64,000 bases of DNA from Caldibacillus thermoamylovorans (lineage in GTDB: Bacteria > Bacillota > Bacilli > Bacillales > Caldibacillaceae): positions 124,001 through 188,000 of the forward strand of contig NZ_CCRF01000061.1 in NCBI RefSeq assembly GCF_000751775.1, read 5' to 3'. Made by a program: the position numbers and the translations under genes. Position 1 is the stretch's first letter. Each line of letters begins with the position of its first letter. The notes beneath the pieces were generated by a model, which had not been told where the DNA came from, made no database searches, and was given only the letters and a program-made list of their open reading frames with translations. Shown here one piece after another: positions 1-64,000 of this stretch.

Positions 1-82
1 ATTCCCGCCTTTTCAATTGATAATGATTTAGAAACCAGCGGATAAATTCTTTTTTCTCATTAACAGAAATAGGAGCGGCCAT
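1..82 (-). CDS. ypiB: YpiB, UPF0302 family protein (5' end only, runs off window)
   Basis: The first 27 codons of a minus-strand gene are present. It begins at ATG 82-80 behind AAGGAGGG, and the rest lies outside the window. The visible N-terminus ([19 protein letters not shown]) matches what I recall of B. subtilis YpiB. YpiB is a conserved Firmicute protein of about 180 aa with no firm biochemical role. It lies 30 nt downstream of ypiA, as in B. subtilis, so the two are probably cotranscribed. The identification rests on the short N-terminus plus synteny. Confidence 0.85.
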
Positions 83-112
83 CGACAATCCCTCCTTGTT
101 AAATAAAGTTAA

Positions 113-1378
113 TTACTTACTGTCTGCTTCCAATCTCTCCAAAACATCCAGATACTCAGCATTCGTTGGGTCCATAATTTGCAGTTTATTAAATACTTCG
201 ATAGCTTCATCAAAAATTCCTTCTTCTAACAGAAAAAATCCATAATTTTGTAGAAAGTCACTGTTTTCTTTTAAATATCTATATGCACTACGGTAAGCAT
301 TTAATGCCTCAGAATATTGTTCTTCTTTGTCACAACTGACGGCATAATCCCAGAGAAGATCAGGGTCTTCTTCACCTTCCGCTAACAATGGTTCGACTAA
401 TTGGATAATCTCTTGATATCGTTCCTGTTTTAAATAAAGCTTATTCAAAGTAAGAAGTGCATCGATATACGAAGGATCCAATTCAATTGCATCCAAGAAA
501 AATTTTTCTGCAGATGATTCATCTCCCAGCTTCAAACTGATTTTACCGGCAAAATAATGAAGTTCTCTTTGATAAGGGTTCACTTTTAACCCGGCTGTTG
601 AAATTTGCAAAGCTTTTTCAAGATCCTCGAGATGTTCATAACTTTTGGCAAGCGGCAGATATAAGCTGTGATAATCAGGATCCAGTTCTTTTACTTCGGT
701 TAATTTTTCAATTGCTTTTTCATATAAACCGGCCTGGTAAGCAGTCAACCCGTAACCAAAAAGCACATCGATATCAAGCTTGTCTTCCAATACATGGTCA
801 TAATGATGTATTGCTTTTTCAAATTCTCCTGCTGCCGCATAAGCATCCGCCAGTCGCTGGTGTAAATTGACATGACCGATTTCTTTTGTATCTTTAAGCA
901 GTTGTTCATATTTATAAATCGCTTCAGCAAATTTTCCAATTGAGGCATACAGTTCTGCTAAAGCAAATTGAATGACAGGTTCATCAGGTGCTATTTTTTC
1001 TGCCTGTAAAAGTTTTTGTATACTTACTTCAAAAAGCCCTTGGGAATCATATAAATCCGCTTGTAACAAAAGGGCTTGAGCATAAAATGGGTCTTCCGCG
1101 TTAATTTTTTCCAATGTTGATAAAGCTTCATCTTCCCGATCTAACTGGATAAAGACTTCGGCAACCGCTACCAGTAATTCTCCCTCATCCGGGTAACGGT
1201 CAAGCAAGCGCTGATAAAGAGTCAATGCCTCTTCCAAAAAACCGAGATGGGTTAATTCCTCAGCAAGGGCGTAGATCTCCTCATCACTACCTTTATTTAA
1301 AACTGCATGAAAAATTTTTTCAGCTTCTTTCAATTTTCCTTGCTTCATTAACAGTGTATATTGCTCCGTTTTATTCAT
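113..1378 (-). CDS. ypiA: YpiA, tetratricopeptide-repeat protein
   Basis: This 421-aa protein is built almost entirely of about ten degenerate TPR units, visible as recurring A-x-x-Y-x-x-x-G and L-x-x-x-P-D-x periodicity from residue 5 to 415. It has no signal peptide or membrane segment, so it is a cytoplasmic scaffold type. The length is close to that of B. subtilis YpiA (about 423 aa). The start ATG follows GGAGC with 9 nt spacing. It is followed by ypiB in the conserved order. A specific partner is not known from the sequence. Confidence 0.9.
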   Translation of the reverse strand: MNKTEQYTLLMKQGKLKEAEKIFHAVLNKGSDEEIYALAEELTHLGFLEEALTLYQRLLDRYPDEGELLVAVAEVFIQLDREDEALSTLEKINAEDPFYAQALLLQADLYDSQGLFEVSIQKLLQAEKIAPDEPVIQFALAELYASIGKFAEAIYKYEQLLKDTKEIGHVNLHQRLADAYAAAGEFEKAIHHYDHVLEDKLDIDVLFGYGLTAYQAGLYEKAIEKLTEVKELDPDYHSLYLPLAKSYEHLEDLEKALQISTAGLKVNPYQRELHYFAGKISLKLGDESSAEKFFLDAIELDPSYIDALLTLNKLYLKQERYQEIIQLVEPLLAEGEEDPDLLWDYAVSCDKEEQYSEALNAYRSAYRYLKENSDFLQNYGFFLLEEGIFDEAIEVFNKLQIMDPTNAEYLDVLERLEADSK

Positions 1379-1423
1379 CGAACATTGCTCCTTATGACAA
1401 TAATCAATTACTTTCTTTCTATT

Positions 1424-1561
1424 TTATTTAAGAAAAGCTTTGAATCCAACTTTGAAAACTGCAAATAATCGGCTAAAAGCGACACGTCCTGTTGCAACAC
1501 AGGGGCCATACCAAAGTCCGTAGCCAATCAGACAGCCGTAAATTAAATACAGAAATCTAAT
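1424..1561 (-). other. GC-richer patch: in-frame open tail and/or folded RNA after the amidohydrolase-like gene
   Basis: Directly after the TAA of the upstream gene (1564-1562), the same frame stays open for 45 codons and ends at TAA 1426-1424. The predicted peptide is hydrophobic and coding-like (it contains GYGLWYGPCVATGRVAFSRL), but it has no ATG, GTG or TTG start. The same bases can fold: CGGCT 1470-1474 pairs with AGCCG 1534-1538, and CCTGT 1488-1492 with ACAGG 1499-1503. It could be a decayed gene end, a tail cut off by a premature stop, or a structured 3' UTR. I cannot decide between these. Confidence 0.35.
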
Positions 1562-2446
1562 TTAGCTAAAAAACGACGGACGGTTAATTGTAAATTCTTC
1601 GCCATTCTCCAAATTATAATATATCTTTTCTCCTGCCTTGACAATTTTTCCTTTATGCACCGTAACTGCTAATATGAATTTTTTTTCATCGTTCATGAAC
1701 GAAAAAACAGGATGTTCGTTTCCCGACAAATATAAATTATAGCTTAACTCCCCGCCGGTTTGTAGATAACCTTTCAGCGGATAAATACCGATTTTTTTAA
1801 GGACTTGAAGATGTAACGGTGTTTGTTCAGAAAGCGATTCTTCAATATGGGGTATTTTTTCACGTTGTAATATCGATTGCCATGTTTGGAGTAAATCCTC
1901 TTTTTCTTTTCCGGAGTTTACGATTACCGGTATAAGCGGACTATTGTAAGGAAATAGGGCTTCACGAATCCATCCCCATGGAATTTTGTACAACTCTCGT
2001 TTATCGTTAAATTCAATAAATATCGCCGGTATTTTCTTTCTCTTGCATTTTAAGACAAATGGAACAGTAAAATCTTTAATGGGAATCTTTACAGCAATTG
2101 TATAGTCTAAAGGGCTGTTTTTATAAAAGTTCCTTACCTCTTCTATCGCTTGATCAAGTTCATTCACATTTTTTATATAGGCGGAAACGAGAACAGTGGT
2201 GCAACCTTTTGCCAAATACCGGGAGATCATATATTGCTCAATTGTAGTATCTTTATCTTGCGGAACACCATCGGCATAAAATACTGAAGTTGAAGTCATA
2301 ATGAAATCTTTTGCGGACATTTTCATGTATAAGTATTTAGGAAAATTGGGCTGAACGGATAAAATTTTCCCGTTATCAACTAACAGAGAAGTTGTAATAA
2401 GCTGATTTTGCTTATACAAATTGGCATTTTCAATAATATATGTCAT
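1562..2446 (-). CDS. Amidohydrolase-like protein of unknown function, metal motif missing
   Basis: This 294-aa protein starts at ATG 2446 behind GGAGGTGG; an earlier in-frame ATG at 2503 has no such site. The N-terminal strand pattern (IIENANLY...LLVDNGKILSV) and the later AKGCTTVLVSAY segment resemble the composite beta domain and early barrel of amidohydrolases and N-acetylglucosamine-6-phosphate deacetylases. Where family members carry the HxH metal pair after the FI strand, this protein reads FIMTSTSVFYADG with no histidines. It is also shorter than catalytic members. I infer a non-catalytic relative; no function can be assigned. It sits between cheR and ypiA, where I would expect the aroB/trp-type genes in B. 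subtilis. Confidence 0.6.
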   Translation of the reverse strand: MTYIIENANLYKQNQLITTSLLVDNGKILSVQPNFPKYLYMKMSAKDFIMTSTSVFYADGVPQDKDTTIEQYMISRYLAKGCTTVLVSAYIKNVNELDQAIEEVRNFYKNSPLDYTIAVKIPIKDFTVPFVLKCKRKKIPAIFIEFNDKRELYKIPWGWIREALFPYNSPLIPVIVNSGKEKEDLLQTWQSILQREKIPHIEESLSEQTPLHLQVLKKIGIYPLKGYLQTGGELSYNLYLSGNEHPVFSFMNDEKKFILAVTVHKGKIVKAGEKIYYNLENGEEFTINRPSFFS

Positions 2447-2613
2447 AAAACCACCTCCAATGGTCTTATGACAAGCTATGAACATGAAAATGATTTTATT
2501 CAAATTTTTTTGCTAAAAGTGATTACATATCCATTACATATTAATTACTCTTTTGTAACAAGTTATCATTTTCACAAGGTAATTTCCAGTTTTATATACT
2601 CTAGAAAAGTTTG

Positions 2614-2641
2614 AAGAAACTCGGCGTTCACCGAGTTTTCT

Positions 2642-2643
<2 letters not shown>
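2614..2643 (-). terminator. cheR terminator, member of the ACTCGGC hairpin repeat family
   Basis: GAAACTCGG (2616-2624) pairs with CCGAGTTTT (2631-2639). On the minus strand the hairpin begins about at the cheR stop and ends in an AT-rich run (GAGTTTCTTC), so the U-tract is weak. The stem belongs to the same family as hairpins at 4211, 16628, 55141 and 56641. Confidence 0.6.
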
Positions 2644-3418
<775 letters not shown>

Positions 3419-3475
3419 TCATTCTTCCTCGTTTCTAAACCACCAGACAATTCTTAGCGAATGATTTCTGATTTC

Positions 3476-3632
3476 ATAAAGTGAAACTTCCATCAGCGGT
3501 GGTTTTGTTCATCCACCACTAATGGTTAGTTGAACTAATCGGACCTTTACGGGTAGCTCGTTCCCCACCTATCTTCTTTGTAAACTAGAAAATCTTGAGA
3601 TAGGGGTGTTTCTACCCGTTAAGGTGGGATAT
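3476..3632. repeat. Structured interspersed element, copy A (R1 family)
   Basis: An element of about 155 bp begins GTGAAACTTCCATCAGCGG and ends ACCCGTTAAGGTGGG. The 5' hairpin arms CCATCAGCGGTGG and CCACCACTAATGG pair at 11 of 13 positions. Downstream, ACGGGTAG (3549-3556) is complementary to CTACCCGT (3612-3619), and CCTATCTT and GAGATAGG pair inside that stem. Related copies lie at 8070, 47718 and 62941, with a junction fragment at 35836. It sits in the ndk-cheR gap and contains no gene. Confidence 0.8.
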
Positions 3633-3663
3633 AACGGAAACAGACTGGTGAAGGGATTTCTCG

Positions 3664-3688
3664 ACTAACCTAGTGTTATAAGGTTAGC
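3664..3688 (-). other. Hairpin just after ndk
   Basis: CTAACCT and AGGTTAG form a 7-bp stem right after the ndk stop codon. No U-tract follows, so it may stabilise the ndk 3' end rather than terminate transcription. Confidence 0.35.
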
Positions 3689-3689
3689 A

Positions 3690-4139
3690 TTAATAAATCC
3701 ATCCATCAACTGTTCTTGTATATTCAACCAATTCTTCTTCTTTGAAAAATAAGGAAATTTCCCGTTTTGCACTTTCCAATGAATCAGAGCCGTGGATGAT
3801 ATTTTTACCAACCGTCACACCATAATCGCCACGAATTGTTCCCGGTAACGCATCTTTCGGATTCGTAGCACCCATCATTTGGCGAGCCGTTGCAATAACA
3901 TTTTCACCTTGCCAAACCATGGCGAATACAGGTCCTGAAGTGATAAATGAAACCAACTCATCGTAGAAAGGTTTTCCTTTATGTTCACCATAATGTTGTT
4001 CTGCCACACTGGTTGGGATTTGCATAAGTTTTGCTCCAACCAATTGAAAACCCTTCCTTTCAAATCTGGAAACAATTTCTCCAATTAATCCTCTTTGTAC
4101 TCCGTCCGGTTTTACCATTAAAAATGTTTTCTCCATCAT
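3690..4139 (-). CDS. ndk: Nucleoside diphosphate kinase
   Basis: This 149-aa cytoplasmic enzyme transfers the gamma phosphate between nucleoside tri- and diphosphates through a phosphohistidine. The hallmark NIIHGSDS with the catalytic His is near residue 116. [10 protein letters not shown] is at the N-terminus and [17 protein letters not shown] precedes the C-terminal WIY. The start chosen is MMEKTF, as in B. subtilis, behind GGAGAGAG; an ATG five codons further upstream overlaps that site. It lies between hepT and cheR as in B. subtilis, but repeat DNA separates it from both. Confidence 0.96.
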
Positions 4140-4210
4140 TCTCTCTCCATCCATTCGTAGCGTTAATAGTTTTCCAAAAACATATTATCATCTGTTTTCA
4201 TTGTTTGCAA

Positions 4211-4264
4211 ATAAAGAAAACTCGGCGACTGCCGAGCCTTTAGGCGAGAGCAGAGCCGTAGTTG
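4211..4264. repeat. ACTCGGC repeat with extended module (R2, forward copy)
   Basis: It starts with AAAGAAAACTCGGCGACT and the hairpin CTCGGC-GACT-GCCGAG (4221-4236). It continues with CCTTTAGGCGAGAGCAGAGC and CGTAGTT. The whole module of about 50 nt recurs in inverted orientation at 56619-56670. It lies between ndk and hepT. Further shared pieces (GGAAATTTATACTTTC, TTAACGTATAAG and AGTGCAG, about 4318-4355) also recur near 56520-56575 and 35883-35980, so the surrounding 160 nt is a repeat mosaic without a gene. Confidence 0.75.
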
Positions 4265-4374
4265 CACTTATACTTAATTCTTAAAATTTCCAACTACGTC
4301 GAATTCGCTTCTTTGCTGGAAATTTATACTTTCTTAACGTATAAGAAAAGTGCAGAGCGCCCTCTAGAATGCTG

Positions 4375-5337
4375 TCAAAAATTTCGTTTTCCGATGAATT
4401 TTAACATGGTTCCTAATAATTTTTTTGTCGGATTTGGTGGTAAATCATTCAATACTTGATTTGCTTTTTGCAAATATAAGTTACTAATTTGCATCGCTTT
4501 ATTGATCGCACCCGTATTTTTTATTAATTCAATGATTGCAGACAGTTCATCACTATCCATATATTCGTTCACTTTTTCAATCTGGGATTTTACATCGGGA
4601 TTTTTTATGGCAAGAAGGACCGGCAGAGTAATATTCCCTTGCAACAAATCTTCTCCGGCAGGTTTACCCAACTTTGCTTCGGTTGAAGTAAAATCTAATA
4701 TATCGTCTGTAATTTGGAACGCCATGCCTGCATAATAACCGAACTTTGCCAGTTTGATATGAACATCTCGTGGTACGTCAGCGGCAATTCCTCCAAGTTG
4801 ACAACTGGCTGCAATTAAAAGTGCCGTTTTTCGTTTAATTCGGCGAAAATAATTTGTAATCGTTTGTTCAAAATTATACTTATCCCGAATTTGTTCGATT
4901 TCCCCAATACTCAACTCTACCATCGTCTTTGATAATATTTTATGGGCTTCTACATTATTTAAGCTAGTTATGATTTCTAAAGCACGTGCCAATATGTAAT
5001 CACCGGTATACATGGAAATTTTGTTATCCCATTTCGCTTTAACGGTTGGTCGACCTCTTCTGGTATAAGCATCATCTATCACATCATCATGGATTAATGA
5101 GGCCATATGTATTAATTCAAGACTGACAGCAACATCTTTAACAATTTGAAAATTATAGTTTCCAAATTTGGCTGATAACAATACAAAAACGGGACGGATT
5201 CTCTTTCCCCCCGCCTGCAAATAATGCAAGGAAGATTCTTTTAACAGCTGCGAATGTGCATCCAATACGTATTCCAATTCATTTTCAATCTTTTTTAAAT
5301 CATTATTTAATATTGTATATACCGTTTTATAGTTCAT
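4375..5337 (-). CDS. hepT: Heptaprenyl diphosphate synthase component II
   Basis: This is the catalytic trans-prenyltransferase subunit of 320 aa. It elongates farnesyl diphosphate with isopentenyl diphosphate to make the C35 side chain of menaquinone-7, together with HepS. It shows the two aspartate-rich motifs (HDDVIDD near residue 84 and DDILDF near 215), LLQAGGKRIRPVF for substrate binding, and GKPAGEDLLQGN. The ATG at 5337 is preferred because GGGTGG is spaced for it; the in-frame GTG three codons upstream overlaps that site. It is last in the hepS-menG-hepT unit. Confidence 0.95.
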   Translation of the reverse strand: MNYKTVYTILNNDLKKIENELEYVLDAHSQLLKESSLHYLQAGGKRIRPVFVLLSAKFGNYNFQIVKDVAVSLELIHMASLIHDDVIDDAYTRRGRPTVKAKWDNKISMYTGDYILARALEIITSLNNVEAHKILSKTMVELSIGEIEQIRDKYNFEQTITNYFRRIKRKTALLIAASCQLGGIAADVPRDVHIKLAKFGYYAGMAFQITDDILDFTSTEAKLGKPAGEDLLQGNITLPVLLAIKNPDVKSQIEKVNEYMDSDELSAIIELIKNTGAINKAMQISNLYLQKANQVLNDLPPNPTKKLLGTMLKFIGKRNF

Positions 5338-5362
5338 ATGTACCACCCAGCTTGACTAAAGC

Positions 5363-6073
5363 CTACTCCAGCCCTTTATATCCTAAGTGTAAAGCTGCAA
5401 CTCCGCCAAAATATTTTTTATAGGTTACATGATCAAATCCCGCCGCTTCAAACATCGACGCCAATTTTTTCGCATCCGGAAACGCTCTTGCCGATTCTTG
5501 CAACCACGAATACTCTTGATAGCTTTTGGCAAACAACTTCCCGAATAGCGGCATAATGTAATGAAAATAAAAATAATATATTTGTCTGAAACCGAACATT
5601 GTCGGTTGGGAAGTTTCAAGGCAGGCAACGACTCCCCCCGGCTTTAAAACCCGGTACATCTCCCGGAGAACCTGCATATAATCAGGGACATTTCTAAGGC
5701 CAAATCCAATCGTGACGTATTCAAAACTGTTATCGGGAAATGGTAGTTCCATTGCATTTCCTTGAACGAGTTTGGCATTATGAATATGTTCTTTGACTAG
5801 CTTTTCCCTTCCAACTTTTAACATATTTTCACTGAAATCGAGTCCTACGACTTCCCCGTTTTCCCCGATTGCCTTGCTCATTGCAATCGTCCAGTCAGCA
5901 GTACCACAGCAAACATCCAGCGCCTTTTTCCCCTTCTGAACGTTCATCTGTTTCATCGTATCTTTCCGCCAGCGAATATGTTGCCTAAAACTAATAATCG
6001 AGTTCATCTTGTCATATTGTTGATAGATATTTTCAAACACCCGGTGAACTTTTTCTTCTTTCGATTGTTCCAT
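5363..6073 (-). CDS. menG: Demethylmenaquinone methyltransferase
   Basis: This 236-aa class I SAM methyltransferase performs the last step of menaquinone synthesis. The SAM motif [15 protein letters not shown] is near residue 50, [11 protein letters not shown] follows, and the UbiE signature FGLRNVPDY plus [11 protein letters not shown] are near 120-145. It lies between hepS and hepT with gaps under 30 nt, so the menaquinone tail and ring methylation genes are one transcription unit, as in B. subtilis (also called menH or ubiE). The start follows AAAGGGAG. Confidence 0.95.
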
Positions 6074-6101
6074 CTACAACGACTCCCTTTACCGGTCAAT
6101 T

Positions 6102-6869
6102 TCAAGAAATGAAGGTAGAATTGACATTATTTTTATTGAACGCAATCAACTCAAGAAAATCTTCAATTAAGGATGGTTCTTTCACCATTTCGATAAGTTG
6201 GCTGTACATGGAATCTATATACGCATCGATTTGTTTTCCTACAAAGCGATTCAATTTTTCACCTTTTAAGTTGCTATATTCTAGCAAATCATTTTCCTTA
6301 ATGTAATTCATGTACTTTTCTTTTTCTTTAATGATTTGGTTAATATGTAACCAATTGCTTGATAGCAGTTCTGAAATCGGATGATGAAAATAGCGGGCCA
6401 ATTTTTGATAAATAGCCGTTTCTTTCTTCATCATGCAAGACATATATTCCTCAAAAGAATGCACTTCTTTGTTATAAATACGAATTTTGTTTTCGTTAAC
6501 AATTTTAATCCCTTCCGCAAGATTGCGGATCATTTGGATATTTGGTAAATGAGACAAAGAGTAATAATATAAACCGCTATAAAAATCACCCGCAAGCACG
6601 GTTAATTGACGCTTTTTATGCTGCATGTATTCATCATCATTTTTAACAAGATCATGGGTATCAAGGGCAATTTGAATAAACATCACTGAAGTAGCATATG
6701 TTTCAAACTGAGCTCTCGGCAAATCTTGAAAACGTAAGATGGATAAGAGTAAGTAGAGTTTATCATTATCAATCTCCGGCAGTTCCAATTGACTAGATAA
6801 AAATGAATGATGAATTTTGTTATATATTTTTTCTTTCATCTCCGTAATATACTTTTTCGAAAATTGCAC
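6102..6869 (-). CDS. hepS: Heptaprenyl diphosphate synthase component I
   Basis: This is the small non-catalytic subunit (255 aa) of the two-component heptaprenyl diphosphate synthase; it determines product length with HepT. The family signature is visible as IQIALDTHDLV near residue 70 and VLAGDFYSGLYYY near 95. It lacks the DDxxD motifs, as expected. The start is GTG at 6869 behind GAGGGTGG. The family is poorly conserved, but the motifs and position upstream of menG-hepT make the call secure. Confidence 0.92.
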   Translation of the reverse strand: MQFSKKYITEMKEKIYNKIHHSFLSSQLELPEIDNDKLYLLLSILRFQDLPRAQFETYATSVMFIQIALDTHDLVKNDDEYMQHKKRQLTVLAGDFYSGLYYYSLSHLPNIQMIRNLAEGIKIVNENKIRIYNKEVHSFEEYMSCMMKKETAIYQKLARYFHHPISELLSSNWLHINQIIKEKEKYMNYIKENDLLEYSNLKGEKLNRFVGKQIDAYIDSMYSQLIEMVKEPSLIEDFLELIAFNKNNVNSTFIS

Positions 6870-7117
6870 AAAACCACCCTCAAATACCGTTCTTGTTTAA
6901 TATTGGTTCATTGATTTAAAATTTTTGTATCCATGCAAATAACCTGATTTGTTCTGATTGAAGCGAGCACAAAGCTAATTTTCCATTTTTGCAATCATCA
7001 TTTTGTCAAAAGTTTCTTTACTACTTTTAAACCCGAAAAGTAAACTATCACAATTATATCACAAGTTTTTCCGTTTTTTGAAAGGCATTTTATATTATTC
7101 GAAACACAAAAGAGTGT

Positions 7118-7348
7118 TTATTTACTGTCACTGAAAACTTCGCCATAAGCTGAAATGATTTGAGATTTACCGCGAACTTTTATCGCTGAAGTATGATCCG
7201 TAAATTGTGCGATCATTACTTCCCCTTTATCCAACTTTTCTGAATGGTGGAAGCGTGTGTCTTGCCCCCTGGTTAACCCGATAACGTTTACCCCATCATC
7301 CAATGCCTTGATGATTACATAATCATTTGTGATTGTATGCTTATCCAT
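7118..7348 (-). CDS. mtrB: Tryptophan RNA-binding attenuation protein (TRAP)
   Basis: This 76-aa subunit forms an 11-mer ring. With bound tryptophan it wraps (G/U)AG repeats in trp leader RNA. Typical segments are present: [30 protein letters not shown] with RNA-contacting Lys residues, and [12 protein letters not shown]. It follows folE by 19 nt with a clear AAGGGGGC site, the conserved mtrAB pair. No trp operon is in this window, so the targets lie elsewhere. Confidence 0.96.
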
Positions 7349-7367
7349 ACCAAAGCCCCCTTGAAAG

Positions 7368-7931
7368 TTATTTAATCAAAGACAAGACTTCTTTTCTTTT
7401 TTCTGCATCTGTATCAAAACAACCTCTTGCTACTGTTGTCACCGTCTTTGAACCCGGTTTTTTTACCCCGCGCATTGTCATGCACATATGCTCTGCTTCA
7501 ACAACGACCATAACCCCCAATGGGTCCAGTTTTTCCATTATGCTGTCAGCAACTAAGCGAGTAATTCTTTCTTGGAGTTGCGGCCTTTTGGCAACCGCTT
7601 CAACAGCTCTTGCCAGTTTGCTTAATCCGGTAATTTTCCCGTTTCTTGGGATATAGGCAACATGTACATGTCCGAAGAACGGAACAAGATGATGTTCACA
7701 CATTGAATAAAACGGTATATCTTTAACGAGGACAAGCTCCTCAGTTTCTTCGTGAAAAACTGTATTAAAGTATTCTCTCGGATCTATATTAAGCCCATGA
7801 AACATCTCTGCATACATTTTTGCAACTCGTTTTGGCGTGTCTAGTAAGCCTTCACGATTCGGATCTTCACCTATTCCCTCAAGGATAAGACGAACCCCTT
7901 TTTCAATTTGTTCCAGATTCATCTCTTTCAT
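7368..7931 (-). CDS. folE: GTP cyclohydrolase I (FolE/MtrA)
   Basis: This 187-aa enzyme converts GTP to dihydroneopterin triphosphate, the first step of folate synthesis. Zn-site and catalytic segments are visible: [12 protein letters not shown] near residue 75 with Cys and two His, and [12 protein letters not shown] near 148 with the second Cys. The start ATG at 7931 follows GGGAGGAA; in-frame sequence further upstream is not coding-like. It is first in the folE-mtrB pair. Repeat element R1-B lies upstream. Confidence 0.96.
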
Positions 7932-8069
7932 CGTATGTTCCTCCCTATATGAACTGCAAATTCCTGATAGATTATAATTAAAACAAAACAATATTTAATT
8001 TTAATCTATTTCATATTAGCACATTGGAACATATGGGGCAAAAAAGAAAGACCGTAAAAAAACGCTTAA

Positions 8070-8225
8070 TAAAGTGAAACTTCCATCAGTGGGGCTCTAA
8101 CCCACTGATGGTTAGTTGAACCAATCGGGCACTTACGGGCACTTAGGGGTAGCCCGTCCTTATCTATCTTCTTTGTAAATTCGAAAATCTTGAGATGGAG
8201 GTCTTGACTCGCCGTTAAGGTGGGA
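8070..8225. repeat. Structured interspersed element, copy B (R1 family)
   Basis: This is the best-preserved R1 hairpin: CCATCAGTGGG and CCCACTGATGG pair perfectly over 11 bp with a 7-nt loop, 8083-8111. It is followed by the conserved GGTTAGTTGAACCAATCGG and the inner CTATCTTCTTTGTAAA core, and it ends CGTTAAGGTGGG. It fills most of the 369-bp folE-hbs gap; the rest is the hbs terminator and short AT-rich sequence. Confidence 0.8.
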
Positions 8226-8237
8226 AAAATTCCGTGG

Positions 8238-8279
8238 AAAAACGAAAGGACCTGTATATGTAATCACATACAGATCCAT
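8238..8279 (-). terminator. hbs terminator
   Basis: On the minus strand GGATCTGTATGT pairs with ACATATACAGGTCC around a short loop, and the hairpin is followed by TTTCGTTTTT. It lies 20-60 nt after the hbs stop codon. Confidence 0.8.
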
Positions 8280-8300
8280 TTAAATTACAATTTTATGTAA

Positions 8301-8573
8301 TTATTTGACTGCTTCTTTAAGAGCTTTCCCAGGTTTGAATGCAGGAACTTTACTTGCTGCGATTTCAATTTCTTCACCGGTTTGCGGGTTCCGACCTTTA
8401 CGAGCAGAACGTTCACGAACCTCGAAATTACCAAATCCGATTAGTTGGACTTTATCGCCTTCTTTTAAAGCATTTAGAATTGAGTCAAAAACAGCATCAA
8501 CTGCTTTCGCCGCATCTTTTTTAGAAAGTTCAGCAGCTTCTGCAACTGCGCTTACTAATTCAGTTTTGTTCAT
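8301..8573 (-). CDS. hbs: DNA-binding protein HU
   Basis: This is the 90-aa histone-like protein that bends and compacts the nucleoid. It starts [12 protein letters not shown]. The DNA-intercalating arm signature [20 protein letters not shown] is at residues 46-65, and it ends in [15 protein letters not shown] 8573 follows GGAGGAGGTG. It is monocistronic, between its own promoter and a strong terminator, downstream of spoIVA as in B. subtilis. Confidence 0.97.
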
Positions 8574-8688
8574 GCCATTCACCTCCTCCCAATAAAGTGG
8601 TGCAATATATGGATTGCAACTCATTTTTAAAATTATACTTGTTCTTTTTTCCATAATCGGAAAGTGAAACAAGAACAATTCTGTTAAA

Positions 8689-8717
8689 AGATTATCACAA
8701 CATTTCTATCATAGCAA
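8689..8717 (-). promoter_or_regulatory. Candidate sigma-A promoter for hbs
   Basis: On the minus strand TTGCTA (8717-8712) and TAATCT (8694-8689) are separated by 17 nt. Each matches the sigma-A consensus at four positions. It would give a leader of about 110 nt for hbs. Confidence 0.4.
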
Positions 8718-9015
8718 GGTTTAATCAGAAAACAAACCAAATTTTTCTAGCTTTAATCAATTTTCTTGTCTAAGGTTCATTTTATATCATGTAAAGTAGG
8801 TTATTTATATCCTTTTGCCCGTAAAGTAACACGAATAAAGTTCCTTCATTTAGACGGTCTATATTCACTTTTTCCACTTTTTTGTCATTTTAAACATAAA
8901 ATACATTTTCGTTTACCTTCGTTTACAGAAATTAACGTCGGGCGTGCAGAACTAGACAATAAACTTGCCTATAGACTAGTCACCCGTATTTTTTATTTTC
9001 ATTCATATTCCACGA
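8718..9015. other. Gene-free stretch between hbs promoter and spoIVA terminator
   Basis: No convincing gene is seen on either strand. One foldable block lies at about 8937-8995. On the minus strand CGGGTG pairs with CGCCCG, and inside it ACTAG pairs with CTAGT around a 20-nt loop. The remainder is AT-rich with no recognised site. Confidence 0.3.
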
Positions 9016-9046
9016 AAAAAGACCCCATTCTTCCTGGAGTCTATCG
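9016..9046 (-). terminator. spoIVA terminator
   Basis: On the minus strand AGACTCC and GGGGTCT form a 7-bp stem with one G-T pair, followed by TTTTTT. It starts 3 nt after the spoIVA stop codon. Confidence 0.8.
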
Positions 9047-9049
9047 AAA

Positions 9050-10528
9050 CTATAAAATAATTGCAATCAATCCGCCTGATCCTTCATTGATGATTCGTTC
9101 CAACGTTTCTTTTAATTTATACCGGGCATTTTCAGGCATTAATGCAAGTTTTGCTTGAATTCCTTCTCGGACAATCGAATTCAAATTTCTACCAAAAATA
9201 TCTGAATTCCAGATTGATAAAGGATCATCCTCAAAATCTTGCATTAAGTAACGGACAAGCTCTTCACTTTGCTTTTCCGTCCCAATAATCGGAGCAAATT
9301 CACTCTCTACATCGACTTTTATCATATGAATGCTTGGTGCCACGGCTTTTAAACGGACACCGAATCTGGAGCCTTGGCGAATAATTTCCGGTTCATCCAA
9401 ACTCATATCCTCAATGGATGGTGCAGCGATCCCATATCCGGTTTGTTTCACCATTTTCAACGCATCGGCAATTTGATCATATTCCTTTTTCGCATGAGCA
9501 AAATCTTGCATTAATTCAAGAAGATGGTCTTTCCCGCGAATTTCAACGCCGACAATTTCTTTCAACACTTGATCATACAGTTCATCAGGTGCATGTAAAT
9601 CAATTTCCGCAATCCCTTGCCCCATTTCAATTCCGGCAAGTCCCGCCCGCTCAATAAAGTCAAATTCAGTAAATGATTGAACGACACGGTCCACATCTCT
9701 TAATCTCTTAATATCTTTCACCGTTTCTTTTACTGCCTCTTGATAACTTGTTCTTAACCAATGACCTTCTTTTAATACCATTACCCAACTCGGCAAGTTG
9801 ACATTGACTTCAAGAACAGGAAACTCGAATAATGTTTCTTTTAAAACATTATGAACATCTGCTTCCCGCATATTTTCCACACTCATGGCAAGCACAGGGA
9901 TATCATATTTTTCTTGAAGCTCCAGTCTTAATTGTTCCGTTTCAGGGAAATGAGGCTTTGTCGAGTTGATGATAATAATGAAGGGCTTTCCAACCTCTTT
10001 CAATTCTGTAACGACCCGTTCTTCTGCTTCAACATAATTATCCCGTGGAATTTCTCCGATTGTTCCGTCTGTCGTTATAACAACGCCGATTGTTGAATGC
10101 TCTTGAATAACTTTACGGGTACCAATTTCCGCCGCCTCATGAAATGGAATCGGTTCTTCATACCATGGTGTGTTGATCATTCTCGGGCCGTTTTCATCTT
10201 CATACCCTTTTGCTCCCGGTACGGTATAACCGACACAATCAACGAGGCGAACATTTACATCCAATCCCTCATCCACATGAACAGTCACCGCTTGATTCGG
10301 TACAAATTTCGGTTCAGTTGTCATAATTGTTTTACCAGCTGCACTTTGAGGGAGCTCATCTTGGGCCCGTGCCCGCTCTGCCTCATGTTCAATATTTGGT
10401 AAAACGACGAGTTCCATAAATTTTTTTATAAATGTGGATTTTCCTGTTCGAACGGCACCGACAACACCAATATAAATATCACCGCCAGTACGTTCGGCAA
10501 TGTCTTTAAAAATATCGAACTTTTCCAA
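9050..10528 (-). CDS. spoIVA: Stage IV sporulation protein A (SpoIVA)
   Basis: This 492-aa TRAFAC-class ATPase polymerises on the forespore outer membrane to form the coat basement layer. The Walker A GAVRTGKST is near residue 24, and KTIMTTEPKFVPN and VDCVGYTVPGAKGYEDENG follow in the ATPase domain. A middle domain and the highly conserved C-terminus ending GGLIAIIL complete it. The start is TTG at 10528, spaced correctly from GGGAGGGG, and the protein begins as in B. subtilis. Expression is expected in the mother cell (sigma E); I did not locate the promoter. Confidence 0.98.
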   Translation of the reverse strand: MEKFDIFKDIAERTGGDIYIGVVGAVRTGKSTFIKKFMELVVLPNIEHEAERARAQDELPQSAAGKTIMTTEPKFVPNQAVTVHVDEGLDVNVRLVDCVGYTVPGAKGYEDENGPRMINTPWYEEPIPFHEAAEIGTRKVIQEHSTIGVVITTDGTIGEIPRDNYVEAEERVVTELKEVGKPFIIIINSTKPHFPETEQLRLELQEKYDIPVLAMSVENMREADVHNVLKETLFEFPVLEVNVNLPSWVMVLKEGHWLRTSYQEAVKETVKDIKRLRDVDRVVQSFTEFDFIERAGLAGIEMGQGIAEIDLHAPDELYDQVLKEIVGVEIRGKDHLLELMQDFAHAKKEYDQIADALKMVKQTGYGIAAPSIEDMSLDEPEIIRQGSRFGVRLKAVAPSIHMIKVDVESEFAPIIGTEKQSEELVRYLMQDFEDDPLSIWNSDIFGRNLNSIVREGIQAKLALMPENARYKLKETLERIINEGSGGLIAIIL

Positions 10529-10678
10529 AAAATCCCCTCCCGTTCCTCGATTGCTGGGATATTTAATCCGGTTTTTACTCCTATGGACATTATATATTTA
10601 TGTTGTTGTCCACTTAACTTATGACTATTATTTTATTTGTTTTATATTTTTTACCCTCACTGCCTGCAAAAAATATAT

Positions 10679-10716
10679 AACCCCTCTCCTACAATATATT
10701 GTAAAAAAGAGGGGTT
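10679..10716 (-). terminator. yphF transcript terminator, possibly bidirectional
   Basis: AACCCCTC (10679-10686) pairs with GAGGGGTT (10709-10716), and an inner TACAATATATTGTA palindrome extends the fold. The minus strand continues ATATATTTTTT; the plus strand continues to CTGTTTTTTATA. The 303-bp gap between spoIVA and yphF holds this hairpin and otherwise nothing recognised. Confidence 0.7.
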
Positions 10717-10831
10717 ATTCCTGTTTTTTATACTTTTTGAAAGATTAACTTTTCAACAATGAAGTAAATTCCAAGGATAGCGAAAAATTTTTTGATAAAT
10801 GCATATAGGAGTCAGCACAACGTAAATCACT

Positions 10832-11545
10832 TCATTCCTTTTTCTCCATAAAAACCGGTTTCCCTTGTTCATCAATTGTATACGGAAGAGAATAGGCCGG
10901 TACAAAAATAGATTGCTCCGCCAACATTATTCGAATATCTTCACCCGGTTTTACTTTTGAAAGTTTACCTGTTTCCCATAGTTGGTAAAGGTCATTTGTA
11001 TAATCGACATAAAGCTCACCCTCACCGGACATAATCAAAGGCAAGTTCTTTCCGGTATAGGGACTTTCTATCATTGGATCTTCTTCAAATCCTAATTTCT
11101 TATAGTCTAAAGAAAATGCGTTTTTACCGATTACTTCTTTAAACGGAGGATATTCTTTAGATACTAAACGGTAATTTACCTCTCTAATTTTCTCAGCAAT
11201 TCGTAAATCAAAAATTTTGACGGTCGGGTTCGTTTCCGGATTCATAATAACGTACTGGAACACGCCACCATTTTCATAAGCATTTTTCGGGATTTCCGAT
11301 AAATATTGCGGGACAATCCGTTTGAAATCAACCAAATATTTCATAAACATGTCTGTTTCGTCATCTTTATTTTTTATCGGTAAAATTCCGTCATTATCTT
11401 GATAATAGTTATCTACCGCTTTTTGAACAGCTTCAACTTCCACTTCATTCGGTAAACGTTTTGCCTGATCGTCTTCCGGATATAAACACCCGCTGAGTAT
11501 AAAACAAATGCTCATAATCGTAAAAAGGAATATTGCTTTTTTCAC
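10832..11545 (-). CDS. yphF: YphF, putative lipoprotein
   Basis: This 237-aa protein begins with a lipoprotein signal (Lys-Lys, hydrophobic core, lipobox ILSGC with Cys at residue 20), so it should be anchored to the outer face of the membrane. The rest is a soluble domain with no motif I recognise. Length and position (yphF-yphE-gpsA-der) match B. subtilis YphF. The start is GTG 11545; its ribosome-binding site is weak because AACAGG abuts the codon, so the start is less certain. Function unknown. Confidence 0.8.
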   Translation of the reverse strand: MKKAIFLFTIMSICFILSGCLYPEDDQAKRLPNEVEVEAVQKAVDNYYQDNDGILPIKNKDDETDMFMKYLVDFKRIVPQYLSEIPKNAYENGGVFQYVIMNPETNPTVKIFDLRIAEKIREVNYRLVSKEYPPFKEVIGKNAFSLDYKKLGFEEDPMIESPYTGKNLPLIMSGEGELYVDYTNDLYQLWETGKLSKVKPGEDIRIMLAEQSIFVPAYSLPYTIDEQGKPVFMEKKE

Positions 11546-11629
11546 CCTGTTATTTCACATCCCCGCATGTCCAAATGGTTATTGTTTTATTCAGTTAACG
11601 ACAGTTAAAATAGGAATACTTGAAAAATT

Positions 11630-11833
11630 TCATTCAATCGTTGGACCGGAAAAAACGATAATAAAGATAATGATACCGGAGTAAATCATCAATCCGTATG
11701 CAACAAAGGCCGTCAGTATTCGTAAAAGTCTCATTTTCAATTTATAGCGGCTTAAATAAATGAGAACGATGGAAAGAAACATAAAACCCATAGCCGCAAA
11801 TGATATCCACATTTTTGTTAAGGCTAAAGACAA
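11630..11833 (-). CDS. yphE: YphE, small DUF2768-type membrane protein
   Basis: This protein of about 67 aa has two predicted transmembrane helices (about residues 6-27 and 38-61) joined by a basic loop (SRYKLKMRLLR). TTG 11833 is preferred because GGGGTG is 6 nt upstream; the in-frame GTG at 11842 would overlap its own site. It sits between gpsA and yphF as in B. subtilis. The family is a conserved, uncharacterised Bacillus membrane protein. Confidence 0.75.
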   Translation of the reverse strand: MSLALTKMWISFAAMGFMFLSIVLIYLSRYKLKMRLLRILTAFVAYGLMIYSGIIIFIIVFSGPTIE

Positions 11834-11948
11834 CCTGTTCACCCCTTTTTGAGTATTTCAATAATTATAAAGTGTTTTTCGTCATTCATTCTATCATAAT
11901 TTTAATAAACTGTATTGAAATATGTACATGCATCTCTGTTGTTAACGA

Positions 11949-12000
11949 ACAAAAAGAAAAAGCTGAATGAAGCGGAGGCGTACACTTCTTTCAGCTTATC
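11949..12000 (-). terminator. gpsA terminator
   Basis: On the minus strand AAGCTGAAAGAAG pairs with CTTCATTCAGCTT with one mismatch, followed by TTTCTTTTT. It lies about 120 nt after the gpsA stop. Confidence 0.75.
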
Positions 12001-12116
12001 AGACAATTAATACCCAACCCTCGTTAAAACACACCATATTCTATGCACAAATAAAATATTCTGTATCCTCGAAGGCCTATTTTCATTGAAATATTCCATC
12101 TTCGTAATCGTGAAGA

Positions 12117-13154
12117 TCATTCATTTTGTAAAATGTTGACTAAATCCTCCATCTCATGTGTCTTTTTTCTTGTCATTAATTCATCAACAGCTGCTTTCGG
12201 ATTTAAATTTTCAAACAGCACTTTATATAATATGATTGAAATTGGCATATTGACTTGATATTTTTCTGCCAATTGATAGGCTGCTTTTGTTGTGCGAACT
12301 CCTTCAACCGTTTGTCCCATGTTATGTAAAATCTCCTGCAAACTTTCTCCTTTACCTAATGCGTTTCCGGCTCGCCAGTTTCTCGAATGCACACTCGTAC
12401 ATGTTACAATTAAATCACCAATTCCGGTCAATCCGGAAAAAGTGAGCGGATTCGCCCCCATCTTTGTCCCAAGACGGGCAATTTCGGCAAGTCCTCTTGT
12501 CATTAATGCGGCTTTGGCATTATCCCCATAACCGAGTCCATCTGAAATACCTGCTGCAAGGGCAATAATATTTTTCAATGCCCCGCCGATTTCAACACCG
12601 ATTACATCCGGATTTGTATAGACCCGGAAATTCGTATTCATAAATAATTCTTGAACCATTTCAGCTGCTGCAAGATTTTCCGAAGCAACTGCAACCGTTG
12701 TCGGGTGGCGCAGACTTACTTCCTCAGCATGGGAAGGCCCGGACAGAACGACAATATCTTTCAATAGATATTCAGGAACTTCCTCTTTAATTATTTCGGA
12801 AACGCGCTTTAAAGAACCGGGTTCAATTCCTTTACATACATGAACGATCGTAACCGGATTCTTTATATAATTTAATAATTTTTTCATCACTTCCCGGACA
12901 GCTTTTGTAGGGACTGCGACAATAATGATTTCACAGTTTTTAATTGCTTCCTCTAAATCATGATAAGCAATTATCGTTTCCGGCAGTAAAATATCCGGTA
13001 AATAATTTTCATTCATTTTCGTTTGATTGATTTTTTCTGCTTGTTCCTTATGATAACTCCATAACCGTACATCATGCCCGTTGTCGGCAAGAACAAGGGA
13101 AAGTGCAGTTCCCCAGCTTCCGGCACCTAATACGGTTAACGTTTTATTCGTCAT
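12117..13154 (-). CDS. gpsA: NAD(P)H glycerol-3-phosphate dehydrogenase
   Basis: This 345-aa cytoplasmic enzyme reduces dihydroxyacetone phosphate to sn-glycerol 3-phosphate for phospholipid synthesis. The Rossmann motif [11 protein letters not shown] is at the N-terminus. [11 protein letters not shown] is near residue 140, [16 protein letters not shown] near 190 carries the catalytic Lys, and [12 protein letters not shown] is near 250. ATG 13154 is preferred over the upstream GTG because AAAGGAG is 8 nt away. It follows der by 13 nt, so the two are probably cotranscribed. Confidence 0.96.
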
Positions 13155-13167
13155 TTTCTCCACTCCT

Positions 13168-14478
13168 TTATTTTCTAGCTCGCGGAATGATTCTAATCGG
13201 GGTTCCTAAAAATCCGAAAGCGTCCCGGATCCGATTTTCTAAAAAACGTTCATAGGAAAAATGCAGTAATTCCGGGTCATTTACAAACAAAACAAAAGTT
13301 GGAGGCTTTACGGATACTTGGGTTATATAATAGATTTTCAGCCGTTTCCCTTTGTCCGTTGGTGTCGGATTCATGGCAACCGCATCCATAATCACATCGT
13401 TTAACACATTCGTTTGTACTCTCAGTGAATGATTTTCACTGACGAGTTTAATCATCGGGATCAATGTATGTAACCTCTTTTTTGTTTTTGCGGAAACAAA
13501 AACGATCGGTGCATAATCAAGAAATAAAAATTGATTACGTATTTTCTTTTCAAATTCATTCATTGTTTTTTCATCTTTTTCAATGGCATCCCATTTATTA
13601 ACGACGATGATGACTCCGCGTCCGGCCTCGTGAGGTAACCCCGCAATCCGTTTATCTTGTTCAATAATTCCTTCTTCAGCATCGATAACAACAAGAACCA
13701 CATCAGAACGTTCAATTGCTCGTAACGCACGGAGGACCGAATATTTTTCCGTACTCTCATAAACTTTCCCTTTTTTACGAATTCCTGCCGTATCCATTAT
13801 GACATAGTTTTGCCCTTCATATGTATAAGGTGAATCGACCGCATCTCTTGTTGTCCCGGCAATATCACTGACAATTACCCGTTCTTCACCCAATATTGCA
13901 TTGACTAAAGAAGATTTACCGACATTTGGCCTGCCAATTAATGAAAATTTAATAACATCCTCGTCGTAATCCGCATCAGCTTTATTTGGAAAATGTTTCA
14001 CAACTTCATCGAGTAAATCACCAAGACCCAGACCATGACTTCCGGAAATCGGAAACGGGTCCCCGAATCCTAATGAGTAGAAATCATAAATTTGATCACG
14101 CATTTCCGGATTATCCACTTTATTGACCGCTAAAACAACCGGTTTCTTTGAACGGTATAATATTTTCGCCACCTCTTCATCAGTCGCCGTCACACCGTCT
14201 CTACCGCTTGTTATCATAATGATCACATCTGCTTCATCAATGGCAATTTGTGCCTGCCAGCGGATTTGTTCGAGGAACGGTTCGTCTCCGATATCAATTC
14301 CACCGGTGTCGATAATATTAAATTCAACATTTAACCATTCTCCTTTTCCGTAAATACGGTCTCTTGTCACACCGGGGACATCTTCCTCAATTGAAATACG
14401 TTCCCCGACGATTCTGTTAAATATTGTTGATTTACCGACATTTGGCCTGCCAACTATAGCTACTACTGGCATTGACAT
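13168..14478 (-). CDS. der: Ribosome-associated GTPase Der (EngA)
   Basis: This 436-aa essential 50S assembly GTPase has two tandem G domains: GRPNVGKST near residue 10 and GRPNVGKSS near 183. Each has a DTGG or DTAG switch and an NKxD motif (NKVDN, NKWDA). A C-terminal KH-like domain ends in [13 protein letters not shown] 14478 follows GAGGTG; an in-frame GTG three codons upstream is less well spaced. It precedes gpsA. Confidence 0.97.
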
Positions 14479-14631
14479 ATTCTTCACCTCTTCATCACTT
14501 CTTAAGATTCTTTCATGGCTATTTTAATGGAATGGCAAGTTTCAAGGATTTTCAATTAATTATCCCCTAGGCTAATATCTGATTGAAGCGAATCATCGCT
14601 TGCTATCCATCTATTTATATAAATGATAGAA

Positions 14632-14662
14632 AATAAACCCTTCTAGCCATAAAGAAGGGTTT
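14632..14662 (-). terminator. Terminator of the yphA / YIEGIA transcript
   Basis: AAACCCTTC and GAAGGGTTT form a 9-bp stem. On the minus strand it is followed by ATTTTCT, a short U-tract, about 90 nt after the last gene of the unit. Confidence 0.65.
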
Positions 14663-14747
14663 AATCCATCCGTCTTCCATTTACAAATTATCCGAAGAAA
14701 ATGTCCCAATATATTTTACCAAATTATAACTCATTTGCCAAATTGGA

Positions 14748-14945
14748 TTAATGTTTTACGATAATCATGATTTCATCAGTTATTTTATGGGCAATTCCAT
14801 CTAAAATCGGTTCTAAAACAGAGCATATTTTATACATTTCCTCTTGGTTATCACAATGGAATACAGCAATTCCACTCGGAGCTTTCTTTGGATTCGTCGT
14901 AATTATTGCAAGGATCATTTTTTCAATAGACATAACCAAATTCAT
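14748..14945 (-). CDS. Small capping-complex subunit for YIEGIA (CIEB-type)
   Basis: This 65-aa protein starts at ATG 14945, which overlaps the stop of the YIEGIA gene (ATGA), so translation is probably coupled. It is a compact alpha/beta sequence (MILAIITTNPKKAPSG, then an acidic helix and EIMIIVKH) with no membrane segment. NCBI-type annotation names this family the capping complex subunit for YIEGIA. The pairing fits, but the biochemical role is not established to my knowledge. An alternative ATG at 14933 would shorten it by four residues. Confidence 0.7.
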   Translation of the reverse strand: MNLVMSIEKMILAIITTNPKKAPSGIAVFHCDNQEEMYKICSVLEPILDGIAHKITDEIMIIVKH

Positions 14946-15823
14946 CCCTCTTTCGTATTTCTTTCTGTCGGCATTCTTATTGCATTTTCCAAAGTTGGTG
15001 TATTGCCGATAATTTCAAGGGCCCTTTGAATATCGCGATTTTGTGGTAAAACAAAAACGGCAACCCGTCCGTCTTCCAAATCCCGTTTTGCAAGCGGCAC
15101 AAGAGCCGGTGTACCCGAATCTCGATAAACACCTAAGGCTACTGAGACATCATGTAAAATGGCTTGTCGTTGCCCTAAATTGGCTATCGTCGAACGAGCA
15201 TCGAAGTTTTTCGGCTTCAAGATAAATCCCATGCCGTATTTTAATATTTCTTCCTGCCTTTGGGGAAGGCCGATATTCATAATATAAATATTATCGATAT
15301 AAAGTCCCTCATTAACAAAATGCGGTTTGACAAATTCAATATCAACAATATCTTTCAGTTTCCCGCCACCCATCAATTTTTTTGAAATAAGTATGCAAAT
15401 CAGCGCAGCAATCAGTCCCACAACAATATTAAACTCGATATAAACCAATGTTGTAATCATTGCCGTAAAGATAACTAAATAATTGCGGCTTTCAAAAGCA
15501 ACTGCGATTCCCTCGATATATGTGCTGCCACGGGAAACTAATTCATAAGAATCAAGCTGTGCTAACGTATTTCTTTCCATATTGCGAACTTCCCGAAATT
15601 GAGAAGCGGCAACCGTCAAAAACGTAATCGCGGTAATATTTTCTTCCATTAAAGCCGGGACTGCAACTGCTCCTAAAGCTGAGGCAATAAATCCTAGTGC
15701 TACATGGATAATTTTCCCGTGTAAATAAGTAGGATATTGCCGATAATCCGTACGTAACATTAATATACGATCAAACAGACCGCATGCCATTCCAAATAAT
15801 ACCGGATATACGTATTCACTCAT
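14942..15823 (-). CDS. YIEGIA-domain membrane protein
   Basis: This 293-aa protein has the eponymous YIEGIA motif near residue 100 followed by a hydrophobic block of two or three helices (about residues 110-150). An N-terminal hydrophobic stretch (YVYPVLFGMACGLFDRILM) and a soluble C-terminal half complete it. ATG 15823 is chosen because the protein then starts MSEYVYP behind AGAAGGAG with long spacing; upstream in-frame sequence overlaps yphA. It lies between yphA and its small partner and is restricted, as far as I know, to spore-forming Bacilli. Function unknown. Confidence 0.7.
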   Translation of the reverse strand: MSEYVYPVLFGMACGLFDRILMLRTDYRQYPTYLHGKIIHVALGFIASALGAVAVPALMEENITAITFLTVAASQFREVRNMERNTLAQLDSYELVSRGSTYIEGIAVAFESRNYLVIFTAMITTLVYIEFNIVVGLIAALICILISKKLMGGGKLKDIVDIEFVKPHFVNEGLYIDNIYIMNIGLPQRQEEILKYGMGFILKPKNFDARSTIANLGQRQAILHDVSVALGVYRDSGTPALVPLAKRDLEDGRVAVFVLPQNRDIQRALEIIGNTPTLENAIRMPTERNTKEG

Positions 15824-15824
15824 A

Positions 15825-16427
15825 TTACAATTGCTTCTCCTTCTTTTGCTGAAAGTTTTTATGTTCAAAAGTCGTTTGTAAATATTCAAAGCCGGACCAG
15901 ATCGTTATAAAAACACAAGTCAAGGCCAAACCATCCAGAAAAGCGAAACTGCCAATCGGAAAATCAATGGAGAAATTTTTTAAAATGATCGCATAAAGGA
16001 TATCTCCTTGAATAAGTCCAATAATAGCTGAAAAAACTCTTGCCTTATATTCTTTAAAAAGTAAAACAGCTAAACAAGCGCCAAGAAAACTAAGCAATAT
16101 TTGCTGATCAATAAATATCCACACCGGATCATATAAAGACATGAGATAAAAAACAGCTGTTGCACTCGATACAATAAAAATCCCGATGGTACAATATAGA
16201 AGTTTCCAAAAGGGTAATTTTATAAATGTAAAAAAAGATATGAATAATAAAAATAAAGTTGCTAACGATATATCAAGTCCGAGAAACCGAATCTTAAAAA
16301 CAGACAAAATGATTGCTACAAGAAGGCATGCAGCTATTGGAAATCGATAGGGATTTGTTTTTTCCATAATAAATGTAGAATAAATCCATCCCGCCCAAGC
16401 AAGTCCGAAGAAAACAAAACCTGTCAT
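15825..16427 (-). CDS. yphA: YphA, polytopic membrane protein
   Basis: This 200-aa protein has about six hydrophobic helices and a basic, Gln/Lys-rich C-terminus (FEHKNFQQKKEKQL). The SLYDPVWIFIDQQ segment and overall spacing resemble B. subtilis YphA. The start ATG follows GGAGGGAG. It heads a three-gene unit with the YIEGIA pair and ends only a few bases before the next start. No catalytic motif is visible and the function is unknown. Confidence 0.75.
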   Translation of the reverse strand: MTGFVFFGLAWAGWIYSTFIMEKTNPYRFPIAACLLVAIILSVFKIRFLGLDISLATLFLLFISFFTFIKLPFWKLLYCTIGIFIVSSATAVFYLMSLYDPVWIFIDQQILLSFLGACLAVLLFKEYKARVFSAIIGLIQGDILYAIILKNFSIDFPIGSFAFLDGLALTCVFITIWSGFEYLQTTFEHKNFQQKKEKQL

Positions 16428-16588
16428 ATACTCCCTCCTATCTTTTCCATTATGAGCAAAATTATGTATTTTAAAACGTAACGATACTTTGAATCCACTA
16501 AAAAGGGCAAAATTATCCTTGAGAGTCTTACAAATATAAACGATGAGAAAGAAGAGAAGTTAGGCTATTTCGTAGTAAGATGGTGAGG

Positions 16589-16622
16589 CATGATTTTGGC
16601 AGCCAGGCTCGTTTCTTTTACC
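16589..16622. repeat. Short dispersed repeat R3, copy 1
   Basis: ATGATTTTGGCAGCCAGGCT followed by CGTTTCTTTTACC resembles 59389-59420 (ATGATTTTCGTCGCCAGGTT, GGTTTCTTATAC), with about 26 of 33 positions identical by eye. This copy abuts the R2 hairpin at 16628. Confidence 0.5.
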
Positions 16623-16627
16623 AAGAC

Positions 16628-16668
16628 ATAAAGAAAACTCGGCGAGAGGAATGCCGAGTTTTCTTTAT
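16628..16668 (-). terminator. ypfD terminator, R2 family hairpin
   Basis: ATAAAGAAAACTCGGC (16628-16643) is a perfect 16-nt inverted repeat with GCCGAGTTTTCTTTAT (16653-16668). It starts just after the ypfD stop and would act in both directions. The stem is shared with hairpins behind cheR, pdp and deoB. Confidence 0.85.
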
Positions 16669-16673
16669 TTAAC

Positions 16674-17819
16674 TCACAGTTTTAATTTTTTCAATTGGTC
16701 ACCGATCATATCACCTAATTGGAAACCTCTTTCTTCTTGTGGGAGTTCCACATCTTCTTTTACTTCCGGTTTTTCTAACTCCTTCATCGAAAGGGAAAGA
16801 CGATTTTCAGCTTCATTGACACTCAAAACTTTTACAGTTACTGTTTGCCCTTCCTTCAACACTTCATGCGGTGTTCCTATATGTTTTTGTGAAATTTGTG
16901 AAATATGGACAAGACCTTCTACGCCAGGCAGTACTTCAACAAAGGCACCAAAGGAAACAAGCCGTTTTACCGTTCCTTCTACAACAGAACCGACAGGAAG
17001 TTTTTCACTTACTCCTTCCCATGGACCCGGTAATGTATCTTTAATTGATAGGGATACTCGTTCTTTCTCCGGATCAACAGCAAGGATTTTCACTTTCACT
17101 TGGTCACCTACATGAACAACCTCTGAAGGATGATTTACATGTTGATGAGAAAGCTGGGAAATATGAACTAAACCGTCGATACCACCGATATTAACGAATG
17201 CACCAAAGTCGGTAACTCGTTCGACCGTACCTTCGATCACCTCTCCCTCTTTCAAATTTGCCAATACTTCTTGCTTTTTCTGTTCATTTTGTTCCTTGAC
17301 AACATCACGATGAGATAAGATTAACCGATTTTTTTCTTTATCTAATTCAACGATTTTAAATGTCATTGTTTGCCCTTTATAAATTGAAAGGTCTTCTACA
17401 AAGTGATCATCAACGAGTGAAGCCGGGACAAAACCACGGACACCGACATCAATAACAAGACCACCTTTTACGACATCACTTACTGTTGCTTCAATATATT
17501 CGCCATTTGCACTTTTTTCACTTAAACTTTCCCACGCTTTTTCAGCATCGACGCGCCGTTTTGATAATATAAGTGCTTCATCTTCCACTTTTGTAACGAC
17601 TAAAGTTAATTCATCTCCCAGTTGAGCGGCGTCTTCAGCCTTTTCTATATGAAGGGCACTCAATTCGCTAATCGGAATAATTCCATCCAATTTACTGTTA
17701 GGAATATTGACGATTACTTGCTTGTCTTCCACTTTCGTCACCTGACCGGTAACATAATCTCCCACTGAAAAACTTTGAACCTCTATCTCATTCATCGTTT
17801 CGTTTATATTTTCAGTCAT
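16674..17819 (-). CDS. ypfD: YpfD, ribosomal protein S1 homolog with four S1 domains
   Basis: This 381-aa RNA-binding protein has four S1/OB repeats at about residues 17-88, 100-172, 188-258 and 272-344. The last two carry the typical GxVxxxxxFGAFVxxxxGxxGLVHISQ pattern. Like other Firmicute members it is shorter than E. coli S1 (six repeats) and is not a stable ribosome subunit in B. subtilis. ATG follows AAGGAGGAG. It is upstream of cmk-plsC in genome order but transcribed as a separate unit with its own terminator. Confidence 0.93.
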   Translation of the reverse strand: MTENINETMNEIEVQSFSVGDYVTGQVTKVEDKQVIVNIPNSKLDGIIPISELSALHIEKAEDAAQLGDELTLVVTKVEDEALILSKRRVDAEKAWESLSEKSANGEYIEATVSDVVKGGLVIDVGVRGFVPASLVDDHFVEDLSIYKGQTMTFKIVELDKEKNRLILSHRDVVKEQNEQKKQEVLANLKEGEVIEGTVERVTDFGAFVNIGGIDGLVHISQLSHQHVNHPSEVVHVGDQVKVKILAVDPEKERVSLSIKDTLPGPWEGVSEKLPVGSVVEGTVKRLVSFGAFVEVLPGVEGLVHISQISQKHIGTPHEVLKEGQTVTVKVLSVNEAENRLSLSMKELEKPEVKEDVELPQEERGFQLGDMIGDQLKKLKL

Positions 17820-17913
17820 ATGTACTCCTCCTTAACTTGACACCAATGTTTATTATAAAGGAAAATAATTACCTTTACTTAACTTCTAATAAAAATTCCT
17901 ATTTGTCAACACA

Positions 17914-18495
17914 TTATTTATATTGTAACAAAATTTCTTTAATATGAGTCATAATTAATTCCGTTGCTTCTTCAGCTGAAGTTTTTTTATTTCGTAATTC
18001 ATCAAAAGGAATCGGCTTTCCATAAACTACTTTTGTTTTTCGAAAAGGTTTATAAGTTCCGATAATAGCACAAGGAATTACATAAGCATCCGATTTCAAT
18101 GCAAAAAAACCAACCCCGGACATTCCTTTTCCAAGTTCACCTGTTTTACTTCTGGTCCCTTCAGGAAAAACTCCCAACACCTTTCCTTCCCTTAATGTTT
18201 CCAAACCTTTGCGAAGTGCTTCCCGATCGGCTTTACCCCGCTTAACGGGAAAAGCATGGCAAAGTCGGATAATTTTATTTAATACCGGAATATTGAACAA
18301 CTCTTCTTTTGCCATGAAAATAACCGGTCTTTTCATGGTAATTCCGACAACCGGGGGATCGAGATTGTTAATATGGTTCGAACATAAAACGATTCCCCCT
18401 TTTTTCGGGATGTTTTCCAATCCAATTGTTTCGATTCGGAATAATGGGGTAAGAATGATTTTTACAATAATACGTGCAAATTTGTAGAAAAACAT
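17914..18495 (-). CDS. plsC: 1-acyl-sn-glycerol-3-phosphate acyltransferase
   Basis: This 193-aa membrane-associated enzyme acylates lysophosphatidate to phosphatidate. The catalytic NHxxxxD box (SNHINNLDP) is near residue 43 and the substrate-binding FPEGTRSKTG near 112. An N-terminal amphipathic or hydrophobic helix anchors it. ATG 18495 follows the cmk stop by one base with GAAAGGATGG spanning the end of cmk, so the two are translationally close. The cmk-plsC linkage is typical for Bacilli. Confidence 0.92.
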   Translation of the reverse strand: MFFYKFARIIVKIILTPLFRIETIGLENIPKKGGIVLCSNHINNLDPPVVGITMKRPVIFMAKEELFNIPVLNKIIRLCHAFPVKRGKADREALRKGLETLREGKVLGVFPEGTRSKTGELGKGMSGVGFFALKSDAYVIPCAIIGTYKPFRKTKVVYGKPIPFDELRNKKTSAEEATELIMTHIKEILLQYK

Positions 18496-18496
18496 A

Positions 18497-19171
18497 TTAT
18501 TCCATCCTTTCAAAAACAAGTGCCATTATATTTTCAACAACTTGTTCAATCGACAATGACGTTGTATCAATTTCAATCGCATCTCTCGCTTTCTTCAAAG
18601 GGGCAAATTCTCGTTCAGAGTCCAAGCGATCTCTATTGGCAATATCGTTCTTCAATTGTTCAAAGTCGGAAGGAATTCCTTTTCGCATGTTTTCTTGGTG
18701 GCGCCTTTTCGCCCGTTCTTCTACACTCGCTTTTAAGAAAATTTTCACTTCAGCATTTGGAAGTACATATGTCCCAATATCCCTGCCATCCATGACAATT
18801 CCACCATTTTTTGCCAATTGTTGTTGTCTGGCTACCATTTCTTCCCTAACCAATTTATGTTTTGAAACAATGGATACATGATTAGTTATTTCCGGTAGTC
18901 TAATTTCCTCGGTGACATCCTTACCATCAACAAATACTCGTTGGTTTTTACCATCTTGTTTTAATTCTATATTTGTCATTTTTAATAACTGATACAGGTC
19001 CTGTTCGTTTTCTAAATTTATTTTCCGATTTATCGCTTTCCATGTTATTGCCCGATACATAGCCCCCGTATCGATATAAATGTATGAAAGTTTTTGGGCA
19101 ACAATTTTGGCAACTGTACTTTTTCCGGCCGCTGCGGGACCATCAATTGCAATCGAAATCTTTTTTTCCAT
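18497..19171 (-). CDS. cmk: Cytidylate kinase
   Basis: This 224-aa enzyme phosphorylates CMP and dCMP. The P-loop GPAAAGKST is at residues 10-18 and DTGAMYRA near 35 binds the nucleotide. The CMP-specific insert carries [13 protein letters not shown] near 105 and the Arg-rich lid is [14 protein letters not shown]. The start ATG follows AGAGG at about 10 nt. It ends one base before plsC begins; ypfB lies 216 nt upstream. Confidence 0.96.
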
Positions 19172-19354
19172 AGAATAAAAACCTCTTTCAATCCATATAA
19201 AAATTATTTACAACATAAAACTTAATTATTTCACTTTATTTTATCATAAATAATTAATCAAAAGCAGACCAGCTGATGATTTTTTCCATAATAGCACCTA
19301 AAAACTTCCTGCTGCATTTAAATTTACATCCTTTTTGAAATTAAAATTTTCTTA

Positions 19355-19386
19355 ATGCAAAAAGAAAAAGCAGGTATATACCTGCC
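19355..19386 (-). terminator. ypfA-ypfB terminator
   Basis: A perfect 16-nt palindrome GCAGGTATATACCTGC (19370-19385), followed on the minus strand by TTTTTCTTTTT, lies 2 nt after the ypfB stop codon. The 200 nt from here to cmk hold nothing recognised. Confidence 0.88.
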
Positions 19387-19387
19387 C

Positions 19388-19567
19388 TTAGGGGGAATGA
19401 AAGGTTTCTAACACTTTTGAAAAGTTTTCTTTCGTTACCCCTTCATACTGTGTCAATTCTTTTAATTCGGGAAATGCATTAAAGTGATGAAAAAGTAATT
19501 GACAAAGTATTAGGAAGATCGCGTGAATGATTACCAGTTTCATAATGACTCTTTCTACTTGCCTCAT
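19388..19567 (-). CDS. ypfB: YpfB, small DUF5359-type protein
   Basis: This 59-aa gene starts at ATG 19567 behind GGTGAAGAG and ends TAA 19388. Translation begins MRQVERVIMKLVIIHAIFL. It gives a single N-terminal transmembrane helix and a short soluble tail (QYEGVTKENFSKVLETF). Position between ypfA and cmk and the helix-plus-YEGV layout match my memory of B. subtilis YpfB. A strong terminator directly follows. It is probably cotranscribed with ypfA. Function unknown. Confidence 0.75.
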   Translation of the reverse strand: MRQVERVIMKLVIIHAIFLILCQLLFHHFNAFPELKELTQYEGVTKENFSKVLETFHSP

Positions 19568-19623
19568 TTCTCTTCACCATCCATAATTTGTCACTATTAT
19601 GGATGAAATAAAGGCAAAATATA

Positions 19624-20286
19624 CTACTCATTTAATTCTTTTTTCCTTAAAGCTACTTGAGCTTCATAACAAAAATGAAGTAATATTTGTTCTTGCTTTT
19701 GGCTATTATTCAAAAACTTTAAGGAAAAAATCTTCCTAGTTTCATTATAGTCTATGATTCGAATGACCTCACATGTGAATTTTAAATAATGGTATTCTCC
19801 TGATCTCCTCGGTAAAACAAACCAACAAAGAATTTCTTGATGTTGACGGATTGGTATATTTATCGGGACTATAATCGAGGCTCCCCCGGCACTTATATCA
19901 TCTGTGACCGTATTAAAAGGGACAAACTCATTATGTAAGGGATGAACCGCAACATCTACCGCCCATTTAATTCGAACAAATTCGCGCCGCTGAATACGGA
20001 CAATATCCTCCTGCTTAGGGCTAGATAATACCAACAGGGGAATCGTTTCCTTTCGTTTACCAATGACAATCGTGATAAATTGATATGCTTGCTCAGACTC
20101 TTCTTCAACAAAAGAAATTTTTAGTTGCTCACCATTCATAACGTATAACATCCGATTTGAATTAAGTTCAACGGGATAGTCAATAGAAATGGTATCTTCA
20201 TCAAAATCCATAATTTTACTTTTAAAACGTTGGAATTGATCATCATTTACCTTTTCAATGGTTAAAACCGTTCCGAGTTTAAACAA
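19624..20286 (-). CDS. ypfA: YpfA (MotI/DgrA), PilZ-domain c-di-GMP receptor
   Basis: This 220-aa two-domain protein has an N-terminal YcgR-like barrel (about 1-95) and a C-terminal PilZ domain with the c-di-GMP motifs RREFVR near residue 101 and DISAGG near 133. In B. subtilis the ortholog binds MotA to disengage the flagellar motor when c-di-GMP rises. TTG 20286 is chosen because GGAGAGGGG is 6 nt upstream and the protein then starts like orthologs. It precedes ypfB. Confidence 0.88.
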   Translation of the reverse strand: MFKLGTVLTIEKVNDDQFQRFKSKIMDFDEDTISIDYPVELNSNRMLYVMNGEQLKISFVEEESEQAYQFITIVIGKRKETIPLLVLSSPKQEDIVRIQRREFVRIKWAVDVAVHPLHNEFVPFNTVTDDISAGGASIIVPINIPIRQHQEILCWFVLPRRSGEYHYLKFTCEVIRIIDYNETRKIFSLKFLNNSQKQEQILLHFCYEAQVALRKKELNE

Positions 20287-20458
20287 TAGGATCCCCTCTC
20301 CAAAATCATTCTTCTCTATCATCATTATGACATGGTAAAGGGAAAACAGCAATTTCCTTTAAGAATTCCGGACAAATTTATCCCAACTTAACGGCAAGTC
20401 AATGATCAAAAGAAAAGTGGGAGAGGGACCCGCCCCATGCGTCCGATTTGTTCAGTAA

Positions 20459-20489
20459 ACACTCAGTGGGTAAACTTCCCACTGAGTGA
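20459..20489 (-). terminator. sleB-ypeB transcript terminator
   Basis: CACTCAGTGGG and CCCACTGAGTG form a perfect 11-bp stem with a 7-nt loop, about 15 nt after the ypeB stop. The following U-tract is short (GTTTACTG). The AAACTTCCCACTGA piece faintly resembles the R1 5' hairpin. Confidence 0.6.
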
Positions 20490-20501
20490 AGTTGACATTA
20501 T

Positions 20502-21860
20502 TCATGCTTTGCCATTGGCAACATCTTCATAAATTGGTTCAGCATTTTGTAATTTTTCCACATATTCTTCAGAACCATCCTGTGCATTTACATAAATCCG
20601 GTACGTATCATTATCTAATGTTCCAAGAAACTCATAGCAAAGTACCTCATCATTCACTTCATTATTAATGATAGCTAAACGGGTTTCCATTACATTGACA
20701 TTTTTGTTAATGGCTTTGCGTGCTTCTTCCTCTGAAATTTTCGCACTTGGAATTTCCTTGTGTTTATTATTTGTACCTAAATATTGTTCTGCGGAAAAAC
20801 CGATGATACTTCCATCATCTAATGCTACTTTCACCATAATGGATTCCGGATAAATACGGACATTATTCTTTTTCGTAACAAAATTGAATAAACCAATATG
20901 ATCATACTGAGTACTTTCAAACAGCTCTAAATCTTTAAATCCCCGTTCAGTCAAAAATTGATTGGCTTTTATGGAGGCATCATTTAAGCTGATTTTTTGT
21001 TCTTTTACATCTCGACTATTGATCAGCCAAATCGGGTATCCACCTTTTTTTGTAATATCCATATTGGTTTCGCCATTTTTATCTTGGATGGAAACACTAT
21101 AAAAACCAAAGTCGGACCCTTTTCCGTTTTCAACCACTTTTGTTTTTGCGTTTTGGGAAACTTTTGTATATTTTTTTGCAATATTTACAGCTTCATTCTT
21201 TGTTATTTTTTTACCGGGTAGATTGCGATAACCTGATTCCTTTTCTTCCATACTTGTCATTATCGGTCCCATGTCTGTTTCGGAATACCCTTCCACTTTT
21301 TTTTCGACAGTTTTAAAGCCATCAATAATGGTATTGTCAGCAGCTTCCCTTCCAGATGCAATCGCCATTTCTACATCCATCCACCGCAAATTGTTTTTCA
21401 ATGTAAGATGTTGGACTTTCCGTAATTCATTTTGAATTTCAGCCGCCTGAGAATATAATGATTGCAATGTTTTATATTCTTCATCTGTCAATGGTTCTTT
21501 TTCTAAATCACGGACGGCGGTTTTATAACTAAAGTCACCAATATTCGACAGAAATTCTTCTGTTTTATTAAAAGGAAGCAGTGTTAAGGGCAATTGACCC
21601 ACGGAATTATTGGCTTCCGAAGTAATTCTCCATACCTCTGCAAGCGTCGGGGAAAGACTTGTTCTGGAACTCATTGCTAACGTTGTTCCGATTTTATCAT
21701 GTAAAATATCAATATTATAGGTCAGTTCATGGAAGGCCCGTTGATAGTTATTTTCCGCATTGATTAAAATTGCGTTCTTTTCTTTATGTTCTTGATAACC
21801 CCAAATACCGACTCCGACTATGCCGACTGTCAAAACGCCGATCAATATATTTCTTATCAT
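20502..21860 (-). CDS. ypeB: YpeB, SleB-stabilising germination protein
   Basis: This 452-aa spore protein is needed for SleB localisation and stability and inhibits it until germination. An N-terminal hydrophobic anchor (ILIGVLTVGIVGVGIWGY) is followed by a long helical region, and PepSY-type repeats cover about residues 220-440 (KNEAVNIAKKY, SEEEARKAINKNV). ATG follows AAGGGGTGA. It lies 11 nt after sleB, the conserved sleB-ypeB operon. Expression in the forespore (sigma G) is expected from orthologs. Confidence 0.95.
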   Translation of the reverse strand: MIRNILIGVLTVGIVGVGIWGYQEHKEKNAILINAENNYQRAFHELTYNIDILHDKIGTTLAMSSRTSLSPTLAEVWRITSEANNSVGQLPLTLLPFNKTEEFLSNIGDFSYKTAVRDLEKEPLTDEEYKTLQSLYSQAAEIQNELRKVQHLTLKNNLRWMDVEMAIASGREAADNTIIDGFKTVEKKVEGYSETDMGPIMTSMEEKESGYRNLPGKKITKNEAVNIAKKYTKVSQNAKTKVVENGKGSDFGFYSVSIQDKNGETNMDITKKGGYPIWLINSRDVKEQKISLNDASIKANQFLTERGFKDLELFESTQYDHIGLFNFVTKKNNVRIYPESIMVKVALDDGSIIGFSAEQYLGTNNKHKEIPSAKISEEEARKAINKNVNVMETRLAIINNEVNDEVLCYEFLGTLDNDTYRIYVNAQDGSEEYVEKLQNAEPIYEDVANGKA

Positions 21861-21871
21861 GTCGTCACCCC

Positions 21872-22852
21872 TTATTTACAGAATATATGTTTTCCAATTT
21901 GTTTAATTTGTGGCCTTGACCAGATCCACTTGTTTGTAGCTGTATTTGGGTTAAAATAATAAATTGCACCACCGGTAGGATCCCAACCGTTAATCGCATC
22001 AAGAACTGCTTTTTTCGAAGTTTCATTCGGTGTTAGCCATATTTGACCATCTGCAACTGCAGTGAATGCACCGGGTTCAAAAATGACCCCTGCAATCGTA
22101 TGGGGGAATGAAGGGCTTTCTAACCGGTTTAAAATGACTGCCGCAACTGCAACTTGTCCGATGTACGGTTCGCCACGTGACTCACCGTGAACGGCATTTG
22201 CCATTAACTTGATATCATTTTGCGAAAATCCATTTGGAACATTTGTTGCAGTTGGTTTAGCAGGTGGGGCAGGTGTGGCGGGTTGTTGATTGGCTGTTCC
22301 ACCACCTTGATTATTACCGCGGGCTTGTTGATTATTATTTGCCGTATTTTGATTTTGAGTGTTTCCTGCCGGTTTTTGATTTTGATTGTTTCCTTGGGGT
22401 GCCCTATTTGAAGGTTTTTGATTTGTTTTTCCGGCAGCTCCGTCCTTGCCTCCTGTTTTTTGTTTGTTTAAATCAACACCACCATAGTGCGTGAATTTAT
22501 TCCCCTTATTTATCTGGTCCTTCACATATTTTTCATTATATTGGCTTGCGCGGGCAAGTTTTTGCTTTGTTGTCGCTCCTGCCAATCCATCAATTTCTAA
22601 GCCAAACTCATATTGAAAATTTCGTAAAGCCCAATATGTTCTCCATCCGAAAACGCCATCAATTTTCCCTGTATAAAATCCTAAATATTGTAAACGTGAT
22701 TGTAATTCAATAACATCGTCTCCAACCGCTCCAATTTGTATGACTTGATTGGAGAAAGCTTTAGCATCGCGATCATGTACACCCGAAACTAATAAAAACG
22801 TGCATATAAACATAATAATTGTTAGTTTCATCCATTTCTTTCGTGTAATCAT
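21872..22852 (-). CDS. sleB: Spore cortex-lytic enzyme SleB
   Basis: This 326-aa exported lytic transglycosylase degrades muramic-lactam cortex during germination. It has a signal peptide (residues 1-31) and a peptidoglycan-binding domain at about 38-100 (VIELQSRLQYLGFYTGKIDG). An unusually Asn/Gln/Gly/Pro-rich linker of about 75 residues follows, then the SleB/CwlJ hydrolase domain from about 205, with NAVHGESRGEP carrying the likely catalytic Glu. ATG 22852 follows GGAGGG; an upstream ATG lacks a site. It is longer than B. subtilis SleB (about 305 aa), mainly through the linker. Confidence 0.95.
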   Translation of the reverse strand: MITRKKWMKLTIIMFICTFLLVSGVHDRDAKAFSNQVIQIGAVGDDVIELQSRLQYLGFYTGKIDGVFGWRTYWALRNFQYEFGLEIDGLAGATTKQKLARASQYNEKYVKDQINKGNKFTHYGGVDLNKQKTGGKDGAAGKTNQKPSNRAPQGNNQNQKPAGNTQNQNTANNNQQARGNNQGGGTANQQPATPAPPAKPTATNVPNGFSQNDIKLMANAVHGESRGEPYIGQVAVAAVILNRLESPSFPHTIAGVIFEPGAFTAVADGQIWLTPNETSKKAVLDAINGWDPTGGAIYYFNPNTATNKWIWSRPQIKQIGKHIFCK

Positions 22853-23112
22853 ATTGTTGTCCCTCCATGATGTAATAATCAAGTATCACTATTTTTTGTA
22901 GGAATTGGTTTTTTATGCAAAAGAATACTTAGGAGTACATTACAAGACTTATTACATATAAAAATCAAAGTTTTGGACAGAATAAATCTAACGAGGAAAA
23001 ACTTCTCATACTTGGAAATTTCCCTAATGTAAATTAGTTGAAAATCTTCCAGTAATGAGGTATAACAAAAGTAGGAAAGGTCAAATATAGTCAAACTAAG
23101 GAGGTTTTCCTG

Positions 23113-23727
23113 ATGTTCCCGTTTTTTAATAAAGATTTTTGGAAATCGATGATGGAAGGTCAAAAAGAATTGGAAATGAAGGCGCCAAACGGGGCAATCT
23201 ATCGGTTTACCACCAATGCTATGGATGACAAAACATTTAATAAGTACAGGATGAAATTAGAAGAAGCAGTAAAAAATAAAGATCAAACGTTATTTGATCA
23301 GACATGGGAAGAATTAACCACTGCTAATCAATTGAAAACAGATATTGAAAATGAATTTCAAAAGTTTTCAAGTGAGATGCAAAAGTTTTTCGCAGAAACA
23401 AGTCCATTGTTCAACTTTTCAACCCCAATGTTAAATGATTTTAATGAAAGATCTTTCCTATCTGAAGAACAAATTGATAAACAAATTGCCCATTATGAAG
23501 ATAAAATTAAACAACTTCAATCTATGAAAAATAATATGGACAATGAAAAAAGAAAACTGGAATTGAAGAGGAAAATTGATGAAAACAAAAGATTACTTGA
23601 TGAAAAACTGGATGAATTCTCGAAAAACCTTGATAATGAAGAAATGAAAAAACAGCTGACGGATGAAATGACTCAAATAAACCAAGTAATTAAACAATTG
23701 GAAAGTGAATTGCAATCATTATCGTAA
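23113..23727 (+). CDS. Unknown 204-aa coiled-coil protein on the plus strand
   Basis: I do not recognise this gene. It has a strong AAGGAGG site 8 nt before ATG and a perfect terminator after it, so it looks like a real, self-contained unit. Residues 1-60 form a mixed domain (MFPFFNKDFWKSMMEGQKEL, NGAIYRFTT). Residues 60-100 are helical with Phe-rich turns, and 115-204 are almost continuous heptad-like Lys/Glu/Leu/Asn coiled coil. There is no signal peptide or membrane helix. It sits between sleB and prsW against the prevailing strand, where B. subtilis has no gene that I recall. Confidence 0.7.
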   Translation: MFPFFNKDFWKSMMEGQKELEMKAPNGAIYRFTTNAMDDKTFNKYRMKLEEAVKNKDQTLFDQTWEELTTANQLKTDIENEFQKFSSEMQKFFAETSPLFNFSTPMLNDFNERSFLSEEQIDKQIAHYEDKIKQLQSMKNNMDNEKRKLELKRKIDENKRLLDEKLDEFSKNLDNEEMKKQLTDEMTQINQVIKQLESELQSLS

Positions 23728-23737
23728 AAAGTACAAA

Positions 23738-23776
23738 ACTGGTCTGTACTTGATAAAGTCAGACCAGTTTTTTTCT
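23738..23776 (+). terminator. Terminator of the 204-aa coiled-coil gene
   Basis: ACTGGTCTG (23738-23746) pairs with CAGACCAGT (23760-23768) and is followed by TTTTTTT. It is a textbook intrinsic terminator 10 nt after the stop. Confidence 0.92.
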
Positions 23777-23810
23777 CAGCTCGTAAAAGGGCTGTTTTTT
23801 TCTTTACTTT

Positions 23811-24500
23811 TTAACCGCCCGAATCACGGTAAAAAATGTCCGTCACTTTCCTGTAATGGAGTTGATTATGTTTCGCTTTTTTTACTTTTCTCAATGCCAG
23901 CCACCAAAGAAACACCATAAACGGAATAATGATCATTAACCAAACCTTTTCTTTTAACAAAATATAGTCGTATAAACTGTGCAATAAAATTGGAAAAACT
24001 AATGAATAGAACATCCATGGATGATGTTCGTCCCGTTTCATAAACTTTGCTTTTCCAATATAATATCCCATGATTACGCCAAATAATGCATGACTGGATA
24101 CCGGTAAAATAGCTCTGCCTATCGCATATTTGATGCCATTTCCTAACAAATATAATATATTTTCAGCTGTAGCAAATCCCAGTGAAATGGACACCCCATA
24201 AACAATCCCGTCATAATGCTCATCAAATTCCATAGATTTATAGATAGTAAAATAAATGATAAACCATTTAAAAAACTCTTCTAAAAAACCGGTGGTAAAT
24301 GCTTTTACGGAATCGAGCGGCAACACTTGCTCTTTTTCCAGTACATATTGTATAAACATAATAGGGAATACCATAATCATGCCGAGTAAAAATATGCGAA
24401 ATACTTCTTTTAGAGGTTCCTTCTCGTATTCATCTTTTAAGTAAAAATAGGATAGAAGGGCAAAACCCGGTGCAATACCGGCTGAAATGATTGTAAACAT
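23811..24500 (-). CDS. prsW: Site-1 intramembrane protease PrsW
   Basis: This 229-aa polytopic protease begins degradation of anti-sigma factor RsiW in response to envelope stress in B. subtilis. [16 protein letters not shown] starts the first helix, LEEFFKW near residue 75 is the conserved acidic motif, and [11 protein letters not shown] and [12 protein letters not shown] follow. HALFGVIMG and LLHSLYDY supply the later His motifs. About seven membrane segments are visible. ATG 24500 (MFTIISAG) is preferred over ATG 24512 by spacing from GAGG and by orthologs. It is isolated between two plus-strand genes here. Confidence 0.93.
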
Positions 24501-24589
24501 GACCCGCCTCATTTCAATTCTTTTTTACCATCGTATCATGAATAAAAAAAATTGAAAATATGTAAAAGACTGTTCACTTGGAGGATTTT

Positions 24590-25561
24590 ATGAAGAAAAT
24601 AGTTGTTATTCTTACTGGTGGAACGATATCAATGTATGAAGATGCGAATTCAAAATCTGTTAAGCCACATTTATCCAATCCATTATTAGATAAAGCTGAT
24701 GAAATGGAAAAAATGGCCGATATCATTTTCGAAACTCCATTCAATCTTCCATCACCACATATTACACCAAAAGAGATGTTACAAATAAAGAAAATCATCG
24801 ATCGTTATCTTGAAAAAGGTGGTGTTGACGGATTTGTCATTACCCACGGAACAGATACTTTGGAAGAGACAGCATACTTCTTAAATTTGACCATTGAAAC
24901 CGATGTTCCGATCATTATTACCGGTGCAATGCGGTCAAGCAATGAAATTGGTACGGACGGATTTTATAACTTTTTAACATCGATTCGCACGGCGGTTCAC
25001 GATCAAGCAAAAAGTAAAGGTGTTCTTGTCGTATTAAATGATGAAATCCATACCGCAAAAAATGTCACAAAAACACACACGAGTAATTTATCAACTTTCC
25101 AAAGTCCGCAATATGGACCGATAGGCATTGTTACAAAAAAAGAAATTGTTTTCCATTACCAGCCAAAATTGGAATCAAAGCTGTCAATTAAAGAGCTGAC
25201 AAAGCGAGTTGAACTTGTCAAAGCATACGCCGGCATGGATGCATCACTTTTTTACTATCTAAGTCAAATGAGTATTGACGGTTTGGTTATCGAAGCACTC
25301 GGACAAGGCAATTTACCGCCGATGTGTTTGCCGGGGGTTAAAGCATTATTGGATAAAAAAATTCCAATTGTCCTGGTCTCCCGCTGTTTCAACGGTATTG
25401 TCGAGGATATTTATGCTTATGAAGGCGGTGGCGTCCAATTAAAACAATTGGGAATCATATTTTCAAACGGATTGAACGGTCAAAAAGCAAGAATCAAATT
25501 ACAAATAGCTTTAGAAAAAACAAATGATCTTAAAAAAATTGAATCTTGGTTTCATGAATAG
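24590..25561 (+). CDS. ansA: Type I L-asparaginase, cytoplasmic
   Basis: This 323-aa enzyme hydrolyses L-asparagine to aspartate and ammonia. Both catalytic Thr motifs are present: ILTGGTIS near residue 12 and ITHGTDTLEETAYFL near 86. AMRSSNEIGTDG and a typical C-terminal domain with GNLPP and LVSRCFNG follow. There is no signal peptide, so it is the cytoplasmic form. ATG 24590 follows GGAGG. It stands on the plus strand between prsW and ypdA, where I recall no asparaginase in B. subtilis, which suggests local insertion or rearrangement. Confidence 0.92.
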   Translation: MKKIVVILTGGTISMYEDANSKSVKPHLSNPLLDKADEMEKMADIIFETPFNLPSPHITPKEMLQIKKIIDRYLEKGGVDGFVITHGTDTLEETAYFLNLTIETDVPIIITGAMRSSNEIGTDGFYNFLTSIRTAVHDQAKSKGVLVVLNDEIHTAKNVTKTHTSNLSTFQSPQYGPIGIVTKKEIVFHYQPKLESKLSIKELTKRVELVKAYAGMDASLFYYLSQMSIDGLVIEALGQGNLPPMCLPGVKALLDKKIPIVLVSRCFNGIVEDIYAYEGGGVQLKQLGIIFSNGLNGQKARIKLQIALEKTNDLKKIESWFHE

Positions 25562-25611
25562 TTGCTTTCCTTTACTGATAATGTCGAAACTATATTCATA
25601 CAACATAAACT

Positions 25612-25641
25612 AAGAGGATAGCATACTTTTCCTATCCTCTT
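25612..25641. terminator. Hairpin between ansA and ypdA, probable bidirectional terminator
   Basis: AAGAGGATAG and CTATCCTCTT form a 10-bp perfect stem with a 10-nt loop, between the convergent ansA and ypdA. U-tracts are weak on both sides. The 264-bp gap otherwise holds nothing recognised. Confidence 0.6.
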
Positions 25642-25825
25642 CTCATTATCGTTACTAAGAAAATGCGATGTTTTGTAAGTAAGCTTTCTTATTGAATTAG
25701 ACAATACCATCAGTCCACAAACAAACACCATTTTGTATACACTTAATTTTTCAAAAAGAACTATTGCTATCTGATCTTTTTTTAAGTAGTTTCTAACAGA
25801 CAGGGCAGGTCCATTTTCCAAGAAA

Positions 25826-26794
25826 TCATGAATTTAATCGTTTTTTTATTTCATTGGCAATTAAGTCCCCGTGAAATCGACCGTTTTCAATAAAAATTTC
25901 ATTTGCATTGTTTCCGGCAGCAATCACACCGGCAATAAATATACCTTCCACATTAGTCTCCATGGTTTCTTCGTTAAAAAACGGCCGACCGGTTACCGGA
26001 TCGATGGTTACCCCCATTTTAGTAAGGAAAAGATGATCCGGATGGTACCCTGTCATCGCAAAAACAAAATCATTAGCTATTTCTTCTCTTTTTCCGTCAA
26101 CCTCATAGATAACTGAATTTGGAGTTATTTCAATTACATTCGCTTGAAACACCATCGCAATCTTTCCGTTTCTCACCATTGCCTCAAATTCAGGCAACAC
26201 CCATGGTTTAATATGATTTGAATATTCGGAACCGCGGTACAAGACCGTTACTTTCGCTCCTGCTTGCTGAAGTGCCAAAGCCGCATCGACACTTGAGTTT
26301 TTACCCCCGATAACAACAACATTTTGGCCAAAGTAAGGATGTGCCTCTTTAAAATAATGGAATACTTTCGGTAATTCCTCGCCGGGTATATTCATATCGT
26401 TTGGGTGATCATAATACCCGGTCGCGATGATAATAAATTTTGCTTCATATCGATCCTTTGAGGTAGTTACGGTAAAAAGGTCTCCAGTTTTCCCCACCGA
26501 TTCGACTGCTTCAAACGGTGCAATCCGCAGTTGTTTTATTTTGACCACTTCACGATAATATGCCAAAGCTTGATTGCGAGTCGGTTTGCGGTTTTCCGTA
26601 ATAAAAGGAACACCGCCAATTTCCAATCGATCACTTGAGCTGAAAAAAGTTTGGTGTGTTGGAAATCGATAAATTGAATGAACAATATTTTCTTTTTCAA
26701 TAATTAATGGGTTAATCCCAATTTCTTTTAAACGAATAGCTGCAGCTAACCCACAAGGACCACCGCCAACGATGATGCACTCCTCATAATGCAT
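25826..26794 (-). CDS. ypdA: YpdA, bacillithiol disulfide reductase
   Basis: This 322-aa FAD/NADPH oxidoreductase reduces oxidised bacillithiol (BSSB). The FAD motif GGGPCGLAAA is at residues 8-17 with the functional Cys, the NADPH motif VIGGKNSSVDAA is near 165, and ATGYYDHP precedes it. The C-terminus has FIAGVIAAGNNANEIFIENG. This implies that the host makes bacillithiol. ATG follows GAGGAGG. It lies next to gudB as in B. subtilis. Confidence 0.94.
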   Translation of the reverse strand: MHYEECIIVGGGPCGLAAAIRLKEIGINPLIIEKENIVHSIYRFPTHQTFFSSSDRLEIGGVPFITENRKPTRNQALAYYREVVKIKQLRIAPFEAVESVGKTGDLFTVTTSKDRYEAKFIIIATGYYDHPNDMNIPGEELPKVFHYFKEAHPYFGQNVVVIGGKNSSVDAALALQQAGAKVTVLYRGSEYSNHIKPWVLPEFEAMVRNGKIAMVFQANVIEITPNSVIYEVDGKREEIANDFVFAMTGYHPDHLFLTKMGVTIDPVTGRPFFNEETMETNVEGIFIAGVIAAGNNANEIFIENGRFHGDLIANEIKKRLNS

Positions 26795-26922
26795 AGTAAA
26801 TCCTCCTCAACAAGTTCATCTGATGTGACCGTTAATTTCTTTTAATCTAATGATAGGAGAATAAGGGCATTCTTTCAACATTAATTTAAAGCGAGTTACG
26901 TGGAGGTTTAAACTTAAATTAA

Positions 26923-26963
26923 TGGAATAAGGCAATTCCAGCATCTGGAATTGCCTTATTCCA
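26923..26963 (-). terminator. gudB terminator hairpin
   Basis: A perfect 19-bp inverted repeat (26923-26941 with 26945-26963, loop CAT) lies 30 nt after the gudB stop. Tracts after the stem are AT-rich rather than a pure U-run, so it may also act as an mRNA-stabilising hairpin. Confidence 0.7.
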
Positions 26964-26994
26964 TCAATTTTCGTACTTAAAAAAAATACAATGA

Positions 26995-28272
26995 TTAGAC
27001 CCAACCTCGAAAACGGCATGCTTCTGCTAATTTACGAACACCAACCATATAAGCAGCTAACCGCATATTTATTTTTCTGGTGGCAGCGGTATTGTAAACA
27101 TTATTGAACGCTCTAACTATAATTTTTTCTAATTTCTCTTCTACTTCTTCTTCTGACCAGTAATATCCTTGATTATTTTGTACCCACTCAAAATAGGAAA
27201 CGGTCACGCCCCCCGCTGAAGCTAACACATCAGGGACGATTAATTTTCCGCGTTCCGTTAAAATTTTTGTTGCTTCTAAAGTTGTCGGACCATTTGCGGC
27301 CTCAACAATAATATTTGCTTTAATACGATGTGCATTTTCTTCGGTGATCTGATTTTCGATTGCAGCCGGAATAAGTATATCGCAATCTAATTCCAGTAAT
27401 TCCTGATTGGAAATCGTATTTTTAAATAAATTCGTTACCGTTCCAAAACTGTCTCTTTTATCCAGTAAATAATCTATATCCAAACCATCCGGATCATACA
27501 ACGCACCGTAAGCATCAGAAATCCCGATTACTTTGGCACCGGCGTCATGCATGAATTTTGATAAAAAGCCGCCAGCATTACCGAAACCTTGAACGACAAC
27601 ACGGGCTCCTTCTAAATGAAATCCCTGCTTTTTGGCTGCTTCACGGATACAAATCGTAACACCTTTAGCCGTTGCAGAATCTCGTCCATGTGAACCGCCT
27701 AAAACTAACGGTTTCCCGGTAATAAAACCCGGTGAGTTAAATTCATCAATCCGGCTATATTCATCCATCATCCACGCCATGATTTGCGAATTAGTAAAAA
27801 CATCCGGTGCCGGAATATCTTTTGTCGGACCGACCAACTGACTGATCGCTCTTACATAGCCGCGACTTAAAGCTTCCAACTCTCGAAATGACATTGTCCG
27901 TGGATCACAAACAATCCCGCCCTTTCCTCCACCATAAGGCAGGTCGACAATCCCACATTTTAAACTCATCCAAATGGACAGTGCCTTGACTTCCCGCTCA
28001 GTAACATTAGGATGAAAGCGGATTCCTCCCTTTGTCGGACCGACCGCATCATTATGTTGTGCCCGATAACCGGTAAAAACTTTCGTTGTACCGTTATCCA
28101 TCCGAACCGGAATCTTTACTGTAATCATCCGGAGAGGTTCTTTTAACAATTCATATACGTCTTCTGAGTAACCTAATTTATCAAGTGCTTCACGTATTAT
28201 CGTTTGCGTTGATGCTAATACATCATTTTTTTCTTCAGTATCGAAATGCTCTGAACCCTTTTGGGTGGTCAT
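26995..28272 (-). CDS. gudB: NAD-linked glutamate dehydrogenase (GudB/RocG family)
   Basis: This 425-aa enzyme oxidatively deaminates glutamate to 2-oxoglutarate. The catalytic Lys region LPYGGGKGGI is near residue 112, VGPTKDIPAPDV near 155, and the Rossmann motif VVQGFGNAGG near 225. The REVKALSIWMSLKCG segment contains no tandem duplication of the kind that inactivates gudB in B. subtilis 168, so the enzyme should be active. ATG follows AGGAGG. The gudB-ypdA-prsW neighbourhood supports the name gudB over rocG. Confidence 0.93.
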   Translation of the reverse strand: MTTQKGSEHFDTEEKNDVLASTQTIIREALDKLGYSEDVYELLKEPLRMITVKIPVRMDNGTTKVFTGYRAQHNDAVGPTKGGIRFHPNVTEREVKALSIWMSLKCGIVDLPYGGGKGGIVCDPRTMSFRELEALSRGYVRAISQLVGPTKDIPAPDVFTNSQIMAWMMDEYSRIDEFNSPGFITGKPLVLGGSHGRDSATAKGVTICIREAAKKQGFHLEGARVVVQGFGNAGGFLSKFMHDAGAKVIGISDAYGALYDPDGLDIDYLLDKRDSFGTVTNLFKNTISNQELLELDCDILIPAAIENQITEENAHRIKANIIVEAANGPTTLEATKILTERGKLIVPDVLASAGGVTVSYFEWVQNNQGYYWSEEEVEEKLEKIIVRAFNNVYNTAATRKINMRLAAYMVGVRKLAEACRFRGWV

Positions 28273-28388
28273 TTGTAAACCTCCTAATACACCGACAAAT
28301 ATTTGTTATTCAAAACTAAGTATACACAGAATTTAATATAATGCAAGAAAAATGACAGGGTTTGCAGGACTAAAGCAACATGAATCGA

Positions 28389-28417
28389 TATGAGTCTCTT
28401 TTCATAAGAGACTCATA
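28389..28417 (-). terminator. ypbH terminator overlapping its stop codon
   Basis: TATGAGTCTCTT and AAGAGACTCATA form a perfect 12-bp stem with a 5-nt loop. The stop codon of ypbH (28413-28415) lies inside one arm. No clear U-tract follows on the minus strand. Confidence 0.6.
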
Positions 28418-29000
28418 GATTTTGGAAATGTTTCATCAAGATTTGAATGGCAGATTCATTGATTAAACATCGTCCGTATTCTTCAAGAAATGCATATGTG
28501 ATGGGGGAATTGTCCCCGTATTCAGAGAGGATTGAGGAGATTTGGTCAATTTTTGTTTCATCGTTAATCAGTAAATATAAATAGTAATGATTTTTATAGG
28601 TAAAAAGCGAGCCTCCCTGCCAAACCGGATAAATCCGGTGGGCAAATTGGAGCAAATTTTCTATATCTGTAAAAAGATATAAGAACTCTGCATTTACTTG
28701 AGTTGAGTCATTCCAATCTTGAGATTGAAATAGATCATTTTCAAAACTAAAATCATCATCCTCTTTTAACGTGAACGAAATAACCAACCCTTGAGTTTGA
28801 AGAGAATATACCTCTATGATAATTGTCCCTTCCATAAATTGTTCAAATTCCTCATAGGCTTCGTTTATCATATTGAAAAAGAGTTGATGCCATTTTAAAG
28901 AATTTTTATCCACATCATCCTCTGAAAGTCCAAGTTCCACCAATTCATCATATGTCAAAAAAATTTTTATTTGGTTTCCATCAATTCGCTCTAACCGCAT
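28413..29000 (-). CDS. ypbH: YpbH (MecB), MecA-family ClpC adaptor paralog
   Basis: This 195-aa adaptor is of the MecA type: an N-terminal substrate-binding part (MRLERIDGNQIKIFLTYDEL), an acidic middle and a C-terminal ClpC-binding domain from about residue 108 (FTDIENLLQFAHRIYP...EYGRCLINESAI). In B. subtilis YpbH targets proteins to ClpCP and affects competence and sporulation. The start is ATG 29000. It sits between gudB and ypbF in the conserved order; ypbG of B. subtilis is absent. Confidence 0.88.
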   Translation of the reverse strand: MRLERIDGNQIKIFLTYDELVELGLSEDDVDKNSLKWHQLFFNMINEAYEEFEQFMEGTIIIEVYSLQTQGLVISFTLKEDDDFSFENDLFQSQDWNDSTQVNAEFLYLFTDIENLLQFAHRIYPVWQGGSLFTYKNHYYLYLLINDETKIDQISSILSEYGDNSPITYAFLEEYGRCLINESAIQILMKHFQNL

Positions 29001-29095
29001 AAGTTCGGCCTCCTGACTGTTGCAACTCCTATTGTATCGTATGAAAAATTTAATTATTTGTTCTTGGTACAGTCATAATTTCAGGAAACCGCTCC

Positions 29096-29551
29096 TCATT
29101 TATTTTCATGATACAAATTTATATCATATTTATTTTTCATCATTTCAAATACAAGATGGCGTTTTTCCCATCCTTCACCTTTCCATAAATCCGCACTTTT
29201 ATCAATAATTTCGCAACGCAGCGCATGATATTCCTTTTCATATTTATCCATCTGCTTTTTCAAGACATTCATATATCCAAATAATCCAAACAAGGCGAAT
29301 AAATAATACCCATTCTGTGAATTTGATACAAAAGCATTGAACATCTCAGCAGCCGAGTATGAATTTGGTTGGTAAACCGATATATATAAATAAATTCCGT
29401 ACATAATAAATCCAAACACTGTTAACCAAACAACAATCAGATGACGTTTTTCATATTTATCAAACTTTCTTTTTCGCTTAACAACATTTTGCAACATTTC
29501 TTTTGTTGCTTCATCGGTCCAATCTTCCAAATTTTTAATAGCATCTTCCAC
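29096..29551 (-). CDS. ypbF: YpbF, DUF2663-type membrane protein
   Basis: This 151-aa protein starts from GTG 29551 behind GGGGGAG; longer in-frame starts reach back into terminator sequence. A basic region (VKRKRKFDKYEKRH) is followed by a helix (WLTVFGFIMYGIYLYI) and a second helix (GYYLFALFGLFGYM), then a soluble helical tail. The layout and place match B. subtilis YpbF (about 147 aa). Function unknown. Confidence 0.8.
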   Translation of the reverse strand: MEDAIKNLEDWTDEATKEMLQNVVKRKRKFDKYEKRHLIVVWLTVFGFIMYGIYLYISVYQPNSYSAAEMFNAFVSNSQNGYYLFALFGLFGYMNVLKKQMDKYEKEYHALRCEIIDKSADLWKGEGWEKRHLVFEMMKNKYDINLYHENK

Positions 29552-29632
29552 AACAACCCAGCTCCCCCATACATAATATCTATATATTAAAAATATGGGC
29601 AAGCTGTACAACATATTCCTTGAGTTTTCCAT

Positions 29633-29664
29633 TAAAAATCAGAGGGATGGAAAAATTCCCTCTG
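29633..29664 (-). terminator. Terminator after the ypbE-like gene
   Basis: CAGAGGGA and TCCCTCTG form an 8-bp stem, followed on the minus strand by ATTTTTAA. It separates the ypbB-recS-ypbD-ypbE unit from ypbF. Confidence 0.8.
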
Positions 29665-29674
29665 CTTGAACTCT

Positions 29675-29971
29675 CTATTCAAATTCAACTTGTTCAAAAT
29701 GATCATCGTCTTTAACCGGATCTTCCTCTGAATGAAGAACATGATAATAGTAGATAAGACCTATCGTAATCGGTAATAGCAAAAAAATAAACGCTAAAAT
29801 TTTTATTAAAGGATTTTGGATTTTCCTTTTTTTCTTTTTCTTCTTTTTGGCAGCTTCCCGTTTTTTCTTATGATACTCGCTCCGTGACGGCAAATGGGTA
29901 GCCATGATCGTCTCTTCTTGTTGTTGTTGAGACAATTTTCTCAATCGTTCTGCCTGATCCTGTTGCACCAT
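29675..29971 (-). CDS. YpbE-like bitopic membrane protein lacking LysM
   Basis: This 98-aa protein has a Gln-rich start, a very basic stretch of about 15 Lys/Arg residues ending near residue 51, one membrane helix (LIKILAFIFLLLPITIGLIYYY) and an acidic tail (EDPVKDDDHFEQVEFE). In this position B. subtilis has YpbE, which I recall as longer with a C-terminal LysM domain. That part is missing here, with a normal stop and terminator. ATG follows AAGGGAG. It may be a short ortholog or a truncated one. Confidence 0.65.
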   Translation of the reverse strand: MVQQDQAERLRKLSQQQQEETIMATHLPSRSEYHKKKREAAKKKKKKKRKIQNPLIKILAFIFLLLPITIGLIYYYHVLHSEEDPVKDDDHFEQVEFE

Positions 29972-30007
29972 TATCAGCCACTCCCTTAATTAAACATCCC
30001 AACCTTC

Positions 30008-30598
30008 TTATTTCTGTTTGGGGAGGTTTTTAAAATAAATAAATAGCCCTAATAAACAATCGATAACAAAGTGCATAAAAAACGAAACGGCCAGATTTCC
30101 TGTCCACTCATATATGAAACCGATAAAAAAACTTAATACCACGACATCAAAAAATAAAAATTTATTGAATAAATAACGGAAATGAACGAGTGCAAAAATA
30201 ACACTTGCCGTGACAAGACCAAATTTCGTTTGCAAGACACCGCGAAACAATAATTCTTCACAAAACGCAACGAGCAGAGTCATGAAAATAATCGGAACAA
30301 CACCACGATTTGTAAATAATCGTTCATTAATTCCCCCATCATCAAAATACGCTAAGGGTAAAAATTTCATTAATAAAAAATCAATGAAGACAACAAGCGT
30401 CCCTGCTCCTCCGCCAATTATGAGGATGGATTTGATGTTACTGAAATCGAATAATTGAAAGACGTCTAGGAAATCCGGAAAAAGAAAAAAGGCAAGGAGG
30501 ACCGCAATAAAAAAAATTAGTGCTTGAGAAATGTAAAAATTTAATAAAAGTTCCTGATCGGACAATTGGTCAATCATTTGTTTTTGTCGATTTTTCAC
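30008..30598 (-). CDS. ypbD: YpbD, CPBP-family intramembrane protease-like protein
   Basis: This 196-aa polytopic protein carries the CPBP/Abi motifs EELLFRG near residue 118, a following ALVHFRY near 143 and FFMHFVID near 180. These together form the glutamate/histidine active site of the family. Five or six helices are visible. The start is GTG 30598 behind GGAG, overlapping the end of recS, so it is cotranscribed. Substrates are unknown; CPBP proteins are often linked to peptide modification or envelope stress. Confidence 0.85.
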   Translation of the reverse strand: MKNRQKQMIDQLSDQELLLNFYISQALIFFIAVLLAFFLFPDFLDVFQLFDFSNIKSILIIGGGAGTLVVFIDFLLMKFLPLAYFDDGGINERLFTNRGVVPIIFMTLLVAFCEELLFRGVLQTKFGLVTASVIFALVHFRYLFNKFLFFDVVVLSFFIGFIYEWTGNLAVSFFMHFVIDCLLGLFIYFKNLPKQK

Positions 30599-30599
30599 T

Positions 30600-32090
30600 T
30601 CATATCTCCATTTCTATCGAAAATAGTTCCGCCAGTCTATGTCGCCAATTAATCGGAAGAACCTGTTTCTTTAGTGCATTTGCTTGTTGATAACATGATA
30701 AATCGAGTCCACAATTATCGCAACAATTATCGTGTCTTTCTCTTTTTGTTTCCTGGAAGCTCATCAGCAATCGCTCTCGCCGACAACCTTCATATTCAAT
30801 CCAATCTGTTATTTCTTGCAGTTTCACCTTTTTAATTGCCAGCCTTTCGTCAATAAATGAACGCAATTTCCTTTTAAAATCATTTTCGTCTTTACTATTT
30901 ATATAAAACTTCCATAACAGTCGCCATTGTACTTCGGTATAACCTTCAGGGACTGCTGTTTTCTCCGGGACATTCCCGTCTATATTGTTGAGAAAATTTT
31001 TCAATCGTTGAATCCGTGAAAAATGGTCGATTTGAATATCGCTTGGATATTCGGATTCTAACAATTGTTGTTGTAGAAAGATATCGTCGTCCGCATAAAG
31101 CATAACAGCAATACTTTTTTCTCCATCTCGTCCGGCACGACCAATTTCCTGTAAATAAGATTCGAGATTGATCGGTGGATGAAAATGAATAATATAACGG
31201 ACATTTTCTTTATTTACACCCATGCCAAATGCACTTGTTGCACACATTATTTTTAATTCATCATATAGAAATTGTTGTTGAAGTAATATCCGCATTTCTT
31301 GATCGATCCCGGAATGGTAAGCTGCCGCCGGGCCAAGAGAACGTTCATTCAACTCTTTTGCAACTTCATTTGCCAATTTTTTACTGGAAAAATATAAAAT
31401 ACCGGGGCCTGTTAATTGCTTGACCAGTTCAAACAAATGTTGTTTTTTTGTCTGATAATCTCGGACTTTGATTACTTGTAAAGCGATATTTGGCCGATCT
31501 ACAGAATTAATATATTCCTCGGCATTTTCCATATGTAAGAACTTTTTAATATCATTTTGAACATCTTCCCGGGCAGTCGCTGTTAGTGCTAAGGTAACAG
31601 GATTTCCCAACTCGCGGCGAATCCGTCCCAGTTCAAGGTAATCAGGACGAAAATCATATCCCCACTGGGAAATACAGTGAGCTTCGTCAATAACTAATAA
31701 AGAAACTGGAACGGACTTTATTTTTTTAAAAATAAAATCGTTTTGGATTAATTCAGGCGAAATATATATAAATTTGTACTTGTGAACGTTCTGCAAAACC
31801 GATCGCCTTTCCTCCCTTGTTAAAAACGAATTGATGGCAACAACCCGTTTTTCACCGCGTATTTTCATCTGCTCAACTTGATCCTGCATGAGTGAAAGCA
31901 GCGGGGAAATAATTAAGACCATCCCTTTCATTAAGTAACCCGGCAGTTGGTAGCATAATGATTTCCCGGTTCCGGTTGGTAAAAGCGCCAACGTATCCTT
32001 TTCGTTCAAAATGGATTGAATAATTTCCTTTTGTCCTTTTCGAAACTGAGTATAAGAAAATTTTTCATATAAAATCTTTTCTAACTCCAT
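30600..32090 (-). CDS. recS: RecS, RecQ-family ATP-dependent DNA helicase
   Basis: This 496-aa 3'-5' helicase has motif I LPTGTGKSLCYQLPG near residue 40, the DEAH box VIDEAHCISQWGYDFRPDY near 135, and motif VI EIGRAGRDG near 315. A RecQ-type zinc-binding region with CC-x2-CGLDLSC is near 455. It lacks the HRDC domain of the longer RecQ paralog. Length equals that of B. subtilis RecS as I recall it. ATG follows TAGGTGGG. It is coupled to ypbB upstream and ypbD downstream. Confidence 0.92.
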   Translation of the reverse strand: MELEKILYEKFSYTQFRKGQKEIIQSILNEKDTLALLPTGTGKSLCYQLPGYLMKGMVLIISPLLSLMQDQVEQMKIRGEKRVVAINSFLTREERRSVLQNVHKYKFIYISPELIQNDFIFKKIKSVPVSLLVIDEAHCISQWGYDFRPDYLELGRIRRELGNPVTLALTATAREDVQNDIKKFLHMENAEEYINSVDRPNIALQVIKVRDYQTKKQHLFELVKQLTGPGILYFSSKKLANEVAKELNERSLGPAAAYHSGIDQEMRILLQQQFLYDELKIMCATSAFGMGVNKENVRYIIHFHPPINLESYLQEIGRAGRDGEKSIAVMLYADDDIFLQQQLLESEYPSDIQIDHFSRIQRLKNFLNNIDGNVPEKTAVPEGYTEVQWRLLWKFYINSKDENDFKRKLRSFIDERLAIKKVKLQEITDWIEYEGCRRERLLMSFQETKRERHDNCCDNCGLDLSCYQQANALKKQVLPINWRHRLAELFSIEMEI

Positions 32091-32118
32091 TTTCCCACCT
32101 ATTTTTTCCTAATCATAA

Positions 32119-33186
32119 TTAAACATCTTTTTTGTCATTCATTTTGGATAAGACTAAGCGAATTGAAAAATAATCGATATCCGTCAAATAGTCTTTAATC
32201 GTTTTTAATTTTCTCGTATGTAAAAGGTTTACCGCTTCGGTTATTCGTTTTTGTGTTTCTGGTTTAACATAAGTTTTAATTGAGAATGCCGGATCCAGTA
32301 AAGCAATTTCAACGATATGGTCTTCAATGGTACTTTTCTTTAGTTTACGAAATTTCGCGATTTCCTCAACGTTCTTTCCATATTTTAAAAATTTATATGT
32401 TTCCCAACTTGAACTGGTTAAAGTCCACGGTGACTTTCGATCAGCGAGCAATGAAGAAAGGATTGGAAATTCACCTCTTTCATGCCAAATGGTTTTGATC
32501 ATAAAATGAAGGCAGCTGCGAAATGCTAATAGGTAATATGTCTCGTCTACAGCAGCTTGTTTGGCAATTTGCGTTGAGGTGTAGCCCGGTTTTTGATAGC
32601 CGGTAAATCTCGCTACGATATAATCAGGATTTTCTCGGTTCTGTTCACAAATTTCAAAAATTGTAAAAAGTTCATGATATAAACGTAGTGATAATTGTTT
32701 TTTGTTATAAATTTGCCGCTTCTCTCCAAGCCAACGTTTCACCCAGTTTTGGATCGGATAGTCTCTAACAACCGGAATAAATTTCGTTTCACTATAGGCC
32801 CAATTAGTAAGTATTTGAATGAGTAGGGTTAGTCTTTGCCAAAAAAGTTGTTCAATTTTGTGAAATTGCCAACCATTTAAGTGGTCCGGTATCGGATATC
32901 CCGACATCAACTCGGAAAGTACTTTTTTGCCTGAATCAGTCAGCGTGACCGTTTTATCGGAAATAACTATTGACCCGGTTTTTTCTAATTTTTTCACTGT
33001 ATCAATAAAAGCATCAGCGTCCATTTCCGGGTATACTGAGTAAAGATGTTGTAATGAATACCAAACTGCATCTTGTAATGTTTGTGTCGATTTTTTTCCG
33101 GTTAACAAATATTGGACAGCTTTAATAGATCGCTCACCTTTAAATTGGTATATACAGTACAAAATTAACGCATAAAAGTAGTTCAC
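32119..33186 (-). CDS. ypbB: YpbB, helix-turn-helix accessory protein of RecS
   Basis: This 355-aa soluble protein begins NYFYALILYCIYQFKGERS. It has a C-terminal helix-turn-helix like the RQC or HTH_40 type, with WETYKFLKYGKNVEEIAKFR near residue 265 and KKSTIEDHIVEIALLD next. GTG 33186 is favoured because AAAGGTGGTG is correctly spaced and the product then aligns with B. subtilis YpbB; a GTG four codons upstream overlaps that site. It forms an operon with recS and probably assists it in DNA repair (inferred). Confidence 0.85.
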   Translation of the reverse strand: MNYFYALILYCIYQFKGERSIKAVQYLLTGKKSTQTLQDAVWYSLQHLYSVYPEMDADAFIDTVKKLEKTGSIVISDKTVTLTDSGKKVLSELMSGYPIPDHLNGWQFHKIEQLFWQRLTLLIQILTNWAYSETKFIPVVRDYPIQNWVKRWLGEKRQIYNKKQLSLRLYHELFTIFEICEQNRENPDYIVARFTGYQKPGYTSTQIAKQAAVDETYYLLAFRSCLHFMIKTIWHERGEFPILSSLLADRKSPWTLTSSSWETYKFLKYGKNVEEIAKFRKLKKSTIEDHIVEIALLDPAFSIKTYVKPETQKRITEAVNLLHTRKLKTIKDYLTDIDYFSIRLVLSKMNDKKDV

Positions 33187-33339
33187 AGGTATCACCACCT
33201 TTATTTTACCATGAATTCGTTGGAAGGAATGGTTTTCTTTTCTCCCGGTAGATTTTCAACTAATTGTCAATAATCAACATGGTTGGATCATTTCCAGCTA
33301 CAAATCTATTGAAAAGTCTTTGCCCGAGTTTTACAATGA

Positions 33340-33648
<309 letters not shown>

Positions 33649-33653
33649 TGTAT

Positions 33654-33686
33654 AAAAGGACCGATACTATTCGTATCGGTCCTTTT
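33654..33686. terminator. Bidirectional terminator between fer and fmnP
   Basis: AAAAGGACCGATAC (33654-33667) and GTATCGGTCCTTTT (33673-33686) form a perfect 14-bp stem with a 5-nt loop. The flanking A/T ends serve both convergent genes. Confidence 0.88.
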
Positions 33687-33703
33687 ATGCTAATGTTTAA
33701 TAT

Positions 33704-34273
33704 CTATACCTGATTAAATGCAGACTGTTGTTTTTGAATCCAACTTTGCATCCTGATATATAATCCAAAGAAAACAGCGGATATTAATATTCCTTTTAGT
33801 AAATTAAACGGCAAAATCGCTTGAACAACTACTTCATTCGGCAAGTGGAAATTTAAAAAGTAGCCATACATCGGGATAAATACAAAATAATTCAGTACAC
33901 TCATCACAAGTGCCGTAATCACACTGGCAGTTGCTAAAGCAATGGTTAAGCCTTTTGTCGTTTTAATTTTTAGATAAACAAAATACGTTGGCAAAATAAA
34001 ACAGATTCCGGTAACAAAATTGGCAATATGACCAACCGGGACACCTGTTTCACTGCCGGTTGAAATTAAGTCCAATAAATTTTTAATTAACTCGATTAGT
34101 ATTCCTGCTGCCGGTCCCATAATCATGGCCCCTATCAACGCAGGAATATCACTAAAATCAATTTTTAACCACGTTGGGAAACCCGGGAGCGGAAAGTTCA
34201 GGAGCATTAAAACATACGCGACTCCACTAAGCATTCCAATGGTTACAAAAGCTTTGACATTAAATTTTTTCAT
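33704..34273 (-). CDS. fmnP: Riboflavin/FMN ECF transporter substrate-binding subunit
   Basis: This 189-aa S-component (RibU, also YpaA) binds riboflavin and works with the shared EcfAA'T module encoded elsewhere. Six hydrophobic helices are visible. KIDFSDIPALIGAMIMGP near residue 36 and NLLDLISTGSETGVPVGHI near 63 are family signatures. ATG 34273 follows AAGGAGAGG. An FMN riboswitch lies directly upstream, so uptake is shut off when FMN is plentiful. Confidence 0.95.
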   Translation of the reverse strand: MKKFNVKAFVTIGMLSGVAYVLMLLNFPLPGFPTWLKIDFSDIPALIGAMIMGPAAGILIELIKNLLDLISTGSETGVPVGHIANFVTGICFILPTYFVYLKIKTTKGLTIALATASVITALVMSVLNYFVFIPMYGYFLNFHLPNEVVVQAILPFNLLKGILISAVFFGLYIRMQSWIQKQQSAFNQV

Positions 34274-34342
34274 TTCTACCTCTCCTTTTTTGTGATTCAT
34301 CACAAAAGAAAGAAGAAGAATTGGCTTCGATTTCTTCCTCAC

Positions 34343-34372
34343 AATAAAACCCCGAGAAAAATTCCTCGGGGA
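34343..34372 (-). terminator. Riboswitch-controlled terminator of fmnP leader
   Basis: CCCCGAG and CTCGGGG pair around an 8-nt loop and are followed on the minus strand by TTTTATTG. It lies between the FMN aptamer and the fmnP start and is the expected expression platform. Confidence 0.85.
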
Positions 34373-34433
34373 GATTGTTTAATGGCAGGTTAAATAAACG
34401 TCCTGAAATGAAAACAGAACAAACCGAAACCTC

Positions 34434-34566
34434 CATCTTCTCCCATCCAGACTATACTGTCGGCTTTGGAATCTCACCAAATCCTGTCTAAAAATTAGAC
34501 TCGCGGGCTTAAAGGATACACCCTTATTACCGCCGGTCGGGAATTTCACCCAGCCCCGAAGATGAA
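34434..34566 (-). promoter_or_regulatory. FMN riboswitch (RFN element)
   Basis: On the minus strand the classic RFN core is visible in order: TCTTCGGGGCTGGGTGAAAT, TCCCGACCGGCGGT, AGCCCGCGAGTC, a variable arm, GGATTTGGTGAGATTCC and AAAGCCGACAGTATAGTC, closing with GGATGGGAGAAGATG. The P1 arms ATCTTC and GAAGAT pair at the ends. It senses FMN and drives the downstream terminator. Confidence 0.97.
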
Positions 34567-34699
34567 CCATATTTATTTTTTATTTAATATACTATATAAA
34601 AACAAAATTGTAAAGTAGAAAAACCTACATCCTGCGTATTTTTAGTAAAAAGATAAAATGAAATGGATCTAAAACCTCCGAATGGCCGGGCAAGCTTTT

Positions 34700-35401
34700 C
34701 TACTGTTCCACCACTAATTGTTGGCCGGGTACAATAATTTCACTCTGTAAATCATTTAATTGTTTTATATCATGAACTGTTGTTTCGGACTTATTGGCAA
34801 TTCCCCAAAGCGTATCACCGGATTTAACTGTGTACTTATCGGATAGCGTTTTACCCACTTCTACAGCTTTGGTAGGCATTGAACCGGCACTAACATGCTG
34901 GCCGATTTCCCCGATCCCGAAAATTTTTGTCGGGTCTATGGAGTTCTCTTTCGTTTCCGTCCATTCATTTTGATGTATTTCAAAATGCAAATGGGGGCCC
35001 GATGATTCACCAGTACTGCCCATCAATCCGATCTTCTGCCCTTTAGCAACCATTTGTCCTTCTTGCACTTCTCTTTTAGACAAATGGGCATAGACCGTTT
35101 CATAACCTGTTTCATGTTTAATAAACACAACATGACCATATGTATCAGAATAATATGATTTACTTACACGACCGTCATCGACAGATAATACCGGAGTCCC
35201 TGTTACATCGGCAATATCAATTCCTTTATGTTGACCATTCCTTGTGCCAAATACATCGGTAATAACACCGTCTGCAGGCCAAATCCATGACAGTTTCATC
35301 CCCTCAGCCCTTGCGATTGATTGCTTACTTCCGATAATAAGAATGGTGATAATTACCATCATAATTATGCCAAGCAGCAGTCTTTTTATATATTCAACCA
35401 T
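34700..35401 (-). CDS. Exported M23 peptidase with LysM domain
   Basis: This 233-aa protein has an N-terminal signal or anchor helix (LLLGIIMMVIITILIIGS). An M23 (LytM-type) metallopeptidase domain covers about residues 38-150, with the zinc ligands HKGIDIAD and HLHFEIH. A C-terminal LysM domain begins YTVKSGDTLWGIA near 187. It should cut or bind peptidoglycan at the membrane face. ATG 35401 follows AGGAGG. B. subtilis has other genes in this spot (serA, sigX region, from memory). It may act in sporulation or wall turnover; the role is not set by sequence. Confidence 0.85.
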   Translation of the reverse strand: MVEYIKRLLLGIIMMVIITILIIGSKQSIARAEGMKLSWIWPADGVITDVFGTRNGQHKGIDIADVTGTPVLSVDDGRVSKSYYSDTYGHVVFIKHETGYETVYAHLSKREVQEGQMVAKGQKIGLMGSTGESSGPHLHFEIHQNEWTETKENSIDPTKIFGIGEIGQHVSAGSMPTKAVEVGKTLSDKYTVKSGDTLWGIANKSETTVHDIKQLNDLQSEIIVPGQQLVVEQ

Positions 35402-35593
35402 TATTTTCCTCCTAAAATTAGTCATACTTTCGAACATTCTCAAATAGTGCTTGTCCAAAAAATGACAATAAAACCACATTACATTATTATGATTATTTCA
35501 CCTAAGTTTATTCGGAAAAAATGAAAAAAATGTGAATGTCGATGGAAAAAATTGTTTTTGAATCATTTAACAATGATTAATATGGCATCTCAT

Positions 35594-35713
35594 TTATGGT
35601 GTAACTGCATGTAAATCAATTAAATTTGGCGCAACAGGAACATCAGGCGTGCCATCAACAGAAAGCATCACGGTCTTGAAACGATGAAAAACGTTTTTTC
35701 GACGATCCTTCAC
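35594..35713 (-). CDS. Possible 39-aa small protein or gene remnant
   Basis: A frame from GTG 35713 to TAA 35594 encodes a protein-like sequence starting MKDRRKNVFHRFKTVMLSVD and ending NLIDLHAVTP. It is GC-richer than its surroundings and has a balanced composition. The ribosome-binding site is poor (AGG only) and I know no homolog. It could be the tail of a lost gene rather than a live one. Part of it lies over an imperfect AAAAACGTTTTT palindrome. Confidence 0.25.
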   Translation of the reverse strand: MKDRRKNVFHRFKTVMLSVDGTPDVPVAPNLIDLHAVTP

Positions 35714-35835
35714 GACCTAATGACCCGGCTTTTTCGGTTGCCATCTCCATCTTTGAATTTGCCTAATCATCTAGATAATCTGGATTAAATAATTTTCCAG
35801 CGAAAAAAATGACGAAAAGCAGACCGACGACCTTT

Positions 35836-35882
35836 GAGGTGGGGGTCTTACTTCCCGTTAAGGTGATAAAGTGAAACTTCCC
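35836..35882. repeat. R1 family junction fragment
   Basis: It carries the 3' end of one unit (GGGGTCTTACTTCCCGTTAA, GGTGATAAA) directly joined to the 5' end of another (GTGAAACTTCC). The same head-to-tail join occurs at 63060-63087. Confidence 0.6.
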
Positions 35883-35903
35883 GGAAATTTATACCCAAAA
35901 AGT

Positions 35904-35956
35904 ATAAAAAAAGGGCGCCCATACATTCTAACTACTTTTATGATGGGAAAGCCCTT
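35904..35956 (-). terminator. resDE transcript terminator
   Basis: AAGGGC and GCCCTT plus CCCAT and ATGGG build an interrupted stem (35911-35922 with 35943-35956), followed on the minus strand by TTTTTTTATAC. It lies about 100 nt after the resE stop. Confidence 0.8.
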
Positions 35957-36058
35957 GTATTTAAGTGTAACGCATAAAAACTGGCTGCTAACTGGCCGCC
36001 GCCGCTTTTCTATGTTCCGTATGAAACAAGATTTATCGGCAAATATTTACAACTTTCT

Positions 36059-37822
36059 TTAATTTTCATGTGGTAAAACGAAAACAAATGTCGTACCTTG
36101 GCCGATTTTACTTTTTACATAAATCGTTCCATGATGGGCATCAATAATGTTTTTAACAATGGCCAGCCCAAGACCGGTTCCGGATCTGCCTCTCGTTCTC
36201 GCTTTATCGGCTTTATAAAATCGTTCAAAGACAAACGGAAGATCTTCTTCAGGAATGCCGGACCCATTATCGGACACTTCAACTTGCAGCCCTTTTTCAC
36301 TATCTTTTACAATGATTCGGACCAGACCGTCTTCATGTGTATGGCGAATTGCATTATCCACTAAATTCGTCAGTACTTGCTCGATACGATCCGGATCAAA
36401 CGTATAAACTTTTTTCATTGTTTCTACTTGTATTTCTAATCGGACATTACTAACCTTTGCAACCCCCATAAACTTTTTAGAGATTCGCTCAATGAATGGT
36501 TTTATTTCAACATTTTCTTTGTACAGGCGCATTTGACCCGATTCTAACCTCGCCAAGTCGAGCAACTCATTAACTAGCCGCCCCATACGCTGAGATTCCT
36601 CATTAATAACCGTGGTAATTTCTTTTCGCTCTTGTTCACTGGCGGCAATATCATCCATCAGCGCCTCACTGTACCCTTGCAACATGGCAATAGGGGTTCT
36701 TAATTCATGAGAGACATTTGCAATAAAATCTTTCCTGAGTTTATCCAGTTTTCTTTCTTCAGTCATATCACGCAATACTGCAACTGCACCACGAATCGAT
36801 TGTTCATCAAATTGAGGCGTAACAATAACTGTCCAATATTTCCCTTGAAAAGAAATTTCTCCTGTTTGTTCTGTTTCATTCGCAACCGCATCGTTAATCA
36901 GGTTGATTAATTTTTGCGGTATTTTGGAAGTATCATTATTAATTTCTTGTTCTTTTTCCCATGCTTTAATAAATTGTTGTGCCGGCGGATTCGTAACGAT
37001 GATTTCCCCTGCTTTATTAAAGGTAATCACTCCGTCAGCCATACTGCTTAAAATACTTGATAATTGCTCTTTTTCCTGTTTTAATGCGGTCACATTAATC
37101 TTCAATTGTTTCCGCATTTGATTAAATGTTTTCGCCAATTCACCGATCTCATCACGTGTTAAAATCGGTACTTTTACATCAAATTTTCCTTTCGCGACTT
37201 CGGCAGCAGATTCACGCATTTTCCGAAGCGGGGCAGTAATTCTCGTTGACAAGAAAAACGCAAAAACGGTTGTTAAGATAAAGGCAATTAAAGCAGACCA
37301 CATAATAATTTTATTAGTGGCTTTCATTGTATCATTCATGACATCTAATGACTGGTATATAAATACAGCACCTTTTTGATTGGAAAATTTATCCAGCGGT
37401 ACGCCAATCATTAATGCTTGATCGACATTGCCCGTTTCCGAGGATAATTGTATTTCTTTTTTGACTGTTTTGTTACCAGTGAAAACTTTTTTAAATACAG
37501 GATCATTGTAAAAATAGTTTAAAGTAAATTTTTCAGCATCATCTTGTTGTGAATAGTAAATATGATCCTCATCGGTAATAATAATTGCGTTTGTTACATC
37601 ATCCAACAATTCCCAGGCAACTTCCAAACCAAATTCCAAATCGTCATGCCTCTCAAGATTAACCGCAATCCTGTAAGCCGTATTCGTCAAAGAATCTGTT
37701 GCTCGTTCACCAACAAAATCATTGAAAAATCGAATGATTAAAACTAATAACACAAATAAAACAACGAAAACGAGCAATAATATCGTTGCCCAAAGTTTTA
37801 AGACAACACTATTCCATTTCAT
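36059..37822 (-). CDS. resE: Sensor histidine kinase ResE
   Basis: This 587-aa membrane kinase pairs with ResD to control respiration and anaerobic genes. Two membrane helices (about 10-30 and 170-190) flank an extracytoplasmic domain. HAMP is near 190-245 and a PAS domain near 250-360. The phospho-acceptor His is in FIANVSHELRTPIAMLQGY near 374, and N, G1 and G2 boxes follow (LVDNAIRHT, VSDNGSGIP, GTGLGLAIVK). Its ATG overlaps the resD stop (ATGA). It is the last gene of the resDE unit; sigX-rsiX, next to it in B. subtilis, is absent. Confidence 0.95.
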   Translation of the reverse strand: MKWNSVVLKLWATILLLVFVVLFVLLVLIIRFFNDFVGERATDSLTNTAYRIAVNLERHDDLEFGLEVAWELLDDVTNAIIITDEDHIYYSQQDDAEKFTLNYFYNDPVFKKVFTGNKTVKKEIQLSSETGNVDQALMIGVPLDKFSNQKGAVFIYQSLDVMNDTMKATNKIIMWSALIAFILTTVFAFFLSTRITAPLRKMRESAAEVAKGKFDVKVPILTRDEIGELAKTFNQMRKQLKINVTALKQEKEQLSSILSSMADGVITFNKAGEIIVTNPPAQQFIKAWEKEQEINNDTSKIPQKLINLINDAVANETEQTGEISFQGKYWTVIVTPQFDEQSIRGAVAVLRDMTEERKLDKLRKDFIANVSHELRTPIAMLQGYSEALMDDIAASEQERKEITTVINEESQRMGRLVNELLDLARLESGQMRLYKENVEIKPFIERISKKFMGVAKVSNVRLEIQVETMKKVYTFDPDRIEQVLTNLVDNAIRHTHEDGLVRIIVKDSEKGLQVEVSDNGSGIPEEDLPFVFERFYKADKARTRGRSGTGLGLAIVKNIIDAHHGTIYVKSKIGQGTTFVFVLPHEN

Positions 37823-38535
37823 TCATGAACGACCTCGAACTTATATCCCACGCCCCAAACCGTTACAATCATTTTTGCCGCTTCTTCCGACACTTTACTT
37901 AATTTTTCCCGTAAACGCTTGACATGGGTGTCGACGGTGCGCAAGTCCCCGAAAAATTCATAATGCCAAACTTCCTTTAATAATTGCTCTCGGTCAAATA
38001 CTTTATCAGGGGTTTTGGCCAAAAAATACAGCAAATCATATTCCTTAGGAGTTAAACTTACTTCTTTTCCGTTTGCCAATACACGATGCGCATCATGATC
38101 TATTGTTAAATGTGGGAATACTAGGACATTCTTTGCTGTTGTATCTGTTTGTAAAAAGCCTGTTACAGACGATCTTCTTAAAAGTGCCTTTACGCGAAGA
38201 ACAACTTCTCGCGGACTAAACGGTTTGACAATGTAATCATCTGTACCGACTTCAAAGCCTTGAACCCGGTTTGCCTCCTCACCTTTTGCCGTCAACATAA
38301 TGATTGGTGTTGCTTTCTTATCTCGGATTTCCCGACAAACGTCTATGCCGTCTCTTCCGGGTAGCATTAGATCAAGTATGATCAAATCATAATCATTTGC
38401 CAGTGCTTTTTCTAAAGCTTCGTTTCCTTCTTGTGCTTCATCGATCAAATAATTTTCCCGCTCTAAATACATTTTCAATAATCTTCTAATCCGTTCTTCA
38501 TCATCAACAATTAAAATTTTCACTTCTTGTTCCAT
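37819..38535 (-). CDS. resD: Response regulator ResD
   Basis: This 238-aa OmpR-type regulator has a receiver with acidic pocket DDEER near residue 9, phospho-acceptor Asp in LIILDLMLPGRDG near 54, Thr in MLTAKGEE and Lys in YIVKPFSP. The winged-helix DNA-binding domain at 135-235 contains LTPKEYDLLYFL and TVDTHVKRLREKL. ATG 38535 follows AAGGAGG. Two GTGAC/GTCAC palindromes lie upstream. Confidence 0.95.
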   Translation of the reverse strand: MEQEVKILIVDDEERIRRLLKMYLERENYLIDEAQEGNEALEKALANDYDLIILDLMLPGRDGIDVCREIRDKKATPIIMLTAKGEEANRVQGFEVGTDDYIVKPFSPREVVLRVKALLRRSSVTGFLQTDTTAKNVLVFPHLTIDHDAHRVLANGKEVSLTPKEYDLLYFLAKTPDKVFDREQLLKEVWHYEFFGDLRTVDTHVKRLREKLSKVSEEAAKMIVTVWGVGYKFEVVHE

Positions 38536-38607
38536 AAGGTTAACCCTCCTTACCAACATTGTACAAAAATCGACAACTTTTTTCTATATGTATTTCACGA
38601 TTACAAA

Positions 38608-38632
38608 AGTGACCAAAAAACTTTTTGTCACT
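38608..38632. promoter_or_regulatory. Palindrome upstream of resD, proximal
   Basis: AGTGACCAAAAAACTTTTTG followed by TCACT forms an inverted repeat with half-sites GTGAC and GTCAC, about 75 nt before the resD start. The same half-sites occur at 38692-38711. Confidence 0.4.
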
Positions 38633-38651
38633 ACTAGTATAAATGTTCCCA

Positions 38652-38684
38652 TAAAAAAAGTCTCCAATAATGAATAATGGAGAC
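38652..38684 (-). terminator. resABC terminator
   Basis: GTCTCCA and TGGAGAC form a 7-bp stem, followed on the minus strand by TTTTTTTATG. It lies between resC and resD, so resABC and resDE can be expressed separately. Confidence 0.88.
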
Positions 38685-38691
38685 CGCCAAA

Positions 38692-38711
38692 ATGTGACAA
38701 ATACGTCACAT
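38692..38711. promoter_or_regulatory. Palindrome upstream of resD, distal
   Basis: ATGTGACAAATACGTCACAT is a perfect 7-6-7 inverted repeat between the resABC terminator and the resC stop. The TGTGA/TCACA halves recall Fnr/Crp- or Rex-type operators, but the spacing (8 nt between the pentamers) differs from their usual 6. Confidence 0.4.
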
Positions 38712-38789
38712 TTCACTTATTTCATTCAAAAAACTTTTACATATAGAATCAAAATTCACTGTTCTTATCAATAATTTTTAATAGGACGA

Positions 38790-39980
38790 TCACACATAGG
38801 CATGTAATCCGGCAATAATCAGGTTGACAAAAACAAGATTAAACATAATGATGCCAAATCCGATGACCGCAAGCCAGGCTGATTTTTCACCATGCCAACC
38901 TTTAGAAAGGCGTAAATGAAGAAAAGCAGCGTAGAAGAGCCAAGTGATCAATGCCCATACTTCTTTTGGATCCCATGCCCAAAACCTGGTCCACGCAATT
39001 TGGGCCCAAATCATCGCAAAAACGAGTCCGCCGAGTGTAAATACAGGAAATCCGATCAATACTGATCGATAGCTGATTTCATCGAGAAAATCGGCATTAA
39101 TTTTTTTCACAAACGGATGAAATAGCCGGGCTGCCTTTTTCCTTGTTATTAAGCGAATCAATATATAAAGAACCGTGCCTGCAATAAAGGACCAAATAAC
39201 TGTATTAAATTTTTGTGCTTCAAGGATTGCAGGCATTTCCAAGATTGGTTCCATTCTTCCTGCTGTTAACAAGTTCCATTCATTGGGTCCCAAAATTGCA
39301 GGTAAAGTATATTTTAATGTGGAGGTATTTCCTTCTTTATCCACCCATTCAAAAACAGCTTGATAGTTCATTATTGAAAAAACCAATTTAATCATGATAA
39401 ATCCAATAACGGCATTGATACAGTATAAGATCATTTCCAAAAAAAATTGTTTCTTTGGAGGTGCTGATGCGTCAATCGTTTTGATTAAATAAATTAATCC
39501 GGCAATAAAACTAATCGACAAAATTGCTTGTCCGGCTGCGGTTGTCATCACATGAATGGGCAGCCAATAACTTTGTAATGCCGGGATAAGCGGCGTTACA
39601 TCTTTCGTAAACATGCTGCCATAAGCGATGATGATTAAAACAATCGGCAGGGTAAACAAACCGAGAACGGTGGATCGATAAATTGAATAAATGATAATAA
39701 AGGCTCCCACCATCATAATGCTAAAAAACGTAATAAATTCAAACATATTGCTAACAGGTGCATGTCCTGCCGCAATCCACCTTGTAATAAAATAACCGAG
39801 TTGAGAAATAAATCCCAAAATCGTGAGCGTCATAGCGATTTTTCCGCTTCGAACCGGTTTATTCTGATAAGGACTGCCTTCTAACCCTTTTTTCTGTCTA
39901 ATCGCTCCCCCAAAAAATAAAATTGCTACCAAATAGAAAACAAAAGCTGCAAATAATAAATTGCCGCTCAGTTCAACCAA
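38790..39980 (-). CDS. resC: Cytochrome c biogenesis protein ResC (CcsA family)
   Basis: This 396-aa polytopic protein is the heme-handling half of System II cytochrome c maturation. The tryptophan-rich heme motif [14 protein letters not shown] is near residue 323, and conserved His-containing helices flank it. About ten membrane segments are visible. The start is TTG 39980 behind GGGGGGAAG and overlaps the end of resB by 8 nt, so translation is coupled. Confidence 0.93.
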
Positions 39981-41622
39981 CTGACTTCCCCCCTTGTCCT
40001 TCCATGGCTTTCTTTTCTTTTAACAAAGTTTGATCAACGGGAACTGGAATTTTTGTTCCGTGAACGATCGTTTCAATCTCCTTTGCAAAACCGTACCAAT
40101 TTTTATTTGTATGACCGGCTAACAAAATGACTCCGTTTTCTTGTTTCAACCAGATCCTGCGATGGTACCAGAACGAACCCTGCGCAACACCAATCAAAAA
40201 TATTACGCCGCCCAACGCAATAATCGGCAAAGTTAAATCTTTTCTGACCGTCAATCCACTATAATTCACAGTATCTACTGATTTGAAAGTCATTTTATAT
40301 TTATTTTCACCCATCGGTTCGATCGTCTGTTGAATGGCAGCAAAACTAACTTCTCCTTGTGGTTTGTCCGGTGTAACCATTTTAAAAGCAAAAGCCGGAT
40401 TTACCGGTTTACTCGATTTTGTTGAAGGTTCACCATCTACTATTTGAAAATCAGGAAAATAGCTCATTAACTCAACGTGATAACCGTTACCTAAATCATA
40501 GTTTTCCTCAGGATTTGTTAAATCAATCGTAATGTCCCCAAATGTTTGTCCGCTTTCTTTATCGGTTAATGAAAATGTCATTTTTGCAATTTCGTTCAAG
40601 CGATAACTTGATTGATAGATAGCATATTGATCAAATTTTAATGGTTTATTCACTTGAATCTGGTAATCTTCCAATTTATGTAATTTCGGTTTCTCCCCGG
40701 GTAATGACTCTTCTGCTTTATATAACGTAATATTAGACTGGTAGTTTTTGACAACCCCACCTTTTTGGTTAAGCGCTTCCTTATATACTTCACCATCGGA
40801 TTCATCATATAGTTCCAAAATAAATTGGTGATTCGTAAGATAGTATTCTTTATTTGTACCGGGGATTGCCAACGTATCGCCTTCTTTAATCCATAACGCT
40901 TCATTTACGTAAAATCCCGGTGCAAAACGAAGCATAGCTCCAATGAGAAAAATAATTAATCCAATATGATTGATATAAGGGCCCCATCTGGAAAACCTGC
41001 CCTTTTCCGCCAGCAAATTCCCGTTTTCTTCCATCACGTTATAACGTTTTTTCGTTAATCTTTCTTTTACTATCTCAATATCTCCAACGGTATTATCAAT
41101 CTGTTTTTCACTATATAGTCGTTGCCGTTTTAAAAACCCGGAATTGCGAGTGACTTTTTGATTTTTCAATGCTTTGTACAGAGGGATAACCCGGTCCAGA
41201 CTACAAATGACTAACGAAACACCAATGGAAGCAATCAGTAATAAGTACCACCAAGATCCGTATAAATCATGGAAACCAAGCGTATAATAAATTTTCCCAA
41301 ACCAGCCATATCTTTCCTCATAATATTGATTCACCGGTATTTGTATCGACAAATTTCCTTCCTGCGGTAAAACGGTTCCGATAATTGAAGCAATTAGCGT
41401 AACGACGATTAAGGTTACTCCGACTTTCACTGATGAAAAAAAATTCCACACTTTATCAATAATCGTTTTGTTATATGTTTGGGATCTTCTTGCACTCCCT
41501 TCATATCTCATATCCAGCAGTTCATTTTGATTCATCTTTTCGTCTAATATTTTTCCGCATGCTTCACAAAGAATGGTTCCATGGGGGTTGATATGACCGC
41601 ATTCACACTTTACTTTTTCCAT
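39973..41622 (-). CDS. resB: Cytochrome c biogenesis protein ResB
   Basis: This 549-aa protein begins with a zinc-ribbon-like patch (CECGH...LCEACGK). Three membrane helices lie in the first 240 residues ([52 protein letters not shown]). A large extracytoplasmic domain and a final helix near 480 follow. It forms the System II heme lyase with ResC. The start is ATG 41622. It lies between resA and resC. Confidence 0.93.
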
Positions 41623-41639
41623 GAACTTCCCCCCTCATT

Positions 41640-42167
41640 TTACGGTTTAATCCGCTCCATATAGTTTTTTATCATGTCTTCTGTTAAGGATTGTTCAATA
41701 TAATCGACTATTTTACCATCAGGACTAATTAGAAAAGTTGCCGGTAAAGGATAGATACCGTATGCTTTTTGAACTTCACCCGTGTGATCAACGACAATTG
41801 GAAATGATAATTGATATTGTTTGGCAAATGTTTCAATCGCTAAATTCGTTTCTCCTGCATTAACAGCGATAATCTCTACCCCTTGGTCCTTATATTGCTG
41901 ATATTGATTTTCCATGTAGGGCATTTCTGTTTTACACGGCTTACACCAAGTTCCCCAAAAATTTAAAAATACACCTTTGCCACGATAATCAGACAAACGA
42001 TGTTCATTTCCCTCTAAATCTTTTAACACAAAATCCGGTGCTTCTTCTCCTACAGCTGCCGTTTTTCGTGTATCTTTCGTTAAATTGGCATACAATGTAT
42101 AAAAAATTGCTGCCAATAGCACCGTTAGGATGATTGTTCTGAGAGCGAGTCTTCGCTTTTTTTTCAT
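41640..42167 (-). CDS. resA: Thiol-disulfide oxidoreductase ResA
   Basis: This 175-aa membrane-anchored thioredoxin-like protein reduces apocytochrome c cysteines. An N-terminal helix (TIILTVLLAAIFYTLYANL) is followed by the domain with active site WGTWCKPCKTE near residue 73 and the cis-Pro region LPATFLISPDG. ATG follows GGGAGGGG. It is the first gene of resABC; resB begins 18 nt after it. Confidence 0.94.
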   Translation of the reverse strand: MKKKRRLALRTIILTVLLAAIFYTLYANLTKDTRKTAAVGEEAPDFVLKDLEGNEHRLSDYRGKGVFLNFWGTWCKPCKTEMPYMENQYQQYKDQGVEIIAVNAGETNLAIETFAKQYQLSFPIVVDHTGEVQKAYGIYPLPATFLISPDGKIVDYIEQSLTEDMIKNYMERIKP

Positions 42168-42189
42168 ATGAAACCCCTCCCATTTTTTG

Positions 42190-42250
42190 TATGATTATAC
42201 CATTTTTGCAGAATAATATTATCCTATAAATATGAACTTTTTGTGACATG
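42190..42250 (-). promoter_or_regulatory. Candidate ResD-dependent promoter of resA
   Basis: On the minus strand TATAAT (42199-42194) is preceded by TGG, an extended -10, but no good -35 is present. TTTTTGTGACA on the plus strand at 42238-42248 resembles the ResD target TTTGTGAAT. An activator-dependent promoter is inferred. Confidence 0.45.
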
Positions 42251-42380
42251 GCTAAAATAAATATTCAAAGACTATTCAACATTTCTGCCGTTTTTTACAT
42301 TTTTTTGACAGGAAGACATCCTACAGGTTGGCTTCAACTTTCGGATGTCCCAATTTCGCTGGAATATGATTCCTTCATGA

Positions 42381-43112
42381 TTAATAAGACGGTCCGCTTT
42401 TCGCTAAGGCAATTAATTGTTTTACTTCATGGGGCGTCAGCGGTCGATATTCCCCGGCTGTTAATCCGTGTAAAGTTAAAAAGGCGAAACTTTCCCGCTT
42501 TAATTTCATTACCGGATAGCCAATTTGCTCAAACATTCTTCTGACTTGGCGATTTCTTCCTTCATGAATGGTGATTTCAATGATTGCACTGTTCTTTTTC
42601 CGATCCCCGGATAAAAATTTTACTTTTGCCGGACGAGTTAATCCATCTGCCAACCGAACCCCTTTTTGCAGTTTTTTTAAATCTTCCCGGCTCGGTATGC
42701 CTTTTACTTTGGCAATATATGTTTTATCAATTTCGTATTTTGGATGTGTCAAAAGATTTGCAAACCCGCCATCATTGGTCAACAGTAATAAACCGGAAGT
42801 ATCGTAATCAAGTCTGCCAACCGGATAAATTCGTTTATTTATCTCCGGGAAAAAATCGAGTACAGTTTTTCGGTTTTTATCGTCACTAACTGCCGAAATA
42901 ACCCCTCTAGGTTTATAAAGTAAAAAGTAAACGGGTTCCTCTTGTTCAATTTTAATTCCATTTACTTCAATATAATCTTTTGAACTAACCTTTAAACCCA
43001 ATTCCGTTACCACTTTCCCATTAACAGTTACTTTCCCTTGTTTTATGAGTTCTTCAGCTTTTCTTCTTGATGCAACACCTGCGTGGGCAATAACTTTTTG
43101 TAGTCTTTCCAA
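42381..43112 (-). CDS. rluB: Ribosomal large subunit pseudouridine synthase B
   Basis: This 243-aa RsuA-family enzyme modifies 23S rRNA. An S4 RNA-binding domain covers residues 1-60 (RLQKVIAHAGVASRRKAEEL). The catalytic domain has the Asp in GRLDYDTSGLLLLTNDG near 103, then FANLLTHPKYEIDKTY and GRNRQVRRMFE. The start is TTG 43112 behind AAAGGAG. It lies between spmB and resA as in B. subtilis. Confidence 0.93.
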   Translation of the reverse strand: MERLQKVIAHAGVASRRKAEELIKQGKVTVNGKVVTELGLKVSSKDYIEVNGIKIEQEEPVYFLLYKPRGVISAVSDDKNRKTVLDFFPEINKRIYPVGRLDYDTSGLLLLTNDGGFANLLTHPKYEIDKTYIAKVKGIPSREDLKKLQKGVRLADGLTRPAKVKFLSGDRKKNSAIIEITIHEGRNRQVRRMFEQIGYPVMKLKRESFAFLTLHGLTAGEYRPLTPHEVKQLIALAKSGPSY

Positions 43113-43282
43113 ATAGTGGACACTCCTTTAATTTATTGTAAACATTTTGGTTTATATGGTAAAAGATAATGCATATCCATTATACCTATATATGTACAAA
43201 TACGATAATATTATCCTGCCAGAATTATGCCATAAATATAATTGAAAAACAAAGAAAATACAAATGGGGCCATAAATAGAAA

Positions 43283-43311
43283 TAAGACCGGATAATCATG
43301 ATCCGGTCTCG
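43283..43311 (-). terminator. dacB-spmA-spmB terminator
   Basis: AGACCGGAT and ATCCGGTCT form a 9-bp stem, followed on the minus strand by TATTTCTATTT. It lies 12 nt after the spmB stop. Confidence 0.82.
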
Positions 43312-43322
43312 TTCGCATCTTT

Positions 43323-43859
43323 TTATTGCATTCCGAAAAAAATAGTAACAACAATTATGCTGGCAATATATCCGATTAAATCTGCCATCAGTCCGATTTT
43401 TAAAGCATCGCCCATTTTCTTGATTCCCACGGCACCGAAATAAACGGTTAAAATATAAATAGTCGTATCTGTACTGCCTTGCATAACTGATGCAAGTCTG
43501 CCAATAAAAGAATCCGGCCCATAGGTAGCAATTAAGTCACTCGTTACACCGAGAGCAGCATTTCCGGAGATCGGACGCAAAATAGCCAGCGGGATGATTT
43601 CCGGCGGGACTCCGATTCGCTCGAGAACCGGACGGAGTAGCCCGACAAAAAATTCCAATGCACCGGAGGCACGAAAAATGGAAATAGCGACCAACATGCC
43701 GACTAAAAAAGGAATGATGGAAATCGCTATTTTAATCCCTTCTTTGCCGCCTTCAACAAATGTTTCATATGTTGGCACTTTTTTCCATGTGCCGTGTATT
43801 AAAATAAAGCCAATCAAGATTGGTATCATCCATAATGAGATCGTGGAAATGATTGCCAT
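43323..43859 (-). CDS. spmB: Spore maturation protein B
   Basis: This 178-aa polytopic protein of the nucleoside-recognition (Gate) family is needed with SpmA for spore core dehydration. AILRPISGNAALGVTSDLI near residue 92 is the family core, and about five helices are visible. Its start shares one base with the spmA stop (TAATG), so the pair is translationally coupled. Confidence 0.93.
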   Translation of the reverse strand: MAIISTISLWMIPILIGFILIHGTWKKVPTYETFVEGGKEGIKIAISIIPFLVGMLVAISIFRASGALEFFVGLLRPVLERIGVPPEIIPLAILRPISGNAALGVTSDLIATYGPDSFIGRLASVMQGSTDTTIYILTVYFGAVGIKKMGDALKIGLMADLIGYIASIIVVTIFFGMQ

Positions 43860-44452
43860 TATTTCACCCGATTTCTCTTTTTTCGATTATACATAAACCG
43901 GTCAATAAAAATTGCACAAACTGTTGCGAAAACAGATGCAATAATAGTGGGAAGAACAATTTCTGCCGGTGATGCGGAGTCATAATTCATTCGAATCGAT
44001 AATACGGTTGTCGGAATAATTGTAATACTTGCCGTATTAATGACTAAAAAGGTAATCATGGAACGGGATGCCTCGCTTTTCCCGCCATTCAATTCTTTTA
44101 ACTCCTCCATTGCTTTAATTCCCAGTGGAGTTGCGGCATTCCCCAGTCCGAACATATTCGCTATCATATTTGATAAAATATAGCCCATGACCGGGTGATC
44201 ATCCGGTATATCAGGAAAAATTTTTTTAATGATTGGGCGAAAAACATTAGCGAGCTTGTCTAGTAATCCGGACGCTTGGGCAATGCGCATCAAACCGAGC
44301 CAAAATACGAGAATACTAATAAAACCAATACATAATGTTACTGCCTCCCCGGCCCCTTGAAAAATCGCTTTATTCACTTCATCCATGGTCCCGTTAAACA
44401 TGGCAAAGACAATGCCAATGACAATCATCAACACCCAAATTAAGTTAATCAT
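43859..44452 (-). CDS. spmA: Spore maturation protein A
   Basis: This 197-aa Gate-domain membrane protein is the partner of SpmB. LGLGNAATPLGIKAMEEL near residue 115 and FLVINTASITIIPTT near 140 are visible, with a basic C-terminus. The start overlaps the dacB stop (ATGA). The order dacB-spmA-spmB is conserved and mother-cell expressed (sigma E) in B. subtilis. Confidence 0.93.
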   Translation of the reverse strand: MINLIWVLMIVIGIVFAMFNGTMDEVNKAIFQGAGEAVTLCIGFISILVFWLGLMRIAQASGLLDKLANVFRPIIKKIFPDIPDDHPVMGYILSNMIANMFGLGNAATPLGIKAMEELKELNGGKSEASRSMITFLVINTASITIIPTTVLSIRMNYDSASPAEIVLPTIIASVFATVCAIFIDRFMYNRKKRNRVK

Positions 44453-45606
44453 AATTTTGCTCCTACCACAGAACTGAATAGTTGTTTAAAAGAGTCAAAG
44501 AAAGACGGCTCTTGTTTGTTTTCATGGTCATAATAAATAGGCATTGTATGAATGAGTTCATCATGAAAATAAATTTCGGTTTTCCCAATGACTTCCGGAA
44601 TTTTATCTGTATTCTTTTTCCATTCTTTTTTCGGTTTTATAAGACGGTAATGAACGTGAAACGACTCCTTTTCGTCCTCGTTAATCGGATAGACATATTC
44701 ATGTGCGATATATGCATGTTTTTTATAGATTTTTTTTGTTATCTTATCAATCGTTCCATCCGGTACAATGACTTGATAATCATAATGATCAAATACATAT
44801 TCAAACATTTGAATATGCTCGGTCCAATCCGTTTGCGATGGAGTATTTAATGTGACAGCGATCAGATCCATTCCATTTTTTGAAGCAGTGGATACTAATG
44901 TTCTATGTGCTTTTTTTGTATACCCGGTTTTCCCGCCTGTCGAATATTTGTACAATTCAGTTAATAACCGATTTTTATTTGTCCATTTTCGCTTCCATTC
45001 ACTATCCGGGTTCGGTGCGTAGTGGACTTTTGTACCGGATATTTTTCGAAATTCTTCATTTTCCATGGCATATTTTGTTAAAATAGCCATATCATAGGCA
45101 CTTGAATAATGGTCTTGATCTTCTAGACCATGAGGATTGGCAAAATGCGTGTTCTCCATTCCGATTTGGGCCGCTTTTTCATTCATCATAAAAACAAATC
45201 CGTCCACACTTCCCCCCACATGTTCAGCAATTGCAACTGCAGCATCATTCCCGGAACGCAACATTAAGCCATAAACGAGGTCTCTTAATTTGATTTTTTC
45301 ACCCGGTTTTAAGTAGACGGAGGATCCTTCCGCTCTTGTCGCTTTTTTACTGACAGTTACTGTTTCTCCCATTTTATTAGATTCAATTGCCAGAATAGCC
45401 GTCATGATTTTTGTAATACTGGCGATTTTCCTTTTTTCATGCGCATTCTTTTCAAAAAAGACGCGACCTGTTTTCTGGTCCATCACAATCGCACTATATG
45501 AACTGACATTTATTTCATTCGCATACGTATGTATAGGAGGAGTTACATTTACGATCATCGTGATGAAAATTACCAAAATCAGGAACCGTCTGCAGCGTAC
45601 CCACAT
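44449..45606 (-). CDS. dacB: Sporulation D-alanyl-D-alanine carboxypeptidase DacB (PBP5*)
   Basis: This 385-aa exported S11 peptidase trims cortex peptidoglycan cross-links. A signal peptide covers about 1-29. SITK (SxxK) is near residue 64, RSGNDAA (SxN) near 119 and GGKTGYTKKA (KTG) near 228. The ATG is 13 nt from AAAAGGAG, a long spacing. It is followed by spmA-spmB, which fits a role in spore cortex rather than vegetative wall. Confidence 0.93.
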   Translation of the reverse strand: MWVRCRRFLILVIFITMIVNVTPPIHTYANEINVSSYSAIVMDQKTGRVFFEKNAHEKRKIASITKIMTAILAIESNKMGETVTVSKKATRAEGSSVYLKPGEKIKLRDLVYGLMLRSGNDAAVAIAEHVGGSVDGFVFMMNEKAAQIGMENTHFANPHGLEDQDHYSSAYDMAILTKYAMENEEFRKISGTKVHYAPNPDSEWKRKWTNKNRLLTELYKYSTGGKTGYTKKAHRTLVSTASKNGMDLIAVTLNTPSQTDWTEHIQMFEYVFDHYDYQVIVPDGTIDKITKKIYKKHAYIAHEYVYPINEDEKESFHVHYRLIKPKKEWKKNTDKIPEVIGKTEIYFHDELIHTMPIYYDHENKQEPSFFDSFKQLFSSVVGAKL

Positions 45607-45704
45607 ACTTGTCCATCGACTCCTTTTACGTTTTGTACAAGTTTATGGCCGAATGGTACAAGTTATGATAAAAAGTTAAAAAATGGGCAAATGCTACTTT
45701 TTCT

Positions 45705-45746
45705 TTAAAATATAAAAGGCCGGAGCTCTTATGAGTTCGTCCGGCC
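45705..45746 (-). terminator. scpAB terminator
   Basis: GGCCGGA and TCCGGCC, with an inner GAACTC/GAGCTC extension, form a strong stem followed on the minus strand by TTTTATATTTT. It lies 12 nt after the scpB stop. Confidence 0.85.
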
Positions 45747-45757
45747 ATTCACTGTTT

Positions 45758-46339
45758 TTAATCTTTACTCAATTTTTCAAAAAACAAATCCGCTTCCTCC
45801 TGTGTTATATCGTTTTCTTCCGTCTCAGGGAGCGGTGGAAGTTCCTTCAAGTCTTTTAAACCGAAATAATCTAAAAACTCCTTTGTCGTTCCATAGAGAA
45901 TGGCTCTGCCTGTTCCTTCCGCACGTCCCACTTCTTGAATCAACCCTTTTGCCACTAATGTTTGAATAGGCCTTTCTGTTTTTACACCACGAATTTCCTC
46001 GATTTCTGCACGGGTAATCGGCTGTTTATAGGCGATAATTGTTAACGTCTCCAGTGCCGCTTGGGATAAGGTGGAAGCGTTTGGAACTTCCACTAATCGC
46101 TTTAAGTAAATGGCATATTCCTTCTTAGTTGCCAATTGATATGTACCGGCAATTTGGATAAGTGATATCCCACGATTTTCATTATGATCATAATCATTTT
46201 TTAATAACCGGATCATCTCTTCAACTTCAAATTCCGGAAGTTCCATTACTTTGGCAATTTGTTTCAAAGTTAATCCTTCGTCACCTGCTGCAAACAATAG
46301 ACTTTCCAAGATTCCAAGCCAATTTTCACTGCTCAACAT
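45758..46339 (-). CDS. scpB: Segregation and condensation protein B
   Basis: This 193-aa winged-helix protein forms the SMC-ScpAB condensin. ESLLFAAGDEGLTLKQI is near residue 11, AALETLTIIAYKQPITRAEI near 95 and GRAILYGTTKEFLDYFGL near 145, followed by an acidic tail. ATG 46339 is chosen to match orthologs and spacing from GAAGAAGG; ATG 46354, overlapping scpA, is possible. It is coupled to scpA. Confidence 0.93.
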   Translation of the reverse strand: MLSSENWLGILESLLFAAGDEGLTLKQIAKVMELPEFEVEEMIRLLKNDYDHNENRGISLIQIAGTYQLATKKEYAIYLKRLVEVPNASTLSQAALETLTIIAYKQPITRAEIEEIRGVKTERPIQTLVAKGLIQEVGRAEGTGRAILYGTTKEFLDYFGLKDLKELPPLPETEENDITQEEADLFFEKLSKD

Positions 46340-46350
46340 CGTCACCTTCT

Positions 46351-47106
46351 TCATACATTGCCTTTTGTAGTCAGCCAAATATCGGCAAAATTATCGCGCT
46401 GCTCGATTAAAATCTGATTCCGTTTCATCAATTCGAGAATGGCCAAAAAGGTTGTCACAATATAATTTTTATCCGGGTAAGGAAACAGGTCATTAAAATT
46501 TACCCAACTAACTGAGTGCTCTAACACCTGGTAAACTTCTTCCATTCGTTTCTCAATGGAGATCTCTTCACGAGTAATTTTGGTGTGGAGCGGTTTCTGC
46601 AATCTTCTTCTGCGCATTAATTTATGGAAGGCACCCAACATATCATAGACAGTCACCGCTTTTTCGCCAGCGGTAACCGGAATCCCGGAAGAATACTCCG
46701 AGAGATCACTGGGCGGTTTCGTATAAATTAACAATCGGTCTGCCTCTTTTTCTTTTAATTTAGCCGAGGCCTCTTTATATTTTCGATATTCAATAAGTCT
46801 TAAAACCAGTTCATCCCTTGGGTCCTCACCAAAACCTTCTTCATATGGCATGTCTTCATCGATGGAGTCATTATATTTTGGCAGTAACATCTGACTTTTT
46901 ATCGCCAATAATGTAGCCGCCATGACCAAGTACTCACTGGCAACATCGAGTTCCAATTCCTGCATGGTATGAATATATAACAAATATTGTTCAGTGATTT
47001 CCTGCATCGGGATATCATATATATCGACTTCCATCGTTTTGATTAAATGCAAAAGCAGGTCGAGAGGGCCCTCAAATACAGCCGTTTTAAAATTCATCAA
47101 CATCAT
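46351..47106 (-). CDS. scpA: Segregation and condensation protein A
   Basis: This 251-aa kleisin bridges the SMC heads. FEGPLDLLLHLIKTMEVDIY is near residue 10, EYLVMAATLLAIKSQMLLP near 60 and a C-terminal winged helix (FLAILELMKRNQILIEQ) near 225. ATG 47106 follows a weak GGGGTAA; longer in-frame sequence upstream runs into a repeat-like inverted hairpin. It precedes scpB as in B. subtilis. Confidence 0.93.
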   Translation of the reverse strand: MMLMNFKTAVFEGPLDLLLHLIKTMEVDIYDIPMQEITEQYLLYIHTMQELELDVASEYLVMAATLLAIKSQMLLPKYNDSIDEDMPYEEGFGEDPRDELVLRLIEYRKYKEASAKLKEKEADRLLIYTKPPSDLSEYSSGIPVTAGEKAVTVYDMLGAFHKLMRRRRLQKPLHTKITREEISIEKRMEEVYQVLEHSVSWVNFNDLFPYPDKNYIVTTFLAILELMKRNQILIEQRDNFADIWLTTKGNV

Positions 47107-47151
47107 CGTATTACCCCAATAGTTTTTTTTCAATTTTATTGGCAACATAAA

Positions 47152-47230
47152 AGGGCTGTCCAAAAACCTGTGAGAATTCATGTCACTATCACCATTTGTG
47201 AGTTGGGACAGTTATTGGTTGGACAGCCCT
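47152..47230. repeat. Inverted-repeat element of about 80 bp between ribT and scpA
   Basis: AGGGCTGTCCAA (47152-47163) and TTGGACAGCCCT (47219-47230) are perfect 12-bp inverted ends around a 55-nt AT-rich core with an internal TGTCACTATCACC. Ends of the GGGCTGTCC type are common at insertion sequences, so a MITE-like origin is possible. On the minus strand it also ends in CCCTTTTATG and may terminate ribT. Confidence 0.5.
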
Positions 47231-47238
47231 AAATACTA

Positions 47239-47595
<357 letters not shown>

Positions 47596-47717
47596 TCATT
47601 ATATTAAACTATTCCATTGTTATTTTTTCCATAATGAGATTAAGTTATACAGCGACAATAAAATTGCAATTGCAGATACAGTCGGTTCAGGCAGTTTGAA
47701 TATAAACGATTGATTTA

Positions 47718-47826
47718 GTAAAACTTTCGTCAGTACGGGTTTTCCCCGCTAATGGTAGTTGAACCAATCAGGCGCACTTGCGGTCACTGAGCTTCCACCT
47801 TTAGGAGGAGCCTTAGGGCAGGTTAA
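47718..47826. repeat. Degenerate R1 element, copy C
   Basis: AAACTTTCGTCAGTACGGG, TTTTCCCCGCTAATGG and TAGTTGAACCAATCAGGC align with the 5' half of R1 copies A and B. The inner core is replaced by CCACCTTTAGGAGGAGCC. It lies in the 404-bp gap between ribT and lysA; the rest of that gap holds nothing recognised. Confidence 0.6.
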
Positions 47827-47990
47827 TTCCGGAAAAACTCATCAATCCCTCCTATACGAATACCAAGTTTAGTATACGCGGTATTATTTTACAACATTTT
47901 AAGCTATTTTTCTATTATCTCTTTTCAAGTGCCTTTCCACGACAAAAGGAAAATCATTTAACATATTGATAAAAATTACAACAGGCTTCT

Positions 47991-49304
47991 CTATTTTTTT
48001 ACGACTTCATATAAGGGGCGATCAAGCTTTATTATGTCTTGATAGCTTTCTCTTTCAACAACAAGTGTTGCCTGCCCGTTTTCGACAAATACAACAGCAG
48101 GTCGCGGCAGCCGATTATAATTGCTTGCCATCGAATACCCGTAAGCACCGGTACAAAAAACAGCTAAAATATCTCCCGGTTGTGTTTTTGCCAAAGGGAT
48201 ATTCCAGATCAACATATCACCTGATTCACAGGCTTTACCGGCAATGGAAACAACTTCTTTATCAGAATGGATTGCTTTATTGGCAACAAGGGCTTCATAT
48301 TTTGCCTGATATAAAGCCGGACGAATATTGTCGCTCATCCCACCGTCGACAGCTACATATTTTCTTACACCAATGACCTCTTTTGTAGAACCAATTGAAT
48401 ATAATGTCGTTCCTGCATCGCCAACTAATGATCTTCCCGGCTCAATCCATACTTCGGGTAAAGTAATATGATTTTCAGCAGCCTGCTTTTTAACTTCTGT
48501 CAGTATTGCAGAAACGTAATCTTCCGGTTCAAGCGGTGCATCCGTTTCAGTATAGCGAATGCCAAATCCCCCGCCGACATTCACGACAGTCGGTTCATAC
48601 TGAAATTCTTCTTTCCATTGTGTAATATGAGTAAATAATTTGTCAATAGCTAATAAGAAACCGGTTGTTTCGAATATTTGTGATCCGATATGGCAATGAA
48701 TGCCCAACACGTTAAAAGAGGAGGACAATGCTGTATCCAACGCATGTTTTGCTTGACCGCTATTTAAATCAAATCCGAATTTTGAATCTTCCTGACCGGT
48801 TAAAATATAATCATGTGTATGAGCTTCAATACCCGGTGTGACCCGAAGCAAAATATTCACTTTTACATTTTTTTCCCGACAAAGCTGATCAAGGATATCC
48901 AATTCATAAAAATTATCAACAACAAAACAGCCGACCCGATAATCTAATGCCATCTCAATTTCTGCCGGGCTTTTATTATTCCCGTGAAAATGAATTTTTT
49001 CCGGGGGGAAACCGGCCATCATTGCTGTATATAATTCTCCACCGGATACAACATCCAGTGCAAGTCCTTCTTCATTTATCACTTGTAAAATTGCTAAAGA
49101 CGAAAAAGCTTTACTTGCATAAGCTACTTGGCCCGGCATACCAGCTTTTTGAAAAGCACCGACAAAGCTTCTCGCCCGCTTCCGAATCAATTCTACATCA
49201 TATACATAAAGCGGTGTTCCAAATTGGTTTGCCAACTCCACTGTGTCACAACCACCAATTTCCAAATGACCGTACTGATTCACACACATTGTCCCGTGTA
49301 ACAT
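47991..49304 (-). CDS. lysA: Diaminopimelate decarboxylase
   Basis: This 437-aa PLP enzyme (alanine-racemase fold) makes L-lysine from meso-diaminopimelate. The PLP Lys is in VAYASKAFSS near residue 63, GVHCHIGSQ-like GIHCHIGSQIF near 200, GGGFGIRY near 245, EPGRSLVGDAGTT near 290 and CESGDM near 360. ATG follows GAGGTGAG. It lies downstream of spoVAF as in B. subtilis, which makes sense since dipicolinate and lysine share a pathway. Confidence 0.96.
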   Translation of the reverse strand: MLHGTMCVNQYGHLEIGGCDTVELANQFGTPLYVYDVELIRKRARSFVGAFQKAGMPGQVAYASKAFSSLAILQVINEEGLALDVVSGGELYTAMMAGFPPEKIHFHGNNKSPAEIEMALDYRVGCFVVDNFYELDILDQLCREKNVKVNILLRVTPGIEAHTHDYILTGQEDSKFGFDLNSGQAKHALDTALSSSFNVLGIHCHIGSQIFETTGFLLAIDKLFTHITQWKEEFQYEPTVVNVGGGFGIRYTETDAPLEPEDYVSAILTEVKKQAAENHITLPEVWIEPGRSLVGDAGTTLYSIGSTKEVIGVRKYVAVDGGMSDNIRPALYQAKYEALVANKAIHSDKEVVSIAGKACESGDMLIWNIPLAKTQPGDILAVFCTGAYGYSMASNYNRLPRPAVVFVENGQATLVVERESYQDIIKLDRPLYEVVKK

Positions 49305-49438
49305 TCCAACTCACCTCAGCTACATTTTGAACTCCCATTGATCCGAACAATGAATCTAATCTATAATAGGAAAACTTTATCATATTCGTATTTGCATTGC
49401 AATGGATACTGTTTCATCTCAAAACATATTTTTCCGAT

Positions 49439-49472
49439 AAATAGAAAACAGCCGTATCTATTATGACGGCTG
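49439..49472 (-). terminator. spoVA terminator overlapping the spoVAF stop
   Basis: CAGCCGT and ACGGCTG form a 7-bp stem, followed on the minus strand by TTTTCTATTT. The first arm encodes the last two codons of spoVAF and the stop lies in the loop. Confidence 0.8.
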
Positions 49473-50939
49473 CTTTACCCGATTTCTCGGATGGACGATA
49501 CTCGGTCTGATTTTCGACCCGGGTGTGGACCTTCTTAATAAAATTTGCATGAATGCTTTCGGTTGAAACGGGATAAACGGCCATAAGTACGGGGTATTTA
49601 ATGAACGAATTTGTGCTAAATATAAGATAAAAAAGGTTGTTCCTATCACAAATCCCGGTACTTTAAAAATAGCAACCAAAATTAAAATAACTAATCTGGC
49701 AATTTTATTGGCCACACTTAATTCATAACTTGGTGTAGCAAAGGTGCCAATTGCAGAAACGGCAACGTATAAAATCACTTCGGAAATAAATAATCCGACG
49801 TCCACGGCAATTTCCCCAATTAAAACAGCGGCGATAATGCCCATTGCTGTGGATAATGGTGTCGGCGTGTGAATGGCTGCCAACCTAAGAAATTCAATCC
49901 CCAAATCACAAATAAACAACTGCAAAATGACGGGAACATGTGATTTTTTATTTGGTCCAATATAATTAATAGTTTCAGGTAGTAAATCCGGTTGGATAAC
50001 AAAAAGTAACCAAAGAGGCAAAAGAAATAAAGATGCAAAAATACCGATAAATCGCGTCCAGCGTATAAAGGTGCCGACTGCAGCGGATTGACGATATTCT
50101 TCGGCATGTTGGACATGATGGAAATAGGTTGTTGGCGTGATTATAACACTTGGTGAAGTATCTGCAATAATCAAAACGTGCCCCTCTAATAAGTGGGTTG
50201 CTGCAACATCCGCCCGTTCTGTGTAGCGGACAAGCGGAAAAGGATTATACCCTTGTTTGACTAAAAATTCTTCAATCGCTTTATCTGCCATTGTTAAACC
50301 GTCAATTTTAATCTGTTCAATTTCTTTTTTAATGGTTTTGACTAAACCCGGGTTCGTTACATCTTTCAAATAGACGATGGCGATATCGGTTTTTGATCGT
50401 TCCCCTACCTTAATCAGTTCCGTTCTCAGCCGTTCATCGCGAATTCGCCTTCTAATTAATGCCGTATTCATAATAATATTTTCTACAAAACCATCTCTTG
50501 AGCCACGAACAACCTTCTCGGTATCCGGTTCTTCCGGTTGTCTTCCGGGATAATCACGAGTATCAACAATAAATGCTTTGGGAAAACCTTCTACCAGAAT
50601 GGCAATTAACCCTGAGAGCACTTGGTCAACAACTTCATCTAATGTTGTCACTTTTTCTACGGAATTATTATTAATCCGATTATCAACTAAGTCTCCTAAT
50701 TGTTCAGAAGTGATATCCTGACGATTGTCATTCAAGTGAACCAACTCTTGCAGCGTTCGCAAAATCAATAAAGTATCCGTTAAGCCGTTTACATAATAAA
50801 GATGAATTTCTTTATCTAAAACCTTGAATTTCCTTAATCCTAAATCAAAACTGGTCCCTAAACCGACGTTATCTTTCATATACTGTTCAACTTCGGCTAA
50901 TGATTTCGGAATCGGCTTCTTATTTTGTTTATCCTCCAT
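49461..50939 (-). CDS. spoVAF: SpoVAF, GerA-type membrane protein
   Basis: This 492-aa protein is related to germinant receptor A subunits. It has a soluble N-terminal half and a C-terminal membrane half of about six helices (residues 290-460), including IGEIAVDVGLFISEVILY. In B. subtilis it forms an ion channel with a partner that amplifies germination signals. ATG 50939 follows AAAGGTG. It follows spoVAB directly; the usual spoVAC, AD and AE genes between them are missing. Confidence 0.93.
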   Translation of the reverse strand: MEDKQNKKPIPKSLAEVEQYMKDNVGLGTSFDLGLRKFKVLDKEIHLYYVNGLTDTLLILRTLQELVHLNDNRQDITSEQLGDLVDNRINNNSVEKVTTLDEVVDQVLSGLIAILVEGFPKAFIVDTRDYPGRQPEEPDTEKVVRGSRDGFVENIIMNTALIRRRIRDERLRTELIKVGERSKTDIAIVYLKDVTNPGLVKTIKKEIEQIKIDGLTMADKAIEEFLVKQGYNPFPLVRYTERADVAATHLLEGHVLIIADTSPSVIITPTTYFHHVQHAEEYRQSAAVGTFIRWTRFIGIFASLFLLPLWLLFVIQPDLLPETINYIGPNKKSHVPVILQLFICDLGIEFLRLAAIHTPTPLSTAMGIIAAVLIGEIAVDVGLFISEVILYVAVSAIGTFATPSYELSVANKIARLVILILVAIFKVPGFVIGTTFFILYLAQIRSLNTPYLWPFIPFQPKAFMQILLRRSTPGSKIRPSIVHPRNRVKQPS

Positions 50940-51007
50940 ATTTCCAACACCTTTCTTAGATGTATACAATCGGTTTTGATAAAATTTTGTTACCGGGCTC
51001 GCTATGA

Positions 51008-51430
51008 TTATAAATTGACAAAGTAGAGCCAATGAAACAGCGAACCCAGTATTTTCCCAAGCACAAGCGCAGCCAGTAAGTATAGTAACCGATCGTCTAA
51101 ATGAATTCGTTTAAAAATTAACGGTAAAACATTTATAGCCTCATAAAGAGCTGCCGCCAACATACCGACAAAGACACCGTGAAAGAGCCCGATAATCATT
51201 ACGAAAAACATTGGCAATTCGAGATAAATCTTTTGTAAACCAAAAACGGTTCCAACCAAAACACCTAACGTCACAGCCCATTCATAGAATAAAATCATTT
51301 TCATTGATTTCGTTAACTGCATTAATCTCGGAATAATGCCTAAAACAGTGATAAATGCGACAAACCCTGCCCCTACCGCAAAGCCGCAAGCAAGTCCGAC
51401 TCCGATCACAAAGATAATTTTAATGGCCAT
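51008..51430 (-). CDS. spoVAB: Stage V sporulation protein AB
   Basis: This 140-aa membrane protein has four helices. GAGFVAFITVLGIIPRLMQL near residue 21 and GVFVGMLAAALYEAINVLP near 85 are conserved. It ends LGSLFHWLYFVNL. Its start shares one base with the spoVAA stop (TAATG). It is part of the spoVA dipicolinate transport operon. Confidence 0.92.
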   Translation of the reverse strand: MAIKIIFVIGVGLACGFAVGAGFVAFITVLGIIPRLMQLTKSMKMILFYEWAVTLGVLVGTVFGLQKIYLELPMFFVMIIGLFHGVFVGMLAAALYEAINVLPLIFKRIHLDDRLLYLLAALVLGKILGSLFHWLYFVNL

Positions 51431-52053
51431 TACTCATCCATTCTTTTAATGCTTTCTTTATTTTCATTCATAATGACATATTGATCGAGACTTTGCTGGT
51501 AGTTAAACATTTCTACTTCCAGTGGACTAGGCTCATCGTTAATCCGCTTTTTAAAAAAATGGTTAAAAAATAAAGTCATCCCTAACCCTAAACCGATCGA
51601 ATAAGGAATTTGAATGGTTAAAGGTTTTTGATCTTCTATGCCCGTTAATAAGTGAAATAACTTTTGGTGTACTGTTTGCATGCTTACATCTTCATGGAAA
51701 TTCATGATTGAAACGGCGGATCCGATAAATAATAACAACCAAACAATTACAAATATCGGAATCGACATTTTTACCTTCTTCAAAATGACTTCAACAATCG
51801 TTTGTTGAGGACCCACGAGCTGTATATCAGTATCGTTTAATTGTTCTGTAATTACTTGAATTACTTTCATTCCGTCGATGATAATAATATTATTATCTTC
51901 TTTCTTCACTTGATGAACGATTAAATTTCCCAATGTATTCATCACAGTTTTGGGTGCAGTGATCAATGCAATATCTTTCAAATAAACGGTCGCACCGGTT
52001 TTTACTTGAACCCGGTGACGGAGACGGATATAGATTGTTGTATCCAATTCCAT
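51430..52053 (-). CDS. spoVAA: Stage V sporulation protein AA
   Basis: This 207-aa protein has an N-terminal soluble domain, a helix (VIVWLLLFIGSAVSIMNFHEDVS near residue 108) and a second near 155 (IQIPYSIGLGLGMTLFFNH), with NDEPSPLEVEMFNYQ near the end. ATG 52053 is chosen because the product begins MELDTTIYIRLRHRV like B. subtilis; the TTG at 52062 is an alternative. It is first in the reduced spoVA operon and forespore expressed in relatives. Confidence 0.92.
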   Translation of the reverse strand: MELDTTIYIRLRHRVQVKTGATVYLKDIALITAPKTVMNTLGNLIVHQVKKEDNNIIIIDGMKVIQVITEQLNDTDIQLVGPQQTIVEVILKKVKMSIPIFVIVWLLLFIGSAVSIMNFHEDVSMQTVHQKLFHLLTGIEDQKPLTIQIPYSIGLGLGMTLFFNHFFKKRINDEPSPLEVEMFNYQQSLDQYVIMNENKESIKRMDE

Positions 52054-52112
52054 CACTTCCAATTCGATTTTCTCGTACGTTTAGTATTCGTCAAGTGAGA
52101 ACATTTCATGAA

Positions 52113-52151
52113 AACCAAAAAAAACCAAATGGATCAAACATCCATTTGGTT
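52113..52151 (-). terminator. spoIIA operon terminator overlapping the sigF end
   Basis: CCAAATGGAT and ATCCATTTGG form a 10-bp stem, followed on the minus strand by TTTTTTTTGG. The first arm encodes the last codons of sigF, whose TGA (52136-52134) is inside the hairpin. Confidence 0.88.
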
Positions 52152-52892
52152 CTTTATTTGCTTCAATATTTTCTTTTCCAATCTCGACACTTGCACTTGA
52201 GAAATTCCTAATCGCCCGGCAACTTCCGCCTGTGTTTGATCATTATAATACCGCAAAAAGACGATAAGTTTCTCCCGATCATCCAAACCTTCAATGGCCT
52301 CTTTTAATGCGATTTTATCAAACCATTTTCCTTCTTCTTGATCCGAGATTTGATCGAGGAGCGTGATCGGGTCTCCGTCGTTTTCATAGACGATTTCATG
52401 TATGGATGTAGGAGCCATGACAGCTTCTTGGGCCAATAATATTTCATCTACCGGAATTTCAAGATAGTCGCTTACTTCATAAATAGTCGGGGCACGTCCC
52501 AACTCTTTAGCCAGGTCATCTTTCGCCCGGCGGATTTTATTACCGACTTCCTTCAAGGATCGACTCACTTTAATTGTGCCATCGTCCCTAATGAAACGTT
52601 GGATTTCTCCAATAATCATCGGAACAGCATAGGTTGAAAATTTCACATCATAAGATAAATCAAATTTATCTACCGACTTTAACAAACCGATACATCCTAT
52701 TTGGAAAAGATCATCAGGATCATAGCCCCGGTTGAGAAACCGTTGCACAACCGACCAGACGAGACGCATATTCCGTTCAACGATCTCATTCCTTGCTTCT
52801 TGATCTCCCGCCTGACTTTTCTTAATTAGTTCCTTGATTTCTCCATCCTTTGTAAAAGATTGATCGGAATCTTTTTTAACCTCCACATCCAT
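52134..52892 (-). CDS. sigF: Forespore RNA polymerase sigma factor SigF
   Basis: This 252-aa sigma factor directs early forespore transcription. Region 2 (NMRLVWSVVQRFLNRGYDPD; LLKSVDKFDLSYDVKFSTYA) is at about 45-110, region 3 near 125-170 and region 4 with helix-turn-helix QAEVAGRLGISQVQVSRLE near 220. ATG 52892 (MDVEVKK, as in B. subtilis) is better spaced from AAGGGG than the GTG two codons before. It is the third gene of spoIIAA-AB-sigF. Confidence 0.97.
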   Translation of the reverse strand: MDVEVKKDSDQSFTKDGEIKELIKKSQAGDQEARNEIVERNMRLVWSVVQRFLNRGYDPDDLFQIGCIGLLKSVDKFDLSYDVKFSTYAVPMIIGEIQRFIRDDGTIKVSRSLKEVGNKIRRAKDDLAKELGRAPTIYEVSDYLEIPVDEILLAQEAVMAPTSIHEIVYENDGDPITLLDQISDQEEGKWFDKIALKEAIEGLDDREKLIVFLRYYNDQTQAEVAGRLGISQVQVSRLEKKILKQIKNQMDV

Positions 52893-52904
52893 TGGCACTA
52901 CCCC

Positions 52905-53345
52905 TTAATTGAACACTGCTTTTGCATTGGACAATTTTTTTTTCAAACGGACAACCGTTCCGTGATTTGGATCGGATTCAATTGTCATTTCATCAACAAA
53001 ATTTTCCATAATGGTAAATCCCATACCGGAACGTTCTAATTCCGGTTTTGTTGTAAACAATGGTTGTTTTGCTTCCTCAATATTCGAAATACCAATACCT
53101 TCGTCACGGATTTCAAGTTCTACCGTGTCACCATCGAGCCAGGCGGAAATATAAACATAACCTTCCCTTTTATTTTCATAGCCATGGATAATGGCATTCG
53201 TGACCGCTTCCGAGACGGCCGTTTTAATTTCCGTCAATTCATCCATGGTCGGATCCAGTTGAGCAACAAATGCTGAAACGGTTACCCGTGCAAACGATTC
53301 GTTTTGACTTATGGCACGGAACTTTAAGTGCATTTCATTATTCAT
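52905..53345 (-). CDS. spoIIAB: Anti-sigma F factor SpoIIAB
   Basis: This 146-aa GHKL-type serine kinase holds SigF inactive and phosphorylates Spo[21 protein letters not shown] (N box) is near residue 43, [14 protein letters not shown] (G1) near 78, and [19 protein letters not shown] (G2 and ATP lid) near 98. It starts one base after spoIIAA ends. Confidence 0.97.
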
Positions 53346-53346
53346 A

Positions 53347-53700
53347 TTAGGCTACCCCCAATCTATGTAAAGCTTGTTCTTCTGACGGATCAATGCGGAT
53401 AATTTTATATAATCCGGACATATCCAACAGTCTTTCGATTGAAGGGGGAACAGAACAAATAATCATTTCACCATTTGCCTGTTTCATTTGTTTGTATCTG
53501 CCCAATATGACACCAAGTCCCGAGCTATCCATAAATGATAGGTTTTCAAGATTTAAAATTAAATGTCGAACTTGTTTTTCTTCTATGGCTTGAGAAACTT
53601 GTTCACGAACTTGATCAGCCGTATGATGGTCCAGTTCGCCGCTTAATCTCACTACTAAAATATACTTCTCTTTCCATTCAAAATGTACTTGCAGACTCAC
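53347..53700 (-). CDS. spoIIAA: Anti-sigma F antagonist SpoIIAA
   Basis: This 117-aa STAS protein, when unphosphorylated, frees SigF from SpoIIAB. The phosphorylated Ser is in [17 protein letters not shown] near residue 58. The start is GTG 53700 behind AAGGAGG. A sigma-H-type promoter lies 30-60 nt upstream. The product feeds SpoIIE phosphatase control encoded elsewhere. Confidence 0.97.
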
Positions 53701-53731
53701 TATACATGCCTCCTTCTTTCGTATAGTGAGT

Positions 53732-53761
53732 CAATTCGATATGGATCAATGAAATTCCTTC
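53732..53761 (-). promoter_or_regulatory. Sigma-H promoter of the spoIIA operon
   Basis: On the minus strand GAAGGAATT (53761-53753) and ATCGAATTG (53740-53732) are separated by 12 nt. They fit the sigma-H consensus RNAGGAWWW-N11/12-RNNGAATWW with one mismatch, and lie between dacF and spoIIAA as in B. subtilis. Confidence 0.7.
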
Positions 53762-53835
53762 TTGTTGACAAAACTAGTAAAAATTCGAGTTTTTCTCGTA
53801 TTTTTATACAAATTTCTCCAATGCCGCTATAGCTG

Positions 53836-55002
53836 TTATTGCAGTTTTGTAAACATACTGAATGAACGTTTGTACAAAGTCCACCAGCTTGCCGGCTTCA
53901 CATTCTCAGCAGCGATAGCAGAATTTTCAGAAAGGACTTTGTCGTTTTTTATCAAAACAATTTTACCGATTTCATCCCCTTTTTTAATAGGTGCTTGAAT
54001 ATGTTTATTTAACTTCAAGCTCGTTTTCACATCATCCATCTTTTCACCTTTTTTGGTTAGTAGGGAAATACTTTCACCGGCAGCTATTTTTATGTTTCGC
54101 TGCTGACCTTTTTCAACTGTAACTTTACCCAATTCATCGCCCTTTGCATAAAACTGCTTCGTTTCATATTGACTAAATGCATAATCGAACATTTCGGTAA
54201 TCAGTTTATTTCTCTCTTTAGATGTCGGTGCTCCGAAAACAACAGCAATCACACGCATATCGCCTTTTTTAGCGGTAGCTGTTAAGCAATATTTCGCTTC
54301 TTTGGTGAAACCGGTTTTTAGGCCGTCAACCCCGGGATAAAATTTCACTAACCGATTGGTATTGACAAGCCAAAATTTTTTATCCGTACCTTCACGTAAA
54401 TAGGATTCATATTGACTTGTATAATTTGTAATTTTTTCATGTTTTAATAATTCTTTGGCTAAAATGGCCATATCTCTCGCACTGCTGTAATGATTTTTCG
54501 CAGGCAGACCGGTGGCATTTTGAAATTTCGTGTCTTTTAAGCCCAGTTCTTTCGCCTTTTGATTCATCATTTTTACAAATTGCTTTTCTGAACCAGCGAT
54601 TCTCTCAGCCATCGCAACCGAAGCATCGTTAGCGGAACTGATGGAAATTGCCCGGAGTAGCTCATCGACTGTCATTTCTTCACCTTCTTCAAGGAATACT
54701 TGTGAGCCCCCCATAGATGCTGCATATTCACTGGTTCTGACTTTCTCGTTCCATTGAATTTTCCCATCTTCCAATGCTTCCATAATTAAAAGCATCGTCA
54801 TGATTTTTGTCATACTTGCAGGTGACAGTCTTTCATCGCTATTTTTTTCAAATAATACCGTTCCTGTATCTCTCTCAATAAGAATGGCCGATTTTGCGTT
54901 CTCCGCTAAATCTACTTTTACTTCTGAAGCAAAACTTGGAGTGGGAATAATAGTTGCGGATATAATTAGGGCAGTGATTATCATAACTATTGACCGTTTC
55001 AT
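53836..55002 (-). CDS. dacF: DacF, sporulation D-Ala-D-Ala carboxypeptidase (PBP I)
   Basis: This 388-aa S11 peptidase is exported (signal 1-25). SMTK is near residue 63, ISSANDA near 118, and DGLKTGFTKEAKY near 228 supplies the KTG. A C-terminal PBP5-like beta domain (about 280-360) and an amphipathic tail follow. It is upstream of spoIIAA as in B. subtilis, where it is forespore-expressed and, with DacB, tunes cortex cross-linking. ATG follows GAGGG. Confidence 0.94.
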   Translation of the reverse strand: MKRSIVMIITALIISATIIPTPSFASEVKVDLAENAKSAILIERDTGTVLFEKNSDERLSPASMTKIMTMLLIMEALEDGKIQWNEKVRTSEYAASMGGSQVFLEEGEEMTVDELLRAISISSANDASVAMAERIAGSEKQFVKMMNQKAKELGLKDTKFQNATGLPAKNHYSSARDMAILAKELLKHEKITNYTSQYESYLREGTDKKFWLVNTNRLVKFYPGVDGLKTGFTKEAKYCLTATAKKGDMRVIAVVFGAPTSKERNKLITEMFDYAFSQYETKQFYAKGDELGKVTVEKGQQRNIKIAAGESISLLTKKGEKMDDVKTSLKLNKHIQAPIKKGDEIGKIVLIKNDKVLSENSAIAAENVKPASWWTLYKRSFSMFTKLQ

Positions 55003-55140
55003 GACTTTCCCTCACTTTTAGTTATAAATACGAATCTTTTTCCCATTATTTCCAAGTTAAGGGATTTTATACAAATTTTTCTAAAAAGAAACACGAAATT
55101 GTCTTAGTTTTAAAGTTGCCGGAAGGATATACTTTCGCAT

Positions 55141-55175
55141 ATAAAGAAAACTCGGCGATTGCCGAGTTTTCTTTA
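55141..55175 (-). terminator. pdp terminator, R2 family hairpin
   Basis: ATAAAGAAAACTCGGC and GCCGAGTTTTCTTTA form a 15-bp stem with a 4-nt loop, 5 nt after the pdp stop. The stem is identical to that at 16628. Confidence 0.85.
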
Positions 55176-55179
55176 AACT

Positions 55180-56484
55180 TTATTTTGATATGATTTCATG
55201 AATTAAAGGCGGTGGTGATATTTTGGAATGAGAGATTTTGATGCTATGATATAAAAGATTTTTTACTTCCTCGATATTTTCCGAATTCGAGTAGATTGTT
55301 AAGATTGATTCACCTTGTTCAATTGGGTCACCAACTTTTTTATTTAGAACAATTCCGACGGCTAAATCAATCTTGGATTCTTTTGTTTCTCGTCCTGCCC
55401 CTAATTGCATGGCAGCAAGTCCGATTTTATCCGCCATCATTTTTTCAATCCAGCCGGACGCCTTTGCCGGTAGTTCTATTTTATATTTTGCTTGCGGCAG
55501 TTTTTCCAGATCATCAATACATGTTGCATCCCCGCCTTGAGAAGTAATAAATGATTTCATCTTCTCTAATGCTTTTCCTGATTGAATAGCAGAGATAAGC
55601 ATTTGCCTTGCTTCATCAACGGATTCCGCTTTTTTAGCTAAATAGACCATTTGACTGCCCAAAGTTAAACAGAGCTCTGTCAAATCTTGGGGCCCTGTTC
55701 CTTTTAACGTCGCAATTGCCTCTTTCACTTCCAGCGCATTCCCGATTGCAAAGCCGAGCGGTTGATCCATATCTGAAATAACAGCCATTGTTTTTCTGCC
55801 TACACTGTTACCAATCTCAACCATCGTCTCAGCAAGCTCTTTTGCATCTGCGACATTTTTCATAAACGCACCGGAGCCAACTTTTACATCCAGTACGATA
55901 CAATCCGCTCCGGCTGCAATTTTTTTACTCATTATCGAGCTGGCAATTAATGGAATACTATTGACGGTCCCCGTTACATCCCGCAGTGCATACAGTTTTT
56001 TATCTGCCGGTGTTAAATTTCCGCTTTGACCAACTACTGCAATTTTTTGCTCGTTAACAAGTTGAATAAATTCATCCTTCGTTAGCTCTACATGAAATCC
56101 CGGAAACGATTCCAGTTTATCAATGGTTCCGCCGGTATGACCGAGACCGCGACCGCTCATTTTCGCAACCGGGACACCGACGGAAGCGACAAGCGGCCCT
56201 AATACTAAAGTTGTTGTATCTCCTACACCGCCGGTAGAATGTTTATCTACTTTGATTCCTTCAATTTTTGACAGATCGACTTGATCACCTGAATGGACCA
56301 TTGACATTGTTAAATCTTTTCGTTCACGATGATTCATCCCTTGAAAATAAATAGCCATTAATAAAGCGCTCGCTTGATAATCGGGAATTGTTCCGTCTGT
56401 GTAGCCTTTAATGAAAAACTGAATCTCTTCCGTTGTCAGTTCATAACCATCCCGCTTTTTTTCAATAATATCAATCATTCTCAT
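55180..56484 (-). CDS. pdp: Pyrimidine-nucleoside phosphorylase
   Basis: This 434-aa enzyme phosphorolyses thymidine, deoxyuridine and uridine. The family signature region [19 protein letters not shown] is near residue 108, [13 protein letters not shown] near 82 binds phosphate, and SRKxG-like [12 protein letters not shown] is near 188. ATG 56484 is correctly spaced from GGTGAAAA; a TTG one codon earlier is not needed. It follows deoB, so base salvage feeds deoxyribose-1-phosphate to DeoB. The purine phosphorylase usually found here is absent. Confidence 0.95.
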
Positions 56485-56510
56485 CAATTTTCACCGTCCT
56501 GGCATCTTTT

Positions 56511-56618
56511 TTCAGCTAATAGGAAAGTATAAATTTTTCAATTTCTACTTTCCTAACGCATAAGTGCACTGAAAGACTTCGGTAGCATTACCTCGCAAGC
56601 GAAAATGTTTTTTCGCTG
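56511..56618. repeat. R2-associated mosaic between deoB and pdp
   Basis: It contains AGGAAAGTATAAATTTTTCA, CTACTTTCCTAACGCATAAG and AGTGCACTG, pieces shared with about 4318-4355, plus a perfect AGCGAAAA/TTTTCGCT hairpin (56598-56617). No gene is present. Confidence 0.55.
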
Positions 56619-56670
56619 AACTACGGCTCTGCTCTTGCCTAAAGGCTCGGCAATCGCCGAGTTTTCTTTA
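56619..56670. repeat. R2 extended module, inverted copy
   Basis: Read on the minus strand it gives AAAGAAAACTCGGCGATTGC and CGAGCCTTTAGGCAAGAGCA, then GAGCCGTAGTT, almost identical to 4214-4264 on the plus strand. The AACTCGGCGATTGCCGAG part sits 18 nt after the deoB stop and may act as its terminator or attenuator before pdp. Confidence 0.75.
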
Positions 56671-56688
56671 AACTTACTAATAAAAAAT

Positions 56689-57873
56689 CTAAGCTTGAAT
56701 TTCTTTAAGAAAACTTTTTCCATACTCGGGTGCTTTTACTGAAAAGTTTTCGGCAATCGAAGCACCAATATCAGCAAATGTTTCCCGGACCGGTAAAGCT
56801 TTGCCTCCGTTCATTCGCGGTGAGTAAATTAATAATGGTACATATTCACGAGTATGGTCGGTCCCCGGGTGGATTGGGTCATTTCCATGATCCGCTGTTA
56901 TAATTAAAAGGTCGTCATCCGTTAATTTTTCCAATACTTCCGGTAACCGAGCATCGTATTCTTCCAATGCTTTTCCGTAACCAAGCGGATCTCTGCGATG
57001 ACCATAGAGCGCATCAAAATCGACTAAATTCAAGAAGCTAAGACCGGTAAAGTCCATTTCAAGGGAATCGAGTAATTTATCCATTCCGTCCATATTCGAT
57101 TTTGTCCGGATGGCTTTTGTTACACCTTCTCCGGCATAAATATCCGAAATCTTTCCAAGAGCGATTACATCAAAGCCGCTGTCCTTCAATTCATTCATGA
57201 CTGTCCGTCCAAACGGTTTTAATGCATAGTCGTGTCGGTTCGCTGTCCGTGTGAAATTTCCCGGTGTTCCGATAAATGGCCGGGCAATGATTCGTCCCAC
57301 TTTATACTCATCAGACAAAGTGAGTTCGCGACAAATTTCACATATTTGATAAAGTTCATCTAAAGGAACAATTTCCTCATGAGCGGCGATTTGGAGTACC
57401 GGGTCTGCAGAAGTATATACAATCAATGCTCCTGTTTCCATATGTTCCTTTCCTAATTCTTTTATAATTTCGGTACCGCTTGCCGGCTTATTCCCAATGA
57501 CTTTTCTTCCCGTTCGTTTTTCTATCTCATCAATTAATTCTTTAGGGAATCCATTTGGAAAAACTTTAAATGGTGTTTGAATGTTAAGGCCCATAATTTC
57601 CCAATGGCCTGTCATCGTGTCTTTTCCACGTGAAGCCTCTTTCATTTTTGTATAAAAACCTAATGGATTTTCTTGTTTGGGAACTCCTTTAATTTCCCGT
57701 ATGTTACTTAAACCGAGTTTGGCCATATTCGGCATATTTAAACCGTTCATCTTTTCAGCAATATGTCCTAATGTATCCGCACCTTTATCTCCAAATTGCT
57801 CGGCATCCGGTGCTTCCCCAATCCCGACAGAATCCATGACAATAAGAAATATGCGTTTGTAGTTTTTTTCCAT
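56689..57873 (-). CDS. deoB: Phosphopentomutase
   Basis: This 394-aa alkaline-phosphatase-superfamily enzyme interconverts (deoxy)ribose 1- and 5-phosphate. The metal and active-site motifs are [13 protein letters not shown] near residue 13 and the phospho-Thr in [12 protein letters not shown] near 86. TADHGNDP near 332 and [12 protein letters not shown] near 343 follow. ATG follows AAGGAGG. It starts the deoB-pdp pair downstream of xerD, as drm does in B. subtilis. Confidence 0.95.
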
Positions 57874-57986
57874 TTCGTTTCCTCCTTATTTGACAATACA
57901 TTATTTATTCAGAAGGTAGTATATGTATTTTTAAACACTACTAATTATTATAGAACATTTTTACCGACATTAATATAATTCTCACA

Positions 57987-58052
57987 AAAAATAAGGCGCC
58001 ACATAAAAAGCATTTGAATATTAGCTTAGCCAAAAAAGGCGCTACCTTATAA
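57987..58052. repeat. Hairpin pair in the xerD-deoB gap
   Basis: ATAAGGCGCC (57991-58000) and GGCGCTACCTTAT (58038-58050) are inverted with a 2-nt bulge. On the minus strand both arms are followed by poly-U (CCTTTTTT and CCTTATTTTTT). They form the distal part of the stack of terminator-like units after xerD. The 302-bp gap holds no gene. Confidence 0.5.
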
Positions 58053-58074
58053 CACCATTGCTCAGTCGTCCCTC

Positions 58075-58109
58075 AAAAAATAAGCAGCCTTCTTATCGAA
58101 ATTTTGCTT
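58075..58109 (-). terminator. Second terminator-like hairpin after xerD
   Basis: AAGCA and TGCTT form a short stem with a long loop, ending GGCTGCTTATTTTTTG on the minus strand. The 3' part repeats the first xerD terminator (GGCGGCTTATTTTTTTT). Confidence 0.5.
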
Positions 58110-58126
58110 GATATTAATATCATCTT

Positions 58127-58158
58127 CAAAAAAAATAAGCCGCCTCCTTTAGCAGCTT
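58127..58158 (-). terminator. xerD terminator
   Basis: On the minus strand AAGCTGC pairs with GCGGCTT (one G-T) around TAAAGGAG and is followed by ATTTTTTTT. It lies 17 nt after the xerD stop. Confidence 0.85.
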
Positions 58159-58175
58159 TTCACGTTTTACATCAC

Positions 58176-59075
58176 TTATGCACGGGGATGAAATTGGTTA
58201 TATACATCCTTTAACCTAGTTTTTGTTACATGTGTGTAGATTTGTGTTGTAGATATATCGGAATGACCTAATAACTCTTGAACAGAGCGTAAATCCGCAC
58301 CATTTTCTAATAAATGAGTAGCAAAAGAATGTCGTAACGTATGAGGTGTCAATTCCTTTTCAATGCCGGCTTTAACCGCCATTTGTTTTAAAATTTTCCA
58401 AAATCCTTGTCTCGATAAACGTTGACCATGGTGATTCATAAAAAGCGAATCCGTTTTATTCTTTTGATTAATTAACTTTGGTCTTGCTTTTTCTAAATAT
58501 TCCTTTAAAGCCTCTGTTGCCATTTTCCCAATTGGAATAATCCGCTCCTTATTCCCTTTTCCGAGACAGCGAACAAAGCCAAGTGACAAATGGACATCGT
58601 TTATATTTAAGTTGACTAATTCACTGACGCGCATACCGGTTGCATACATTAGTTCCAACATCGCCTTATCCCGTAAGCCAAGTGTCGTTGTCAAATCCGG
58701 TGTATTTAAAAGCGTGTCAACCTCATCGGTATTCAGTACTTTCGGCAACTTTAATTCGGGATGAGGTGTCTCAATATGCACTGTCGGATCATGATCAACG
58801 ATTTTATCAAGAATCAGAAAATGATGGAATGACCGGATCGAAGCAATATGTCTGGCAATTGTTCGTGCCGATTTTCCCTCGTCTTTTAAACAGCTTAAAA
58901 ACTGCATAATATGTACCCGTGTCACATGATTTATATCGGTTATTTGTAATTTTGTTTCTATAAAAATAAGATAGGCTGATATATCCCGTCGGTAAGATTG
59001 AATGGTATTTTCCGCTAATCCTTTCTCAACGATTAGATAATGCAAAAAATCCTTTAAATAGTCTTTCACATACAT
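58176..59075 (-). CDS. xerD: Tyrosine recombinase XerD
   Basis: This 299-aa recombinase resolves chromosome dimers at dif with a partner. An N-terminal SAM-like DNA-binding domain (about 1-90) precedes the catalytic domain. That domain has Arg in [12 protein letters not shown] near residue 150, Lys near 175, [12 protein letters not shown] near 245 (H and R), [14 protein letters not shown] near 268 and the nucleophile Tyr. The start shares one base with the yqzK stop (TAATG). The fur-yqzK-xerD-deoB order is as in B. subtilis (ripX). Confidence 0.95.
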
Positions 59076-59299
59076 TACTCCCCGCTCAAATAAAACATAA
59101 TCAATCTGTCATACCATGAATGCTCGCTTTCAATCCCATCGGAAGCCACTTTTACCGCTTTTCCCTCCGGCTCTTCGTATCGTTGGTGATTTTGATACTC
59201 CTCACTTATCCACATAATAGCATAATAAAATAAAATCGTACATCCCGTGAATAAAATAAACACTTTTAATGTTTGAATAAATAATTTAACATATTTCAT
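59075..59299 (-). CDS. yqzK: YqzK, small membrane protein
   Basis: This 74-aa protein begins [20 protein letters not shown]. It has one helix (residues 8-27) and an acidic then aromatic tail ending [16 protein letters not shown] 59299 follows GAGGAACG, and longer in-frame sequence is not coding-like. It sits between fur and xerD, with a one-base overlap to xerD. Function unknown, but the linkage is conserved. Confidence 0.85.
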
Positions 59300-59388
59300 C
59301 GTTCCTCGCACCTTTATCTCCAATGTTTGTCCACTAGTACAACTTATGCCAGGAATGATGAATTTTATACACAAAAATTAATGGCGGT

Positions 59389-59420
59389 ATGATTTTCGTC
59401 GCCAGGTTGGTTTCTTATAC
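59389..59420. repeat. Short dispersed repeat R3, copy 2
   Basis: ATGATTTTCGTCGCCAGGTT and GGTTTCTTATAC match 16589-16622 at about 26 of 33 positions. It lies between yqzK and the fur terminator. Confidence 0.5.
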
Positions 59421-59423
59421 GAA

Positions 59424-59460
59424 AAAGAAAGAAAAAAACAATGAGTACATTCCCATTGTT
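59424..59460 (-). terminator. fur terminator
   Basis: AACAATG and CATTGTT form a 7-bp stem with a 10-nt loop, followed on the minus strand by TTTTTCTTTC. It lies 18 nt after the fur stop. Confidence 0.85.
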
Positions 59461-59478
59461 CGACTTTATAAATATAAA

Positions 59479-59928
59479 TTAACTTTTCCCCTTTTTTTGG
59501 CAATTTTTACATATACCGTGAAAGGTGAGACGATGATCTTTTACAATAAAATTCCACTTTTCCTCTACAATCGCTTCAACATCATCAAGTAAATCTTCCT
59601 GTATCTCTTCTACTGAACCACATTCAATACATACAAGATGATGATGGAAATGGGCTGCCCCTTCTTTTCGTAAATCATAACGGGAAACGCCATCGCCGAA
59701 ATTAATCTTATCAACTACCTTTAATTCCGTTAATAATTCTAACGTACGATAAACTGTCGCAAGTCCGATCTCAGGTGACTTTTCTTTAACGAGGAGGTAA
59801 ACGTCTTCTGCACTTAAGTGATCCTCTTCATTTTCCAGCAATACCCGGACAGTTGCTTCTCTTTGTGGAGTTAATTTATAGCTTGATGTGTGCAACATCT
59901 TTTTTATTTTCTCAAGGCGATTTTCCAT
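59479..59928 (-). CDS. fur: Ferric uptake regulator Fur (Fur/PerR/Zur family)
   Basis: This 149-aa metalloregulator has a winged helix (residues 15-85, YKLTPQREATVRVLLE; IGLATVYRTLELL). The metal and dimer domain has HFHHHLVCIECG near residue 92 and CKNCQKKG at the C-terminus, which supply the structural Zn Cys pairs. Position with yqzK-xerD and spoIIM identifies Fur rather than PerR or Zur. ATG follows GGGAGGGG. A PerR-like box and AT palindromes lie upstream, which fits PerR control of fur in B. subtilis. Confidence 0.92.
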   Translation of the reverse strand: MENRLEKIKKMLHTSSYKLTPQREATVRVLLENEEDHLSAEDVYLLVKEKSPEIGLATVYRTLELLTELKVVDKINFGDGVSRYDLRKEGAAHFHHHLVCIECGSVEEIQEDLLDDVEAIVEEKWNFIVKDHRLTFHGICKNCQKKGKS

Positions 59929-59960
59929 ACATATTGCCCCTCCCTCGCCAATGTATACTC

Positions 59961-59988
59961 ATTATATCAAAAGATGAGAGAGTTGCAA
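59961..59988 (-). promoter_or_regulatory. Sigma-A promoter of fur
   Basis: On the minus strand TTGCAA (59988-59983) and a perfect TATAAT (59966-59961) are separated by 16 nt, about 35 nt before the fur start. Confidence 0.7.
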
Positions 59989-59992
59989 ACTA

Positions 59993-60027
59993 AAATAATT
60001 ATAAATTGTAATTTATAATCATTATTA
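59993..60027. promoter_or_regulatory. PerR-box-like operator and AT palindrome upstream of fur
   Basis: TTATAATCATTATTA (60013-60027) matches the PerR consensus TTATAATNATTATAA at all but one defined position. An overlapping inverted repeat, ATTATAAATT-GT-AATTTATAAT, covers 59998-60019, directly upstream of the fur -35. Confidence 0.55.
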
Positions 60028-60068
60028 ATTGATAATCAATTGATGACACCTGTTTCACTAAAAACATA

Positions 60069-60704
60069 TTACAGGGATAATAGGCTTCTCATTAAATACG
60101 GCGTAAAATAACCCTCTACAAAAGCAGCCAAACCTAAAAGGAGAATTGCTGCGCCAAAGAACATGCAGTATTTGACTAACATTGGGGCAATCGGCTGGTA
60201 AATGGATTTTACAAATAATTTTTTTATTAATTGTAAAGCAAACGAAACGGAAATAACCGCAACAACGATAAATACCGGGATAATAATTAAATTTTGCGGC
60301 AATACGGAAACAAATGATAACAAAAATCCTTTCCAACCCATTTGCTGGACAAAAAATCCGATTGTAAAACCGATCACCATGCCTTTAAGAAATAACAGCA
60401 AAAGAATAATCGGCAGACCAATCATCGTAATACCTAAGATCCACATCAGCCCGATATATTTGCTGTTATAGCTTAATGAATGTAAAAAAATTTCTTTTGG
60501 TGCTAAAACTTCTCCTGATTTCAGCTGGGAGAAAAATTCATTGATAAAGTAAAATAAATCATCTTTTTGAGTCGTGCTCAAACTATTAACAACAATTGCA
60601 CCAAAAATAACGCCCATAATGAGTAACACGGTATGAAAAATATAAAACGAGGAATATTGTTCAATATGATTTGTTATAAAATTGGACCGCCACCGCTTCT
60701 TCAT
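60069..60704 (-). CDS. spoIIM: Stage II sporulation protein M
   Basis: This 211-aa polytopic protein is part of the SpoIIDMP machine that dissolves septal peptidoglycan and drives engulfment. Five helices are visible, with MGWKGFLLSFVSVLPQNLI-type conserved loops near residue 128. ATG 60704 (MKKRWRSNF) follows GGAGGAAG; upstream in-frame sequence is not conserved. It lies between fur and yqxK as in B. subtilis. Confidence 0.93.
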   Translation of the reverse strand: MKKRWRSNFITNHIEQYSSFYIFHTVLLIMGVIFGAIVVNSLSTTQKDDLFYFINEFFSQLKSGEVLAPKEIFLHSLSYNSKYIGLMWILGITMIGLPIILLLLFLKGMVIGFTIGFFVQQMGWKGFLLSFVSVLPQNLIIIPVFIVVAVISVSFALQLIKKLFVKSIYQPIAPMLVKYCMFFGAAILLLGLAAFVEGYFTPYLMRSLLSL

Positions 60705-60925
60705 TCTTCTTCCTCCTTCAAAACACTTACTAGATTGTATGAAGGAGGGAAAGGAAGTATTCAAAATTTGATAGAGTATTTTTTTCAAGTGAAATGGTGG
60801 AATATTATGAAGACAGTGACGCGGCGATGTTCGAAATATTTCAGCCGCATATTAAACGACAACTCCGGGTTCGTTAACAAATAATTTTTTCGAAACTCGG
60901 CTATTAACGGTTGAAAAAGAAGTCC

Positions 60926-62095
60926 TTACTCCTCCTCTTTTATTTTCCCGTAACGACCTCCGCCACCGGCATGTAAAGACAATGTTCCTTCTCTGGCTTT
61001 TAATATCAATTGAGCCGTTTTTTCCGGAAGTATTTCTCGTAATTCTTCTAAAGTTGCATCGTGAATGATTACCATTTCGGTACCAAATTTCTTCAGCAAT
61101 TTTTTTAACGTTTTGGGACCAATCCCGGGTAAAAACTCCAATGGTACTTGATGTATGTACGGCGGCCGGTCGGGATAGCTCTCTGCATCAGATAATTCTT
61201 TAATCCGATCGGCCACCCCCTTTGTTACATTCTTGGAGCCGCAACTCGGGCACTGATCGATGCCGGGTTTTACCGGGGTCAGACATTTGGCGCAAGTTGT
61301 CTCATGATATTTTCCTAAGAGCGGATCCAGACCGTAATTTGCTAATATTTTTCGTCCGTCTCTAGCAGTTAATGCCTTCTCAAACTCAGAAAAGCTCGGA
61401 TGATCCAATAACAAGGCTTGATACTCCCTTGCGATTTTCGGCAAGGAATGTGCATCGGAATTCGTCACATATGAATAACGATGCAATTGACTTAAGTGAT
61501 CGGCCATTTCCGTATCACTGCTTAATCCCAGTTCAATCGCATCGATAAGCTCAGGGTCAAATACTTGATCCAGTCGTTGTTTTACACCCTTGCCAAATAA
61601 ACTTTTAAACGGTGTAAAAACATGTGCGGGAATGAACAAGCCGCCAAGTTCTTTTACTTTTTTTTGCAATTCCCGTCCCTGTGTATAAACCCGCTGTGAA
61701 CTGAGGTGGATATTTTTTAATTGTGTCGTTAACCAACTTGAGAAATCTTTTAATTTTTCTATACTTGGCAAAAAACAGAGCACATGGATCGGGCCATCAC
61801 ATGACAGATCATAGATTTCCAACTCACTGCCGGGAATTAACGTCGTTTTCCCTTGAAATAGCAGACCACCGTCTTCCATCGGTTGCAAATCCCCGATTTC
61901 AATGAGAGCTTCCATTTCTTCTATCACTTCGGGGGAGTGGCAGTCAATAACGCCGACCATATCGATTCCCTTTAAATTTTTTGCCACATATAAAATATTC
62001 GATAATGTTAAAGTTTTAGACCCGGTAATTTTGACGGCACGACCGGTTTCTGTCCTTCCGATATGAATATGCATATCAGCAAAATAACGCTTCAT
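60926..62095 (-). CDS. yqxK: YqxK, endonuclease Q family PHP protein
   Basis: This 389-aa protein has an N-terminal PHP metal-dependent domain (ADMHIHIG near residue 6; DCHSPEV near 50; NSDAHSLPKI near 207). A zinc ribbon (CAKCLTPVKPGIDQCPSCGS) is near 275 and helix-hairpin-helix DNA-binding motifs (FLPGIGPKTLKKLLKKFG) near 322. Archaeal EndoQ relatives cut DNA 5' of deaminated bases, so a DNA repair role is likely. ATG 62095 follows GGAGAG at the end of nudF. It is cotranscribed with nudF. Confidence 0.88.
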   Translation of the reverse strand: MKRYFADMHIHIGRTETGRAVKITGSKTLTLSNILYVAKNLKGIDMVGVIDCHSPEVIEEMEALIEIGDLQPMEDGGLLFQGKTTLIPGSELEIYDLSCDGPIHVLCFLPSIEKLKDFSSWLTTQLKNIHLSSQRVYTQGRELQKKVKELGGLFIPAHVFTPFKSLFGKGVKQRLDQVFDPELIDAIELGLSSDTEMADHLSQLHRYSYVTNSDAHSLPKIAREYQALLLDHPSFSEFEKALTARDGRKILANYGLDPLLGKYHETTCAKCLTPVKPGIDQCPSCGSKNVTKGVADRIKELSDAESYPDRPPYIHQVPLEFLPGIGPKTLKKLLKKFGTEMVIIHDATLEELREILPEKTAQLILKAREGTLSLHAGGGGRYGKIKEEE

Positions 62096-62097
62096 TC

Positions 62098-62646
62098 TTA
62101 TCTCTCCATTGTTTTTATAAGTTGCCAATATTGAACGGCATAAATCGATTTCGCATCATAAATTTTTTGTTCCTTGATTAATTGCTGTACTTCTTCATAA
62201 GATACTTCAAGCAGGTTGACAAATTCATCATCATCTAAGTGAAGATGACTATTTTTTTTCAATCCTTTTGCCAGGAAAATATGCAGCAGTTCATCGCTGA
62301 AACCCGGTGATGTATAAAATGACGTAACATGTTCAATTTGCTCACATGTATAGCCGGTTTCTTCTCCCAATTCTCTTTTAGCACACTCGATCGGATCTTC
62401 ACCTTTTTCCAGTTTCCCGGCCGGAATCTCGATAAGTAAATGTTCTAAAGGTTTCCGAAATTGCTCAACCATTATCATTTTATCTTCATCCGTAATGGCG
62501 ATGACAGCTACCGCCCCCGGGTGTTCGACGATTTCCCTTGTACTTGTATTCCCGTTCGGCAATTTCACTTCATCGACATGCAGGGAAATAATTTTCCCTT
62601 CAAATATCGTTTCCCGTTTTATCGTTTTTTCTTCATATGTATTCAT
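62098..62646 (-). CDS. nudF: ADP-ribose pyrophosphatase (Nudix)
   Basis: This 182-aa enzyme hydrolyses ADP-ribose to AMP and ribose 5-phosphate. The Nudix box spans residues 83-105 (GKLEKGEDPIECAKRELGEE and TGY). GRE-like TSTREIVEHPGAVAV precedes it. ATG 62646 follows GGAGG, and an ATG eight codons upstream is not supported. It is divergent from mciZ. Confidence 0.94.
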   Translation of the reverse strand: MNTYEEKTIKRETIFEGKIISLHVDEVKLPNGNTSTREIVEHPGAVAVIAITDEDKMIMVEQFRKPLEHLLIEIPAGKLEKGEDPIECAKRELGEETGYTCEQIEHVTSFYTSPGFSDELLHIFLAKGLKKNSHLHLDDDEFVNLLEVSYEEVQQLIKEQKIYDAKSIYAVQYWQLIKTMER

Positions 62647-62749
62647 CTTTTTTCCTCCAGTTCTTTTCAAACAGTATCTTTCATATAGTTTAGCATAGTT
62701 TTATTTCTGTGGAAGAAAAATAAACAGACAAAAATAAGAGGTGGTGCAG

Positions 62750-62944
62750 ATGAAAAGAGTAGTTTTATCAGGAAAAATATGGGAAGTTCGTAATTTGTTA
62801 AACGTATATGGGAAAAGATACACATATGTTACTGAGTGGATTGACGGGATGGAAAGCAATGGGAAACGCCGAAATTCGGAAGTAACTTACGCGACCATTT
62901 ATCCGTTTCCAAAAAAACCGTTGATGGGGGGAGAAAAAATATAA
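62750..62944 (+). CDS. mciZ: MciZ, mother-cell inhibitor of FtsZ, with C-terminal extension
   Basis: This 64-aa protein's first 35 residues (MKRVVLSGKIWEVRNLLNVY, GKRYTYVTEWIDGM) align closely with B. subtilis MciZ (VVLVGKAWEIRAKLKEYG, then FQYVKDWI). MciZ is a 40-aa sigma-E-controlled peptide that caps FtsZ filaments in the mother cell. Here about 27 extra residues follow, basic and Pro-rich (KRRNSEVTYATIYPFPKKPL). ATG 62750 follows AAGAGGTGG. It is divergent from nudF; an R1 repeat begins at its stop codon, so the extension could partly come from it. Confidence 0.82.
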   Translation: MKRVVLSGKIWEVRNLLNVYGKRYTYVTEWIDGMESNGKRRNSEVTYATIYPFPKKPLMGGEKI

Positions 62945-63087
62945 GGTGAAACGTCCATTTCTGGAGGTTTTCTTCATCCCCACGGATGGTTAGTTGAACC
63001 AGTCGGATGCATACGGCCTTTCTTCTTTGAAAACTTGATGAGGTTGGGTGTTACTACCCGTTAAGGTGGGATAAGGTGAAACTTCCA
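62941..63087. repeat. R1 element, copy D, with head-to-tail junction
   Basis: A unit from GGTGAAACGTCCATTTCTGG to ACCCGTTAAGGTGGGATAA is followed at once by a new GGTGAAACTTCC start. The 5' hairpin CCATTTCTGG with CCACGGATGG keeps pairing through G-T pairs and a single mismatch. Its first bases overlap the mciZ stop codon. Confidence 0.75.
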
Positions 63088-63193
63088 TTCCTTTTTTCAC
63101 TTTTATTTTGTCCTTCCGATGGTGAAACTCTTTGGCTGTTCTTTTTTCTTCAATCATATTAAAATAGAAAAAAGAATAGAAAGGTTGATGGAT

Positions 63194-64000
63194 TTGGAAA
63201 AATGTTTACTAGGTAAATCTGATTTGGCGGTTTCAAGAATTGCACTTGGCTGCATGTCTTTAGGTACGGATCAAAGAAAAGCTCAAGAGATTATTCAAAC
63301 TGCACTTGATGCCGGCATTAATTATTTTGATACAGCCGATTTATATGATTACGGGGTAAATGAACAAATTGTCGGAAAAGCACTTGCACCGGTTCGTGAT
63401 CAAGTAATTATTGTGACAAAAGTTGGTAATCGGTGGCATGATGACAAAAACGGCTGGTATTGGGACGCGTCGAAAACATACATAAAAGAAGCAGTAAAAC
63501 AAAGTTTACAGAGACTTGGCACCGATTATATCGACTTGTATCAATTACATGGCGGGACAATGGAAGACCGAATCGACGAAACGATTGAGGCCTTTGAAGA
63601 ATTGGTAGAAGAAGGAATCATCCGTTATTACGGTATTTCTTCCATCCGGCCAACCGTGATTAAAGCGTACGCTGAACGTTCGAATATTGTCTCTTGTATG
63701 ATGCAATACAGCATATTGGACCGGCGTCCGGAAGAAGAGGCATTCCCGTTATTGGAAAAGCACGGCATAAGTGTTGTAGCCCGCGGACCATTGGCACGAG
63801 GTCTGTTAAGCGATGCACTTCTTAATAAAGCTTCCGAATCAGTAAAACAAAACGGGTATGTAAATTATCGTTACCAAGAATTAAAAGAGTTGCTCCCTCT
63901 ATTGAAAGAGAAATTGACGACTGGACGGGGAATGACTGCGGCAAGCTTACAATTTGTGTTAGCTCAACCGGTTGTTGCAGCCTGTGTCGTCGGGGCGAGC
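63194..64000 (+). CDS. yqkF: Aldo/keto reductase, YqkF-like (3' end beyond window)
   Basis: 269 codons are visible without a stop; the C-terminus lies outside. The AKR fold is evident: RIALGCMSLG near residue 16, FDTADLYDYGVNEQIVG near 47 with the catalytic Asp and Tyr, VTKVGNRW near 77 with Lys, and YQLHGGT near 115 with His. The C-terminal ARGPLARGLL binds NADPH. TTG 63194 is better spaced from AAAGG than ATG 63188. It neighbours mciZ and nudF as in B. subtilis; the natural substrate is unknown. Confidence 0.88.
   Translation, partial: MEKCLLGKSDLAVSRIALGCMSLGTDQRKAQEIIQTALDAGINYFDTADLYDYGVNEQIVGKALAPVRDQVIIVTKVGNRWHDDKNGWYWDASKTYIKEAVKQSLQRLGTDYIDLYQLHGGTMEDRIDETIEAFEELVEEGIIRYYGISSIRPTVIKAYAERSNIVSCMMQYSILDRRPEEEAFPLLEKHGISVVARGPLARGLLSDALLNKASESVKQNGYVNYRYQELKELLPLLKEKLTTGRGMTAASLQFVLAQPVVAACVVGAS

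Follow-up and report, generated by a model that had tools for sequence, protein, structure and literature searches.

The window, the whole 64-kb stretch of DNA analysed here, carries several copies of a repeated element, R1, which keeps its base pairing while its sequence drifts. The earlier note on this DNA read the preserved pairing as the mark either of a structured RNA or of the folded ends of a transposon-derived element. The locus raises the question of which of the two R1 is and, if it moves, by which route.

Copies and architecture of R1

Within the window, four sites match the conserved block GGTTAGTTGAACCAATCGG at up to 3 mismatches, against 0.01 expected from shuffles. A covariance model built from 48 R1 copies recovers all four gaps in which the same element had been recognized and adds a fifth copy, on the minus strand, that the original count of four had missed. 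Copies A, B and D are among the 48 model-building copies and match by construction, while C and E lie outside. Copy A (3476-3633, plus strand, 135.4 bits) is a full element composed of a 5' ATAAA (3476-3480), a body (3481-3628) and a 3' five-mer ATATA (3629-3633); the start assigned previously stands, whereas the end at 3632 does not, as the 3' five-mer reaches 3633. Its block GGTTAGTTGAACYAATCGG (3524-3542, plus strand) lies between two hairpins, and its stem ACGGGTAG/CTACCCGT around an inner stem can be read directly from the sequence. The same is true of the perfect 11-bp stem that forms the 5' hairpin of copy B, also a full element (8069-8229, plus strand, 109.9 bits). Copy D (62941-63075, plus strand, 78 bits) has a shortened middle; ATAAGGTGAAACTTCCATTCC follows directly and begins another R1 copy, truncated and arranged head-to-tail. 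Copy C (47713-47837, plus strand, 37.1 bits, E 6e-6) is the most decayed of the window copies, and the newly found copy E (20377-20501, 54.1 bits, E 4.9e-10) is degenerate.

The element is about 155 bp long, with forms of about 54 bp and 220 bp as well. On the strand on which it was first read its 5' part consists of ATAAA, GTGAAACTTCC, the hairpin P1 (ATCAGTGGGG...CCCCACTGAT) and GGTTAGTTGAACCAATCGG; its 3' part is the stem P3 (CTTTACGGGCAGT ... ACTGCCCGTTAA) around P4 (CCCCCACCT ... AGGTGGGGG), a short GC-rich tail (e.g. GCGGG, GTGGG) and ATAAA. The opposite strand reads TTTAT, CCC, the long hairpin (P3 around P4), CCGATTGGTTCAACTAA, the short hairpin (P1), AAGTTTCAC and TTTAT. Among the 30 best-scoring copies of the window's own genome, ranked by the same covariance model, TTAGTTGAAC and AATCGG are retained in at least 27. 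Little besides the ends is left in the forms of about 54 bp, while in those of about 220 bp the loop after P1 is replaced by a module whose small hairpins have TCCTGT loops; long forms with such TCCTGT-like loops lie at L085:4945-5166, L094:1203-1425 and L123:4889-5105. Hairpins with ACAGGA loops are found inside the P1 loop of the R1 copies at L053 and L083. The R1-like copy at L120:4313-4555 is a nested or composite element: in its loop region lies, in inverted orientation, the 5' portion of another, sister family (GTGAAACTTACCTTTG hairpin ... AGTTGAACCAATCGG).

Covariation was measured on an alignment (A1) of 48 R1 copies, three from the window and 45 chosen for an exact 19-base block. Of the cells scored for pairing, 87.7% are paired. 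Two-sided changes affect 25 of the 35 pairs (10/11 in P1, 6/11 in P3) and such cells number 95 against 23.6 in shuffles. None of five covariation measures was reached by shuffles (0/500), and controls with a slid structure were far lower. The drift of sequence under preserved pairing that had been described for the window copies is borne out by two-sided changes in all helices except the short GGTT/AACC one, a putative helix; columns 54-72 are nearly invariant because the copies were selected for the 19-base block. The pair formed by columns 78 and 171 is unpaired in 46 of the 48 copies (T-T mismatch) and counts against the structure. Covariation support is nonetheless strong. Both hairpins also fold well when taken as single DNA strands (z -5.2 in copy A, -8.3 in L038).

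Distribution, insertion sites and orientation

Further copies are not few, contrary to an outcome that the earlier note had allowed for. The own genome has at least 103 R1 places at E up to 0.001 by the covariance model (150 of 1160 candidates scored) and 47 by blastn with copy A (40 of 107 candidates scored). The exact 19-base block is present in at least 113 stretches of named genomes, and the names borne by the 80 stretches listed include Bacillus, Peribacillus, Cytobacillus, Niallia, Neobacillus, Heyndrickxia, Lysinibacillus, Rummeliibacillus, Halobacillus, Paenibacillus and Sporolactobacillus. Matches were found in 140 of 397 genomes and 69 of 135 genera of the window's order, which are low counts because just 7 candidates were scored per genome. 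The spread is patchy. R1 occurs in 17 of the 61 genomes of a first sample; the own genome has at least 49 matches versus 5 in a genus-mate, and in one genus all five genomes carry R1, four of them with over 40 blastn matches and the fifth with five. In one genus, five of the seven genomes searched have their best R1 match at a common place (L375-L379, about 1501-1638). This match is an old relic; it adjoins the ysxC gene (PDB match), and its other neighbour is presumably a hemA-like gene.

No R1 was found in phages, and one stretch among viral contigs holds the exact block. A blastn search of 72,556 plasmids matched 5 records, none of them from the B. cereus group, the number of such plasmids within the 72,556 not being given; no B. 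cereus-group plasmid was seen either among the best 60 of at least 5000 records matching a plasmid recombinase by tblastn. A short copy with ATAAA at both ends (L185:6000-6095) lies in a 361-kb record labelled as Klebsiella grimontii plasmid pNY3A (CP079755.1), which possibly includes Bacillales DNA. Other interspersed repeats were also seen. One of about 124 bp that begins GAAAAGCGCAAGGCGCC (L210:5553-5680) has many copies in G062, G063 and G064; the orthologous locus of G061, G062 and G063 is without it and has ATAAA in the empty site. Another, of about 250-350 bp with GGCGAAGACTCCTGCGG (L387-L406, G345), has about two dozen copies in 400 kb, counted by eye.

The flanks were surveyed in 136 distinct R1 copies with both end motifs recognisable, the 3' motif being defined without ATAAA. 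The five-mer ATAAA stands at the 5' end of 115 copies, at the 3' end of 112 and at both ends of 97; past these five letters no position is fixed. Variant five-mers are about as common at either end (21 versus 24 of 136). At the 5' end, 13 of the 136 copies differ in the first letter of the five-mer, compared with 2 of the 136 copies for the 3' end. Both ends are variant in 6 copies, and in only one of these is the variant the same.

Comparison of filled and empty sites shows that an existing ATAAA gains R1 plus five letters at insertion. Empty sites have a single ATAAA in four of six cases and ATAAC in a fifth. When 400 kb of G061 were compared with 400 kb of G063, 20 elements were tried, five had both flanks matched and all five were absent from the other genome; four of the five empty sites, including that of a 54-bp form, close to a single ATAAA, and the element at 353990 of the G061 stretch has a diverged empty site without ATAAA. 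The flanks of a G046 copy are 94 to 98% identical in G063, where they are joined at one ATAAC, and its site in G062 is empty and four letters shorter. In the filled G046 site the five-mer is ATAAA at one flank and ATAAC at the other; to judge from the letters of this single case, whose junction has two extra letters, one five-mer may have come with the element. Copies in head-to-tail arrays overlap by exactly 5 bp and have the ATAAA in common (e.g. C71:13000-13148 and 13144-13293).

The orientation of R1 is linked to replication. Fork direction was assigned in G061 and G063, near-complete genomes of a genus dense in R1, by taking dnaA as the origin and assuming the terminus half a genome away. 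The counts exclude weaker and unlisted matches and cover 51 short and 25 long forms of 114 matches in G061, 33 of 45 in G063 (including a few long forms) and 12 of 21 in G018. Copies run against the fork in 36/51 short forms of G061 and in 24/33 copies of G063; the figures for G018 (8/12) and for the long forms of G061 (15/25) are not significant. In a set of 60 of 84 copies whose flanks were re-read (40 from G061, 20 from G063), a subset that is not independent of the first count, 42 copies are against the fork (p 0.003). Where the neighbouring genes are mixed the proportion is 20/27 (p 0.02), where both run against the fork 6/7 and where both run along it 14/24, and co-oriented neighbours are opposed by 15 of 31 copies. 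The bias is moderate and is not explained by the neighbouring genes. A copy lying against the fork places the strand TTTAT-CCC...TTTCAC-TTTAT on the lagging-strand template.

RNA or DNA

R1 is almost certainly a mobile element. Of the two possibilities advanced in the earlier note, the folded ends of transposon-derived DNA are favoured by insertion at ATAAA, the empty sites, the ATAAA common to tandem copies, the patchy spread and the replication-linked orientation, while a structured RNA as conserved function of the resident copies finds no support. An RNA of this kind, a regulatory element or small RNA kept for its function in transcripts, would agree with the strong covariation and with the RNA fold of copy A (z -3.7; equally good in 1 of 200 shuffles). 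Maintenance at the RNA level would tolerate G-U wobble but not A-C. Across the R1 stems of A1, however, G-T is not favoured over A-C (54 to 46), though P1 alone gives 21 to 11; the figures are 7 to 8 in P3 and 26 to 27 in P4. Over all pairs of the 110 best rows of a model-fitted alignment, which leans towards the structure, the ratio is 122 to 78. As a control, tRNA genes at the same loci (31 of 37 distinct genes used) give 32 to 2 over the 372 cells of their acceptor and T stems. Misaligned and decayed copies likewise push the G-T/A-C ratio towards one. From this parity it seems that the covariation arises between lineages, via the need to fold for moving, while resident copies drift.

The surroundings of the copies point the same way. 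Rfam at gathering score has no match at any R1 copy of the window, and its match elsewhere in the window is an FMN riboswitch (34431-34567, minus strand, 123.8 bits); with laxer limits at three other loci there is just a microRNA-family match of E 0.78 that lies outside the R1 copies. Orientation is independent of the neighbouring genes, with 25 of 75 copies from many genomes in the same direction, 24 opposite, 12 convergent and 14 divergent. Open reading frames of at least 90 codons are overlapped by none of these 75 copies and by two of 60 in the set from G061 and G063. The absence of all five flank-matched elements (20 tried) from the other species also speaks against an RNA kept in place. 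Intergenic repeats of B. cereus do appear in mRNA, 84/165 and 62/155 in two strains according to the part of PMC3446304 that deals with them, which lends a structured R1 RNA some plausibility. On balance this reading is highly improbable and R1 is a mobile DNA element rather than a conserved RNA in place.

Modes of movement and known systems

The ATAAA target, the empty sites, the common ATAAA, the parity of G-T and A-C and the fork bias together match transposition through single strands of the IS200/IS605 type. R1 is best read as a non-autonomous mobile DNA element moved by such a "peel and paste" reaction with the enzyme supplied in trans, a reading given a probability of roughly 0.6; the single-strand route taken by itself is rated at even odds or slightly better. 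The enzyme would recognise both single-stranded hairpins on the lagging-strand template and cut after TTTAT at each end, releasing a single-stranded circle that would be pasted after another TTTAT. Inserted copies would then decay freely, and the hairpins would be kept because only folding copies can move. Nothing pointed to a benefit for the host. The lagging-strand template is the strand used by IS608 and ISDra2 (PMC5371812 and PMC6006769, in the portions concerned with these elements), and IS200/IS605 orientation is stated in a section of PMC5371812 to recapitulate replication direction. On the proposed active strand CTAA and TTAA precede the hairpin feet, and their TAA is complementary to TTA of TTTAT, a relation reminiscent of the IS605 guide tetranucleotides by analogy and suggestive only. 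Against an IS605 scheme with a loose target, which would lead one to expect variation at a single end, the two ends of R1 are equally variable.

Two other mobile-element mechanisms were weighed. A MITE moved by cut-and-paste or replicative transposition, with a DDE transposase of an insertion sequence acting in trans and a 5-bp target duplication of ATAAA, would also give one ATAAA in empty sites and two in filled ones. Terminal inverted repeats are absent, however, and the ends GTGAAACTTCC and CCCGCATTAACGG, read inward, differ; variant five-mers are not mirrored, the G046 copy shows ATAAA/ATAAC at an ATAAC target, and a replication-linked orientation is not expected of most DDE elements. R1 being a MITE is therefore judged unlikely on these points, even if the similar repeat bcr1 is called a MITE in a passage of PMC3733652 and likened to MITEs in one of PMC3446304. 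An integron-like or phage-like cassette would in turn be a circle that carries a TAA core and uses a tyrosine or serine recombinase to recombine with xTAAy sites, possibly as folded single strands like attC. The head-to-tail arrays with one common ATAAA and the unequal variation of the five-mer's first letter (13/136 at the 5' end, 2/136 at the 3' end) suit it. Hundreds of scattered 5-bp targets would nevertheless be unusual for tyrosine or serine recombinases and no recombinase family recurs near R1 copies at the 113 loci compared, which makes such a cassette rather improbable.

Single-strand transposition calls for an enzyme. The own genome has no TnpB, and its Y1 transposase is represented by one broken fragment, with no intact gene. 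Some Y1 match is present in 14 of 15 genomes; TnpB is absent from four of ten (G000, G010, G032 and G050), and G050, with 31 R1 matches, has neither. Among the 30 Y1 and 30 TnpB loci examined, part of all matches, not one is bounded by R1 on either side and the other alike. Three of these Y1 loci and one of the TnpB loci contain an R1 match at E <0.01, probably by chance in dense genomes. In an all-against-all comparison of 1299 ORFs from 113 loci, no protein family keeps a fixed position beside R1 copies; seven clusters of at least four neighbouring ORFs look by eye like common families and stand at scattered distances. Genomes without the enzyme may hold leftover R1 copies, so an IS605-type enzyme that comes and goes is still compatible with these data. 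A bolder and doubtful proposal makes R1 the first member of a class of gene-less elements, spread over the order Bacillales, that move as single strands and do without Y1 TnpA/TnpB of the IS605 kind, the hairpins and ATAAA being recognised by a host enzyme or an undiscovered one acting at the fork. If that were true, R1 would be a SINE-like parasite of bacterial replication with a mobility system of its own.

R1 is a high-copy mobile element of one bacterial order whose insertion sites are clean and which comes in several lengths; it offers a direct test bed for the movement of gene-less elements at the replication fork. It could also produce false calls of structured RNA in Bacillaceae genomes. 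In the open-licence literature four of its sequence strings occur in no paper, and none of the titles and abstracts listed fits it.

R1 resembles the IS200/IS605 family and its gene-less, PATE-like derivatives in its subterminal hairpins and lack of terminal inverted repeats. The T-rich pentanucleotide by the left end and the lagging-strand orientation bias are further likenesses to this family as it is presented in parts of PMC5371812 and PMC6006769. R1 differs in having neither tnpA nor tnpB and in hairpins that exceed the 20-25 nt quoted in a passage of PMC6006769. REP sequences and BIMEs, which are thought to be mobilised in trans by TnpA-REP (RAYT), share with R1 the many folded intergenic copies, some of them grouped. 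The hairpin foot of REPs is GTAG/GTGG in the description that a section of PMC6006769 gives, whereas CTAA and TTAA precede the feet of R1. A further difference is that the own genome lacks an intact Y1 gene.

BOX elements have a modular build. In pneumococci they are short repeats with strong folding, thought to be parasitic (PMC3049150). Compared by description, R1 is likewise a short, strongly folding repeat of modular build, but it has defined ATAAA ends and is spread over many genera.

The closest description to R1 is that of bcr1, a repeat of the B. cereus group that belongs to group A (bcr1-bcr3); this comparison too is one of descriptions, not of sequences. According to what Okstad reportedly described in 2004, bcr1 is about 155 bp long, has TTTAT at each end and is missing from some loci in related strains. 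In a portion of PMC2267715 its length is 147 or 167 bp. The two have in common a similar size, the TTTAT motif, an intergenic location, tens of copies, conserved folding and the MITE-like label. No candidate for this comparison came from 400 kb of G345, possibly a B. cereus-group genome. Passages of PMC3733652 place bcr1 among elements with terminal inverted repeats, which R1 lacks, and one of PMC6542083 ties its TTTAT motif to mobility and describes it as confined to the B. cereus group, whereas R1 occurs in 69 of the 135 sampled genera of the order. R1 may be related to bcr1 or be an element of like kind that is independent of it, and it is relevant to the claimed restriction of bcr1-like, TTTAT-linked repeats to the B. 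cereus group.
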